A stretch of 43,646 nt of DNA, taken from positions 1 through 43,646 of IMG/VR virus record IMGVR_UViG_3300017963_003268; one strand, given 5' to 3'. This document shows, piece by piece, positions 1 to 43,646 of this stretch (position 1 is the first letter of the stretch; every line of letters begins with the position of its first letter). A model generated the notes under the pieces. That model saw only the letters and a list, made by a program, of their open reading frames with translations, had not been told where the DNA came from and made no database searches. Position numbers and translations under genes: made by a program. This DNA comes from a virus.

Positions 1-1
1 A

Positions 2-697
2 GATGAATTAAAAAATGATAGTGTTGTTGTAGAACAAGAACAAGAACAAGATCAAGCGGTAGATCAACCAGTGGAAACACAAAAAGATCAAATTGTTAAT
101 GAAGATAAGGAATTATATAATTCTTTAAAAAATGATTTTGAAGAAATGAAAAAAAGTATGTCTGCTTGGCAAGAAAAAGAAAAGGTTTATAAAAACCAAA
201 TCAAAGGTCTTGATCGTAAGAATACCGAGCTGTCACAAAAAGTTAAACAATTGACACAAAAAGAAATGAGTGCAGAGGAAATAATTGAGCAACAAAGAAA
301 AGAACTAGAAGACGGGTTTAAGTCTTTATGGTGTGAAAAAGCAGTTGCTATTAATTTTTCAGACTATGAGGAAGAAGAACAGGGAATTTTAAAAACTTAT
401 GTATATGGTAATAATGAAGAAGAACAAATTGCCTCTGCAAAATCGCTTAGAGATATCATGGATAAAAAAATAAAAGACGGTATTTCAAAAGGTGTTGAAG
501 AAAAGCTTGCACAAGGCTATAAGCCTAAATCAAGTGGTGTTCAAGGGCAGGGTGTAAAGACGTTACAAGACATGACAAATCAAGAGCTAGCACAACTAGC
601 AAAAGATGTTGTTAAAATGCCAAGTGGAAAAGACAAAGACGAAAAACTAAAAGCTCTCGCAGAAGAAGAAGATAGAAGAAGAAGGGAGCTTTACTAA
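2..697 (+). CDS. Scaffolding-like protein, 5' end outside window
   Basis: The frame is open from the first bases, so this is the C-terminal part of a longer gene; the GTG at 71 is not its real start. The visible part is rich in Glu, Gln and Lys, begins with an EQEQEQDQ tract and contains a long charged coiled coil. It ends 13 bp before the capsid gene. Position just upstream of the major capsid gene and this composition fit a capsid scaffolding protein that helps prohead assembly. There is no enzyme motif. The role is inferred from position and composition. Confidence 0.6.
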   Translation, partial: DELKNDSVVVEQEQEQDQAVDQPVETQKDQIVNEDKELYNSLKNDFEEMKKSMSAWQEKEKVYKNQIKGLDRKNTELSQKVKQLTQKEMSAEEIIEQQRKELEDGFKSLWCEKAVAINFSDYEEEEQGILKTYVYGNNEEEQIASAKSLRDIMDKKIKDGISKGVEEKLAQGYKPKSSGVQGQGVKTLQDMTNQELAQLAKDVVKMPSGKDKDEKLKALAEEEDRRRRELY

Positions 698-710
698 ATA
701 GGAGAATAAC

Positions 711-1568
711 ATGGCAGATGTTTTTACTGAATTTATTCCTGAAATTTGGTCTGCTAGAATACTTGAAGAAAAGAAAAAGGCTCATGTGTTCGCACAATTA
801 GCCAATACTGATTATCAAGGTGAAATAACAGCAGCAGGCGATCAGGTAAGAATTCCACAGGTAGGATTACCAACCGTAAATAGTTATACAAGAAATAACT
901 TTTCAAATGGTCTTACAAAAGAAACTGCTAATGTTGCAAGCATGACATTAGTAGTAGATCAAGAAAAATATGTAAATATTTTGCTTGATGACGTTGATAT
1001 AAAACAGTCAAAACCAAACTTTATACCAACATTACAAACAAATATTGCTTATCAATTGGCCGATAGCCAAGATCAATATATATCGGGACTAGCAACAGAG
1101 TCCGGAATAACATCAACTTCTAACAGTGCTAGTTCAAGAGTATTGATAGGTTCTAGTAACATCAAAACTGAACTATTGTTAATAGGGAAAGAATTTGACG
1201 AGGGTAACGTTCAAAGAAACGGCCGATATGCTGTCATAAATCCAGCACTAATGTTTGAATTGATTGACGCTGGCGTATTAGAGCAATCTAATAACGATAC
1301 TACTTGGATGAATGGATATATTAACGATGCGTATGGTTGGAAAATTTATGTTTCTAACAATTTAACATCAACAGCTTCTTCATCGGTTAATTTATTTTTT
1401 GGTGTTGGGAATGAGTCTATTACAATGGCTGAACAAATAACACAAGTCAAAATGGGTGAATTAACACAAGAGGGATTCGGTATGTATATCAAAGCTCTTC
1501 ACGTATATGGTGCAAGAGTTATTCCAGACAGAACAGGTATAGTATATGCCTTAGTAGCAAACGCGTAG
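711..1568 (+). CDS. Major capsid protein
   Basis: A 285-residue protein preceded by a good ribosome site (AGGAG, 7 nt before ATG). It starts MADVFTEFIPEIWSARILEE, a form typical of HK97-fold coat proteins of the P22-coat-like group, and shows the usual mixed alpha/beta pattern with a C-terminal stretch on mutability to the particle shell (GARVIPDRTGIVYALVANA). It follows a scaffold-like gene and precedes structural genes. It should form the icosahedral head shell. The fold is inferred from sequence style and context. Confidence 0.82.
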   Translation: MADVFTEFIPEIWSARILEEKKKAHVFAQLANTDYQGEITAAGDQVRIPQVGLPTVNSYTRNNFSNGLTKETANVASMTLVVDQEKYVNILLDDVDIKQSKPNFIPTLQTNIAYQLADSQDQYISGLATESGITSTSNSASSRVLIGSSNIKTELLLIGKEFDEGNVQRNGRYAVINPALMFELIDAGVLEQSNNDTTWMNGYINDAYGWKIYVSNNLTSTASSSVNLFFGVGNESITMAEQITQVKMGELTQEGFGMYIKALHVYGARVIPDRTGIVYALVANA

Positions 1569-1578
1569 GGAGGTAGAA

Positions 1579-1962
1579 ATGGCAGCTTTTAGTACAACAG
1601 CAAGAAAACTAGGCGTTAACGGATTTTATCTTGACGTGACAGGTTCTTTATTGAGTGGTTCTACGGCTACCTCTTCAATCACAATAACATGTGGAGCATT
1701 AGAAGATGTAGTTGTATTTGGTCATAATCCAACAGGTTCAGATGATATAACTTTAACATTATCAGCATCAACAAACACTTTTTACATTTCAGCTGGCAGA
1801 GGAGATAGAACTCTTACAACAGCTATGGCATCTAGTGATTGGTTTGTTATAACACAAATGGAATCTAATTGGTTTCAATCAACAAGCAATACATTTACAA
1901 TTGCAGCGACAACAGCTATTGCAATGTTTGCATTTGAAAGAAGTTCAACAAAACAAATATAG
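1579..1962 (+). CDS. Putative head decoration or structural protein
   Basis: 127 residues, Ser/Thr-rich and predicted all-beta, starting 10 bp after the capsid gene with an AGGGAGG ribosome site. It is likely co-transcribed with the capsid gene and could be a head decoration protein. I do not recognise a family. It has no signal peptide or membrane segment. Confidence 0.6.
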   Translation: MAAFSTTARKLGVNGFYLDVTGSLLSGSTATSSITITCGALEDVVVFGHNPTGSDDITLTLSASTNTFYISAGRGDRTLTTAMASSDWFVITQMESNWFQSTSNTFTIAATTAIAMFAFERSSTKQI

Positions 1963-2050
1963 TTTCCCCCTTGACTATATTTATTATACACGGGAGTGGT
2001 CGTGAGATTGCTCCCAATATTTAGGGGAAAAAATTTTAAAAGGGGATATA
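1963..2050 (+). other. Intergenic gap with short hairpin
   Basis: This 88-bp gap contains GGGAG (1992-1996) pairing with CTCCC (2011-2015) around a 14-nt loop. No T-run follows, so it is not a convincing terminator. It may be an mRNA processing or stability element that separates capsid expression from the following genes. Confidence 0.3.
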
Positions 2051-3112
2051 ATGACAAAAGAAAAAAGGACAACAAATGATTACATTAAGGATTTAACCGG
2101 CAAAGAAATGCCAAAAGTAGAAAAAAAAGGTAAAGAAGTTAAAAAGATAATTAGTATCTTAGGTACTGCCGGAAGCAGAAGCATGGCTAATTGGGGTGAT
2201 TCAAGATGTGAATTTTGGGGGGTTGCTCATTGTTTGTTATTAAGCGATATAAAAAAGTTAGATAAGGTCTTTGAAATTCACTTGCCATATATATATAATC
2301 AGGAGATATCACCGTTTTCTCAAAAACCTATTATTTATCATGCAAACAAAGAATATAGCTTAGGTAAATATCAAAAAGATAATTTTGGTATGCCTTGTAG
2401 AGACATTAAAGATATAACAGCAATATTGCCCGTACAAGACAATAATATTAACAAATATGAAATTTTCCCACGTGAAGAAATTAAAGCTAAATATAAAGAT
2501 TTATTGCCGCCGAGCGATGCTTTTTATGCAACTAACTCTATTGCTTGGATGATATGTTTAGCAATTGAACAAAAACCCGATAGAATCGAACTATGGGGAA
2601 TACATTTAGAAACCGATTCAGAGTGGCAATATGAGCGCCCTTGTGTTGAGTTTTGGTTGGGCATTGCAAGAGGCATGGGGATAGAAATTTACATTCCAGA
2701 AGCAGCCGATTTGTTAAAAGCTTATCACGAATACGGATTTGCCGATATTGAAGTTAGAAGGAAAAAACTAAAAGTCAGGTTAGATAATTTTCAAAAAAAC
2801 ATACAAGATTATACAAGTGAAATTAACAGATTGTTGACTAGAAAAAAAACACTAATAGAAAACATGAGAATATCTTTTAAAGATAAAGTAGTTCAAATGG
2901 AAAATGAGAAAAAGCGGTTACAAGAAGAGATAAAAAAATATAATGAAAAAAATGAAGAAGATAAAATAAAGTTTGAAAAAAATATTAAAGATAAAATGCA
3001 AAAAGAAGTAATTAATTTAGATGTTAAAATCAGGCAATTAGAAAATAGGGCAAGCGCTTTTCATGGGGGCAGAGAGCAAATAGAATATGAAATTAAACAA
3101 TTAAATGCATAG
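2051..3112 (+). CDS. Rossmann-like phage protein with C-terminal coiled coil
   Basis: 353 residues in two parts. Residues about 30-230 contain a glycine-rich strand-turn (SILGTAGSRSMANWG), FYATNSIAWMICLAIEQ, and ELWGIHL, resembling a family of phage proteins found near capsid genes that look like nucleotide-sugar or MptE/DUF115-like Rossmann domains. Residues about 235-353 are a highly charged Lys/Glu coiled coil. Substrate and role are unknown. It might modify or decorate the virion. Confidence 0.5.
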   Translation: MTKEKRTTNDYIKDLTGKEMPKVEKKGKEVKKIISILGTAGSRSMANWGDSRCEFWGVAHCLLLSDIKKLDKVFEIHLPYIYNQEISPFSQKPIIYHANKEYSLGKYQKDNFGMPCRDIKDITAILPVQDNNINKYEIFPREEIKAKYKDLLPPSDAFYATNSIAWMICLAIEQKPDRIELWGIHLETDSEWQYERPCVEFWLGIARGMGIEIYIPEAADLLKAYHEYGFADIEVRRKKLKVRLDNFQKNIQDYTSEINRLLTRKKTLIENMRISFKDKVVQMENEKKRLQEEIKKYNEKNEEDKIKFEKNIKDKMQKEVINLDVKIRQLENRASAFHGGREQIEYEIKQLNA

Positions 3113-3121
3113 GAGCAAAAA

Positions 3122-3346
3122 ATGAAAATGAAAGTTAATGAGTTTGAAGTAGCAAACAACCTTACGGCACAAAATGTTACTATAACAAGCTCAACCGATA
3201 CAACAAGCATTACAGTTGTAACGGCTATAACAACTAGCGAATCTACACAATTCCAATTCAACACACAAACAATATATTTTTCGGGTGGCGTTTGGACAGA
3301 TTTGGGCGCAGAATCAACAAGTACAGTAACTACAAGCACCAGTTAG
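3122..3346 (+). CDS. Small Ser/Thr-rich structural protein
   Basis: 74 residues, with about a third Ser and Thr, and a C-terminus ending in STVTTSTS. It lies 9 bp after the previous gene with an AGGAG site and is followed by another small beta-rich gene. Probably a virion surface component; no family recognised. Confidence 0.5.
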   Translation: MKMKVNEFEVANNLTAQNVTITSSTDTTSITVVTAITTSESTQFQFNTQTIYFSGGVWTDLGAESTSTVTTSTS

Positions 3347-3355
3347 GAGTTTTAT

Positions 3356-3640
3356 ATGGCAATACACGAGCCTTCACAAACATATTTATGGCAATTGGCC
3401 AATACATCGGGCGGTGCTGGGTGTGAGATAGTAACAGATACAGAGGCTCATATTGGTGATTATAGAGTTATCCAAATTGCAAGCACAGATGTTGTTTTTA
3501 CGTCTATAACATCAACGTTAGTAACTAATAGTAGCGAAGCAAGTTCTTTGACCTCACTACCGATAGGTTTTACTATTTTATCGCCGTGCACAAGCGTTCA
3601 AGTAGACTCGGGGAATATAATACTATATAAAGAAGTATGA
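3356..3640 (+). CDS. Small beta-rich structural protein
   Basis: 94 residues with a hydrophobic/Ser/Thr alternating pattern expected for beta strands, and an AGGAG ribosome site. The stop codon overlaps the start of the beta-propeller gene (ATGATG), implying translational coupling. Probably a capsid decoration or fibre component; function not recognised. Confidence 0.5.
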   Translation: MAIHEPSQTYLWQLANTSGGAGCEIVTDTEAHIGDYRVIQIASTDVVFTSITSTLVTNSSEASSLTSLPIGFTILSPCTSVQVDSGNIILYKEV

Positions 3641-4695
3641 TGAGTTTTTCATATAACTTAAATTTAAAAAGCAAAATATTACAAACTGTTTCATCCCCTG
3701 TTCAAGGTACACTAACATATGCGGGAAATATACAAGATGCGACAAATTGTGATAATCCAACAGGCATAAAGATAAATTCGGCTAATAGTAAAATATATAT
3801 ATCACAATATGACGATGATTCTGCTAGTTGGTGGGGCGTAAGTTCAGGCGAGCCTTCTTATGTTGGAGAATACTCAAACTCTAATATAAACGGTGCAAAC
3901 GAAATATTATTATCAGTAGATGAAGGTAACGCATATGTTGTGGCGGAAGTAGACACCATAGTTTGGTTTACGCTTAATAGCTCTGACGGCTCGCTTAGTT
4001 ATGTTAGCAAACATACATCAACAGACATAGATGGCGCTATTAATATGGGTATTAGCAACGATAACGATCACGTTTATGTTTTAAGCAAAAACAATAACGC
4101 TGTTAGTTGGTATGATCGCAGCACTTCTGATGGAAGCCTTTCTTATGTTGGGCAATATTCGGACGCAAACATAGCGTTCCCCAGATCAATAGTTTTTTCG
4201 TCAGAGTCAACAATGGCTTATATTTGTGGTAGAAATGCGAACTCAATATCTTGGTTAACAAGAAGTACAGCGGACGGGAGTTTAACTTTTGTTGACAATA
4301 TAGTATCAACAGCGTTAGATGATGTATGGACACTATGTACAAACCCAACTTATAGCAATGTTTATGCGGTGGCTTGGACTGGAAATAAAGTAAACACGTT
4401 TACAATTAATAGTTCAGATGGTAGTTTAACGCTACTACAATCATTAGATAATACCGGCGCTTATGGGGTAGCCTGTTCAAAAGATGGTAATAATATATAT
4501 GTATCTAGTAGAGAAAGTAATACAATATCATGGTATAGTGTTAATAGTTCAGATGGAAGCTTAGAATTTGTTGATAATTACACAAGCAGCAATATAGCGG
4601 GCGCCAATCAAATAGCAATATCAAACGATGATAAATATGTATATATTGTAGGAAGCTCTGGCGATTTGGTAGCTTGGTTTAATAGAACAACATAG
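3637..4695 (+). CDS. Lactonase-type seven-bladed beta-propeller protein
   Basis: 352 residues made of about seven repeats of roughly 45-50 residues. Each has a Ser-Asp-Gly-Ser-Leu turn followed by a strand (for example SSDGSLSYV, TSDGSLSYV, SSDGSLTLL, SSDGSLEFV) and a V-x-W-[FY]-like strand (AVSWYDRS, SISWLTRS, TISWYSVN). This is the pattern of YVTN/lactonase-like propellers. It sits between capsid and connector genes, so it may be exposed on the virion and bind sugar or matrix. Enzyme activity is not implied by the repeats alone. ATG at 3640 is an alternative start. Confidence 0.72.
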   Translation: MMSFSYNLNLKSKILQTVSSPVQGTLTYAGNIQDATNCDNPTGIKINSANSKIYISQYDDDSASWWGVSSGEPSYVGEYSNSNINGANEILLSVDEGNAYVVAEVDTIVWFTLNSSDGSLSYVSKHTSTDIDGAINMGISNDNDHVYVLSKNNNAVSWYDRSTSDGSLSYVGQYSDANIAFPRSIVFSSESTMAYICGRNANSISWLTRSTADGSLTFVDNIVSTALDDVWTLCTNPTYSNVYAVAWTGNKVNTFTINSSDGSLTLLQSLDNTGAYGVACSKDGNNIYVSSRESNTISWYSVNSSDGSLEFVDNYTSSNIAGANQIAISNDDKYVYIVGSSGDLVAWFNRTT

Positions 4696-4703
4696 GAGAA
4701 AAA

Positions 4704-4958
4704 ATGAGATTTAGGATAACAAATATAGGGAATAATCCGAGTGATTCTAATTATTTTGATATAGATGTGGATTATTTAGAAGATGATAACTCGGCGTTTA
4801 GAGCTTCAAATACGCTAACTTTGGTAAAACAAAATTATAGATCACAACAAGCTATATTGGACTATATTGCAAGTGAAGTTATATTCCAATATGACAGAGT
4901 TAATATAAATGATATTATTAATGTTATTTATGATGCGGATACGGTAATGCCGGTATAG
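4704..4958 (+). CDS. Hypothetical structural protein
   Basis: 84 residues, acidic and beta-rich, with an AGGAG site and 8-bp spacing from the propeller gene. It contains no recognisable motif. Its place inside the head gene block suggests a virion role. Confidence 0.5.
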   Translation: MRFRITNIGNNPSDSNYFDIDVDYLEDDNSAFRASNTLTLVKQNYRSQQAILDYIASEVIFQYDRVNINDIINVIYDADTVMPV

Positions 4959-4967
4959 GAGAAAGAG

Positions 4968-5537
4968 ATGTTACAACAACCAGCTTTTGATGTTTTGTTA
5001 GGGATGAAAGACCCAACAGGATCAAGTGTAAAAACTATAACACATCTACACTCAAAAATTCACTCAGGGAAAGCATTTAAAGCTTGTTTTACAAGCTCTG
5101 CAACAACGGATGGTGCAGTTGTATATTTACAAATTAACGGTTCAAGTGATGTAGATGCGCATTTAAAAGAGTTTAATGTTCACACTTCTGAGGGATTTTT
5201 GGATATAAAATTTATTGAATGTTCAACATCTAGCACACATACAACTGGTAGTGCGAGTGTTTCGGTTTATGATAAAAATAGAACAACTAAAAACAGCGCA
5301 AACATTACGTTTTTTTCTGACCCCACAGATGTTAATAGCACGGCTAGCAATAATATTGTTATTGATAGGTTTCAAGTAGGAGGAACAGCAGGAAGCTCTT
5401 TAACGCCTACAGGTAGCCAGATTAACGTATCACAAGATGAATGGGTTATAGGTAATAGTACATATATTATAGAAATAACGTGCCAAACAACAGCAGCTAG
5501 TTTCTATTTAAATGGATGTTTAATATTTTATGAGTAA
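4968..5537 (+). CDS. Putative virion surface or head-fibre protein
   Basis: 189 residues, Ser/Thr/Asn-rich, predicted all-beta, ending in strands typical of jelly-roll proteins (YIIEITCQTTAASFYLNGCLIFYE region). It has an AGGAG site. This is the last of the Ser/Thr-rich genes before the connector genes. Likely exposed on the head; family not recognised. Confidence 0.5.
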   Translation: MLQQPAFDVLLGMKDPTGSSVKTITHLHSKIHSGKAFKACFTSSATTDGAVVYLQINGSSDVDAHLKEFNVHTSEGFLDIKFIECSTSSTHTTGSASVSVYDKNRTTKNSANITFFSDPTDVNSTASNNIVIDRFQVGGTAGSSLTPTGSQINVSQDEWVIGNSTYIIEITCQTTAASFYLNGCLIFYE

Positions 5538-5565
5538 TCATAATGTCAGAAAGCAGAAATAGTTA

Positions 5566-5649
5566 ATGCCAAAGAAAATAAAAGGTAAGCCTAATAAGGG
5601 AACGCCAAAAGATATGAGATTAAAAAAAAATAAAAAAAGGAAAAAATAA
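5566..5649 (+). CDS. Very small basic protein
   Basis: A 27-residue ORF made mostly of Lys, Arg, Gly and Pro (starts MPKKIKGKPN). Its TAA stop overlaps the ATG of the next small gene (TAATG), which supports translation of both. No clear ribosome site is visible, so confidence is moderate. It may bind nucleic acid. Confidence 0.4.
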   Translation: MPKKIKGKPNKGTPKDMRLKKNKKRKK

Positions 5650-5774
5650 TGCCGGCTAAACTAGAAAGGTGCGTAAGTAAAGTCATGGGAAAAGGCAAAA
5701 GTAAATCGAGCTCCTATGGGATATGTGTAAAATCTACTGGATTAAAACCAAAAAAACGTAAAAAGAGGAAGTAA
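5649..5774 (+). CDS. Small basic conserved phage protein
   Basis: 41 residues with a Lys/Arg-rich tail and the pattern MPAKLERCVSKVMGKGKS followed by YGICVKSTG. Similar small proteins of the form RCV-x-KVx-KG-K...AYAIC occur in many phages, often close to structural genes. It overlaps both neighbours by TAATG, indicating coupled translation. Biochemical role unknown. Confidence 0.6.
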   Translation: MPAKLERCVSKVMGKGKSKSSSYGICVKSTGLKPKKRKKRK

Positions 5775-6379
5775 TGTATAGACTATCTACTAATGTTTTG
5801 GTGGCTTCTAGTAACGTAAAGCTTTGGACTGGAATAACAAGCACAGATTATGATGAAACAATTGAGGCATTAAACCCCATAATACTTGATGATATAACTA
5901 ATTATTGTAAAAATAGTTTTGTTAGATCAACTATGTATCAATGGGATGATAATATATCATTTTCTACAAGCACCGGGAGTAATAGTATTATAAGCAACGC
6001 CTCAACAAGTGATGTTGATTTCACAGAGTTTATAGATGTTGGAAATATTATAAGGGTTGTTGATGCAATCCAAAACAATGGTTATTTTTCTGTTGTAAGT
6101 GTTAATAGTACTGTAATTACAGTTAATGAAACTATAAAAACAGAGTCTAGTAGCACGGGTAAATTTCCTATTGTTTATAGAGTTGATTATCCTGACGACA
6201 TTCCTTTTATAGGTGCTAAAATGATTCGTTGGAGTATAGATTCACAAAATAGAGATGGGTTAAGAAGTGAATCGTTAGGAGACTATTCATATACATTGCA
6301 GGAATTAGTTGGTAACAATATGTACCCTACAAACATTGTAGGGGGATTAAAAAAATATAAAAAGGCTAAATTTTTATAA
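5774..6379 (+). CDS. Head-tail connector (adaptor) protein
   Basis: 201 residues. The N-terminal part (YDETIEALNPIILDDITNYCKNSF) resembles the helical start of phage DNA-packaging/connector proteins. A beta insert of about 60 residues follows, then a C-terminal helix (DYSYTLQ). It begins the block adaptor, stopper, HK97 gp10-like, terminator and tube. It should attach below the portal. The family is inferred from gene order and helical pattern. Confidence 0.6.
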   Translation: MYRLSTNVLVASSNVKLWTGITSTDYDETIEALNPIILDDITNYCKNSFVRSTMYQWDDNISFSTSTGSNSIISNASTSDVDFTEFIDVGNIIRVVDAIQNNGYFSVVSVNSTVITVNETIKTESSSTGKFPIVYRVDYPDDIPFIGAKMIRWSIDSQNRDGLRSESLGDYSYTLQELVGNNMYPTNIVGGLKKYKKAKFL

Positions 6380-6861
6380 TGTCTATAAGTGGATTTTACA
6401 ATACAACAGCAATATTAGAAACTTTTACAACAACAGAAGATGAATATGGACAAGCTGTAAAAACATGGGTTGCTAGTACTACTATTATAGGTACTAAACA
6501 AGGCAGAAGTGGAAATAAAAGTGTTATAAATACACAGGATCGTATTAGTAAAAACGAAAGGTTTTATTGCAACTATCAAACAATACATCCTTCTGGAAGA
6601 TTAGTTTTTTCAAACTCTACTATAAGTTTTAACTTTCAAGGTACGGCCAGCGCAAGTATAGATTTAGCCAGCACAACTAAGGGGGCTTTATATTTTATAG
6701 ATACGGCTTTTAGTACTTTTGGCCAATACGATTATGCCTTATTTAATGGCACTGCATATGTAACCCCTAACGTTACAAGAAATGATATACTTTTTGTGAA
6801 CGATAGATTAAGAAATAGACACTTAGAAATAGACTTAGACTTAGATCATAGAGATAGATAA
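6379..6861 (+). CDS. Head-tail stopper protein
   Basis: 160 residues, beta-rich, starting with a pattern like phage head-tail joining proteins (TTAILETFTTTEDEYGQAVKTWV) in which an early D-x-x-G-x-x-x-x-x-W segment is common. It starts directly at the previous stop (TAATG). The C-terminus is unusually charged (RNRHLEIDLDLDHRDR). Probable head-completion protein, based on order and fold pattern. Confidence 0.6.
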   Translation: MSISGFYNTTAILETFTTTEDEYGQAVKTWVASTTIIGTKQGRSGNKSVINTQDRISKNERFYCNYQTIHPSGRLVFSNSTISFNFQGTASASIDLASTTKGALYFIDTAFSTFGQYDYALFNGTAYVTPNVTRNDILFVNDRLRNRHLEIDLDLDHRDR

Positions 6862-7199
6862 TGGCTGACATAAGAGTAAGCTTTACAGTTAACCCAGCGA
6901 CAGAAGGACAAATAATAAACGCTGTTAATAGTGCATTAGAAAGCGCTGCTATATTTTTACAAAATGAGACTAAGAGTAGAGTCCCTGTTGATACTGGCAA
7001 TTTAAAAGGTAGTATGTTATATGCTGTACAAAATTTTCAAATGGTGGTGTTCACGCCAATAGAATATGCGATACCATTAGAGTTTTCGACAAAAAAACCT
7101 AGAAGATCCGGGACTATACCTTTTATGAGGCCTGCTTTATTTGAAAATAAAAGCGAGATTGAAAATATTATAGCTAATATAATGAGAGCAAGAATATGA
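6861..7199 (+). CDS. HK97 gp10-like neck/tail protein
   Basis: 112 residues with the signature VPVDTGNLKGS near residues 40-50, followed by a YAIPLEF strand and an FMRPALFENK C-terminus. This layout is characteristic of the HK97 gp10 family, which acts at the head-tail joint or in tail completion. ATG overlaps the previous stop. Confidence 0.82.
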   Translation: MADIRVSFTVNPATEGQIINAVNSALESAAIFLQNETKSRVPVDTGNLKGSMLYAVQNFQMVVFTPIEYAIPLEFSTKKPRRSGTIPFMRPALFENKSEIENIIANIMRARI

Positions 7200-7591
7200 A
7201 TTCAGATATATGGCTAGTTAATAAAATTAAAAACAGTACGGTATCAAGTACGCGAGTTTATCCTAACTATATACCCGAATCTACATCAAATAACTATTCA
7301 GATCATATCCCGTGTATTGTATATCAATCCATAGGCTTTGATAGGAATAGAAAAAATAGACAAATTATTTATTCATTAACAAGTATACATAATTCAAAAA
7401 GTAATGTAGAAGATTTAAACGATCAATTATATAACCTGTTTGATAATTCAACACAATATATAAGGGAAAGTTCAAGCAATCTTCACACAATCAATGTTGA
7501 AATCATTAATAATGTGCCTAGCTTATATGATGATGACAACAAGTACTGGACACGACCATTAGATATAAGTGTTTGGTATTACGTTAATTAA
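7196..7591 (+). CDS. Tail terminator/completion protein
   Basis: 131 residues, overlapping the previous gene by ATGA. It is predicted alpha/beta, with a central IPCIVYQSIG strand and a C-terminal LDISVWYYVN strand. Size, order and strand pattern fit the DUF3168/gp17-like tail terminator group that caps the tail tube. No catalytic motif. Confidence 0.6.
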   Translation: MNSDIWLVNKIKNSTVSSTRVYPNYIPESTSNNYSDHIPCIVYQSIGFDRNRKNRQIIYSLTSIHNSKSNVEDLNDQLYNLFDNSTQYIRESSSNLHTINVEIINNVPSLYDDDNKYWTRPLDISVWYYVN

Positions 7592-7602
7592 AGGAGAAAA
7601 AA

Positions 7603-8208
7603 ATGGCACAAAATACTATTCAAAATAGTTCTCTCTTATTTCCGGAAGACGTTATTGTTTATGTAGCTGCTTATTCAACTGAGTTTACTACGTTGGCTGA
7701 ATTGTCAAGCGCTAATTTTTTAAATTGTGGTGCATTGACAGAATATTCAAGAGAAAGTGCAAATGAGTCGGTGCAGCCGGGGTCTTTTAATGTAGAACAC
7801 GACCAGGTTGTAACCAAAGAGGCTGAGACTATAAATATTACATTACAAGAATTTAATTCTAGTATTGTAAATTTATTACGAGGCACTATGAGTCAGCAAG
7901 TCACTACATCTCTTGATTTAATCGGTGGGACAAGTGCAGCAGATTTAGAAGTACTTTACTCTGGCGATGCAGATACAGTAACGGCGTGTATGTTGTGGGA
8001 AATAGCAACATACTCTGACGGAAGAACAAGACAAGCTTACTTCCCTTATGTATTTTATGTAAGTGGAGGCTCTTATTCTGCGAAAAGTCAAGGTACTGGA
8101 GAATATGGCGATATGGGATTCCAATTAGAAGCAAGAGAATCACCCGTATTAACATACAACAATAGAAAGCAATATAGAATAGAACTATTAAGCACAGCTT
8201 CAACTTAA
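7603..8208 (+). CDS. Major tail (tube) protein
   Basis: 201 residues with a strong AGGAG site. It is beta-rich with segments such as ETINITLQEF and EYGDMGFQLEAR, as expected for tail tube subunits. It lies between the terminator and the tail-assembly chaperones, the usual position of the major tail gene in siphoviruses. Polymerises into the non-contractile tube around the tape measure. Confidence 0.7.
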   Translation: MAQNTIQNSSLLFPEDVIVYVAAYSTEFTTLAELSSANFLNCGALTEYSRESANESVQPGSFNVEHDQVVTKEAETINITLQEFNSSIVNLLRGTMSQQVTTSLDLIGGTSAADLEVLYSGDADTVTACMLWEIATYSDGRTRQAYFPYVFYVSGGSYSAKSQGTGEYGDMGFQLEARESPVLTYNNRKQYRIELLSTAST

Positions 8209-8229
8209 TATTAATTTAAAGGGGGTTTT

Positions 8230-8667
8230 ATGAAAATTATAGATTTAAGTTTATTTAACAAAGAGCCTGAGTTTGGATTTAAGGCAATTAGTGGGAAAGA
8301 ATATATTGTTAATTTTGTTAATGCGGAAAACGAATTAACATTAATGCAGGAACAAGAAGATATTGCGGCGGCTATTAGTAAGTGGAAGAATATCAAAATT
8401 GAAACATTGGATAAATGGAAACAAATATTAAAAAAACTTTTGAGAGAATGTAATAATAATTATAACACAGACGAAATAGAAAAAGATGTTAATGCATTAA
8501 AGCCAATACATATATTGACAATATTATTTGATGCTTGTAAGTATCTTAACGAAAGAGCACAAATATTATATGAGGTTTTCCCTGACGATACAAAAAAACA
8601 AGCTAAAAAACTTGAAAGAGAGCTTAAAAAAAAAGCAGCGTCAGCCTTATCAGAATCGGAAGCATGA
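8230..8667 (+). CDS. Tail-assembly chaperone (G-like, short form)
   Basis: 145 residues, mainly helical and charged, located between the tail tube and tape-measure genes where lambda-G-like chaperones normally lie. The 3' end contains a run of nine A (8626-8634) in codons AAA AAA AAA, then GCA. The -1 frame is open from there into the next ORF. This gene therefore probably makes both a short form and a frameshifted GT-like form. Family assignment rests on position and the slip site. Confidence 0.68.
   Translation: MKIIDLSLFNKEPEFGFKAISGKEYIVNFVNAENELTLMQEQEDIAAAISKWKNIKIETLDKWKQILKKLLRECNNNYNTDEIEKDVNALKPIHILTILFDACKYLNERAQILYEVFPDDTKKQAKKLERELKKKAASALSESEA
8626..8635 (+). promoter_or_regulatory. 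Programmed -1 frameshift site (slippery A-run)
   Basis: Nine consecutive A followed by G provide A AAA AAA G in the correct phase for a -1 slip. After the slip, the -1 frame reads without a stop from 8634 through the ATG at 8664 into the next ORF, ending at 8876. This matches the known G/GT frameshift of tail-assembly chaperones. The predicted long product is about 215 residues. Confidence 0.72.
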
Positions 8668-8876
8668 TATTAAGAGAATATAATCTTAATTGTGGGTTGA
8701 AAGAAATTTTTAAAAAATATGAGTGGTGGGAAATCTTAGGCTTAATGTATGCCAGTGAAGATTGGCTAAAACAACAAAACGAGGCGTATGTAGAAGCAAG
8801 ACGTAGACAAGCAGAAAAAGAAAAAATAAAAAGTGGTAAGATGAATATGATATTCAGGCCTAAGAAAAAGAGGTAA
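8664..8876 (+). CDS. Tail-assembly chaperone T domain (frameshift extension)
   Basis: 70 residues from the ATGA overlap, but it is also in the -1 frame of the upstream chaperone gene and open back to the A-run, so it is most likely the T part of a fused GT-like chaperone. It contains a helix with WWEILGLMYASEDWLKQQ and a basic tail. It ends 2 bp before the tape-measure start. The independent start may also be used. Confidence 0.6.
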   Translation: MILREYNLNCGLKEIFKKYEWWEILGLMYASEDWLKQQNEAYVEARRRQAEKEKIKSGKMNMIFRPKKKR

Positions 8877-8878
8877 TT

Positions 8879-11032
8879 ATGGCTTTAACTGCCGGCGAAT
8901 TACAAATATTAGTAGATGTTAATACTCGCGAATTAGATACACTAAAAAAGAAACTTAATGACATAGATGGACAGTCTAAAAAAACACAAGGTGGCTTTAA
9001 GTCTATGGCTGCAAGTTTCTTTACAGCACAGGCAGCTTTTAGTATAGCCGAAAAAGGGTTATCTATATTAAAAGACGAATTAATAAAATCTGTAAGGGTA
9101 GCAAGAGACTTTGAAGAGGCTAATAATAAATTTAGAGTTACTTTTAGGGCTGTGGGTAAAGAAGCTAATGTATTAAGAAAAAACTTAACTGACGCTTATG
9201 GATTAAGCAGACTAGAAGCTACAAATCTATTAGCAGCAACAGGCGACCTCTTAACAGGTTTTGGATTTCAAGGTGAAGCTGCATTAAATTTAAGTAATCA
9301 GGTTCAACAGTTAGCGGTAGACTTAGCAAGCTTTCAAAACTTAGAAGGTGGCGCACAACAAGCAAGTGAGGCTCTTACTAAGGCGTTACTTGGCGAAACC
9401 GAAAGCGCTAAATCTTTGGGTATAGTTATAAGGGCAGCCGATGTAAACGCAAGATTAGCAGCTGAGGGTAAAGATAAACTTACAGGCCAATCTTTATTGC
9501 AAGCACAAGCAGAAGCCAGACTTCAAATAGCATTAGAACAAAGTAAAAACGCCATTGGCGATTATGCAAGAACAACGGATTCATTAGCCAATAGGCAAAG
9601 AACTTTAAAGGCGGTACAAGAAGATGTTGCTATTTCTGTTGGGTCATTATTTTTACCGGTAATAAATAAAATTACAGGGGAGTTATTAGATAGCGCACAA
9701 GGCATTAGAGACTGGTTAGGTGAGGCTGAAAATGTAAAAAATTTAAGAAACGCAATAAGTGTTGTGTCATTTGCATTTTTTACATTATTAAAAATACTTA
9801 AATTGATAGCGACTCCGTTTTTTGCGTTTGCAAACAACGCTATAATTGCAGCTAAGGCATTAGGCAATTTAGGAGAAGTTTTTAAAAATGTTATTGAAAT
9901 TATTAAAAACCCAACAGACGCACAAGAAGCAATTGACAACATAAAAAACATAGGTAGCAGTTTTGTAGATTTAGGCAAAGATTTAGTCGATAACTATAAA
10001 AATTTTGGTAAAACTTTTTTAAACACAGGTGTTGAAATAAGGAAAGACTGGGATCAGCTAATGAAAGACATTGGTGAAGAAACAGGAGAAACACTGATAC
10101 AAGAAACTAAACCAGAAGATACCGGAAAAGAAATAGGCGAAAAAACAGGTGATGGTATATCAAAAGGATTAGCCTCTAAAATAGATAAGATAAGCGAAAC
10201 ATTTAGTAAGATTTCTCAAATTGGGGGGATGATAGCAAATGTTTTTCAAGAATCTTTTACTATCGCAGGCGAATTTGCTAATAGGTTTTTTGAAAGCCAG
10301 TTAGCGAATTTAGAAGAATTCCACAACGCAGAAATTGAAGCAATCGATGCTAGATTAGCAAGGGAAATAGAGCTAATAGAAAACAACGGCATAACAAAAG
10401 CAGAAGCTCAACAAGCAGAGCTGGAACAACTTCAAGAAGCGTTAGCGCAAGAAACTGACCTTAAAAAACAAGCGGACATACAAGAAGAAATAAATAGTCT
10501 TCAACAACAAATTAATATTAGAAAAGCCGAAACCAGAGCTGCTGAAGACCGAGAAAAAGAAGAAAAAAAATTTGCAAAAAAGAAATATAAACTAGAAGTA
10601 GAGCAATTTAATACAAATAAAGGGTTGCAAGCAGCCAACGCAGCTATTAGCTTTGCAACGGGTTTAATCTCAATGTGGGCTAGCGTTTGGCAAGTAGGCC
10701 CAATAGCCGGTCCTATACTTGGAGGTATATTTTCAGGGTTATTAACAGGAATATTTGCAGCACAACTTGCTAGCATTCTTTCACAAGCGCCACCACCGCC
10801 ACCAAAATTTCAACAGGGCGGACAATTTATTCAAGGTGGTCAAGCCATTGTTGGTGAGGCCGGCCCTGAAATAGCAGAGTTCCCTGGTGGCACTAATTTT
10901 AGAAACGCACGAGAAACCAGAAATATACTAGGAGGCGAACGAGAGCCACAAGTAATTAATATTGTTTTAGATGGTGAAATATTACGAAGTTGGTTAATCA
11001 CAAATAAAGAAGCGGAGGCTGTCGTTGGCTAA
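8879..11032 (+). CDS. Tape measure protein
   Basis: 717 residues, the longest gene here. It is mostly helical with Ala/Gln/Glu-rich coiled coils, two hydrophobic stretches (near residues 295-330 and 580-640) and a Pro/Gly-rich C-terminal stretch with GEAGPEIAEFPGG, which is typical of tape-measure C-termini. It sets tail length and is likely released on DNA ejection. It follows the chaperones and precedes the distal tail gene, as usual. At 717 residues it predicts a tail of the order of 100 nm by the usual length rule. Confidence 0.9.
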   Translation: MALTAGELQILVDVNTRELDTLKKKLNDIDGQSKKTQGGFKSMAASFFTAQAAFSIAEKGLSILKDELIKSVRVARDFEEANNKFRVTFRAVGKEANVLRKNLTDAYGLSRLEATNLLAATGDLLTGFGFQGEAALNLSNQVQQLAVDLASFQNLEGGAQQASEALTKALLGETESAKSLGIVIRAADVNARLAAEGKDKLTGQSLLQAQAEARLQIALEQSKNAIGDYARTTDSLANRQRTLKAVQEDVAISVGSLFLPVINKITGELLDSAQGIRDWLGEAENVKNLRNAISVVSFAFFTLLKILKLIATPFFAFANNAIIAAKALGNLGEVFKNVIEIIKNPTDAQEAIDNIKNIGSSFVDLGKDLVDNYKNFGKTFLNTGVEIRKDWDQLMKDIGEETGETLIQETKPEDTGKEIGEKTGDGISKGLASKIDKISETFSKISQIGGMIANVFQESFTIAGEFANRFFESQLANLEEFHNAEIEAIDARLAREIELIENNGITKAEAQQAELEQLQEALAQETDLKKQADIQEEINSLQQQINIRKAETRAAEDREKEEKKFAKKKYKLEVEQFNTNKGLQAANAAISFATGLISMWASVWQVGPIAGPILGGIFSGLLTGIFAAQLASILSQAPPPPPKFQQGGQFIQGGQAIVGEAGPEIAEFPGGTNFRNARETRNILGGEREPQVINIVLDGEILRSWLITNKEAEAVVG

Positions 11033-12005
11033 TTATTATTTACAGCAAGGTGATGATACAAGTTTAACATATAATCTTGATATAGTTGGTGATTTAGATA
11101 TTGGTCTTCCTTCACTAGATTATAAATTAGTTGATATTAAAGGCGAGGGTGGCCAATTACAAGGCGTTGGTACACAAAAAGGTAGAGTGTTAGAATTTTC
11201 GTATTTTTTCAAAAGAAATGAAGAATATGAAAGAGATGAGTTTTTAGATTGGTTAACAAAAGGAAGTGAAATTACTTTATATTGTTATAAAACAGTTGAC
11301 AAAAGAGTAAGATGTTCTATTACAAACACTAGCACAGAAGTAAAAGTAATAGGTATAAATAGCACACAGCAATTAAAACAACTATCAACTGGGGATTCAA
11401 TAACAGGCGTAGGAATTCCAGATAATACAGTGATAGATACTATAAATTCTACTAGTTTTTTAATCGATCAAGCAGCAACAGCTTCACTTAACGACACTTG
11501 GCTTCAAGCAAGAACGTTTACAGGCAGAACAAGAGTATATCCTCAACCAAAAGGTGGGGAAGCTTATAAAGTTAATCGTTTATCTGAAAGTGTTAATTTT
11601 TCTTGTATTTCAAAAAATCCTTTTTTTACATCAACAACACTTACTATCACAGAATTTGACTCTACATCAAAAACAGAAAAAAGCACAACCATAAATATAA
11701 ATGGATATAGAACGCCTATAATAGTTGATTTTACACCAAATGAATCTTTTAGCGTTTTACAAGTGAAAACATCGGACTCTTTTGGTTTTAAGGCTAGTAG
11801 AGCTTTTCAGTCTGGTGAAACAATTTCTGTTAATACCGGCAACTCAGAATTAACAATGACAATAGATGGAAATACAGTTACGGGCATATTTGATGCAGAT
11901 TCAACGCCTTTTATGCTAGAAAAAACTACAAATGTTTTAAGTATAATTGCATCTAATAGTACGGACGGTGCTTTAAAAATAAAATATTATGAGAGAAGAA
12001 TATAA
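11025..12005 (+). CDS. Distal tail (Dit-like) protein
   Basis: 326 residues beginning at a TTG codon. The start is supported by a GGAGG site inside the end of the tape-measure gene and by the start of the family-like sequence right after it (ANYYLQQGD). It is beta-rich, with GRVLEFSYFFKR and a GRTRVYPQPKGGE segment typical of phage distal tail proteins. It should form the hub ring at the tail tip. Function is from order and fold pattern. Confidence 0.62.
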   Translation: MANYYLQQGDDTSLTYNLDIVGDLDIGLPSLDYKLVDIKGEGGQLQGVGTQKGRVLEFSYFFKRNEEYERDEFLDWLTKGSEITLYCYKTVDKRVRCSITNTSTEVKVIGINSTQQLKQLSTGDSITGVGIPDNTVIDTINSTSFLIDQAATASLNDTWLQARTFTGRTRVYPQPKGGEAYKVNRLSESVNFSCISKNPFFTSTTLTITEFDSTSKTEKSTTININGYRTPIIVDFTPNESFSVLQVKTSDSFGFKASRAFQSGETISVNTGNSELTMTIDGNTVTGIFDADSTPFMLEKTTNVLSIIASNSTDGALKIKYYERRI

Positions 12006-13606
12006 TGTATATTATAGGCGAGCAGCCATTAGGTGAAACACCTGTAAGTGTTAGCCAACTATCAACACCCCCGATACCCTATTATAGATGGAAAGTAGAA
12101 GTAGAAGGTGTGAAAACGTGGCATATACACGGGTTTGATTGTTCTATAAAAAGCGGTAAGGCTAGCGATACCATAAAAGGGATGGGTAAAGCAGAATTAA
12201 ATTTTGCTGTTTTAGACGTTCCTATTATAAGCCAAGACCGAGTTAACATGTATTATAACTCAGAGAAGGTTTATTCTGGATATGTTGATAAAATACCAGA
12301 TTTATCGGGTGGTAAAGTTTCTATTTCACCTGATAGCAAAAAATTTGAGACGGCTGTATATAATGCAGATTATACTAGCACAAACGCAACATATCAACAA
12401 ATAATACAAGATGTATTAAGTGACAAACAATCTCAAACTGATATATTGTATAACGCTAGTCTTATAGATATTGATGATACAACAGCAAAAAGTATAGACT
12501 ATAATTATAAATCGGTAAAAACATTATTAAATGATATTGTTGATCAGCTAGACGACAGATATGCCGGCGCAGATGCAAACCAATTTTATTTTATAAAAAC
12601 ACTATCAACATCTATTAAGTATTATTTATATAACAGCGAAAATCCAGCTTTTCAAGACATAACGGTAACGGAAGACGACAGCAAGATTAAAGCTACTAGA
12701 TATCAGGTATATCAAAAATCTACTAGCGGTAGTGAAACTAATAGACTAGGGCAAGTTGGCTATGACTCTTCAACCGGGGACTATCCATCTTTAAGCATTG
12801 AAAATAGGATTGGTATAAAAGAAAAAAAATATACAGCTCCGGAAGGGTTGAATTCTTCTAACGCTCTTAATTTTGCATATACAAAGCTAAAAGCAGAAAC
12901 TGTTATACCTACTAATATAAAAATTAAAGGTTTAGACTTACGTAGAATTCCTGTAAAAATTGGAGATAGAATAAGAGGCTACAAGCCAGAAACTTTGTTA
13001 TGGCGTACTATAATAGATTGTGAATCTACAAGCAATTGGCTTGGTAATGCCGAATTAAGTACTATTGCAAAAAAAGATACTTATTCTATTACTTTTTCTG
13101 GACTTGGTGGTATTCATTACGGTTACCCTGAGCTAAAACAATGGAGAAAAATACAAAAAATTGGTTTTTATATTAGGTCAAATAAAAGTGTAACATGTAG
13201 AGTTGATATAGCTAATTATGCTCAAGCATATGGATATGTTAATTATTCTATGGGTAATTATAGTTTTGGTAATTCTACCGGTACTGACGAAATGAATTCT
13301 ACATATTTTAATGTTTATGTTGGAAATGTTAATCAATGGATATGGTATGACACACCAATTACATGTGATGATTTTAGGTATATTAGTTTTAGCTCTACCG
13401 ATCAAAACGCGACTATTTGGATTGATGAAATTAAATTATATCAATATCACAGACAATTTTATGATGGGAATGTAATACAAATAGACTATGAGTTAGGAAG
13501 TGATTTTGTAAACGTGCAAGCAGGGGAATTTCAAGAATTTGTTAATGATGATTTTTTTAATTTACAAAAAGAATTAGAGCAACAAAAAATAATACAGGAA
13601 GCTTAA
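12005..13606 (+). CDS. Tail tip hub protein with inserted jelly-roll-like domain
   Basis: 533 residues. The first 325 resemble phage tail-hub proteins (gp44/gpD-like, with repeated small beta barrels). After KIGDRIRGYKPE (about 318-330) the sequence changes to an all-beta region with many Asn, Tyr and Gly (about 335-485, containing IIDCESTSNWLG and IWIDEIKLYQ) that resembles a carbohydrate-binding jelly roll. The hub pattern resumes at GNVIQIDYELG. The insert may bind a surface sugar. C-terminal coiled coil (DFFNLQKELEQQK). Confidence 0.62.
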   Translation: MYIIGEQPLGETPVSVSQLSTPPIPYYRWKVEVEGVKTWHIHGFDCSIKSGKASDTIKGMGKAELNFAVLDVPIISQDRVNMYYNSEKVYSGYVDKIPDLSGGKVSISPDSKKFETAVYNADYTSTNATYQQIIQDVLSDKQSQTDILYNASLIDIDDTTAKSIDYNYKSVKTLLNDIVDQLDDRYAGADANQFYFIKTLSTSIKYYLYNSENPAFQDITVTEDDSKIKATRYQVYQKSTSGSETNRLGQVGYDSSTGDYPSLSIENRIGIKEKKYTAPEGLNSSNALNFAYTKLKAETVIPTNIKIKGLDLRRIPVKIGDRIRGYKPETLLWRTIIDCESTSNWLGNAELSTIAKKDTYSITFSGLGGIHYGYPELKQWRKIQKIGFYIRSNKSVTCRVDIANYAQAYGYVNYSMGNYSFGNSTGTDEMNSTYFNVYVGNVNQWIWYDTPITCDDFRYISFSSTDQNATIWIDEIKLYQYHRQFYDGNVIQIDYELGSDFVNVQAGEFQEFVNDDFFNLQKELEQQKIIQEA

Positions 13607-13607
13607 A

Positions 13608-13802
13608 ATGGGATTTAAATTAGAAGAAGAAGACTATTTAAAATCTTTATGTTTTGAGAATGAAAAAAACAAGCAAATTAAAACGTTAGAAATAAATATG
13701 TGGAATGAAATAAAAACATTAAAAGAGTCAACGGATAATAATAAATATACAAAAATTACTGAAATAAAACAAAAATATTACAAAGATATTATGGAGTTAT
13801 AA
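13608..13802 (+). CDS. Small charged hypothetical protein
   Basis: 64 residues, almost wholly helical and charged, between two tail genes with 1-bp gaps on each side. Possibly a small tail-tip or chaperone protein. No family recognised. Confidence 0.5.
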   Translation: MGFKLEEEDYLKSLCFENEKNKQIKTLEINMWNEIKTLKESTDNNKYTKITEIKQKYYKDIMEL

Positions 13803-14624
13803 ATGGCAGTTACATATTATGAAAGCGCCAAAAGCCCACTAGATAATACGGTTGTAAGACCATATAGGTTTATTAGTGATAGTAGTACCGAAAGTACAAG
13901 TAATGCTGTTGCGATAGACGATGTTACAATACCCGCAAGCCCAAATTTTCCCCCAAGTGAAAGCGGCGCGAGTACAAGCTATTATATATTTTTAGACTTA
14001 GATATATATAAAACATCAACAAATAGTACAAATTTTGCTGTATATAATGTTACACAAGGTCGAAGTTTAACAGTTGTTGACCCTAGCGTGGGATTATCTA
14101 ATTATACCTGTAAGTTTTATTCTACAACAAGCGAAAGAAGAAATGTTTTAGAGGTTCATGTTGGTAGCACCAGCAACCAAGCTAGTGACGTTTTAAGTTT
14201 AGCAGGAGAGTTCAGTGCTAGTATCATAAACGGAGAGCAATATAGCACTGATAGAAGAATAGATTATGCATATGGGACTCCATTTGGTACAGTTCAAAGA
14301 AATGAGTATCAAATAAGAACAAGAACATATCCCATATCTGGCTGGAATATGAATTCTGACGCTTTATTAAGTTTTTCATTTTCAGAAAGTTTAGATTCTG
14401 CCGGTGATATAATAGAATTACAAGCTTTAATAAATAATGACTCTACTTCTAATATAATATATTATCAACTGAATGGCGGTGGCTATGCCTGGATACAGCT
14501 TGCTACAACAAATGCCGTAACTGTTTCTTTGACGCGAAGCGCTGGAGGGTTATTTGATAGCACAAATTTCGAAAGTACTACAATATCGCGTGGTATTGTG
14601 ACTATAAGATATTATTCAACATAA
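13803..14624 (+). CDS. Tail fibre or baseplate protein
   Basis: 273 residues, Ser/Thr/Asn/Tyr-rich and predicted all-beta, beginning immediately after the previous stop. Gene order after the hub suggests a peripheral tail protein involved in host contact. No enzyme signature or known domain recognised. Confidence 0.55.
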   Translation: MAVTYYESAKSPLDNTVVRPYRFISDSSTESTSNAVAIDDVTIPASPNFPPSESGASTSYYIFLDLDIYKTSTNSTNFAVYNVTQGRSLTVVDPSVGLSNYTCKFYSTTSERRNVLEVHVGSTSNQASDVLSLAGEFSASIINGEQYSTDRRIDYAYGTPFGTVQRNEYQIRTRTYPISGWNMNSDALLSFSFSESLDSAGDIIELQALINNDSTSNIIYYQLNGGGYAWIQLATTNAVTVSLTRSAGGLFDSTNFESTTISRGIVTIRYYST

Positions 14625-14633
14625 GGAAATAAA

Positions 14634-16118
14634 ATGAGCGTACATTTAGGTGATTATAATGGTGATGCTTATGTGTGGGGGTTATCTCATAATGATTCTC
14701 ATAGGGCATATAAGGGGTATACGGATTATATCAATATAAGTATTTTTACCACAACACAACCCTTACGTGTTAGTTCAAGTAGTGCATTTGGTGTTTATAT
14801 AGAGTCTAGCGCTACGATTGACTCACAAGCTAGTGGGAATAATTGTTACCCTCCATCAACAGCACTTAGCTATTATAATATGCAAACTATTTATGAATCA
14901 GCCGATAGAGATTTTACTTGGGGGTCAACAAACTTTCCTTCAACAGATGCTATTGCTGCAAGTACTTATTTTTTAGAATGCTATGGTGCAGAAAACGTTT
15001 CTAGTACGTCTAAGGGTTTTGGAATATATGGTGCAAGCACGGAAGCTCCTGTTTATTATATTGATAGGGGGGGGTGGTATAATTCTAACGGCAGAGTTTT
15101 AGCACAGTTTGAAAGTGACACAAGTGGGTTAGTAAGTAATTTACAATTATATGCGATTAGCTACCAATCAACAGGGTTTTATTTTCCATCAACAATGCAA
15201 AATCTAACAATAAGAACTGAAAAAAACGGTAATACTGTAATTGGTGATAGGTTATTAGAATTAACGGCTAGTACAGGAATTGACTTAAATTCTACTGACG
15301 GGATTAGCACAATTATTGTAAATTCTAGCGGTGTCCAAGTTCCCATAAATATAGCCGATGGCTTAGGCAATCCTACTAGCTTTATTAATAGAGATTTATT
15401 TGTAAAAAAAGTTAGTCAAGCCGGAGAGGCTGTAATATATGGTAAAATAGAAGATAGCACTTATATAAGATTAATTAATCAATATGACTGGGTTCAACTA
15501 AAAGCAATATCTACAAGTTGGATTATAAAAGATAAAAATAGAAATGTATATTCTGGATACAATAGACGCTCAGATTATGAAAATGTTCATACTGGCACGC
15601 CAAACATTATATATGATGGTGCGAGCGGCGCTCCTGTTGTTGGCGAAAAAATACAATGTACTTCTACAAGCTCTACAACTGTTGTTGCATTAGGATATGT
15701 AATAAATGATCCATCTACAACAACAATAGTGTTAAGAGATATTGTTAGCACTGGCAGTACCACGTTATTCCCTGATAATTTTGAAATAGAAGGTGAGGTA
15801 AGCGGATTTACCGCATTAGTTAATGGGGATGTAAAAAACGCAGACTGTGATTTTTATCACGGGTTTAATAAAAATATTAGGGAATTAGAAATAGATTATT
15901 ATATTTCTACTGACGGTACGGAAAGTGGGTCATTTAGAATTTATTCTAACGCTGGAAACGCATCACTAAATGTAGGGCAAGTAATATATCAAGTGGGGTC
16001 TAGTTCTTTCCAATTACAGTGGGGTAGTAATGGAGAAAGTTATGTTGACGGAGATGGAGCAAGAACGCTATTAGATACAGATGATTATTGGATTAATGTA
16101 AGGGTAAGGGATAGATAA
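14634..16118 (+). CDS. Tail fibre-like protein, putative receptor binder
   Basis: 494 residues, all-beta, with long Ser/Thr stretches and a C-terminal half that contains repeated beta segments (NGNTVIGDRLLELT, IEGEVSGFTALVNGD). It is the last large late gene in the tail block and therefore a candidate receptor-binding protein. The C-terminus WINVRVRDR overlaps the next gene start. No family recognised. Confidence 0.55.
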   Translation: MSVHLGDYNGDAYVWGLSHNDSHRAYKGYTDYINISIFTTTQPLRVSSSSAFGVYIESSATIDSQASGNNCYPPSTALSYYNMQTIYESADRDFTWGSTNFPSTDAIAASTYFLECYGAENVSSTSKGFGIYGASTEAPVYYIDRGGWYNSNGRVLAQFESDTSGLVSNLQLYAISYQSTGFYFPSTMQNLTIRTEKNGNTVIGDRLLELTASTGIDLNSTDGISTIIVNSSGVQVPINIADGLGNPTSFINRDLFVKKVSQAGEAVIYGKIEDSTYIRLINQYDWVQLKAISTSWIIKDKNRNVYSGYNRRSDYENVHTGTPNIIYDGASGAPVVGEKIQCTSTSSTTVVALGYVINDPSTTTIVLRDIVSTGSTTLFPDNFEIEGEVSGFTALVNGDVKNADCDFYHGFNKNIRELEIDYYISTDGTESGSFRIYSNAGNASLNVGQVIYQVGSSSFQLQWGSNGESYVDGDGARTLLDTDDYWINVRVRDR

Positions 16119-16912
16119 TGCTTAGTAACATGAATATATATTCCGTGTTAGTTGTTAGTATAATAAGTATAGCTGGTGTAGTTATAGCAATGTTAATTAT
16201 AAAAGTTTTAAAAGGCTTGTTAGGCAAAATTAAAAATGCAAAAATACCGGGTGTTGAATTAAAATTTAATGGCGATATAAAAAGCTGTAATTTACAACCT
16301 TTTGCTTTAATTTTTCGTGAATCTTTGCGAGTTGGAAGAGAAATTGATAGAATAGACTTTCAAGAACGATTACGCGAGCAAATGAATTATGTTGAAGATG
16401 AAATAATAGAGATTAAAGAATTGATTGTTAAAATTCATAGGCATATATTACAGGCTAAGGGAATATCTAAAAGTGATTCAGAAATTCATCCGCAAATAAA
16501 AATACTTTCAGAAATTGTAGAAAATATGCTTAAAGACATGAAGGGTATAGTCAGAGATAAATTTAAAGAAATGTATGATTTGTTTAATATAGAAGAAAAT
16601 GTTAATAATGATTATAACTTTATACGGGATGATTTTGAAAAATATTTAAATAGGGTTATTGAAAATATTATGCAAGAAAGTAGAGCTAATATTAGAAAAA
16701 GATGGGTTGATCATAAAGAAATAGCAATAGGCCGTCGTGAAAGTTGGGAAAGCATAATAAAGACCATGAAAAACAATGATAAATCAAATATATGTATTCT
16801 TGTAAGGGAAATGTTTATTAATGCAATTAAAGTACAATTAAAGTATTCAAAACGAATAAAGGCGTTAGAATTTAAGATAGATGAAATAATACAAGGTATA
16901 TCTAATGAATAA
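16118..16912 (+). CDS. Membrane-anchored coiled-coil protein
   Basis: 264 residues. An N-terminal membrane segment (about residues 8-30, SVLVVSIISIAGVVIAMLII) is followed by a long helical region with charged heptad-like repeats. No enzyme motif is visible. It starts at the stop of the fibre gene and overlaps the next gene by 8 bp. Might act in host membrane interaction or superinfection; this is not demonstrated. Confidence 0.5.
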   Translation: MLSNMNIYSVLVVSIISIAGVVIAMLIIKVLKGLLGKIKNAKIPGVELKFNGDIKSCNLQPFALIFRESLRVGREIDRIDFQERLREQMNYVEDEIIEIKELIVKIHRHILQAKGISKSDSEIHPQIKILSEIVENMLKDMKGIVRDKFKEMYDLFNIEENVNNDYNFIRDDFEKYLNRVIENIMQESRANIRKRWVDHKEIAIGRRESWESIIKTMKNNDKSNICILVREMFINAIKVQLKYSKRIKALEFKIDEIIQGISNE

Positions 16913-17132
16913 AGACGAACAACTAGTGGGTGCTGTTCATAAAAATACAGTATTGGCAAAAAAATGTACATTTGCAAACCCGTTGTATCATAAAAATTTA
17001 TATCCTAATATGAAAAAGTATTGGCGATATGATAAATATAGAGGTTTAGAAGAATCAATATTTAGTAAATCCCACTTGACAAACAAAGACAAAAGTAAAA
17101 TAATGAAATTTATTTTGGAAAATTTTAAATGA
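16905..17132 (+). CDS. Small basic hypothetical protein
   Basis: 75 residues, rich in Lys, Asn and Tyr, overlapping both neighbours by short ATGA-type junctions. No hydrophobic segment and no recognised family. Confidence 0.45.
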   Translation: MNKDEQLVGAVHKNTVLAKKCTFANPLYHKNLYPNMKKYWRYDKYRGLEESIFSKSHLTNKDKSKIMKFILENFK

Positions 17133-17320
17133 AAATATTAAGATTTTTAGCAATATTTTTATATATATTTCACTATATGTTATTAGGGTTAGGAATAATA
17201 TTTTTAGGCTTAAAATTTATAATAGGTATAAGTGTTTTTTTTAGCTTAACGATGATTATTGGCTGGTTTATTATAATGATTAGTATGTCATTATATATTT
17301 TTATAAAAATGAATAGGTAA
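17129..17320 (+). CDS. Small two-helix membrane protein
   Basis: 63 residues, with two hydrophobic segments (about 5-30 and 36-58) separated by a short loop and a basic C-terminus. It lies upstream of the lysis-type genes, so a holin or anti-holin role is possible. No direct evidence. Confidence 0.45.
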   Translation: MKILRFLAIFLYIFHYMLLGLGIIFLGLKFIIGISVFFSLTMIIGWFIIMISMSLYIFIKMNR

Positions 17321-17324
17321 AAAA

Positions 17325-17498
17325 ATGAGCTTTTATGCCATTGAAAATGAATGTTTTTGTCCTAAATGCAAAAGATTAGGTTTAAAAATTAAAATGCGTG
17401 AGTTTTCAAAAAGTTATATACATTTTACGGGTAAAATAAAATGGGAAATATATTATAAATGTCCTAAATGTGGGTGGTATAAAAAAAGAGAGGATTAA
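17325..17498 (+). CDS. Small zinc-ribbon protein
   Basis: 57 residues with two Cys pairs, CPKC at residues 12-15 (after an extra Cys at 10) and CPKCG at 46-50, 30 residues apart, the layout of a zinc ribbon. No ribosome site is obvious beyond an A-rich leader, but it fits tightly between neighbours (4 and 2 bp). Probably a nucleic-acid or protein-binding zinc protein. Confidence 0.55.
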   Translation: MSFYAIENECFCPKCKRLGLKIKMREFSKSYIHFTGKIKWEIYYKCPKCGWYKKRED

Positions 17499-17500
17499 AA

Positions 17501-17965
17501 ATGAAAGGGTTATTATTGTCGTTTATTTTTTATGGAATTGCTTATTATGTATTTGAAGCATTGTTTAATTATATATCCATTGATTTGTTGGGGTCTAAAA
17601 TAGCGTGGAAAGAAAAAATAAGGTTAAAAACATCTATAAGCCCTTCTTTTTGGATGATTCCGGCAGGTTCCTTATTGGGATTTTTGTTACATTTATACAT
17701 AATGATTCCTTTAAACTATAAAAATATATTTATTTTAATTTTATTGGGAATAGTAAGCTGTGTAATTATAACAGGCTTAGAGTTACTATCAGGGCTGCTG
17801 CTAAATATTAAAATGAAATTAAATCTTTGGAACTATGACACTAAAATTACTTTATTTAAAAAAAACATACCTTTAAATTATAAAGGGCAAATAGATATAT
17901 TTCATTCGATAGGGTGGTTTTTTATAGGATATATAGTTTTAGTTATAGATAAAATTTTATTTTAG
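17501..17965 (+). CDS. Integral membrane protein, CmpB-like
   Basis: 154 residues with four predicted membrane helices. The pattern SFWMIPAGSLLGF, ELLSGLLLNIKMKLNLWNY and the later GQIDIFHSIGWFFIGY resembles the PF06541 (ABC_trans_CmpB) family, in which an E-x-x-x-G-x-x-L-N and LW-[DN]Y motif recur. The function of that family is poorly known. It could relate to lysis or membrane modification, given its neighbours. Confidence 0.55.
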   Translation: MKGLLLSFIFYGIAYYVFEALFNYISIDLLGSKIAWKEKIRLKTSISPSFWMIPAGSLLGFLLHLYIMIPLNYKNIFILILLGIVSCVIITGLELLSGLLLNIKMKLNLWNYDTKITLFKKNIPLNYKGQIDIFHSIGWFFIGYIVLVIDKILF

Positions 17966-17974
17966 GAGTCTAAA

Positions 17975-18190
17975 ATGAAAATGATAAAAATATTACAGGG
18001 CGCGGTTGTATTAATGTTTATTGCTATGGTTGTGACTGGTATATTAACATTAGTATACTGGCCTAATAAATTAGATGGATATAAAACGTTAGTAGAAACT
18101 ATATTCCCTTATTTTATGTCAACTGTAATACCTGCATTGATAGGAAAGCCTTTGACAGAGGGAGTTAAAAATTTAACACAAAAAAAATAA
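17975..18190 (+). CDS. Holin candidate
   Basis: 71 residues with two predicted membrane helices (about 8-29 and 43-58) and a Lys-rich C-terminus, the general form of a small holin. It lies before the spanin-like gene. An AGGAG-like site precedes the ATG. Size, topology and position support holin, but there is no specific family hit. Confidence 0.5.
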   Translation: MKMIKILQGAVVLMFIAMVVTGILTLVYWPNKLDGYKTLVETIFPYFMSTVIPALIGKPLTEGVKNLTQKK

Positions 18191-18224
18191 GGATTAAATA
18201 TAGATAAAATTTAAAACCAAGACA

Positions 18225-18311
18225 ATGTTAGTCTTACAAATAATATTATCAATTATTGGTGGTATTATTATACTGCTTATATTAAAATTTTTTTTTGACG
18301 GCTGGTTATGA
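18225..18311 (+). CDS. 28-residue single-span membrane peptide
   Basis: The ORF encodes one strongly hydrophobic segment (IILSIIGGIIILLILKFFF) with a short C-terminus. It overlaps the next small ORF by TTATGA. No strong ribosome site is visible. May be part of the lysis or membrane cassette. Confidence 0.4.
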   Translation: MLVLQIILSIIGGIIILLILKFFFDGWL

Positions 18312-18403
18312 TAAAATCTATAAAAGAATTTTTTATCACTTTGTTTTTAGTTTTTTATGTTTTTATAGCGTTTATATATTATACAATAAGGTGTAAAAAA
18401 TGA
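18308..18403 (+). CDS. 31-residue single-span membrane peptide
   Basis: Starts in the ATGA overlap with the previous peptide and ends in an ATGA overlap with the spanin-like gene, which argues for coupled translation. A basic N-terminus precedes a hydrophobic span (FFITLFLVFYVFIAFIYY) and a basic tail (RCKK). Confidence 0.42.
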   Translation: MIKSIKEFFITLFLVFYVFIAFIYYTIRCKK

Positions 18404-18954
18404 AAAAGTTTAAAACTATTGTTATTATTATATTAAGTGTTTTACTTTTTATAGTTATAGGAATAAATACAATACAATATATATTTAGTCTAAAAAAAGA
18501 TAAAGAAATTGCAGGGTTAAAACTTGAAAATGAAACTATTATAGACAACTTTGATAAAAAAGAAAATGTTTATGTAAATTTGATTGCCGATCGTGATAAA
18601 ACTATTTCAGATTATAAACTAAATAAACCAAAAACAGAAAAAGAAATAATATATTATGAAACTATAAAAAAAGACACTAAACTTATAGAAGAATTAAGAG
18701 AAGATAATAAACAGTTAAAAACACAATTAGAAAAAACAAATAAAGCTTTAAAAAGCATATATTACATCAAACATGGATTAAGCTTATTTGCATTAGCAGG
18801 AATTGACAGGGAATTAGAAATTGATGTTTATACAGGAATTATTTATAGAAGGTATTTGTTTAAAGGCAGATTTTTTATAGGGGGCGGTGCTGCAATTAAG
18901 CTATATGACGAAATAGGTGTTAGTGGTTTATTTGAACTAGGATTTACTTTTTAA
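18400..18954 (+). CDS. Spanin-like inner/outer membrane spanning protein
   Basis: 184 residues. An N-terminal membrane helix (about 7-30) is followed by a charged coiled coil (about 34-115) and a C-terminal region with alternating hydrophobic residues and Gly, ending FELGFTF with a terminal Phe, as in outer-membrane beta-signal C-termini. This suggests a link between inner and outer membranes, similar in logic to spanins that finish lysis of two-membrane hosts. The assignment is structural inference; no family is recognised. Confidence 0.45.
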   Translation: MKKFKTIVIIILSVLLFIVIGINTIQYIFSLKKDKEIAGLKLENETIIDNFDKKENVYVNLIADRDKTISDYKLNKPKTEKEIIYYETIKKDTKLIEELREDNKQLKTQLEKTNKALKSIYYIKHGLSLFALAGIDRELEIDVYTGIIYRRYLFKGRFFIGGGAAIKLYDEIGVSGLFELGFTF

Positions 18955-18956
18955 AA

Positions 18957-18979
18957 AAGCCTGCTTTTACACAGGCTTT
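18957..18979 (-). terminator. Rho-independent terminator for leftward operon
   Basis: AAAGCCTG and CAGGCTTT form an 8-bp stem around an 8-nt loop. On the leftward strand the stem is followed by a T-run, as expected for intrinsic termination just after the stop of the last leftward gene. The other strand has fewer T residues but may also partially end the rightward late transcript. Confidence 0.75.
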
Positions 18980-18981
18980 GA

Positions 18982-19248
18982 TTAAAATAGTTTTTGGGGT
19001 GATGGCCTTGGGCCTCCACGACCAGTTTTTTCTTTTTTGATTTTAGGCTTTTTAGTTTTTTCTTTCTTAACTAATTCTAATTGGTTTTCATCGAAGTTCT
19101 GCCAATCAACAGGTTTGCCTTCATGTAAATCTTCTGATTGCAAAGAATATCTATTACATCCAGTTAAATAATCAATTCTTGCAACAATAATACCAGAAAA
19201 ACCTGTTATTTTTTCTTTTGCCCTTTGACCTAATTTAAATTTAAACAT
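18982..19248 (-). CDS. Conserved phage protein with SH3/KOW-like fold
   Basis: 88 residues. FKLGQRAKEKITGFSGIIVARIDYL followed by GCNRYSLQ matches a widespread small phage protein group with an SH3-like barrel. A paralogue occurs at 34280-34525 in this window. The C-terminus is Lys/Pro-rich and basic. AGGAG precedes the start. Last gene of the leftward operon; function unknown. Confidence 0.65.
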   Translation of the reverse strand: MFKFKLGQRAKEKITGFSGIIVARIDYLTGCNRYSLQSEDLHEGKPVDWQNFDENQLELVKKEKTKKPKIKKEKTGRGGPRPSPQKLF

Positions 19249-19266
19249 ATTTATTCTCCTTTGTTT

Positions 19267-19471
19267 TTATATATGACAATCATATACAGATAATAAAGTA
19301 TTTTCATCTAAACCTTCAATTAGTTTATAAAATTCTTTATTCCATATAGATTGATCTTTTTTATCCTTTTTTTTATAATATAAAATTTAATATACATGTC
19401 ATACCGACAATAATTAAAGCAAAAGTTAATACAATTGCTGTTAATGTTAACCAAAATTTAAAGTTAGTCAT
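19267..19471 (-). pseudogene. Small membrane/DCHI protein gene with frame change
   Basis: A 32-residue membrane ORF (19471 to 19373) starts in an ATGA overlap with the upstream gene. A second frame downstream, ending at 19267, encodes WNKEFYKLIEGLDENTLLSVYDCHI-like sequence. That ending resembles the VDCHI tail of a common small phage protein. The second frame has no ATG, GTG or TTG start (only a possible ATT). Removing one base near AATTTTAT (about 19378-19381) would join the two into a 67-residue protein. It is either a broken gene, an assembly error, a rare-start gene or a recoded gene. Confidence 0.4.
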
Positions 19472-19878
19472 AATATATTCCAATTATAATTATTTATATT
19501 ATTTTCTTTTTTCAACCTTTTTTTTTCTAGTTTTTCATATTTAATTTTTTCCTTTTCTTGTTTTTTATTATTCCAATCCACAGGCTCTTTTTGATTAAGT
19601 TCCAATGCTAATTTGTGTAGTTTTTTGTCAATGTCGTTATATATGGCACATTCTTTTTCGTCTAAGAATACATTGTTATGATATAATCGATAATTATCTG
19701 TATAAGAATTAACCCAAGTAGTCGAATCGACTATAGCAAAACTAGTAATATACCAATATTTTTGTCCAGTTTCAAGTACATCAGGAGTAATAGCAGATAC
19801 GATAGATATGTTTAATTTTTCGTCAACTAGCTTTTCAACTTCTAACATAATTTCTTTTTTAATTTGTTTTTTATTCAC
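19468..19878 (-). CDS. Conserved phage hypothetical protein
   Basis: 136 residues. The central region (TGQKYWYITSFAIVDSTTWVN) and LHKLALELNQKEPVDW resemble a common phage family of unknown function. The PVDW motif also appears in the 88-residue gene downstream. The C-terminal third is a Lys-rich coiled coil. Coupled to the next gene by ATGA. Confidence 0.55.
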   Translation of the reverse strand: MNKKQIKKEIMLEVEKLVDEKLNISIVSAITPDVLETGQKYWYITSFAIVDSTTWVNSYTDNYRLYHNNVFLDEKECAIYNDIDKKLHKLALELNQKEPVDWNNKKQEKEKIKYEKLEKKRLKKENNINNYNWNIL

Positions 19879-19888
19879 AATATAGCTC

Positions 19889-20770
19889 CTATAATTTTAA
19901 CAAAGCTTCTCTCATTTTGTATATGATTAATTTTTTTTCCCCCATTCGCCTTGCCTCTTTTTTTGTTATTTTAGACCATTCTTTTTTTGTTCTTAATTGA
20001 CAACCAATTTGTATATGATTGTCAAAAATAATTATTCTATATGGAATATTTCCGAAAATTCTAATATATTTTTTTGTAACAATATGTTTAATTTTCAGAT
20101 CACCTTTGCAATTCAGATCACCTTCGCAATTCAGATCACCTTCGCAATTCAGATCACCTTTGCAATACAGATTACCTTCGCAAATCAGATTACCTTTGCA
20201 AATCAGATAACCTTCGCAATTCAGATAACCTTTGCAAATCAGATTACCTTCGCAAATCAGATTACCTTCGCAAATCAGATAACCTTTGCAATTCAGATCA
20301 CCTTCGCAATACAGATTACCTTCGCAATACAGATAACCTTCGCAATTCAGATCACCTTCGCAATTCAGATAACCTTTGCAATACAGATCACCTTCGCAAT
20401 TCAGATCACCTTCGCAAATCAGATTACCTTTGCAAATCAGATCACCTTTGCAATACAGATTACCTTCGCAATACAGATTACCTTCGCAATTCAGATCACC
20501 TTCGCAATTCAGATCACCTTCGCAATACAGATTACCTTCGCAAATCAGATTACCTTTGCAAATCAGATAACCTTCGCAATTCAGATAACCTTTGCAAATC
20601 AGATTACCTTCGCAAATCAGATTACCTTCGCAATTCAGATTACCTTCGCAATACAGATTAATTGTAATTTTTACATCTACATTAAAATTTAAATCTTTTT
20701 CTAATTCATAACTATTATAACCATTATGTTCATATTTTTTTTTTATTTCTTCAATCTTCTTTATTAGCAT
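19889..20770 (-). CDS. 31-repeat Cys-containing solenoid protein
   Basis: 293 residues. Residues about 40-225 hold 31 perfect 6-residue units of the form [NDY]-L-[INY]-C-[EK]-G (18 nt each) with no interruption. Leu and Cys recur every 6 residues, like a right-handed or left-handed beta-solenoid ladder. A basic C-terminal domain of about 60 residues follows. AGGAG precedes the ATG, which overlaps the frameshifted radical SAM end. Units 3-10 are repeated almost exactly as units 23-30. Function unknown. Confidence 0.75.
   Translation of the reverse strand: MLIKKIEEIKKKYEHNGYNSYELEKDLNFNVDVKITINLYCEGNLNCEGNLICEGNLICKGYLNCEGYLICKGNLICEGNLYCEGDLNCEGDLNCEGNLYCEGNLYCKGDLICKGNLICEGDLNCEGDLYCKGYLNCEGDLNCEGYLYCEGNLYCEGDLNCKGYLICEGNLICEGNLICKGYLNCEGYLICKGNLICEGNLYCKGDLNCEGDLNCEGDLNCKGDLKIKHIVTKKYIRIFGNIPYRIIIFDNHIQIGCQLRTKKEWSKITKKEARRMGEKKLIIYKMREALLKL
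20104..20657 (-). repeat. 18-bp coding tandem repeat array
   Basis: An array of 18-bp units inside the preceding-described solenoid gene. The bases that vary are at the [AGT]AT codon, the ATT/AAT/TAT codon and the GAA/AAA codon; the CTG, TGC and GGT codons are fixed. It is coding, not CRISPR: there are no separate unique spacers. Both strands are open because the unit lacks stops. Confidence 0.85.
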
Positions 20771-21620
20771 TTTTTGACTCCTTTTACATTATAATCTTGC
20801 CATTTAACGCTATTAAAAATAGCTTTATGATTAACCCATCTTGCAAAATTTTTTTGATATTTATCGTTTTTTTATATGGCATGACAAACGGTTTTATTCC
20901 GTATTCTTTTAATTTTATGACTCTAAAATAATCTTCTTCAAAATTAGAACTAAAACCGATCAAAACATAACACATTAATTTATAGGGTTTTATTATTTTT
21001 ATTATTAGTTTTAATTTTTCTTCAATATTATCTTTAATATTATCCCATGCAAAATGAAATTGTTTATAAGGTTTTATTTTGTTTAATTCAATCATCATTT
21101 CTTCATTCAATATTCTAATATCAATACCTTCAAATTGCACTTTTTGATTATAGCCATGTAAATGTTTTATATTTTCTTTCCAATTTTCACTTGCAAAAAA
21201 ATTATTATCTAGCAGATAAATCCATTTTCCTTTTGGGTTTAGATTCATTGGTTGTACATCTTGCAATAAACCTTCTTTTTCTCTAACTATACAAAATTTA
21301 CAATTTCTAATACAGCCTGTCGTATATCTTTGTAATGAATAATCACAATTATATATTGCATAATCAGGTTGACATTTTTCTATTTCATATGGTAATCTTG
21401 ACTTAATATTATATCCAGTTCCACCCTTAATTATTTCATCTGAATTTATACAATATTCATAATCTTTCGTAAAATTAAATATTTTTGAAATATAAACCTT
21501 ATTATATTTTGAAAATCCATCGTACCAATCACACCTGTCGTTATAATATGATTTTATTTTCATTAATGGTAAATTAACTATTTTATTATCGATGTCAATT
21601 AATCCAATTATTGTTTTCAT
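20764..21620 (-). CDS. Radical SAM protein with frameshift at A7
   Basis: In frame from 21620 the protein contains a cluster motif C-x3-C-x2-C at Cys103, 107 and 110, with glycine-rich strand and TGCIRNCKFC context, so it is a phage radical SAM enzyme. The in-frame C-terminus after MPYKK (stop 20784) is nonsense. In the -1 frame, from the seven-A run at 20867-20873, a family-like C-terminus appears (NFARWVNHKAIFNSVKW...DY), stopping at 20764. This suggests slippage, an assembly error or recent frameshift. Substrate unknown. Confidence 0.7.
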
Positions 21621-21632
21621 TTTATTCTCCTA

Positions 21633-22280
21633 TTAAAATAAATCTAATTGCTTACTGTTATCTATATTCATTGCTTGATCTAATATGTATTTTCCAAGTT
21701 CTGAATTAACTAAGTTTCTTAAAATTTTACGTTTATTTTTTATGTTATATTTTGAAATATTAAAATCATATATAGTTTCATTACCTGTCATTATTCCGTG
21801 ATGTTTTCTATTTTCTTTTATGTTTTTATTTTCAATATAAAAATTGCTCCAAAAATAATGCCTGTTAATTTTTACCGATGGTTTTATTAGCGGATCATAA
21901 TAAGGGATAACATTTTCTATAACCCATTTAGTGTCTTTTTTTGCAAAATTTTTTAATAATATTATTTCTTGATATAATGATATGTCTGGGTATATAGCAA
22001 CCCTATTTTGACACCCTGCATTTTTTGAGTCTGATAATACACTCATTATTTGAGTTCTACTATGTGTAGGACACGGTGGACTAGCCCAAATAAAATCATA
22101 TTCTTTATAATTTTCTAACAAATATTGGTGTGCATCTGTTATAATTACATTGTCAGTTGGGAAAAAATCTTTGTATATCTTTGCAATATCTGGATTATAT
22201 TCAACAGCTGTTATTTCATGTTCATTATCCCATAATTTACGGTTTCCTCCAATACCGGAATAAAGATTAAGTATTTTCAT
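21633..22280 (-). CDS. DNA (cytosine-5) methyltransferase, compact
   Basis: 215 residues, short for the family. Motif I LNLYSGIGG (residues 5-12) binds AdoMet, the PPC motif has the catalytic Cys70 (ASPPCPTHS), and the ENV motif lies at 122-124 (WVIENVIPY). The target-recognition region is very reduced. It should methylate phage DNA, probably against restriction, or act with an unseen partner. AGGAT-like ribosome site; 4 bp from the zinc protein upstream. Confidence 0.85.
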   Translation of the reverse strand: MKILNLYSGIGGNRKLWDNEHEITAVEYNPDIAKIYKDFFPTDNVIITDAHQYLLENYKEYDFIWASPPCPTHSRTQIMSVLSDSKNAGCQNRVAIYPDISLYQEIILLKNFAKKDTKWVIENVIPYYDPLIKPSVKINRHYFWSNFYIENKNIKENRKHHGIMTGNETIYDFNISKYNIKNKRKILRNLVNSELGKYILDQAMNIDNSKQLDLF

Positions 22281-22284
22281 TTTA

Positions 22285-22539
22285 TTATCCTATCAAATTT
22301 CTTGTTATAAGTTCAGCCAAATAATCTATGCCAAACTCCATGTATTTATCATCGTTAATATCTTTTTTAATTTCATTTAGTCTTTTTTCTGCCCGAATTT
22401 CTTTTCGTCTTCTGCCCATTGCAGCACTTCTAATCATGCATTTTTTACACTGATTTTCATATCTTTTATAATGTTTATTATAGAAAAATCTATCAATAGG
22501 TTTTGTTTGACCACATCTATTATATCGTTTTCCTTTCAT
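22285..22539 (-). CDS. Small zinc-finger phage protein
   Basis: 84 residues. A Cys at residue 9 (RCGQTKPIDRFFYNKHYKRY) and CKKC near 31-34 look like the common short phage zinc protein with a C-x2-C...C-x2-C pattern, though the first pair is incomplete. The rest is charged and helical. Overlaps the next gene by ATGA. Confidence 0.5.
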   Translation of the reverse strand: MKGKRYNRCGQTKPIDRFFYNKHYKRYENQCKKCMIRSAAMGRRRKEIRAEKRLNEIKKDINDDKYMEFGIDYLAELITRNLIG

Positions 22540-22691
22540 AGCTTACTTAACTCCAATTCTTTCGCTTCAATACCTTTTTGTATTATATCATACAATAGAT
22601 ACTCCTCAAATTCCACATCATCTTTACAATCACGATTTTTTAGTTTTTCTATATAAAGCATAATTCTTTCGTAATCATCGTCATATTTCAT
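22536..22691 (-). CDS. Small acidic hypothetical protein
   Basis: 51 residues from the ATG at 22691, chosen because AGGAGC lies 7 nt before it and its start overlaps the previous zinc-ribbon stop by ATGA. Acidic, helical, no family recognised. Confidence 0.5.
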   Translation of the reverse strand: MKYDDDYERIMLYIEKLKNRDCKDDVEFEEYLLYDIIQKGIEAKELELSKL

Positions 22692-22813
22692 TTTTTGCTC
22701 CTGTATCCTGAATAATGTAATCGGCAATTATCGCATTTCCCATGATAATTATTTCCGGTTGTTTTTTCTATAATTATAGATTTGCAAACCGGACACGTTC
22801 TTTGTTTTTCCAT
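22688..22813 (-). CDS. Small zinc-ribbon protein
   Basis: 41 residues with CPVC at 7-10 and CDNC at 27-30, a clear zinc-ribbon layout. AGGAGG lies before the ATG and the stop overlaps the next gene by ATGA. Too short for automatic ORF thresholds but well supported by ribosome site and coupling. Confidence 0.6.
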   Translation of the reverse strand: MEKQRTCPVCKSIIIEKTTGNNYHGKCDNCRLHYSGYRSKK

Positions 22814-22822
22814 AATAACCTC

Positions 22823-23137
22823 CTATGGTTTTACAAAATAAAAATATTCTAATCTAATATACAACTTCTTTTTTTTCTCTATATATTTTGCCTGTATATG
22901 AGTGTCATTAGACATATTATTAGCAACATATTTTTTGATATAATTATCCCAAAAAGGATCGTATTCTTTCAATACTTCTAATAGTTCGTCTTTTGTTACT
23001 GCTTCACCTGGCACATCAAATCTAGCTAACATTTCAATATAGTTTTCTTGTTGTTCATACTCTCCTATATAGCTTTTAAAAGTTTCTAGATTTTCGTCTA
23101 AATATTTGCAAATTTCTTCATCTCTAAATACGCTCAT
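22823..23137 (-). CDS. Hypothetical protein
   Basis: 104 residues, acidic N-terminal half and basic C-terminal half. No recognised motif. It follows the previous gene by an ATGA-type overlap at 23134 and precedes the zinc-ribbon gene with an AGGAGG-type leader. Confidence 0.5.
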   Translation of the reverse strand: MSVFRDEEICKYLDENLETFKSYIGEYEQQENYIEMLARFDVPGEAVTKDELLEVLKEYDPFWDNYIKKYVANNMSNDTHIQAKYIEKKKKLYIRLEYFYFVKP

Positions 23138-23346
23138 TTCTCATCCTCCCATTTTTTGCCTGTGTGTTTTTCTATTAGTTCAATGCTATTTATATATGTT
23201 GTATCATTAGTATACTTTGCTGGTATATCTGATCCATATTCTTTGGCATATCTAATCAATGCCTCAATCAATTCTTTATTCTCTTTTTCAAGCTTTTTTA
23301 TTTTAAGTAAAAATGATTTTAATAATAAACTCATTTCAGTATCCAT
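23134..23346 (-). CDS. Small coiled-coil phage protein
   Basis: 70 residues from the ATG at 23346 (an earlier ATG at 23367 is possible), placed after an AAGGGGA ribosome site. Heptad-rich region LLLKIKKLEKENKELIEAL is followed by a tail EKHTGKKWEDEK seen in similar small phage proteins. Overlaps both neighbours. Confidence 0.5.
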   Translation of the reverse strand: MDTEMSLLLKSFLLKIKKLEKENKELIEALIRYAKEYGSDIPAKYTNDTTYINSIELIEKHTGKKWEDEK

Positions 23347-23749
23347 TTTTTTCCCCTTCTTGTTCATAATATAATATTAGTTTATAATATTTTTTTGTTT
23401 CTATTATTGTATAGCTTATATCGTATATACAATCGCAAATATCTATCCAAAAAGGCATAAGATGATTTTGGTCTAAGTATACAGAAAGCTCATATTTTGT
23501 AATTCTCATATTTGGAATTAAATAATATTTTTCTAAAAATCTTATACCATTTTGATTATCATATTCATATTCTTTTGATAGAAACTTATTATAATTAGCA
23601 TATAAATAACTTTCTATTTGATTTAGTCTTTCTTTTGTTATACTTGTGTTTGATTGTATTTCGTTGTATAAACTTTTAATACTGTTTAATATAGTGCTAT
23701 CAATTTTTAATTTTTTTTCATTTGCAATAAAATTATTTATATTTTTCAT
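23336..23749 (-). CDS. Hypothetical protein
   Basis: 137 residues from the ATG at 23749, preferred because AGGAGG precedes it and the earlier ATG at 23800 would overlap the upstream gene. Tyr-rich and helical. No family recognised. Confidence 0.5.
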   Translation of the reverse strand: MKNINNFIANEKKLKIDSTILNSIKSLYNEIQSNTSITKERLNQIESYLYANYNKFLSKEYEYDNQNGIRFLEKYYLIPNMRITKYELSVYLDQNHLMPFWIDICDCIYDISYTIIETKKYYKLILYYEQEGEKNGY

Positions 23750-23786
23750 AATATACCTCCTAAAATAACCCCTCCCCATTGATGGA

Positions 23787-24068
23787 TTATTTTTTTGCAA
23801 CCTTATATGCGTTAATTGCTGACTTGCCCATTATGTCAAGTATAATGAATGGTATATAGGCAAGCTTAACGGAATCAACTAGACCCTTTACATTTTTTGG
23901 GGTCTCGGTTAAAATATCGTATACACTTACATCGTCCGGACTTTTCTTTTCAACCTGTTTTAATACATCTTTTTCAGATTTATTAAGTGTCTTTATTAAG
24001 ATTATAAACCCTAATAGTATAATTGCACCAATAAAACCAAATAAAAATACGATCATTCCTGTACTCAT
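23787..24068 (-). CDS. Single-span membrane protein
   Basis: 93 residues with a strong N-terminal membrane helix (MIVFLFGFIGAIILLGFIILI) and a charged cytoplasmic part, with a weaker hydrophobic stretch near 70-80. AGGTAAC-type site. Part of the leftward operon; function unknown. Confidence 0.55.
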   Translation of the reverse strand: MSTGMIVFLFGFIGAIILLGFIILIKTLNKSEKDVLKQVEKKSPDDVSVYDILTETPKNVKGLVDSVKLAYIPFIILDIMGKSAINAYKVAKK

Positions 24069-24093
24069 TTTGTTACCTCCAAAAGTTGTTTTG

Positions 24094-24723
24094 TTAGTCT
24101 ACTTTTATGTTTAATAATTTTAATCCATATTTTAATATTTTAATTCTTAATTTATTTTTTTTATAAGCAGCAGCATCAGCAGCAGCATCAGCAGCAGCAT
24201 AAGCATCAGCAGCAGCAGCATAAGCATCAGCAGCAGCAGCAGCATAAGCATCAGCAGCAGCAGCAGCAGCATCAGCAGCAGCATAAGCAGCAGCAGCATC
24301 AGCAGCAGCATAAGCATCAGCAGCAGCATAAGCAGCATCAGCAGCATCAGCATAAGCAGCAGCATAAGCGTTTTCTTTATTCATATTTTTAATATATTTT
24401 TCTGCCGCCTTTATTGCATTTTTATTTACTTGTGGTATTTCTTTCCCTTTATCTGTATATACTATCTTATTTGCTTGTTTTGCTGCAAACACAGCATATT
24501 GAATTTTCTGTTTGTTATTTAACAGTCTGCATATTAACCAGTTAGCCCATTCTAACGTATTATAATCTTCGCCTTCATTATCACGCCATGAATAATTGTT
24601 ATCTTTATTCATTAGCATTTTAAATACTTTTTTTAATTCCTTAGGCTCTTTGTTTTGTTTATAAGCTTCTATTAATTCTTTACAAGCTCCAATAGATTTT
24701 AAATACTTTAATGTAATTTTCAT
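24094..24723 (-). CDS. Phage/Imm5-like protein with Ala-Asp-Tyr repeat tail
   Basis: 209 residues. The first 110 (MKITLKYLKSIGACKELIEAY... and WANWLICRLL) resemble phage proteins related to the Imm5-like 'putative immunity protein' group. From about residue 110 to 190 the chain is nearly only Ala with Asp and Tyr at regular spacing (AAADAYAAADA...), followed by a Lys-rich end. Trinucleotide GCN repeats encode this. The biological meaning of the repeat is unknown. Confidence 0.6.
   Translation of the reverse strand: MKITLKYLKSIGACKELIEAYKQNKEPKELKKVFKMLMNKDNNYSWRDNEGEDYNTLEWANWLICRLLNNKQKIQYAVFAAKQANKIVYTDKGKEIPQVNKNAIKAAEKYIKNMNKENAYAAAYADAADAAYAAADAYAAADAAAAYAAADAAAAAADAYAAAAADAYAAAADAYAAADAAADAAAYKKNKLRIKILKYGLKLLNIKVD
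24163..24369 (-). repeat. GCT/TGC trinucleotide repeat coding Ala-Asp-Tyr
   Basis: Long run of gca/tca/taa-type triplets on the plus strand (Ala, Asp and Tyr codons leftward). Such triplet runs change length easily by slippage, so repeat number may vary between isolates. Confidence 0.8.
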
Positions 24724-24827
24724 TTATTATTCTCCTTTTTATATTTCTCTATCTGAAATTTTATTTCATCACATATTAACATTATTTTTACTTCTTCTAG
24801 TGTTTTTACTTCTGTGCCTTTAATCAT
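24720..24827 (-). CDS. 35-residue hypothetical protein
   Basis: Charged helical peptide (MIKGTEVKTLEEVKIML start). Its TGA overlaps the ATG of the Ala-repeat gene, and its ATG overlaps the end of the upstream gene, supporting real coupled translation. Confidence 0.45.
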   Translation of the reverse strand: MIKGTEVKTLEEVKIMLICDEIKFQIEKYKKENNK

Positions 24828-24978
24828 TTTTAACACCCCTTAACTTTTTAATTATTATTTTTTGTTTTTTAATTTTGGCTTTTAATTTTTTTATTTGTTT
24901 TTCCTGTTGATCTATAATATCGTATTTATCCGAAAGAGAATTAATTAAATAAAGTAGTGCGGCATAATTAAAATTCAT
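24820..24978 (-). CDS. 52-residue hypothetical coiled-coil protein
   Basis: N-terminal hydrophobic/aromatic helix followed by a Lys/Gln/Glu coiled coil. AGAGGTG-type site before ATG. Overlaps both neighbours by a few bases in the same operon style. Confidence 0.45.
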   Translation of the reverse strand: MNFNYAALLYLINSLSDKYDIIDQQEKQIKKLKAKIKKQKIIIKKLRGVKND

Positions 24979-25085
24979 TTTATCACCTCTTTACCTAATA
25001 ATTTGTTTATTTCTTCTTTTAATCTAGGAACTTGATTAGCAAGCTGTTGCCCTAAGTCTTTGTATATAGCTTCTAAGTTGTCCAT
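24975..25085 (-). CDS. 36-residue hypothetical protein
   Basis: Helical charged peptide starting MDNLEAIYKDLGQQLANQV, with AAGGAG before the ATG and an ATGA overlap with the next gene. No family recognised. Confidence 0.45.
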   Translation of the reverse strand: MDNLEAIYKDLGQQLANQVPRLKEEINKLLGKEVIK

Positions 25086-25094
25086 AATTTCTCC

Positions 25095-25142
25095 TTAGTT
25101 TTTCCTTGCTCTGTATTTTTCATGCAGGCTTGCAACTGCCAT
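25095..25142 (-). CDS. 15-residue ORF (tentative)
   Basis: Encodes MAVASLHEKYRARKN, reminiscent of the C-terminal VASLHEKYRA motif of some small phage proteins. It lacks an upstream open frame (TAG two codons before) and a ribosome site, so it may be a remnant left next to the homing endonuclease. Confidence 0.25.
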   Translation of the reverse strand: MAVASLHEKYRARKN

Positions 25143-25160
25143 CGGCTACATTAAGGACAG

Positions 25161-25176
25161 GCGAGAATTAACTCGC
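25161..25176 (-). other. Hairpin after the homing endonuclease gene
   Basis: GCGAG, 6-nt loop, CTCGC. No T-run follows in the leftward direction, so it is not a standard terminator. May stabilise or block read-through in the endonuclease mRNA. Confidence 0.35.
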
Positions 25177-25180
25177 GTTA

Positions 25181-25645
25181 TTATTTTATAATAATATTTT
25201 TCCATGAATCATAATTTAAAATATTTTTAATTGTTAAATAAGATTTATTATATATTTTTTGAAATTCTTTAATAGAATATTTATTCATATTTTTTCTAAT
25301 AAATATAATATCTTGTTTTTTTAAATGATTATATTTTTTATTTTTGTATCTATGTTTTTGATTCTGAGAATTTGTACAATATTCTAAATTTTTTAGCCTA
25401 TTATCTTCTTTAATCCCGTTTTTATGATTCGTTTGTAAATTTTTTTTCCCTAAAAAATTTTCAATTACTAATCTATGTACTTGTTTTGTTATGCATTTTT
25501 TATTTTTATATAAATTAACAATAAGATATCCGTATTTATTTTTTTTAGCTTTTAATATTTTATTAGTTTTTAAACTTCTAATATTACCAAAATTGCTAAT
25601 TTTATATTTATTAAAACCTTCAATATTTTCCCAAATTTCTTTCAT
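25181..25645 (-). CDS. HNH homing endonuclease with NUMOD4-like N-terminus
   Basis: 154 residues. The N-terminus (WENIEGFNKYKISNFGNIRSL) is a NUMOD4-like DNA-binding repeat. The core has VHRLVIENFLG and NHKNGIKEDNRLKNLEYCT, the His-Asn-rich HNH signature. The C-terminal part looks like a DNA-binding helix-turn-helix. It is the first gene after the leftward promoter, with an AGAGGAAA site. Probable free-standing homing endonuclease. Confidence 0.85.
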   Translation of the reverse strand: MKEIWENIEGFNKYKISNFGNIRSLKTNKILKAKKNKYGYLIVNLYKNKKCITKQVHRLVIENFLGKKNLQTNHKNGIKEDNRLKNLEYCTNSQNQKHRYKNKKYNHLKKQDIIFIRKNMNKYSIKEFQKIYNKSYLTIKNILNYDSWKNIIIK

Positions 25646-25663
25646 TATTTCCTCTTAATTTTT

Positions 25664-25679
25664 GTTAAGTTTCCTTAAC
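25664..25679. promoter_or_regulatory. Inverted repeat, operator candidate
   Basis: GTTAAG-N4-CTTAAC, a perfect 6-bp inverted repeat lying just downstream of the leftward -10 box, around +5 to +20 of the leftward transcript. Position fits an operator for an early-gene repressor. No repressor gene was recognised. Confidence 0.45.
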
Positions 25680-25690
25680 CTTATGTACTA

Positions 25691-25719
25691 AGCATACTAC
25701 ATAATTATATATTTGTCAA
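25691..25719 (-). promoter_or_regulatory. Leftward sigma70-type promoter
   Basis: On the minus strand, TTGACA, 17-nt spacer, TATGCT. Close to consensus and placed to drive the leftward operon beginning with the homing endonuclease. Confidence 0.78.
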
Positions 25720-25821
25720 CAAAAAAGTTAACATTTTTAAACATTTTTTTTAAATATTTTGTAAACAATTATGCATTTAATTAACTTATTATGTTTTTTT
25801 TATATTAAAGTGTTTTTTTTA

Positions 25822-25850
25822 TTGACAAAACCAAATAAATGTATTATATT
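25822..25850 (+). promoter_or_regulatory. Rightward sigma70-type promoter
   Basis: TTGACA, 17-nt spacer, TATATT, divergent from the leftward promoter. It should start the rightward early transcript just before a stem-loop leader and the gene at 25940. The 100-bp stretch between the two promoters is very A/T-rich. Confidence 0.8.
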
Positions 25851-25868
25851 TTTATTAAATTTGTGCAT

Positions 25869-25917
25869 AATGGCTACACTCATTCCTTCCTTTTGCTCTT
25901 AATTACAGGGTGTAGCC
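25869..25917 (+). promoter_or_regulatory. Structured 5' leader of rightward early transcript
   Basis: GGCTACACTC and GGGTGTAGCC form a 10-bp helix with one G-U pair and a 26-nt loop, ending just before AAATTTTTAAA and the AAAGGGGG ribosome site. The position near the transcript start suggests an RNA stability or attenuation element. Confidence 0.55.
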
Positions 25918-25939
25918 AAATTTTTAAAGGGGGTTAAAA

Positions 25940-26173
25940 GTGGAAGAAAAACGAAAAGATAAACGTTCAGTTTTAAGGCAAAATAATATTGAAGAACCTT
26001 GTGATGATTGGATACCAAATAATAATTATTTTTTTACAAATGAATATATTCAAAAACAATCATTTAAAAAAGGTTTTAATGAATGCAAAAAATTAATAAT
26101 TAATTATATTATTGATTTTCAGCAAAAAAAGATCGACCAAATATGTGAAGACTTAATAGGAGAAAAAATATGA
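25940..26173 (+). CDS. First early gene, hypothetical
   Basis: 77 residues from a GTG start, supported by AAAGGGGG 7 nt upstream. It contains DDWIPNNNYFFTNEYI; a similar DWIPNNN peptide is encoded at 29784-29831. Charged and helical otherwise. Overlaps the next gene by ATGA. Confidence 0.55.
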   Translation: MEEKRKDKRSVLRQNNIEEPCDDWIPNNNYFFTNEYIQKQSFKKGFNECKKLIINYIIDFQQKKIDQICEDLIGEKI

Positions 26174-26532
26174 AAACAATTGATATTAAAGGTAAACCTT
26201 ACGTTATGGTTAATGAGCGTATTAAGTTCTTTAGGGAAAGTTTCCCTGAATGGTCTATTATAACAGAAATAGAAAAAATAAACGAAGGGGCTGTAATTTT
26301 TAAATGTCAGATACTAGATGATAAACAAAATGTAAGATCAACTGGGTTTGCATTAGAAAGAAACGACTCATCTTATATTAATAAAACAAGTCATATAGAA
26401 AATGCAGAAACTTCGGCTATTGGAAGGGCGTTAGGATTTTTAGGGATTGGTATTGATGCAAGTATTGCAACAGCAGAAGAAGTTTTTAACGCAATAAATA
26501 ATCAAGGAGAAAAAAATGGAATACAACAATAA
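26170..26532 (+). CDS. Phage annealing/recombination-type protein (Rad52/Sak-like)
   Basis: 120 residues with NERIKFFRESFPEW near the start and INKTSHIENAETSAIGRALGFLGIGID around 75-100. This sequence is typical of a phage family often placed beside exonuclease and SSB genes and thought to relate to Rad52/ERF-type annealing proteins. Here it lies between an unknown gene and an SSB-like gene, with a nuclease downstream. Annealing activity is inferred. Confidence 0.6.
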   Translation: MKTIDIKGKPYVMVNERIKFFRESFPEWSIITEIEKINEGAVIFKCQILDDKQNVRSTGFALERNDSSYINKTSHIENAETSAIGRALGFLGIGIDASIATAEEVFNAINNQGEKNGIQQ

Positions 26533-26803
26533 TAATCGCGGCGCTTTGTGGTTAACGAAAGCAAAAAAAACAGGGCAAACATATATGAGGGGGGAAGTTA
26601 TAATCAATGGTCAAAAATATTATTTATCTGTTTTTAAAAATAATAAAAAACAATCAGAAAAACACCCTGACTATAACATAGTTATTAATTTGCCACAACA
26701 AAACAAAACTATAAATCAGGTTAATCAAACCTTTAACGACCCTTATAAAGAAAGCAGCAACATTGAGTTTGCAGACAATAAAGATCAAGATATTCCTTTT
26801 TAA
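26516..26803 (+). CDS. SSB-like protein with acidic tail
   Basis: 95 residues. Starts with the YNNNNRGALWLTKAKKTG pattern of DUF736-like phage proteins, is beta-rich, and ends in an acidic tail NKDQDIPF with the DIPF end typical of bacterial SSB tails. This C-terminus would bind partner proteins. It overlaps the annealing gene by 17 nt. Confidence 0.7.
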   Translation: MEYNNNNRGALWLTKAKKTGQTYMRGEVIINGQKYYLSVFKNNKKQSEKHPDYNIVINLPQQNKTINQVNQTFNDPYKESSNIEFADNKDQDIPF

Positions 26804-26815
26804 CTTGGGGTAAAA

Positions 26816-27751
26816 ATGAGTAGATATTCAATAAAACAAATGGGTGTTGATAATGATTTCATTGATTATGTAGGATCTACAACAATTACAGGCATTCCGG
26901 ATAAACCTATGCTTAAACAATGGGCTGTTGACAAAGCTATTGAGTATATAAAAGAAAATTGGGATGTTGATGTTAATTGTGATAAGTTAACGATGGATGA
27001 AAGAAGCGAATATTATAAAGATTATGATAATATGTTAAACCAAGCCCGATACGCTCATAAAACCTATCTTAATCAAACAGCAGATATTGGAAGCGAGTTA
27101 CATAAAATAGTAGAAGCTTTTATAAATATTAAAATTTCTATGTATGATGTTCAAGAAACAATGTTTGAGGGGAAAATTACACAAGAAATGTATTTTTTAG
27201 ATTATGTTTCTAAACAAAAATATAATTTAAAACAAATGTTCTATCAATTCTATAACTGGCAGAAAAAAAAGGTGAAAAAATTTATTGAAAGTGAAAAACC
27301 AGTTTGCCATAAAGAATTATGCGCTGCTGGAACTTGTGATTTTTTATATCAAGGGTTTAACGATAAAATATACATGACGGATTTAAAAACGACATCTTTT
27401 AAGCCATATAAGAATAAAAAAACAAATAAAATTGATTACAAATTAAAGGCTCATTATCCAGAACATGAGATACAGGATTCTTTTTATTGTAAAGCGCGTG
27501 AAAATATGTCCGGAAAATATAAAGTAAGGTTTAATCAATATAATAATAACTGGACAAAAGTATTTAATTATAAAAAAGTAAAAATTGATGGTTGTAAGAT
27601 ATTATATATAGAAAGAGATTTTTTTAATTTATATTGCCATAATGTTAAAGACATTGAAAATAGACAAGAATGTTTTGAGTCATTGCTTACATATTATTAT
27701 AAAGTATCTAAAAGGCAAATGAATAATTATCGGGCAATAAATCAAGTATAG
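26816..27751 (+). CDS. PD-(D/E)XK exonuclease-like protein
   Basis: 311 residues. The motif CAAGTCDFLYQGFNDKIYMTDLKTTSF (residues about 165-200) shows the G-x-C-D... strand and DLKT, matching D-x(n)-[DE]-x-K nucleases of the RecB/Cas4-like type. It lies with annealing and SSB-like genes, the standard phage recombination set. It should cut or resect DNA. Confidence 0.72.
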   Translation: MSRYSIKQMGVDNDFIDYVGSTTITGIPDKPMLKQWAVDKAIEYIKENWDVDVNCDKLTMDERSEYYKDYDNMLNQARYAHKTYLNQTADIGSELHKIVEAFINIKISMYDVQETMFEGKITQEMYFLDYVSKQKYNLKQMFYQFYNWQKKKVKKFIESEKPVCHKELCAAGTCDFLYQGFNDKIYMTDLKTTSFKPYKNKKTNKIDYKLKAHYPEHEIQDSFYCKARENMSGKYKVRFNQYNNNWTKVFNYKKVKIDGCKILYIERDFFNLYCHNVKDIENRQECFESLLTYYYKVSKRQMNNYRAINQV

Positions 27752-27780
27752 TCGTATAAATGAACTCCTTAGCGCATTTT

Positions 27781-27807
27781 ACTGCTTTTGGCGAAACTAA
27801 AAGCAGT
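27781..27807 (+). terminator. Terminator-like stem-loop
   Basis: ACTGCTTTT and AAAAGCAGT pair (9 bp) around a 9-nt loop, followed by ATTATTAAAA. Weak T-run, so partial termination or mRNA processing after the nuclease gene is likely. Confidence 0.5.
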
Positions 27808-27818
27808 ATTATTAAAAC

Positions 27819-27914
27819 ATGACAAAAGAAAGCAAAAAACAAACCATTGAAGATATAAAAGAGCTAAATAAAATATTAAAAAATAAACAAAAAATAATTA
27901 AACCAAAGGAATAG
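27819..27914 (+). CDS. 31-residue hypothetical protein
   Basis: Lys-rich charged peptide (MTKESKKQTIEDIKELNKIL start) between the stem-loop and the next gene. Weak ribosome site. Confidence 0.4.
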   Translation: MTKESKKQTIEDIKELNKILKNKQKIIKPKE

Positions 27915-27917
27915 GTT

Positions 27918-28319
27918 ATGGAAATAAGTATAAAAATAGATCAAAACGGAACTATAAATCCAATAGATATAAATGATCGCAAATGGCTTGTGAGCAAATT
28001 AAAACAAAACAAAGAATATAAATGTAAAATTACAAACTCGCGTAATATAAAACATTTAGGCCTTTATTGGTTAACAATGAAATCTTTACAATTCCACTTT
28101 GGCAACACTGATATTGGCTGGCATATGTTCTTTAAGGAATTATTTTTAGAACCTATTATATTTAAAACACGTTCAGGTGAGATTAAAAAATATGTAAACT
28201 CAATATCTTTTGAAAAAATGGATCAAATTCAATTTGATAGTTATTTTGCTAAAATAGTTGATTTATTAAATCAAAAAGGTTATAGCATTGAAGAGCTTAT
28301 TAATACAATGGAGGTTTAG
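27918..28319 (+). CDS. Phage protein of NinB/DUF1367-like type
   Basis: 133 residues with NSRNIKHLGLYWLTMKSLQFHFG and YVNSISFEKMDQIQFDSYFAKIVDLL. The layout resembles phage DUF1367-like proteins found near recombination genes. No confirmed activity. AGGAATAG-type leader. Confidence 0.48.
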   Translation: MEISIKIDQNGTINPIDINDRKWLVSKLKQNKEYKCKITNSRNIKHLGLYWLTMKSLQFHFGNTDIGWHMFFKELFLEPIIFKTRSGEIKKYVNSISFEKMDQIQFDSYFAKIVDLLNQKGYSIEELINTMEV

Positions 28320-28320
28320 C

Positions 28321-28386
28321 ATGAAGATTTTATTATTAGTTTTATTTGTTTTATTCGTTTTATGTTTATTTGGGTGCACCGAATGA
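28321..28386 (+). CDS. Short lipoprotein-like peptide
   Basis: 21 residues, nearly all hydrophobic, ending in LFGCTE, a lipobox-like Cys, before a TGA stop. In the +1 frame, the sequence from Cys onward continues without a stop to 28459 (NDAELRVIKDYDFDIGIMY region). This suggests either a frameshifted longer lipoprotein or two tiny peptides. Confidence 0.4.
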   Translation: MKILLLVLFVLFVLCLFGCTE

Positions 28387-28467
28387 TGCAGAATTAAGAG
28401 TAATAAAAGATTATGATTTTGATATTGGTATAATGTATTTTGATAATTTTTATACGTAGGAGTTATT

Positions 28468-28602
28468 ATGGATTTATTTGAAAAAATATCACAGTTATGT
28501 GATAGATTAGACCGTATGCCACAAGAAAGCATACCAGCCAAAAAATTACAAACACTTGTAAAAATGGCTAAAAAAAAGAAAAAAGGAGAGAAAATAAAAT
28601 GA
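28468..28602 (+). CDS. 44-residue basic hypothetical protein
   Basis: MDLFEKISQLCDRLDRMPQ start, Lys-rich tail. AGGAG precedes the ATG and the stop overlaps the YD-repeat gene by ATGA. Function unknown. Confidence 0.48.
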   Translation: MDLFEKISQLCDRLDRMPQESIPAKKLQTLVKMAKKKKKGEKIK

Positions 28603-29222
28603 AATTAAGCAGAGATAATTTAAAGAAATTAAAGGCTTGTGAGGATGGTATAAATTTTCTTGAAAGGAATGGATTAATTGATCTTGAATCAGATAATCTT
28701 AAAATCACAGGAGATTATGAAAGATATTTTTCATGGTTTCAAGAAAGACAAAATGTAAAAAGGAAATATGATGATAGAGGAAATTGTATTGAAATAACCA
28801 ATTCTAGTGGAGATAAGTACACTTACAAATATGATGATAGAAATAATCTTATTGAAAAAATCTATCCTAATGGAGATAAAATTACTTACAAATATGATGA
28901 TAGAAATAATCTTATTGAAATAACCAATTCTAGTGGAGATAAGTACACTTACAAATATGATGATAGAAATAATTGTATTGAAATAACCTATCCTGATGGA
29001 TATAAATCCACTTACAAATATGATGATAGAAATAATTGTATTGAAAAAATCTATCCTAATGGAAATAAATCCACTTACAAATATGATGATAGAAATAATT
29101 GTATTGAAATAATCTATCCTAATGGAAATAAATCCACTTACAAATATAAATTCAAAAATAAGATATTACACAAAATATATTGTAATGGTAAATTAAAATG
29201 TAAAATAGAGGTGGAAAAATGA
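28599..29222 (+). CDS. YD-repeat protein
   Basis: 207 residues. The first 60 (MKLSRDNLKKLKACEDGINFLERNG) resemble phage proteins with a KACEDG-type motif. Residues about 62-190 hold six repeats of 21 residues, KYDDRNN-x-IE-x6-G-x-K-x-TY, i.e. RHS/YD-like repeats. Repeats 1 and 3 are almost identical, unlike their neighbours. Such repeats are usually in secreted RHS or tail proteins, so the short form is unusual. Confidence 0.65.
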   Translation: MKLSRDNLKKLKACEDGINFLERNGLIDLESDNLKITGDYERYFSWFQERQNVKRKYDDRGNCIEITNSSGDKYTYKYDDRNNLIEKIYPNGDKITYKYDDRNNLIEITNSSGDKYTYKYDDRNNCIEITYPDGYKSTYKYDDRNNCIEKIYPNGNKSTYKYDDRNNCIEIIYPNGNKSTYKYKFKNKILHKIYCNGKLKCKIEVEK

Positions 29223-29464
29223 AACTAAGCAGAGATAATTTAAAGAAAATATTTATAATACCTTTATTAATTCCATTTTTTATTATAATGTTATGGTTTT
29301 CTATCATATATTATGTATTAGTATTTCCTTTATTATCAATTGTGTTTTTCTTTATTATATTACCTAGTCATTTTTTTAAAAATGACTTTTTTATGTTATG
29401 GAGAACTTATTTAGATTTTTGTGTTTTACCTTTTTTAATGATAAAAGATATATTAGAAAACTAA
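29219..29464 (+). CDS. Membrane protein sharing 5' end with preceding gene
   Basis: 81 residues. The first 10 residues (MKLSRDNLKK) and about 30 nt are almost the same as the start of the preceding gene (one base different), then it becomes a hydrophobic protein with two or three membrane segments. This looks like a gene whose start was exchanged by recombination. Confidence 0.55.
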   Translation: MKLSRDNLKKIFIIPLLIPFFIIMLWFSIIYYVLVFPLLSIVFFFIILPSHFFKNDFFMLWRTYLDFCVLPFLMIKDILEN

Positions 29465-29514
29465 CACAATTTTAACATTTTATCCTTGTAATTAATTATA
29501 TAGGAGGTATAAAT

Positions 29515-29787
29515 ATGATAATATTTATTTTATCATTACTATTTTTTTTATTTTTATCAAGACTTTTTATTTATTTTATAATTAATTTTCGTCATAAAAG
29601 AAAAGAAAAATTATTTCACGAATTTATGCATGATGAGCAAGAAGAAATAAAAAAATATAAATGGATTGAATCAGAAAATGCCGGTAAAGATGTAGGAAAT
29701 AAAGCCTGTATTGAATGGATTGAACGATACGCTAAGGATTTTAGAAAAAAATGGTATAAAGATCATAAGTTTTGGAGAAAAAAATGA
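29515..29787 (+). CDS. Membrane-anchored hypothetical protein
   Basis: 90 residues with one N-terminal membrane segment (MIIFILSLLFFLFLSRLFIYFII) and a charged C-terminal part ending ACIEWIERYAKDFRKKW, similar to small phage proteins. GGAGG site before the ATG. Confidence 0.55.
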   Translation: MIIFILSLLFFLFLSRLFIYFIINFRHKRKEKLFHEFMHDEQEEIKKYKWIESENAGKDVGNKACIEWIERYAKDFRKKWYKDHKFWRKK

Positions 29788-29831
29788 GAGCGCCAAGCGG
29801 TGACTGGATACCTAATAATAATAACGATTAA
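29784..29831 (+). CDS. 15-residue ORF with DWIPNNN motif
   Basis: ATGA overlap with the preceding gene and a GGAGAAA site. It encodes MRAPSGDWIPNNNND, sharing DWIPNNN with the first early gene at 25940. Probably a conserved small motif or a fragment of a former longer gene. Confidence 0.3.
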   Translation: MRAPSGDWIPNNNND

Positions 29832-29853
29832 TATATAAAATGGTTAAAAGAGT

Positions 29854-30096
29854 ATGACTAAAAAAGAAAAAGAACAACAATATATTAAATGGAAAAAATT
29901 ATCACGTTTTAATCAAGAAAAATGCAAAAGGCTTGATAAAGAACGTGATATATGGTATAATGATTTAAAAAAAGAAATTAAAGATAAGTCTGATAAAGAA
30001 ATTGCACAAATAAAAACAAGAGAATTAAAAAAAATAACTAATAATATTGAATCATCAATGAAAAAATTTAAAGATATATATAAAAAAAATGGTTAG
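29854..30096 (+). CDS. Lys-rich hypothetical protein
   Basis: 80 residues, strongly basic and helical, without a recognised motif. Confidence 0.42.
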   Translation: MTKKEKEQQYIKWKKLSRFNQEKCKRLDKERDIWYNDLKKEIKDKSDKEIAQIKTRELKKITNNIESSMKKFKDIYKKNG

Positions 30097-30120
30097 GATA
30101 TAGATTTTTAAGGAGGTTTA

Positions 30121-30531
30121 ATGCAATATAAAGTAAATATTATAAAATTATTCTCAGATATACAAAAAAAATATCCTAATATAGATATAAAAAAAAGTAT
30201 TGAAATAATAAAATATATGATTGAGTTAGATTTGTTTCAAATGGAAGGGGTATATCTACATTGTAAAAGTTTAAAAAATTATGTAGGATATGGTGCTGAT
30301 AAAAAGTATTGTAAAACAAAATACGCCAAAATGTTAATGGATGAAAGATGGCTAGTAAAAAAAGAAAAAATATTAAAGAGAGATAATTATACTTGTGAAA
30401 ACTGTGGGGATAAAAACAATTTATGTGTTCATCATTTAAAATATGAAAGTTATGTCCCTTGGGAAACTTCTGATAAATATTTAATAACATTATGTTTAAA
30501 ATGTCATAAAAAAATACACGGGAGAGGTTAA
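30121..30531 (+). CDS. HNH nuclease
   Basis: 136 residues. The C-terminal part has CENCGDKNNLCVHHLKYESY and LCLKCHKKIH, the HNH motif with two zinc CxxC pairs and the catalytic HH. N-terminus is helical. It has an AGGAGG site and overlaps the replication gene by one base. Possible homing or packaging HNH enzyme. Confidence 0.78.
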   Translation: MQYKVNIIKLFSDIQKKYPNIDIKKSIEIIKYMIELDLFQMEGVYLHCKSLKNYVGYGADKKYCKTKYAKMLMDERWLVKKEKILKRDNYTCENCGDKNNLCVHHLKYESYVPWETSDKYLITLCLKCHKKIHGRG

Positions 30532-31202
30532 TGGCAATATTTAGGAAAGTTCATTTAGAATTTTGGAATGATGATGAAATATTAGAATATACACCAGAAG
30601 ATAAATACTTTTTTTTATTTTTAATGACAAACCCAAAAACTAAACAATGCGGTATATATAAAATAAGTATGAAACAAATGGAATATTATACAGGTTATAA
30701 TAAAGATACTTTAAATAATCTGGTTGAAAGGTTTGAAAATAAATATAAAAAGATACGATATAATAAAGAAACAAAAGAAATGGCAATTAAAAATTGGGCT
30801 AAATATAATTACTCTGAGAGTCCAAAAATAAAAGCTTGTATAGAAAAAGAGCTTTTAGATGTTAAAGATGCATTATTGATAGAGTATGTATACTCTATGG
30901 ATACTGTATGCATAGAGTATCCCAATAAGAATAAGAATAAGAATAAGAATAAGAAAGAAGGCTTATATGGAGAATTAAATAATGTTCGTTTAACAGAAGA
31001 CGAATATGAAAGACTAATTAAAGACTATGGAGAAACTATTATAACTAAATATATAAATTCACTTTCTCTCTATCAGCATATGGATAAATATAAAGATCAC
31101 AATAAAGCCCTACGTTCATGGTTAAATAAAGACGATATAAAAAAGCTTAGTCAAACGCCCAAACGTAAATGGATAATACCAGAAAAACAGGATAAGCTAT
31201 GA
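30531..31202 (+). CDS. Replication initiation protein (replisome organiser-like)
   Basis: 223 residues. N-terminal winged-helix-like region (KVHLEFWNDDEILEYTPEDKYFFLFLMTNP) is typical of phage replisome organisers, and a C-terminal helical domain (ETIITKYINSLSLYQ and KALRSWL) resembles a DnaD-like or helicase-loading end. The centre contains repeated NKNKNKNKNK. It overlaps the helicase gene by ATGA. A dense repeat cluster in its coding sequence could be the origin. Confidence 0.68.
   Translation: MAIFRKVHLEFWNDDEILEYTPEDKYFFLFLMTNPKTKQCGIYKISMKQMEYYTGYNKDTLNNLVERFENKYKKIRYNKETKEMAIKNWAKYNYSESPKIKACIEKELLDVKDALLIEYVYSMDTVCIEYPNKNKNKNKNKKEGLYGELNNVRLTEDEYERLIKDYGETIITKYINSLSLYQHMDKYKDHNKALRSWLNKDDIKKLSQTPKRKWIIPEKQDKL
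30879..30953. repeat. Inverted repeats and hexamer tandem, origin candidate
   Basis: Within the replication gene: ATAGAGTA-TGTA-TACTCTAT (8-bp arms, 30879-30898), then GGATACT (30899-30905) with AGTATCC (30916-30922) as a 7-bp inverted repeat, and a 9-bp direct copy of ATAGAGTAT, followed by five copies of AATAAG (30924-30953). Such iteron-like clusters in replisome-organiser genes are known phage origins. Function here is inferred. Confidence 0.5.
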
Positions 31203-32422
31203 AAAATTTAGAATACATTATATTCGCATGCATATTTTATGAGTATGAACATTACATAAAAGTTTTATCTATGGGCAATATTTTTATTGAACTTAAATTA
31301 TACTTTGACACCTTAAAAGAAATGTATGATAAGAACTATAAAATATCATCTTTTTTATTTAAGGATATTTTAAAAAGTAAAAATATAGATACATCTAAAA
31401 TAGAGGACGTATTAGATAACCTAGATAATGAGGATGATAATTTTGATTATTACCTAGATAAATATTTAGAAGAATATAACGAAAAAAACATTAAATCATT
31501 ATTTAAGCAATATGAATATAAAAATTTAACTTTAAATGAACTTGAAGATAAAATAATAAATGATAAGAAGATTGTTAATTTATCTAATAGCCAAAGTATT
31601 GCAAGAGTTTACAGTCATGAAGATTTTGAAAAACCAATTAAATCTTTAAAAACAGGTTTTAAATGGTTTGATAATTTTGAAGGTGGTTTTAGGGTAGGAG
31701 AATTAATTAATATAGCAGCCAGAACATCGATAGGAAAAACGAGTCAGCTAAAAATGTTAGCTTTAAATATGTTTAAAGAAAGACCAGCTATATTTTCATT
31801 TGAAATGTCAAAAGAAAGAATATCCAAAGATATATTAGCGACATTAGCAGGTGTTAGCAAAAGAAGATATGCAGCGGGGATGCTAGATACAATTGATCAA
31901 GAAAAAGTTGATCATGTAAAAAAGAATTTTTATAATGATTTTAACAATATGGAAATTGTAGATAAAAACATTGGTGTTGATATGTTATGCATGGAAGCTA
32001 AAAGATTAAAAAGAACAAAAAATACAGGCATTATATTTATAGATTATTTACAGATAATAAGAGCTATCATGTTAGAGAAAAAAGATTTAAGGATAAAAAT
32101 TAATTATATATCTATGAAGTTACAAAATCTCGCACAGGAATTACAAATACCAGTTGTTGTATTAGCACAACTTAATAGACAAGCTGAGGATAGAAAACAT
32201 CCAATATTAAGAGACTTAAAAGAATCAGGCAAAATCGAAGAGGATGCCGATGTTGTATGGATGCTTGCTAATGAGCAATGGATTGATGAAAACATGAAAA
32301 CAGAAGTTATTTTATGGAATGGCATAAGAAAAAACCGTAATGGTGCAACGGGCAAGTTTTTTACACATTTTAACAAGGTCACAGGGTTTATACAAGATTG
32401 TGATTATGAAGAAAATAAATAG
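31199..32422 (+). CDS. DnaB-like replicative helicase
   Basis: 407 residues. Walker A ARTSIGKTS near 173-181, an F-E-M-S motif (FSFEMSKERISKDI), Walker B FIDYLQ, and later motifs LAQLNRQ and DLKESGKIEEDADVVW are the DnaB-family RecA-type core. The N-terminal part is shorter and divergent. It should unwind DNA at the phage replication fork after loading by the preceding gene product. Confidence 0.9.
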   Translation: MKNLEYIIFACIFYEYEHYIKVLSMGNIFIELKLYFDTLKEMYDKNYKISSFLFKDILKSKNIDTSKIEDVLDNLDNEDDNFDYYLDKYLEEYNEKNIKSLFKQYEYKNLTLNELEDKIINDKKIVNLSNSQSIARVYSHEDFEKPIKSLKTGFKWFDNFEGGFRVGELINIAARTSIGKTSQLKMLALNMFKERPAIFSFEMSKERISKDILATLAGVSKRRYAAGMLDTIDQEKVDHVKKNFYNDFNNMEIVDKNIGVDMLCMEAKRLKRTKNTGIIFIDYLQIIRAIMLEKKDLRIKINYISMKLQNLAQELQIPVVVLAQLNRQAEDRKHPILRDLKESGKIEEDADVVWMLANEQWIDENMKTEVILWNGIRKNRNGATGKFFTHFNKVTGFIQDCDYEENK

Positions 32423-32430
32423 GAGTTAAT

Positions 32431-33100
32431 ATGAATGTCGTATATAATTGTGATTGCATGGAATACATGAAAGATATTGAAGATAAATGTTTTGATTTAA
32501 CATTAACTGATCCTCCGTATAATGTAGGCTTAGACTATAATTCATATAATGATAATAAAGATGATTATTATGAATGGTGTGATATATGGTTTAAAGAGTT
32601 ATTAAGGATTAGCGATACTGTTGTGTTTACACCTGGGTTTAATAATATTAAACATTGGATTAAAAAAGACTATAAAGAAATCATTATTTGGATTAAAAAA
32701 AAATTCTTGTACTAGAAATTCTCTAGGCGGTTTTCATATATGGGAACCTATTATGTTTTTTGGAAAAATTCAAAAAAAAATTATGAATAATGTTATAGAA
32801 CATCCTATTTCTATTCAAGAAAATGCTAAATTTCATAGATGTCCAAAAAATTTAAAATTTTGGAAAATATTATTATCAAAAATTATAAGCCCACCTGCAA
32901 ATATATTTGATCCGTTTTTAGGGAGTGGCACATCTCGTATAGCTTGTTATGAATTAGGCTTTGACTTTATAGGATGTGAGTTTGACAAGGATTACTGGGA
33001 AGCGCAAGAAAAAAGATTCATGGAGTTTAAAAAGAAATTTCATAATGAATTTTATATAGGTGAAGCTGATTTATTTAAAGGGCTTGACAACCCATCATAA
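32431..33100 (+). CDS. DNA adenine/N4-cytosine methyltransferase, frameshifted at A9
   Basis: The first frame (32431-32715) has a DPPY motif at residues 27-30. The second frame, ending at 33100, has motif I FDPFLGSGTSRIACYELG. The order DPPY then FxGSGT is that of class-beta methyltransferases. The two frames join at a run of nine A (about 32695-32703). One A less restores IIWIKKNSCTRNSLGG. It is a slippage site, assembly error or recent break. Likely protects or marks phage DNA. Confidence 0.75.
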
Positions 33101-33112
33101 ATATTATATAAT
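33084..33112 (+). promoter_or_regulatory. Consensus sigma70-type promoter
   Basis: TTGACA, 17-nt spacer, TATAAT: exact consensus in both boxes. It overlaps the end of the methyltransferase gene and would start transcription near 33119, before the gene at 33158 and the RNA region. Confidence 0.88.
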
Positions 33113-33157
33113 ATGTATATATACCTATTATATAAAAGATAATTTAAAGAGGATAAT

Positions 33158-33394
33158 ATGTTAAACTACATTAAACAACAAACGGAAGAATTAATCTTAA
33201 AGTATCACAAAGATCATATAGTAATTAGACGTTACTTATTTGACAGTGATACATATGATCTTTTAAAATCTAAGGGAATAACAAAGATTAATCAATATAA
33301 AGTTGGTGTTAATGTAAATGGTGTTAAGAATACATGTAGTATTGTCGGTGATAATATAATTGCAACAATAGGATTAGCGGGGTATAAGATATGA
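33158..33394 (+). CDS. Hypothetical protein
   Basis: 78 residues, charged N-terminal helix followed by beta-like segments. Gene directly after a consensus promoter and with a good AGAGGA site. Overlaps the next gene by ATGA. Family not recognised. Confidence 0.5.
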   Translation: MLNYIKQQTEELILKYHKDHIVIRRYLFDSDTYDLLKSKGITKINQYKVGVNVNGVKNTCSIVGDNIIATIGLAGYKI

Positions 33395-33546
33395 AAATTG
33401 AAGAGCCAAATTTTATAGGTGAAAACGGTAAAATATATTTAGTTAGGTGCCCTAAATGTTATAGAGAAAATTATATTCATGCTGTGAACAGTGGACAATG
33501 TGCCTGGTGTAACTTCAAATATAAAAAAGAAACCAATATTAATTAA
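33391..33546 (+). CDS. Small conserved zinc-ribbon phage protein
   Basis: 51 residues. VRCPKCYRENYIHAVNSGQ and CAWCNFKY give two CxxC pairs (20-23 and 37-40), a layout seen in a widespread small phage protein (CP-x-C-x-REN... GQCAWC). Nucleic acid binding is likely, exact role unknown. Confidence 0.65.
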   Translation: MKIEEPNFIGENGKIYLVRCPKCYRENYIHAVNSGQCAWCNFKYKKETNIN

Positions 33547-33699
33547 AATAGCGTCAGTATGATATTTAATCATCCTTTACATAAGCTTAAAATCGACGTG
33601 TAGTTAAACAAAAACGTAATAATTATAAATAATTAGTAAATATGTAAATATTTGCAATGAGGGTGCAATTTTAAGCAAATAAACAATTTAATATTTTTG
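33547..33699 (+). other. AT-rich non-coding stretch
   Basis: Between the zinc-ribbon gene and the RNA promoter. A small TTGCA/TGCAA hairpin lies near 33651-33667. No ORF, terminator or known element is clear. Confidence 0.4.
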
Positions 33700-33727
33700 T
33701 TGACATACAAAAATAATGTGCTATAAT
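33700..33727 (+). promoter_or_regulatory. Promoter for structured RNA cluster
   Basis: TTGACA, 16-nt spacer, TATAAT. The expected start (about 33734-33736) coincides with the first base of the first structured RNA (33736). Confidence 0.85.
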
Positions 33728-33735
33728 TAAATATA

Positions 33736-33840
33736 GTTGCTATGTGGCGGACAGATGCTAACGGCCGGTAAGAGTAATAGGCGTCAAAAAAGGTTGGCTA
33801 GCGCCGAATGAAAGGCTAGTAAAGGACTTACCATAGCAAC
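33736..33840 (+). ncRNA. tRNA-like structured RNA A (105 nt)
   Basis: GTTGCTATG at the 5' end pairs with CATAGCAAC at the 3' end (9 bp), like an extended acceptor stem. Next is a GGC...GCC hairpin and a GGTAAG/CTTACC helix closing the rest, inside which GGCG/CGCC can pair. It begins at the expected promoter start. No CCA end or clear anticodon arm is visible, so a normal tRNA is unlikely. Confidence 0.62.
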
Positions 33841-33916
33841 TATTTTATATTCATCAATAGCGAAAGTGGGCTTCAAGTTCTGTTTAGCGAAAGTTAACTA
33901 GCTATTTTTGAATTAA

Positions 33917-34026
33917 GGCAGGGTGGCGGAATAGAGACGCCTCATGCGCCAAATAAGACATGTGACATTTAAGTATTGTGCGCCCATAAGTCGCAAAAAC
34001 TGTAAGAATCGAATCTTACCCCTGCC
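33917..34026 (+). ncRNA. tRNA-like structured RNA B (110 nt)
   Basis: GGCAGGG/CCCTGCC forms a 7-bp acceptor-like stem. TGGCGGAATAGAGACGCC resembles the start and D-arm of tRNA-Leu (TGGCGGAATTGGTAGACGC type) but lacks the D-loop GG. A GTAAG/CTTAC T-arm-like hairpin has an 8-nt loop AATCGAAT. About 60 nt lie between the arms, too long for a standard anticodon and variable arm. Followed by T-rich sequence. Confidence 0.6.
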
Positions 34027-34047
34027 TTTTATTTAAGTTTTTTGATA

Positions 34048-34250
34048 GTTGCTATGTGGCGATATTGCCCTTAATTAGGTTCGAGTCCTAAGTCTGGGGA
34101 AGCGATAATTAAAAGTTATCATCTAGGGAACTAGCCCCAGACATGGTCACAGGGACATCATGTAAGGTGACTATACTAGTAACATCGTAGTGATGTAAAA
34201 CAATAATGATAGCCAAAGCGGGCTACTAGTCAAATCCTTACCATAGCAAC
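34048..34250 (+). ncRNA. tRNA-like structured RNA C (203 nt, permuted core)
   Basis: Same 9-bp outer stem as A and D. A GGC/GCC hairpin follows. Then comes a canonical T-arm TTAGG-TTCGAGT-CCTAA (34075-34091) directly followed by GTCTGGGG (34092-34099), which pairs with CCCCAGAC downstream (34135-34142). Two small hairpins lie between them. A GTCAC/GTGAC arm follows, and GTAAGG (34162-34167) pairs with CCTTAC (34236-34241). The upstream T-arm plus 3' acceptor-like strand is a circularly permuted tRNA-like order. Confidence 0.58.
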
Positions 34251-34279
34251 TATTTTATTATAAAAAAAGGAGAATTAAT

Positions 34280-34525
34280 ATGAATAATTTTAAAATTGAA
34301 TTAGGTACAAAAGTAAAAAGCAATATATCGGGCTTTAAGGGTATTGTTGTATCAAGATCAGAGCATCTTAATGGATGTTATAGATATTGGGTTGCACCAA
34401 AAGTTGATAAAGATGGTAAGTTACCTGATGGTTATTGGTTTGATGAGCATGAATTAGAAATTATTGAACTTAAAATAAAATCAAAGAAGGTTAATACTGG
34501 TGGATTTCCATCAAATATAAAATAA
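34280..34525 (+). CDS. SH3/KOW-like phage protein, paralogue
   Basis: 81 residues: ELGTKVKSNISGFKGIVVSRSEHLNGCYRYWV closely follows the pattern of the leftward protein at 18982-19248 (LGQRAKEKITGFSGIIVARIDYLTGCNRYSL). Two paralogues of opposite strand in one window suggest duplication or two related acquisitions. GGAG site before the ATG. Confidence 0.65.
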   Translation: MNNFKIELGTKVKSNISGFKGIVVSRSEHLNGCYRYWVAPKVDKDGKLPDGYWFDEHELEIIELKIKSKKVNTGGFPSNIK

Positions 34526-34603
34526 AAAAAATGGAGCCACAATCCTTAACTGTGTTGGCATCTTTGAAGATTAGATGAAGGGACAAGACCTGAAATTAAA
34601 ATA
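34526..34603 (+). other. Short non-coding stretch upstream of RNA D
   Basis: Contains GCCA...TGGC pairing (near 34542-34560) and a 15-codon ORF without a ribosome site. It may be part of the RNA cluster or processing signals; nothing certain. Confidence 0.3.
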
Positions 34604-34741
34604 GTTGCTATGTGGCGGAATAGAGACGCCCTATGCGAAGTAGTAACTTTGCCATAAGTAATACGCGTGGCTTATGGGTAACAGAGCGAGAAAACATAGA
34701 GCTATGATCAAGATGTAAGTATCAAATCTTACCATAGCAAC
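34604..34741 (+). ncRNA. tRNA-like structured RNA D (138 nt)
   Basis: Outer stem GTTGCTATG/CATAGCAAC as in A and C; GGCG-GAATAGAGA-CGCC hairpin as in B; T-arm-like GTAAG-TATCAAAT-CTTAC. The insert contains CTATG/CATAG pairing and a strong CCATAAG/CTTATGG hairpin. Same frame as the others but with its own insert. Located between the KOW-like gene and the GIY-YIG gene. Confidence 0.6.
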
Positions 34742-34763
34742 TATATTTAATATTGGAGTAATT

Positions 34764-35585
34764 ATGCAAGTATTTTGTCCATACGCAAATCCACAAAAAA
34801 TGGGTTATATTTATAAAATCACAAATGTTATAAATAATAAAATATATATAGGACAAAGAAAAGGATTACCAAACGAAACTAAAAATTACTATGGTTCTGG
34901 AAAAATCATAAAAAGAGCAATCGTAAAATATGGGGATAAAAATTTTATAAAAGAAATATTAAATATTTCATTTAGGCATAATTTAAATTTTTTAGAAAAA
35001 TTTTGGATAAATTATTTTAAACAAAATAATTTTATATTATATAATATAGGGGATGGCGGTTTAGGAAATAATGGCGGATATAATAAAGGGAAAAAATTAT
35101 CAATAGAAACAAAAAATAAAATCAGTAAGGCATTACAAAATATTAAAAGGTCAGAAAATTTTAAAAATAAAATAAGTAAAACATTAAAAAGAAAATATAA
35201 AAACGGAGAACGATTACCAGCAAATTTAAATAAAAACATGTCTAATAAAACAAAAATAAAAATGAGTATTTCTCATAAGGGTATGGTGTTTTCAGAAGAA
35301 CACAAACAAAAATTAAGTCAATTACATATAGGAAAACCAAAAAGCAAAGAACACAAACAAAAATTAAGGGAAGCTAAGTTAGGGAAAAAACAATCAAATA
35401 TCCATATTGAAAAAAGAATAGAAAAAATAAGAGGTAAAATATATATAACTAAACAAGAAAAATGGGATAGAATAGGTAAAACACAAGAAGAATGTTTGTG
35501 TGGATGTGGATTAAAATGTCATAAATTATTTTATCATGGGCATAATTCAAGATATAAACATCCTAGTAAATATAAAGGAGAATAA
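34764..35585 (+). CDS. GIY-YIG homing endonuclease
   Basis: 273 residues. GYIYKITNVINNKIYIGQRKG (13-33) is the GIY-YIG core; NUMOD3-like helices rich in KLSQLHIGKPKSKEHKQKL repeat through the centre; and a CxCGCGLKC-type end. The first 12 residues (MQVFCPYANPQK) do not belong to the GIY-YIG domain but match the start of the next gene's family, suggesting insertion near the 5' end of a gene. GGAG precedes the ATG. Confidence 0.85.
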   Translation: MQVFCPYANPQKMGYIYKITNVINNKIYIGQRKGLPNETKNYYGSGKIIKRAIVKYGDKNFIKEILNISFRHNLNFLEKFWINYFKQNNFILYNIGDGGLGNNGGYNKGKKLSIETKNKISKALQNIKRSENFKNKISKTLKRKYKNGERLPANLNKNMSNKTKIKMSISHKGMVFSEEHKQKLSQLHIGKPKSKEHKQKLREAKLGKKQSNIHIEKRIEKIRGKIYITKQEKWDRIGKTQEECLCGCGLKCHKLFYHGHNSRYKHPSKYKGE

Positions 35586-35586
35586 A

Positions 35587-36009
35587 GTGCAAATTTTCGT
35601 TCCTTTTGCTCAACCATATAAAACTGCTCGTTGCTTGGATAATCGTAGGCTTGCAAAACAGATTATTGAGGCAATCCAGATATTATCAGCTAATACTAAA
35701 ATAAATGTAGGATGGAAAATTCCAAAATATATTTATAATCATCCTAATACTTTACTGTGGAAAGATGATAATCCATATTTAGTTTATTATTCGTTGATTT
35801 TATGTGATGTATTTTATACAAGAAGAAAAAAACATCATAAATCAAAAGATTTAATAAATAAACATTTTTTTAACTATGCGCTCGAATCAGATTATATTTA
35901 TAAAAATAATTTAAAACATATAACACCTGAATTTTGCAAACAACATCAACGAAAATTATTAGAAAAAAATTATGATTATTATAAAATATATTTTGGAGAA
36001 ATGATATGA
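35587..36009 (+). CDS. Pyrimidine dimer DNA glycosylase-like protein
   Basis: 140 residues from GTG at 35587 with AAGGAG upstream; upstream ORF reading is unrelated to the family. MQIFVPFAQPYKTARCLDNRRL and KQIIEAIQIL, then WKIPKYIYNHPNTLLWKDDNPYLVYY, fit the Pyr_excise/DenV-like family of UV-damage glycosylases. Should act on UV-damaged DNA or be a related phage protein. Confidence 0.65.
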   Translation: MQIFVPFAQPYKTARCLDNRRLAKQIIEAIQILSANTKINVGWKIPKYIYNHPNTLLWKDDNPYLVYYSLILCDVFYTRRKKHHKSKDLINKHFFNYALESDYIYKNNLKHITPEFCKQHQRKLLEKNYDYYKIYFGEMI

Positions 36010-36236
36010 ATAAAGAATGTGCTAATATAAACTATAAATATCATTATGATATAGAATTATTGCCATATATATTATATGCTCCAAAGATACAATGGCAATC
36101 AGGAATAAAAAAATCAAAAGTTAATATTGATAAAGATTTAATTGAGTGGTTTAAAGAGTTTGTTCAAATACATAATTCTTATTATGATATAGATCAAGCA
36201 AAAATATTTTTAAAACAATTAAATATACAGGATTAA
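36006..36236 (+). CDS. Hypothetical protein
   Basis: 76 residues, ATGA overlap with the previous gene; helical, Ile/Lys/Tyr-rich. No family recognised. Confidence 0.48.
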   Translation: MNKECANINYKYHYDIELLPYILYAPKIQWQSGIKKSKVNIDKDLIEWFKEFVQIHNSYYDIDQAKIFLKQLNIQD

Positions 36237-36238
36237 AA

Positions 36239-36634
36239 ATGACAGAGAGACATTTACAATCACTATGGAGACAAGCAGTATTAAAGTATCATAAAAATAA
36301 ATGTTTTTTATGTAATATAGACTTTTCATATGATATTTCTTTGTTGCAATGTCATCATTTTGTAAAACGCCGGAAAGTATTTTTAAAAAATGACATCTTG
36401 AATGGATTTCCCTTATGTCATGGTTGCCATTTAGAAGCCCATACAAAAAAAGGAGAACAAAAACTAATTGAACTAATGGGTAAAAAAAGATTTAATTATT
36501 TAATAGATAATGAAGATATTAAAATAAAAGATTATTTAATGGAAAATGGATTAAATCGAAAGCAATTTAATAAGATAATAGCTGAGAAGCTAAAAAAAGG
36601 GGTGCAAAATGATAATACCATACAAAGAAGCTAG
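36239..36634 (+). CDS. HNH-type zinc nuclease
   Basis: 131 residues with CFLCNIDFSYDISLLQCHHF and PLCHGCHLEAH, an HNH-like layout with two Cys pairs and a CHH. It may be a recombination nuclease (NinG-like) or an HNH endonuclease. Helical C-terminus. Confidence 0.62.
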   Translation: MTERHLQSLWRQAVLKYHKNKCFLCNIDFSYDISLLQCHHFVKRRKVFLKNDILNGFPLCHGCHLEAHTKKGEQKLIELMGKKRFNYLIDNEDIKIKDYLMENGLNRKQFNKIIAEKLKKGVQNDNTIQRS

Positions 36635-36920
36635 TTTACAAAAACAAAGTGTCCGAAAAATATGCAAAATTGCCGATTGGATGCTGTGGCATAAAGGCTC
36701 TTATATAAGATTTGATTATTTAGAAAAATACGATGATATCGCTATATATTATCAAGGCAAAAGAAATATGGAATTAAGTAGACTTTTAAGGTTTGAATTT
36801 TATGATTTGTTAAGAAGAATATTTGAAAAAACAGAAACTTCATGGAATTATTGTATTAGAAAAATAGATATAAAAAAATATAAAAAATTCAAAGAAAAAT
36901 ACATAAAATGGATAAAATAA
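36609..36920 (+). CDS. Hypothetical protein
   Basis: 103 residues, overlapping the HNH gene by 26 nt. Tyr/Lys/Arg-rich helical protein (IADWMLWHKGSYIRFDYLEKY); possible nucleic-acid binder. No family recognised. Confidence 0.45.
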   Translation: MIIPYKEASLQKQSVRKICKIADWMLWHKGSYIRFDYLEKYDDIAIYYQGKRNMELSRLLRFEFYDLLRRIFEKTETSWNYCIRKIDIKKYKKFKEKYIKWIK

Positions 36921-36932
36921 TTAATATTTTAG

Positions 36933-36961
36933 TTGACAAACATTAATTATTTGTATATTAT
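36933..36961 (+). promoter_or_regulatory. Promoter with short leader
   Basis: TTGACA, 17-nt spacer, TATTAT. The next ATG is 15 bp after the -10 box, with a GGGG ribosome-site element, so the leader would be only about 10 nt. Likely drives the ribbon-helix-helix gene and RNA ligase. Confidence 0.75.
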
Positions 36962-36976
36962 TATATAGGGGTACAT

Positions 36977-37177
36977 ATGACAAACGCAGAATATCAAAGA
37001 AAATGGGTAAAAGCACATCCAGAAAAAGTAAAAAAATATAGAAAAAATTTATTACATGTAAAACTATCAGATGAAGATTATGAAATATTGATGAAATGGG
37101 TTAATAAACAAGGAACAACAAAAACAAATATTGTATGTAAGTCATTAAGACTGTTTGATGAACATATGGAGATATAA
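36977..37177 (+). CDS. Ribbon-helix-helix regulator candidate
   Basis: 66 residues. NAEYQRKWVKAHPEKVKKYR is followed by LLHVKLSDEDYEILMKWVNKQGTTKTNIVCKSLRLF, the beta-helix-helix pattern of small Arc/CopG-type DNA-binding proteins. Located right after its own promoter, so autoregulation is plausible. Confidence 0.58.
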   Translation: MTNAEYQRKWVKAHPEKVKKYRKNLLHVKLSDEDYEILMKWVNKQGTTKTNIVCKSLRLFDEHMEI

Positions 37178-37195
37178 AAAAATAAAGAGGCTTAT

Positions 37196-38098
37196 ATGAG
37201 CAGTTATCATAGCTATCCAAAAGTGTTTGCATTAGGTCATGCAATGATAAAAAATATTTTTATGGATAACGTAATAGTTCAAGAAAAAATAGACGGAAGC
37301 CAGTTTTCTTTTGGCGTTTTTGATGGTGAAATAAAATGTAGGTCGAAAGGTAAGCAAATTCAACTAGATAATCCAGAAAAAATGTTTAAAGAAGCAATTC
37401 AAACAGTGATAATGTTAAAAGATAAATTAAAAAACGGGTGGACTTATAGGGGGGAATACTTAAAAAAACCTCAACATAATACGTTAAAATATAATAGGAT
37501 TCCCAAAAACCATATTATAATTTTTGATATAAACATTGAGCAAGAAGACTATTTAAATTATGAAGAGGTGGAAAAAGAATGTGATCGCCTTGGCCTTGAA
37601 TGTGTACCCAAGTTTTATGAAGGTGAGATTAAAAACACGGATAAAGTATTATCATTTTTAGAAAATGAATCTGTATTAGGTGGCTGTAAAATAGAGGGTA
37701 TGGTTTTTAAAAATTATAATCAAGTGGGTGTTGATGGCAAAGTATTAATGGGCAAATATGTATCAGAAAAATTTAAAGAAATACACAATAAGGTTTGGAA
37801 AGAAAAAAATCCCACAAAAAAAGATATTATTCAACTTATAATAGCATCATTAAAAACGGAAGCAAGATGGGAAAAATCTATACAACATTTAAAAGAAAAA
37901 AGCCTGTTATTAAATGAGACAAAAGATATTGGTAATTTAATAAAAGAAATACAGGAAGATATTAAGAATGAATGTAATGATTACATAAAAGAAAAATTAT
38001 ATAACTATGCAATAAATCAAATATTAAGGGGATGCGTTTCTGGTTTTCCAGAATGGTATAAGGGGAAATTATTAGAAAATCAATTTAAAAATAAATAG
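37196..38098 (+). CDS. RNA ligase (Rnl-like)
   Basis: 300 residues. The nucleotidyl-transfer motif EKIDGS with Lys31, a later FDGEIKCRSKG strand, TYRGEYL, EGMVFKNY and MGKYVSEKFKE match the motifs of T4-like RNA ligases. It should join RNA ends, possibly repairing cleaved tRNAs or processing the nearby structured RNAs. AGAGG site before ATG. Confidence 0.82.
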   Translation: MSSYHSYPKVFALGHAMIKNIFMDNVIVQEKIDGSQFSFGVFDGEIKCRSKGKQIQLDNPEKMFKEAIQTVIMLKDKLKNGWTYRGEYLKKPQHNTLKYNRIPKNHIIIFDINIEQEDYLNYEEVEKECDRLGLECVPKFYEGEIKNTDKVLSFLENESVLGGCKIEGMVFKNYNQVGVDGKVLMGKYVSEKFKEIHNKVWKEKNPTKKDIIQLIIASLKTEARWEKSIQHLKEKSLLLNETKDIGNLIKEIQEDIKNECNDYIKEKLYNYAINQILRGCVSGFPEWYKGKLLENQFKNK

Positions 38099-38106
38099 GA
38101 GTTGAT

Positions 38107-39042
38107 ATGAAACGACTTTTTAATATGGCTATATTTAGTATAATATTGTTCTTATTTGTAATTGTAATTACAATGTATATACATTCTCAGTACGCGCAAT
38201 CAAAATATCAAAAAGCAATATATTCTCAAACCCAAAAAATTAAATCTATATCTAAGAACAATGAAGAGTTAGAAAAATCAAATTATGTACGAATAAAAAT
38301 GGTAGAGGATGCTATGATAAAGCTTGCCGATAGTTATGGTGGTGGCGGTCAAGAGATGTTTGAAATAATAGAAAAGATTAAAAAAAATGATACCAAAAAC
38401 ATTGATGAACTGATCAACACAATTCCCGACACGATGGAAGAGTATAAAAGAGAGATGAAAATAAAGTTTCATGGTTTGCAAAATTATACAATGAGAATTG
38501 ACGGGATGATATTTCCTTTTAGTGTTGACGAATCATGGGTAACTTGTGAAGATGGCGAGTTTGGGTATAGATATTGGAAAGGCAACAAAGAATTACATCC
38601 AGGTACAGACTTTAAATCCAAAGGCGATAAAATAATGGCAATGGGTGACGGTATTGTATTAGATGTTGGCGAAGCTAAGAAAGGCGGTAACTATATACTA
38701 AGTGAACATTATATTGATGGTGAAACATATAGATTATACATGGCTCATTTATTTTCATATAATGTTAAAAAAGATGATTTAATAAAAAAAAGTGATATAA
38801 TTGCAACTATGGGTAATACAGGCAAAAAGACAAGCGGTAAACATTTGCACGTAACCCTAATGAAATATGATAAGAAATTAAAAAGATGGATATATATAAA
38901 TCTTGTAAGAGAGTCAACATATAATAAAAGTGTAATGACAGGATATTATTATATAAAACAATATTATAATGTTAAAAAAGTTGATAGCGAGGGCAATAAA
39001 TATTATGAAAAAAAGTTTAGATATATTCCAAAATTTATATAG
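38107..39042 (+). CDS. Membrane-anchored M23-type peptidase
   Basis: 311 residues. N-terminal membrane anchor (IFSIILFLFVIVITMY), a coiled-coil spacer, and an M23/LytM-like domain: H-x3-D at about 164-168 (HPGTD), and HLH at about 246-248. It should cut cell-wall cross-links in the periplasm, so it is a strong endolysin candidate, or an entry peptidase. The DUF261-like peptidase follows. Confidence 0.75.
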   Translation: MKRLFNMAIFSIILFLFVIVITMYIHSQYAQSKYQKAIYSQTQKIKSISKNNEELEKSNYVRIKMVEDAMIKLADSYGGGGQEMFEIIEKIKKNDTKNIDELINTIPDTMEEYKREMKIKFHGLQNYTMRIDGMIFPFSVDESWVTCEDGEFGYRYWKGNKELHPGTDFKSKGDKIMAMGDGIVLDVGEAKKGGNYILSEHYIDGETYRLYMAHLFSYNVKKDDLIKKSDIIATMGNTGKKTSGKHLHVTLMKYDKKLKRWIYINLVRESTYNKSVMTGYYYIKQYYNVKKVDSEGNKYYEKKFRYIPKFI

Positions 39043-39053
39043 GAGAGTGAATT

Positions 39054-39686
39054 ATGATTATAACATTAAAGTATTCAAAAACAGAAGTAACAACCATTGA
39101 GATGGATGCATACTTTTTGTCAGCAACAATATTATTTAAGGATATATATCAAAATTCAAAAGAAATTAAAAATATCGTTATGGAGAAAACTCCCGTATTA
39201 TATGTAGGGTGTAGATATGTTGGTATATATCGCTTGATAAGTGCTAGGCTAAATAAATTAGGCAAAAGTTTAACATTTGAAGAATATGACAAAATAGCAG
39301 ATGAAGGGGGATTGCTAGGAGATGCATGGGTAGACGGCACTAATTCAAATCCTATTTATGATGTAATAGATGTTGGAAAACTAGTTAAAAAAATAAACAA
39401 AAAGTTGGGTGTAAAATTAAAATATGAAATTATTAGAAAGTATAATCAAAAAACAAAAGACCGAATAAATTGGTTGTTAAACAACGGTATAGGTTTAGTA
39501 GTTAAGATGGATAATCCTTATAGCCCAAATTATAAAAATCATTTTGTTAATATAGATGGATATGTTTTAAATTATAGAGATGACGAATTATATTTAAAAA
39601 TGAAAGAAACTTATAAATCTACAAGAGGTTATGATGGTTATTACATTAAGTGGAATAGTCCAGATTATTATGAGGTGATAGTATGA
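39054..39686 (+). CDS. DUF261-like papain-fold peptidase
   Basis: 210 residues. A Cys followed by RYVGIYRLISARL, and a later NHFVNIDGYVLN segment, look like the Cys and His of a C39/papain-like fold; the overall pattern recalls DUF261, known in Borrelia and related bacteria. With the M23 gene it could form a lysis or host-interaction pair. Family assignment is from memory and moderate. Confidence 0.5.
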   Translation: MIITLKYSKTEVTTIEMDAYFLSATILFKDIYQNSKEIKNIVMEKTPVLYVGCRYVGIYRLISARLNKLGKSLTFEEYDKIADEGGLLGDAWVDGTNSNPIYDVIDVGKLVKKINKKLGVKLKYEIIRKYNQKTKDRINWLLNNGIGLVVKMDNPYSPNYKNHFVNIDGYVLNYRDDELYLKMKETYKSTRGYDGYYIKWNSPDYYEVIV

Positions 39687-40150
39687 GCATGCATGCTTAT
39701 AATTATGTTGGTATATATTTTGAATGCGAAAAACAATATGAAATTAAAGAAAATAAAATACCTATTTGTAATAAATGTAAAATAGTCATTGATGGATTAA
39801 ATTTTTGTTCGTCCTGTGGAAATAATTTAAAAATAAATAAAGAATATAAAATAGTTAAAGAAAAACAAGAAAAATATTTTACTGAAATTTTAATAGAAGA
39901 GTTAGATGAAGAAATAATTGAAATTGATTTTTATGAAAATAAAGAGAGAAAATATTATATATTAAATACATTTGATGAAAAATATTGTTATAATGTTGAT
40001 GAAGAAGGTATTATAGAACTAGGAAACATAAATGTTAAAAACATTATTGAACAATATAAAATAAAACACTTCAAAATAATAGGATTCTTCGAAAAATATT
40101 ATAAGGAAAAGTATAAAATAAAATTTGGATATATAAATTACTATATGTAG
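39683..40150 (+). CDS. Zinc-ribbon-containing hypothetical protein
   Basis: 155 residues, with CNKC and CSSC pairs near 29-32 and 42-45 and a long charged C-terminal part. Overlaps the previous gene by ATGA. May bind nucleic acid or another protein. Confidence 0.5.
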   Translation: MSMHAYNYVGIYFECEKQYEIKENKIPICNKCKIVIDGLNFCSSCGNNLKINKEYKIVKEKQEKYFTEILIEELDEEIIEIDFYENKERKYYILNTFDEKYCYNVDEEGIIELGNINVKNIIEQYKIKHFKIIGFFEKYYKEKYKIKFGYINYYM

Positions 40151-40177
40151 AAACCAAAAAAAAAATAAAGGCTAAGA

Positions 40178-40342
40178 ATGAAACTAATTAAAAAAATATT
40201 AAAAATAATAGCATTTCCTTTTAAGTGGGCTTTAATAGGCATTGCAAACTTTTTAGCGATGTTATTTACAGTAATAATGATGCTGTTTATTGGCAGCATT
40301 ATAGCAATAATAAATTTGTTTGATAGGGAAAATAATAAATGA
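40178..40342 (+). CDS. 54-residue membrane protein
   Basis: Basic N-terminus, one long or two short membrane spans (AFPFKWALIGIANFLAMLF and VIMMLFIGSIIAIINLF). AAAGG precedes the ATG and the stop overlaps the next ATG. Possible second small holin. Confidence 0.45.
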   Translation: MKLIKKILKIIAFPFKWALIGIANFLAMLFTVIMMLFIGSIIAIINLFDRENNK

Positions 40343-40638
40343 AAAACAAAGAAACAAAATCAGAAGAGTTTGCAGATAAATTACTTAAAAATATTCGTAT
40401 GGCAAATGAAACATATCCTAACTCCGAGATAGAAAAAAAAAGAAAAAATCAATTAAAGAAAGTGTGGAAACAAAAAGGCTACATTAAAAAAAGCAGAGAA
40501 GAAGAAATAAAAGAAGAATTAAAAAAGCCTTATCTTGTATATGAAGACGGGAAAGGATTTGTTCCAATGGAAATACAAAAGAAAATGGAATTATATCAAG
40601 AGCTTATAAAGATATTAGAAAAAAAACTAGAGGGATAA
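40339..40638 (+). CDS. Lys/Glu-rich hypothetical protein
   Basis: 99 residues, fully helical and charged; no family recognised. ATGA coupling with the previous gene. Confidence 0.45.
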   Translation: MKNKETKSEEFADKLLKNIRMANETYPNSEIEKKRKNQLKKVWKQKGYIKKSREEEIKEELKKPYLVYEDGKGFVPMEIQKKMELYQELIKILEKKLEG

Positions 40639-40641
40639 TTT

Positions 40642-40794
40642 ATGTATCAATTTAACGACCTTATAGAAGACATCAATAGAATTTATGATTTATATTCTGA
40701 TTATCCGGATATATGCAGAAGTCACGTAGAAAGCTGTATTAATATTTATATTGAAAATGTCGTAAAATCAAGAATAAAAAAAAATACAAAATGA
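40642..40794 (+). CDS. 50-residue hypothetical protein
   Basis: Helical peptide with two Cys (CRSHVESC). It follows an AGAGGG site and overlaps the next ATG by ATGA. Confidence 0.45.
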   Translation: MYQFNDLIEDINRIYDLYSDYPDICRSHVESCINIYIENVVKSRIKKNTK

Positions 40795-41048
40795 AAACAG
40801 ATTTATTTGAATTTAAAAGAAATGAATCCCAAAAAATAAATATTGCAAAAAGCATAATAAACTCCATATCTTTTGGTGATATAAAAGAAATTGATATTAT
40901 AATAAATGAGTTAGAGTTAAATCTATGCAGACACTTAAAAAACATATTTATGGAATTAAAAATAGAAACTAAAAAGAATAATAGTACATATGATGTTTTT
41001 AAAGCCGAATTAAATAAATTTACCAAAAGAGGGGATGATGAGCTTTAA
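40791..41048 (+). CDS. Hypothetical protein
   Basis: 85 residues, helical, Lys/Glu/Ile-rich; overlaps both neighbours. No family recognised. Confidence 0.45.
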   Translation: MKTDLFEFKRNESQKINIAKSIINSISFGDIKEIDIIINELELNLCRHLKNIFMELKIETKKNNSTYDVFKAELNKFTKRGDDEL

Positions 41049-41817
41049 AAGATTGTTAGTTTTATCAGATTTACATTGTGGCCACAAGGCAGGATTAGCG
41101 CCTCCCGAATGGCATAGATCAAAAAGTGCATTTTATAAACAACAAGCCGAAATGTGGAGTTTTTTTCAAGAGCGAACAGAGAAACATAAACCTTATGATA
41201 TTTGTGTTATTAATGGTGATGCCCTGGATGGGAAGGGCAAAAAATCAGGAGGCAGCGAATTATTAACAGCTGATAGAGACGAGCAGGCTCTTATGGCTTA
41301 TGAGTGTATTAAAATATCAGAAGCTAAAGAATATCATATGACTACCGGGACTGCTTACCATACAGGGGCATTTGAAGACTTTGAAAAAATAACAGCGAGA
41401 AAGTTAAAGGCAACAATACAAGGGCAATTATTTTTAGATGTTAACGGTACAATAATAGATTTTAGACACCAGGTTGGTGCGTCTAGTATACCACATGGAG
41501 CTAATACACCATTATCAAAGGCTAAACTATGGAATATGGTTTGGAATAATTATGGGGGACAGCCTAACGCAGATATAACTATTAGATCACATACACATAG
41601 ATTTGTATATAATGGGGATAATAAATATCTCAATATAATAACGCCAGCATTGCAAGGGTTTGGATCAAAATTTGGGGAGAGAATATGTTCTGGTATAATA
41701 CATATAGGTTTTATATATATCGATATATATAAAGATCATTATGATTGGGGATTTGAGATTATGAATTATAAAACTTCCCAGAAAAATAATATTATTATAT
41801 CAGGATTAAAAAAGTGA
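41035..41817 (+). CDS. Metallophosphoesterase
   Basis: 260 residues with SDLHCGH (residues 11-17), NGDALDG (about 60), and SHTHR (about 185), the three blocks of calcineurin-like phosphoesterases with two metal ions. It should cleave phosphodiester or phosphomonoester bonds; a DNA or RNA phosphatase/nuclease role fits. AGGGG before ATGATG. Confidence 0.82.
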   Translation: MMSFKRLLVLSDLHCGHKAGLAPPEWHRSKSAFYKQQAEMWSFFQERTEKHKPYDICVINGDALDGKGKKSGGSELLTADRDEQALMAYECIKISEAKEYHMTTGTAYHTGAFEDFEKITARKLKATIQGQLFLDVNGTIIDFRHQVGASSIPHGANTPLSKAKLWNMVWNNYGGQPNADITIRSHTHRFVYNGDNKYLNIITPALQGFGSKFGERICSGIIHIGFIYIDIYKDHYDWGFEIMNYKTSQKNNIIISGLKK

Positions 41818-41828
41818 GGTGTTGTTAT

Positions 41829-42077
41829 ATGGATAAAGAATGGTCTGTTGATATGCAACAAATTTTAGACGAAGTAAAAAAAACTTATAACAAACCAATT
41901 ACATTTGAAATAGCAAAAGTTGTATATACAATGTGGGACAATATAGTTAAAAAAAAATTTGCAAAAAAAGTTGGAATTAGTTATGAAAGATTAAAAAGTT
42001 TTCACGATTATATAAACAGCCAAAATGATATAAATATGACAGATGATAAAATAAAAGAAATAGCAAGGGAATTTTAA
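41829..42077 (+). CDS. Hypothetical protein
   Basis: 82 residues from the ATG at 41829 (a GTG at 41814 is possible), preferred because of the GTGAGGTG ribosome site. Helical, Lys-rich. Confidence 0.48.
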   Translation: MDKEWSVDMQQILDEVKKTYNKPITFEIAKVVYTMWDNIVKKKFAKKVGISYERLKSFHDYINSQNDINMTDDKIKEIAREF

Positions 42078-42415
42078 TGTCTAAACTTAAAGTATATATA
42101 GCAAGCCCTTATACAAAAGGTGATATAGCGCGAAATATAAAAAGGTCATTTGAATGTTATGATAATCTGTTAAAACGGAATTTTTTACCGTTTGCGCCAT
42201 TAACAAGCCATTTTATACACATGATATATCCTCAGAATTATGAAACATGGCTAGAAATAGATTTAGAATGGGTTAAGGTTTGTGATTGCGTATTAAGATT
42301 GTCAGGGGAGTCAAAAGGGGCAGATCTGGAGGTAAAATTTGCAAATAAAAACAACATTCCTGTTTTTTATTCTATAGGTGAATTGGTTGGGTGGCAAGAT
42401 GCGAAAAATAGATAA
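42077..42415 (+). CDS. DUF4406 / deoxyribosyltransferase-like protein
   Basis: 112 residues with KVYIASPYTKGD at the start, YETWLEIDLEWVKVCDCVLRLSG, and GADLEV, the pattern of DUF4406 and related nucleoside 2-deoxyribosyltransferase folds. Probably nucleotide or nucleoside metabolism. AGGGA site; starts one base from the previous stop. Confidence 0.75.
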   Translation: MSKLKVYIASPYTKGDIARNIKRSFECYDNLLKRNFLPFAPLTSHFIHMIYPQNYETWLEIDLEWVKVCDCVLRLSGESKGADLEVKFANKNNIPVFYSIGELVGWQDAKNR

Positions 42416-42536
42416 AGAGCAAGCGGAGTTTATGTTAAGAAAAATACCACAATGGATGAAAGAAAAATTAATTAAACAATGGTACGCGGATAACATAATA
42501 AAAAAATATAACATTTTTTATAAAAATAATACTTGA
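42399..42536 (+). CDS. 45-residue basic protein
   Basis: Overlaps the previous gene; encodes MRKIDKEQAEFMLRKIPQW and a Lys-rich tail. Helical, possible small DNA-binding peptide. Confidence 0.4.
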   Translation: MRKIDKEQAEFMLRKIPQWMKEKLIKQWYADNIIKKYNIFYKNNT

Positions 42537-42561
42537 AATTTTTTAAGGAAAAGCGTATAAT
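42533..42561 (+). promoter_or_regulatory. Promoter, probably leaderless transcript
   Basis: TTGAAA, 17-nt spacer, TATAAT. The next ATG is 7 bp beyond the -10 box, so transcription would start at or beside that codon, giving a leaderless mRNA. Confidence 0.7.
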
Positions 42562-42567
42562 AAGAAC

Positions 42568-42723
42568 ATGAAAGAAATAAAAATAAAAATTAACGACTTA
42601 ATGTATTCAAATCTTGAAAATATATCTAAAAATGAGAATAAAAGCATATCTTATATGATAAAAGAAATTATTATAAGTTATATTGATTTCCAAAAAGATT
42701 TATTAGAAGATATAGAAAACTAA
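42568..42723 (+). CDS. Ribbon-helix-helix protein
   Basis: 51 residues: KEIKIKINDLMYSNLENISKN and SISYMIKEIIISYIDF is a compact Arc/CopG-like fold. Preceded by a promoter whose start falls on its ATG, and no ribosome site is visible. It may repress its own promoter. Confidence 0.58.
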   Translation: MKEIKIKINDLMYSNLENISKNENKSISYMIKEIIISYIDFQKDLLEDIEN

Positions 42724-42744
42724 AATTTATTTTAAGGGGGTAAT

Positions 42745-42816
42745 ATGAATTGTGCAAAATGTATACATTATAGTTATAACCCATTTGGGGGGAGATGTAA
42801 AAAAAGGAATAGATAA
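42745..42816 (+). CDS. 23-residue Cys-rich peptide
   Basis: Contains CAKC and a third Cys, with AGGGGG before the ATG and a TAATG overlap with the next gene. It may be a small zinc-binding peptide. Confidence 0.45.
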   Translation: MNCAKCIHYSYNPFGGRCKKRNR

Positions 42817-43004
42817 TGATAGAAAATAGGCAACGTTATCCAGAAAGTAATGGTTTAATTGAATATGATTTATATTCATCTTTAATGGAGGCTAATATAT
42901 TTGTTAATAATAAATTAAAAAGAAAAACTTATATATGTACAAAAATAAAAAAAATAATTACATGCGATAATAAAAGTTTTTTAGAAATTCATTTAAAGGG
43001 GTAA
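42816..43004 (+). CDS. Hypothetical protein
   Basis: 62 residues, alpha/beta, Lys-rich; TAATG start overlap with the previous peptide. No family recognised. Confidence 0.45.
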   Translation: MIENRQRYPESNGLIEYDLYSSLMEANIFVNNKLKRKTYICTKIKKIITCDNKSFLEIHLKG

Positions 43005-43006
43005 GC

Positions 43007-43646
43007 ATGATTACTAAATTAACAAAAGAGCAAGAAGAAAAGTTAAAAGAATATCGGGATAAATATATTAAAATTGGGTTAAACACAGACAGAATAGACA
43101 AGGAGCAATGCATAAAAGACATGCATGAAATATATAAAAATTTGCTAAACAGAAAAAAAACGCCCGTTGTAATATTAGATAATCCTTTTCATTGTTGGAT
43201 AGCGGTTAATATGTTTAATCAAGTTAGTGATCAAGTTAGGAATCAAGTTAGGGATCAAGTTAGTGATCAAGTTAGTGATCAAGTTTGGAATCAAGTTTGG
43301 AATCAAGTTTGGAATCAAGTTAGGGATCAAGTTAGTGATCAAGTTTGGAATCAAGTTAGGGATCAAGTTAGGAATCAAGTTTGGAATCAAGTTTGGAATC
43401 AAGTTTGGAATCAAGTTAGGGATCAAGTTAGTGATCAAGTTTGGAATCAAGTTAGTGATCAAGTTAGGGATCAAGTTAGTGATCAAGTTTGGAATCAAGT
43501 TAGGAATCAAGTTAGGGATCAAGTTAGGAATCAAGTTTGGAATCAAGTTAGGAATCAAGTTTGGAATCAAGTTTGGAATCAAGTTAGGGATCAAGTTAGT
43601 GATCAAGTTTGGAATCAAGTTAGGGATCAAGTTAGGAATCAAGTTA
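43007..43646 (+). CDS. DUF6745-like protein with 4-residue repeats, partial
   Basis: The N-terminal part (MITKLTKEQEEKLKEYRDKYIKIGL) resembles the DUF6745-like group. From about residue 68 it becomes about 36 repeats of four residues, [SRW][DN]QV (12 nt), to the window end, so the gene is incomplete. AAAGGGG precedes the start. Only four unit types are used: WN, SD, RD and RN before QV. Function unknown. Confidence 0.7.
   Translation, partial: MITKLTKEQEEKLKEYRDKYIKIGLNTDRIDKEQCIKDMHEIYKNLLNRKKTPVVILDNPFHCWIAVNMFNQVSDQVRNQVRDQVSDQVSDQVWNQVWNQVWNQVRDQVSDQVWNQVRDQVRNQVWNQVWNQVWNQVRDQVSDQVWNQVSDQVRDQVSDQVWNQVRNQVRDQVRNQVWNQVRNQVWNQVWNQVRDQVSDQVWNQVRDQVRNQV
43215..43646 (+). repeat. 12-bp coding tandem repeat array
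   Basis: About 36 units of [AG]ATCAAGTT followed by AGT, AGG or TGG, running to the window edge. The array lacks stops on both strands, so the reverse ORF there is an artefact. Confidence 0.85.

Follow-up and report, generated by a model that had tools for sequence, protein, structure and literature searches.

Phage genome elements with a tRNA-like frame and an interior that is replaced as a block

Uncultured bacterial viruses carry a structural family of genome elements, the reality of which is near certain, in which a tRNA-like frame encloses an interior (here called the cargo) that is exchanged in its entirety while the locus stays the same. This exchange is the strongest fact to emerge from the analysis and was invisible to the preliminary description of a single stretch of viral DNA from which the work started. 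The elements are members of an RNA family absent from every library searched and, to our knowledge, no other RNA family combines a constant tRNA-like frame with a replaceable hypervariable interior.

The stretch in question, referred to as the window, is a 43,646-base record of an uncultured virus, and all four tRNA-like RNAs reported for it (units A to D, Table 1) are found where they had been placed. Units A, C and D indeed share an outer stem which differs from that of B. This stem, GTTGCTATG/CATAGCAAC, extends outwards to a 12-bp closing helix, ATAGTTGCTATG/CATAGCAACTAT, with 12 of 12 pairs formed in each of the three units. Its tRNA-like portion comprises 7 bp (TGCTATG/CATAGCA), to which 5 bp are added on the outside, while the acceptor of B (GGCAGGG/CCCTGCC) is fully paired and directly flanks the D- and T-arms. 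Since a tRNA-like acceptor has 7 bp and A, C and D exceed it by their outward extension, unit B, which had been taken for the odd one out, is actually the standard form. Both B and D consist of acceptor, TG, a D-arm GCG-GAATAGAGA-CGC, cargo, a T-arm GTAAG-8 nt-CTTAC and the second acceptor strand. The GTAAG/CTTAC helix is present in all four units as described. In B and D it is a T-arm with an 8-nt loop; in A it is a plain helix devoid of a T-loop, and in C, where it forms the second T-arm stem (GTAAGG...CCTTAC), the loop contains an insert of about 60 nt. An insert at the same point of the T-loop was read by eye in L144. By the 9-bp definition of the stem, the total lengths of 105 (A), 110 (B), 203 (C) and 138 nt (D) agree with the 105-203 nt given originally. 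Folding z-scores amount to -2.2, -3.6, -5.2 and -3.8 for A to D, respectively, and the 5' motif GTNGCTATGTGGCG is represented by three exact copies and one with two mismatches where 0.11 are expected. The possible pseudoknot of A was read by eye and its score reaches only z = +1.0. Units B and D are present also in L003, and a 63-kb record (G003) with 97.6% identity to the window in BLAST pieces harbours the same four units, all of them identical.

Table 1. Positions of the units, their parts and adjacent features; positions refer to the window unless a locus is named.
Feature	Position	Strand	Description
Promoter match	33700..33727	+	sigma-70 type, TTGACA-16-TATAAT, TG before -10; 12/12 consensus matches
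Unit A	33733..33843	+	12-bp closing helix, D-arm-like start, without T-loop
Unit A helix	33767-33772 with 33827-33832	+	GGTAAG/CTTACC
Unit A possible H-type pseudoknot	33780-33783 with 33802-33805; 33798-33801 with 33816-33819		GGCG with CGCC; CTAG with CTAG
Unit B	33917..34026	+	standard frame: acceptor GGCAGGG/CCCTGCC, TG, D-arm, cargo, T-arm
Unit B D-arm	33926-33940	+	GCGGAATAGAGACGC
Unit B T-arm	34002-34019	+	GTAAG-AATCGAAT-CTTAC
Unit C	34045..34253	+	12-bp closing helix, short D-like hairpin, two T-arm elements
Unit C internal T-arm	34075-34091	+	canonical, TTAGG-TTCGAGT-CCTAA
Small ORF	34280..34525	+	81 aa, phrog_16275 (unknown function), between C and D
Unit D	34601..34744	+	12-bp closing helix, D-arm, cargo, T-arm
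Unit D D-arm	34615-34629	+	GCGGAATAGAGACGC
Unit D T-arm	34715-34732	+	GTAAG-TATCAAAT-CTTAC
Homing endonuclease gene	34764..35585	+	PHROG homing endonuclease, E 2e-36
Twister-P1 match	L151:2099-2151	-	sub-gathering
Twister-P1 matches	L121:5102-5154, 3279-3331	+	sub-gathering
Twister-P1 matches	L127:2772-2826, 3525-3580, 2065-2120	-	sub-gathering

The perfect promoter match lies upstream of unit A and ends 5 bases from its stem. Promoter-like sites are not enriched in the unit region as a whole, 8 being present where 6.4 are expected, and its plus strand yielded no terminator-like site. The homing endonuclease gene, which starts 19 bases 3' of D and whose product matches NUMOD3 above and GIY-YIG SegE below the Pfam cutoff, is a possible driver of exchange; its family is not common to the neighbourhoods of other units. 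DnaB and the tail proteins of the window phage match only those of distant phages. The sequence between A and B (33855-33912) could form another small hairpin RNA, which contains AGCGAAAGT twice and has the end GCTATTTTT. A DNA methylase gene (32431-33100) is made up of two overlapping ORFs in different frames, apparently due to a frameshift near an A run.

Relatives were collected from IMG/VR, which was scanned for patterns of the D-arm, the T-arm and the closing stem. Counting the window, 28 viral records contain 31 units in which a loose descriptor resolves both arms; among the 31 are the near relatives L126a/b and L122/L140 as well as the doubtful L426 (T-stem 4/5 pairs, acceptor 6/7), which failed both frame tests. 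No usable scripted frame was obtained for nine of 40 attempted units (L141_2, L149, L151, L421, LE1, A, C, L144 and L135); LE1 was recovered separately, L149, L151, L141_2 and L144 were resolved by visual inspection, and L421 and L135 stayed unplaced. In the common frame the acceptor has 7 bp and is followed by a UG linker and a D-arm resembling that of tRNA-Leu; where a tRNA would have its anticodon and variable arms there are 40-195 nt of cargo, and after these comes a T-arm of 5 bp, the loop of which usually has 8 nt. In B, D and the relatives, acceptor and 5-bp T-stem are joined as in tRNA, A and C deviating at the T-arm. The base following the acceptor varies among units, as does the acceptor sequence itself, which nevertheless remains paired. 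The proposal of a phage-encoded tRNA-like family is thereby supported. The lack of an encoded CCA, which had been listed as an anomaly, is uninformative, as 16 of 16 ordinary tRNA genes of related records likewise lack it.

Among isolated phages and plasmids, a search by DNA similarity brought out only Leptospira phage LE1, in which a unit with the acceptor CGCAAGG/CCTTGTG, the D-arm GCGGAAAATACAGACGC and the T-loop TGTGAAC is situated between two genes (LE1 20090-20215). It is but a probable family member by its sequence, because the BLAST match has E = 8 and the frame was found with a T-loop motif added for LE1. A match in a Streptomyces plasmid is without frame, as are both matches from a scan of genome contigs. 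Among the matches listed for one further pattern scan, chance and coding sites predominate, and another scan used a T-arm which, among the matches listed, occurs in ordinary tRNAs too. G014 contains a further unit with the fully paired closing stem ATAATTACTATA/TATAGTAATTAT. Small units of 67-113 nt with the same closing stem, devoid of D- and T-arm, were observed in G004 (about 22900-23860), G011 (17144) and G014 (40223), alongside a repeated RNA-like segment GGCGTATTAACTTTAG...TATGCCTTT. L318 (minus strand, position 845) and L297 (position 597, plus strand) contain 128-nt frames with a tRNA-Leu-like D-arm and a canonical T-arm which ARAGORN does not call; they are possible further members outside the count.

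A scan with the D-arm 16-mer TGGCGGAATAGAGACG returned 29 stretches with 30 D-arm occurrences. The frame, i.e. a matching acceptor plus T-arm, is present at 15 of the 21 newly found loci, compared to 0.035 expected from dinucleotide-preserving shuffles; beyond these loci, L008 and L117 are without frame. The conservation of the D-arm in L410-L430 reflects the way these loci were selected, namely through that arm. For the analysis of pairing, 29 frames were reduced by five of other length and two duplicates to an alignment of 22 distinct strings and 52 columns with 12 acceptor sequences, the frames having been chosen partly by their pairing. Within this set 98.2% of 330 cells are paired, 72 cells show two-sided changes versus 23.2 in shuffles, and such changes occur at 10 of the 15 pairs. 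The covariation score of 0.620 compares to 0.205 for shuffled frames (reached in 0 of 500) and to 0.05-0.13 for slid partners, while the number of pair types, 25 versus 22.2 in shuffles (48/500), is not clearly raised. Because of this partial choice by pairing we ran a non-circular test in which T-arms were picked by T-arm criteria alone and the acceptor was ignored. Exactly one 8-nt T-arm was then present within 290 nt at 20 of the 30 16-mer occurrences. The 13 different acceptors obtained in this way have on average 6.77 of their 7 positions paired, compared to 4.02 with permuted partners (0/5000). These results show that selection for RNA pairing acts on the units, which are genome elements built on a tRNA-derived chassis. 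Loss of the outer-stem pairing without compensation, which the preliminary description had named as speaking against its proposal, was looked for in the relatives and not found.

The resemblance of B and D to the start of a tRNA-Leu, likewise noted at the outset, can be stated more precisely. The family D-arm GGCGGAATAGAGACGC is that of the tRNA-Leu gene predicted by ARAGORN in L283 (GGCGGAATAGGTAGACGC) minus GT, so that one G of the D-loop GG is gone. The D-loop GAATAGAGA, as had been said of B and D, is without this GG in both of them and in most units, many of which were found by GAATAGAGA itself; a few units keep it, e.g. L223, L156_1 and L141_2. T-loops, for which 7 and 8 bases were tried, comprise 8 bases instead of 7 in 28 of the 31 units and mostly read N[AG]TCRAAY. 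As judged by eye, units which retain the GG (L223, L141_2) tend to have a 7-base T-loop, with L156_1, L122 and L140 as exceptions one way and L415 and L419 the other. We infer that the contact between D-loop and T-loop has been rebuilt in this family.

That the cargo of one locus can be wholly different in closely related phages is observed in G002 and G006, the identity of which is 95.6% over BLAST pieces (all identities of phage pairs are sums of such pieces, overlaps being counted more than once). The flanks of L002 in G002 and of L149 in G006 are identical at 100 of 100 positions on each side, and the stem with its unusual G is identical as well; the cargos of 83 and 70 nt resemble each other no more than shuffles do. 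In the related phages G004 and G011 (91.7% over BLAST pieces), L121 and L151 share the same promoter region and flanks identical at 95 of 100 and 85 of 95 positions around cargos, 86 and 181 nt long, which are unrelated. L417/L423 and L419/L420 also point to replacement at the same locus, with less clean flanks. At three other loci of G004 and G011 the unit is kept at 89-95% identity, and a second unit common to G002 and G006 is identical. Since, moreover, all four units are identical in the window and G003, replacement is not constant. A near-identical unit (L126a/b, one base differing) is present at two sites of G007, which fits a mobile cassette.

In 35 units the cargo measures between 40 and 195 nt. 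In an all-against-all comparison at E<0.01, similarity is detected only between L126a and L126b, between L122 and L140 and within short pieces of L423, L424 and L426. The G+C content of the cargo exceeds that of its own record in 14 of 15 cases. A protein-coding role was rejected as the longest ORF among 15 cargos has 24 aa, and so was an antisense role towards the own phage, for which none of 15 cargos gave a match beyond the best of 30 shuffles. Nested folding is slightly better than in shuffles (mean z -0.71, 22 of 31 negative); as this advantage is mild, some cargos may be unstructured. By a home-made score, 30 cargos have a pseudoknot potential somewhat higher than that of shuffles (mean z +0.83), L427 providing an example readable by eye. 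A canonical T-arm hairpin occurs in four of 35 cargos versus 0.07 expected from mononucleotide shuffles. One cargo class was encountered in four records: in L002 it is surrounded by the complete frame, in G004, G011 and G013 immediately by the closing stem, so that cargo and frame are separable. The predicted fold of this class shows two-sided change in none of 38 pairs and an unfavourable covariation term, determined from three rows only, of which that of G004 lacks its 5' end.

ARAGORN detects no tRNA in the window units and the Rfam tRNA model none in the window, in keeping with the reported absence of a normal anticodon arm, the place of which is taken by the cargo. Rfam gave no match to the window at gathering scores and, at E<=5, two chance-level matches to families other than tRNA; the tmRNA model RF00023 has no match in the window, and no catalytic core of group I or group II introns was found in the stretches searched. 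Membership in a known Rfam family was rejected, as these stretches yielded real tRNAs and otherwise sub-gathering matches, none within a unit. No description of the family was found in the literature, which is weak evidence of absence as subscription journals lay mostly outside the search.

A tRNA gene predicted by ARAGORN is present in 7 of 34 unit-bearing loci, including L141, L223, L145, L122 and L140, and in the window there is none; in L141 the unit is located directly 3' of a tRNA-Ile. A survey of ORFs of at least 70 aa within 2.5 kb upstream and 3.5 kb downstream, bounded by the locus ends, revealed no neighbour protein family at more than 3 of 36 units or clusters, whereupon an obligate partner gene was rejected; the result is compatible with a partner provided by the host. 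TTGAC-TATA promoter-like sites precede 3 of 33 units, counted without chance control. Counted in the same way, TTTGAA is found in the 45 bases preceding the acceptor in 8 of 33 units (L413, L414, L415, L420, L140, L145 and B and D of the window). In L414, L415 and L420 this motif extends to TTCTTTGAA, which we take to resemble rRNA boxA signals.

Among known systems, the closest precedent, albeit without shared frame, is T4 rnaC/rnaD. These RNAs are small, stable, encoded beside tRNA genes and, according to PMC9697503, late transcripts of unknown function checked by northern blot. They adjoin segB, a GIY-YIG endonuclease gene, and the 3' end of rnaC is a canonical T-arm. In contrast, the frame search finds no equivalent D-arm in them (no TGGCGG); with their annotated ends only 5 of 7 acceptor pairs form, a 7-pair candidate of 91 nt lying within rnaC. 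With phage tRNA-Leu the units have in common the acceptor length, U8, the D-arm sequence and the position of the T-arm; they differ from it by a D-loop two bases shorter, a T-loop usually one base longer and 40-195 nt of other sequence instead of an anticodon arm. As in tmRNA, including its permuted form, tRNA-like ends enclose a long insert, which in the units, however, contains no ORF above 24 aa (15 cargos) and, in the window, gives no match to the Rfam tmRNA model. Inhibition of host defence through mimicry by phage non-coding RNA has been reported for pseudo-ToxI of phage PhiTE (PMC3475682) and for the RNA anti-CRISPRs termed Racr (PMC10651486), and phage tRNAs have been proposed to counter anticodon nucleases (PMC10264068). 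Pseudo-ToxI and Racr copy a known host RNA, and the accessible portions of these reports describe no tRNA chassis.

The reading which we consider best, and which we hold tentatively on the strength of the sequences, is that the units are tRNA-framed phage RNAs whose swappable interiors serve as decoys or inhibitors of host proteins that act on RNA. RNase P, RNase Z and the CCA-adding enzyme act on the stack of acceptor and T-stem, which would open the frame to processing and protection; the RNAs would then be expressed, matured and stabilised in the manner of tRNA, and the conserved ends of the chassis would offer the homology for cargo exchange. Less certainly, each cargo might act as decoy or inhibitor of a host RNA-acting protein such as a defence ribonuclease, a toxin or a tRNA-targeting effector, with an arms race keeping the cargo in change while the chassis stays constant. 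A constant frame with changing cargo is what decoys or inhibitors engaged in an arms race, as pseudo-ToxI and Racr are known to be and phage tRNAs facing anticodon nucleases are proposed to be, would show, and a decoy role makes a good hypothesis. The complete modular system, i.e. a tRNA-derived chassis with modified elbow, matured by host tRNA enzymes and bearing interchangeable anti-defence RNA effectors exchanged by recombination within the chassis, is a possibility we put forward with greater reserve. A selfish or mobile cassette, the ends of which would serve as targets of recombination or homing while endonucleases or recombinases move a cargo useless to the phage, could explain the 12-bp inverted repeat common to otherwise different units, the near-identical unit at two sites of G007 and the homing endonuclease gene directly after D. 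It appears unlikely, since it would spread one cargo, yet nearly each unit has its own, since pairing is kept across 12 acceptor sequences and in the non-circular test, and since the neighbourhoods share no family of recombinases or endonucleases.

Rather improbable in our view are also regulators of host takeover, that is, chassis-stabilised small RNAs pairing with host mRNAs or binding host regulators: the cargos are replaced as whole blocks instead of in a short seed and, within the own-phage genomes compared, show no antisense match, although the variable cargo could track variable host targets and the perfect promoter match at A as well as the TTGAC-TATA (3/33) and TTTGAA (8/33) sites, counted without chance control, would suit such RNAs. 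The tRNA-like acceptor, U8, D-arm and T-arm, together with the permuted tmRNA predicted near the unit of L419, might suggest unusual functional tRNAs or tmRNA-like RNAs which are aminoacylated and used for translation or ribosome rescue. This is very unlikely given the missing anticodon arm, the failure of ARAGORN and of the Rfam tRNA model to recognise the units, cargo ORFs of at most 24 aa in 15 tested and the variation of both the acceptor sequence and the following base. Decaying tRNA-Leu pseudogenes, finally, would account for a D-arm two bases short of that of the L283 phage tRNA-Leu and for the T-arm pieces in 4 of 35 cargos; they are hardly credible, as pairing kept despite sequence change is the opposite of neutral decay, the same modified loops recur in different phages and flanks identical at 100 of 100 positions surround unrelated cargos. 

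If, as the decoy reading supposes, the cargos are inhibitors, behind each of them would stand an RNA-acting target in the host that is uncharacterised, and one short pattern suffices to collect many cargos. The natural cargo swaps also provide a handle on the role of stable RNAs in phage tRNA clusters, such as rnaC and rnaD of T4. Many uncultured bacterial viruses appear to make small RNAs which retain both ends of a tRNA around an insert that differs in almost each copy, in what looks like an RNA-based cargo system.

Some further RNA-like features were observed. Several matches to the twister-P1 ribozyme in unit-bearing phages (Table 1) reach E-values down to 5e-6, all of them below the Rfam gathering score, and some are repeated within one phage; between two of them, L121:4252-4421 (plus strand) gives a sub-threshold match to the isrG sRNA (E 4e-5). 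In L375 (1600-3100) and L382 (300-450), phage tRNA arrays are interleaved, as seen by eye, with other possible structured RNAs, which have A-rich/T-rich closing stems ending in a T-run and CCTGCG before the 3' stem. L382 furthermore contains, near a family member, a tRNA predicted by ARAGORN (1282-1356, minus strand) whose TTA anticodon would make it a possible UAA suppressor, and, adjoining a family unit, a short tRNA-like RNA without anticodon arm (796-885, minus strand) with a weak match to the tmRNA model (E 4e-5, below gathering). The permuted tmRNA gene predicted in the viral contig L419 (1832-2203, minus strand) is situated about 220 bases from the family unit.
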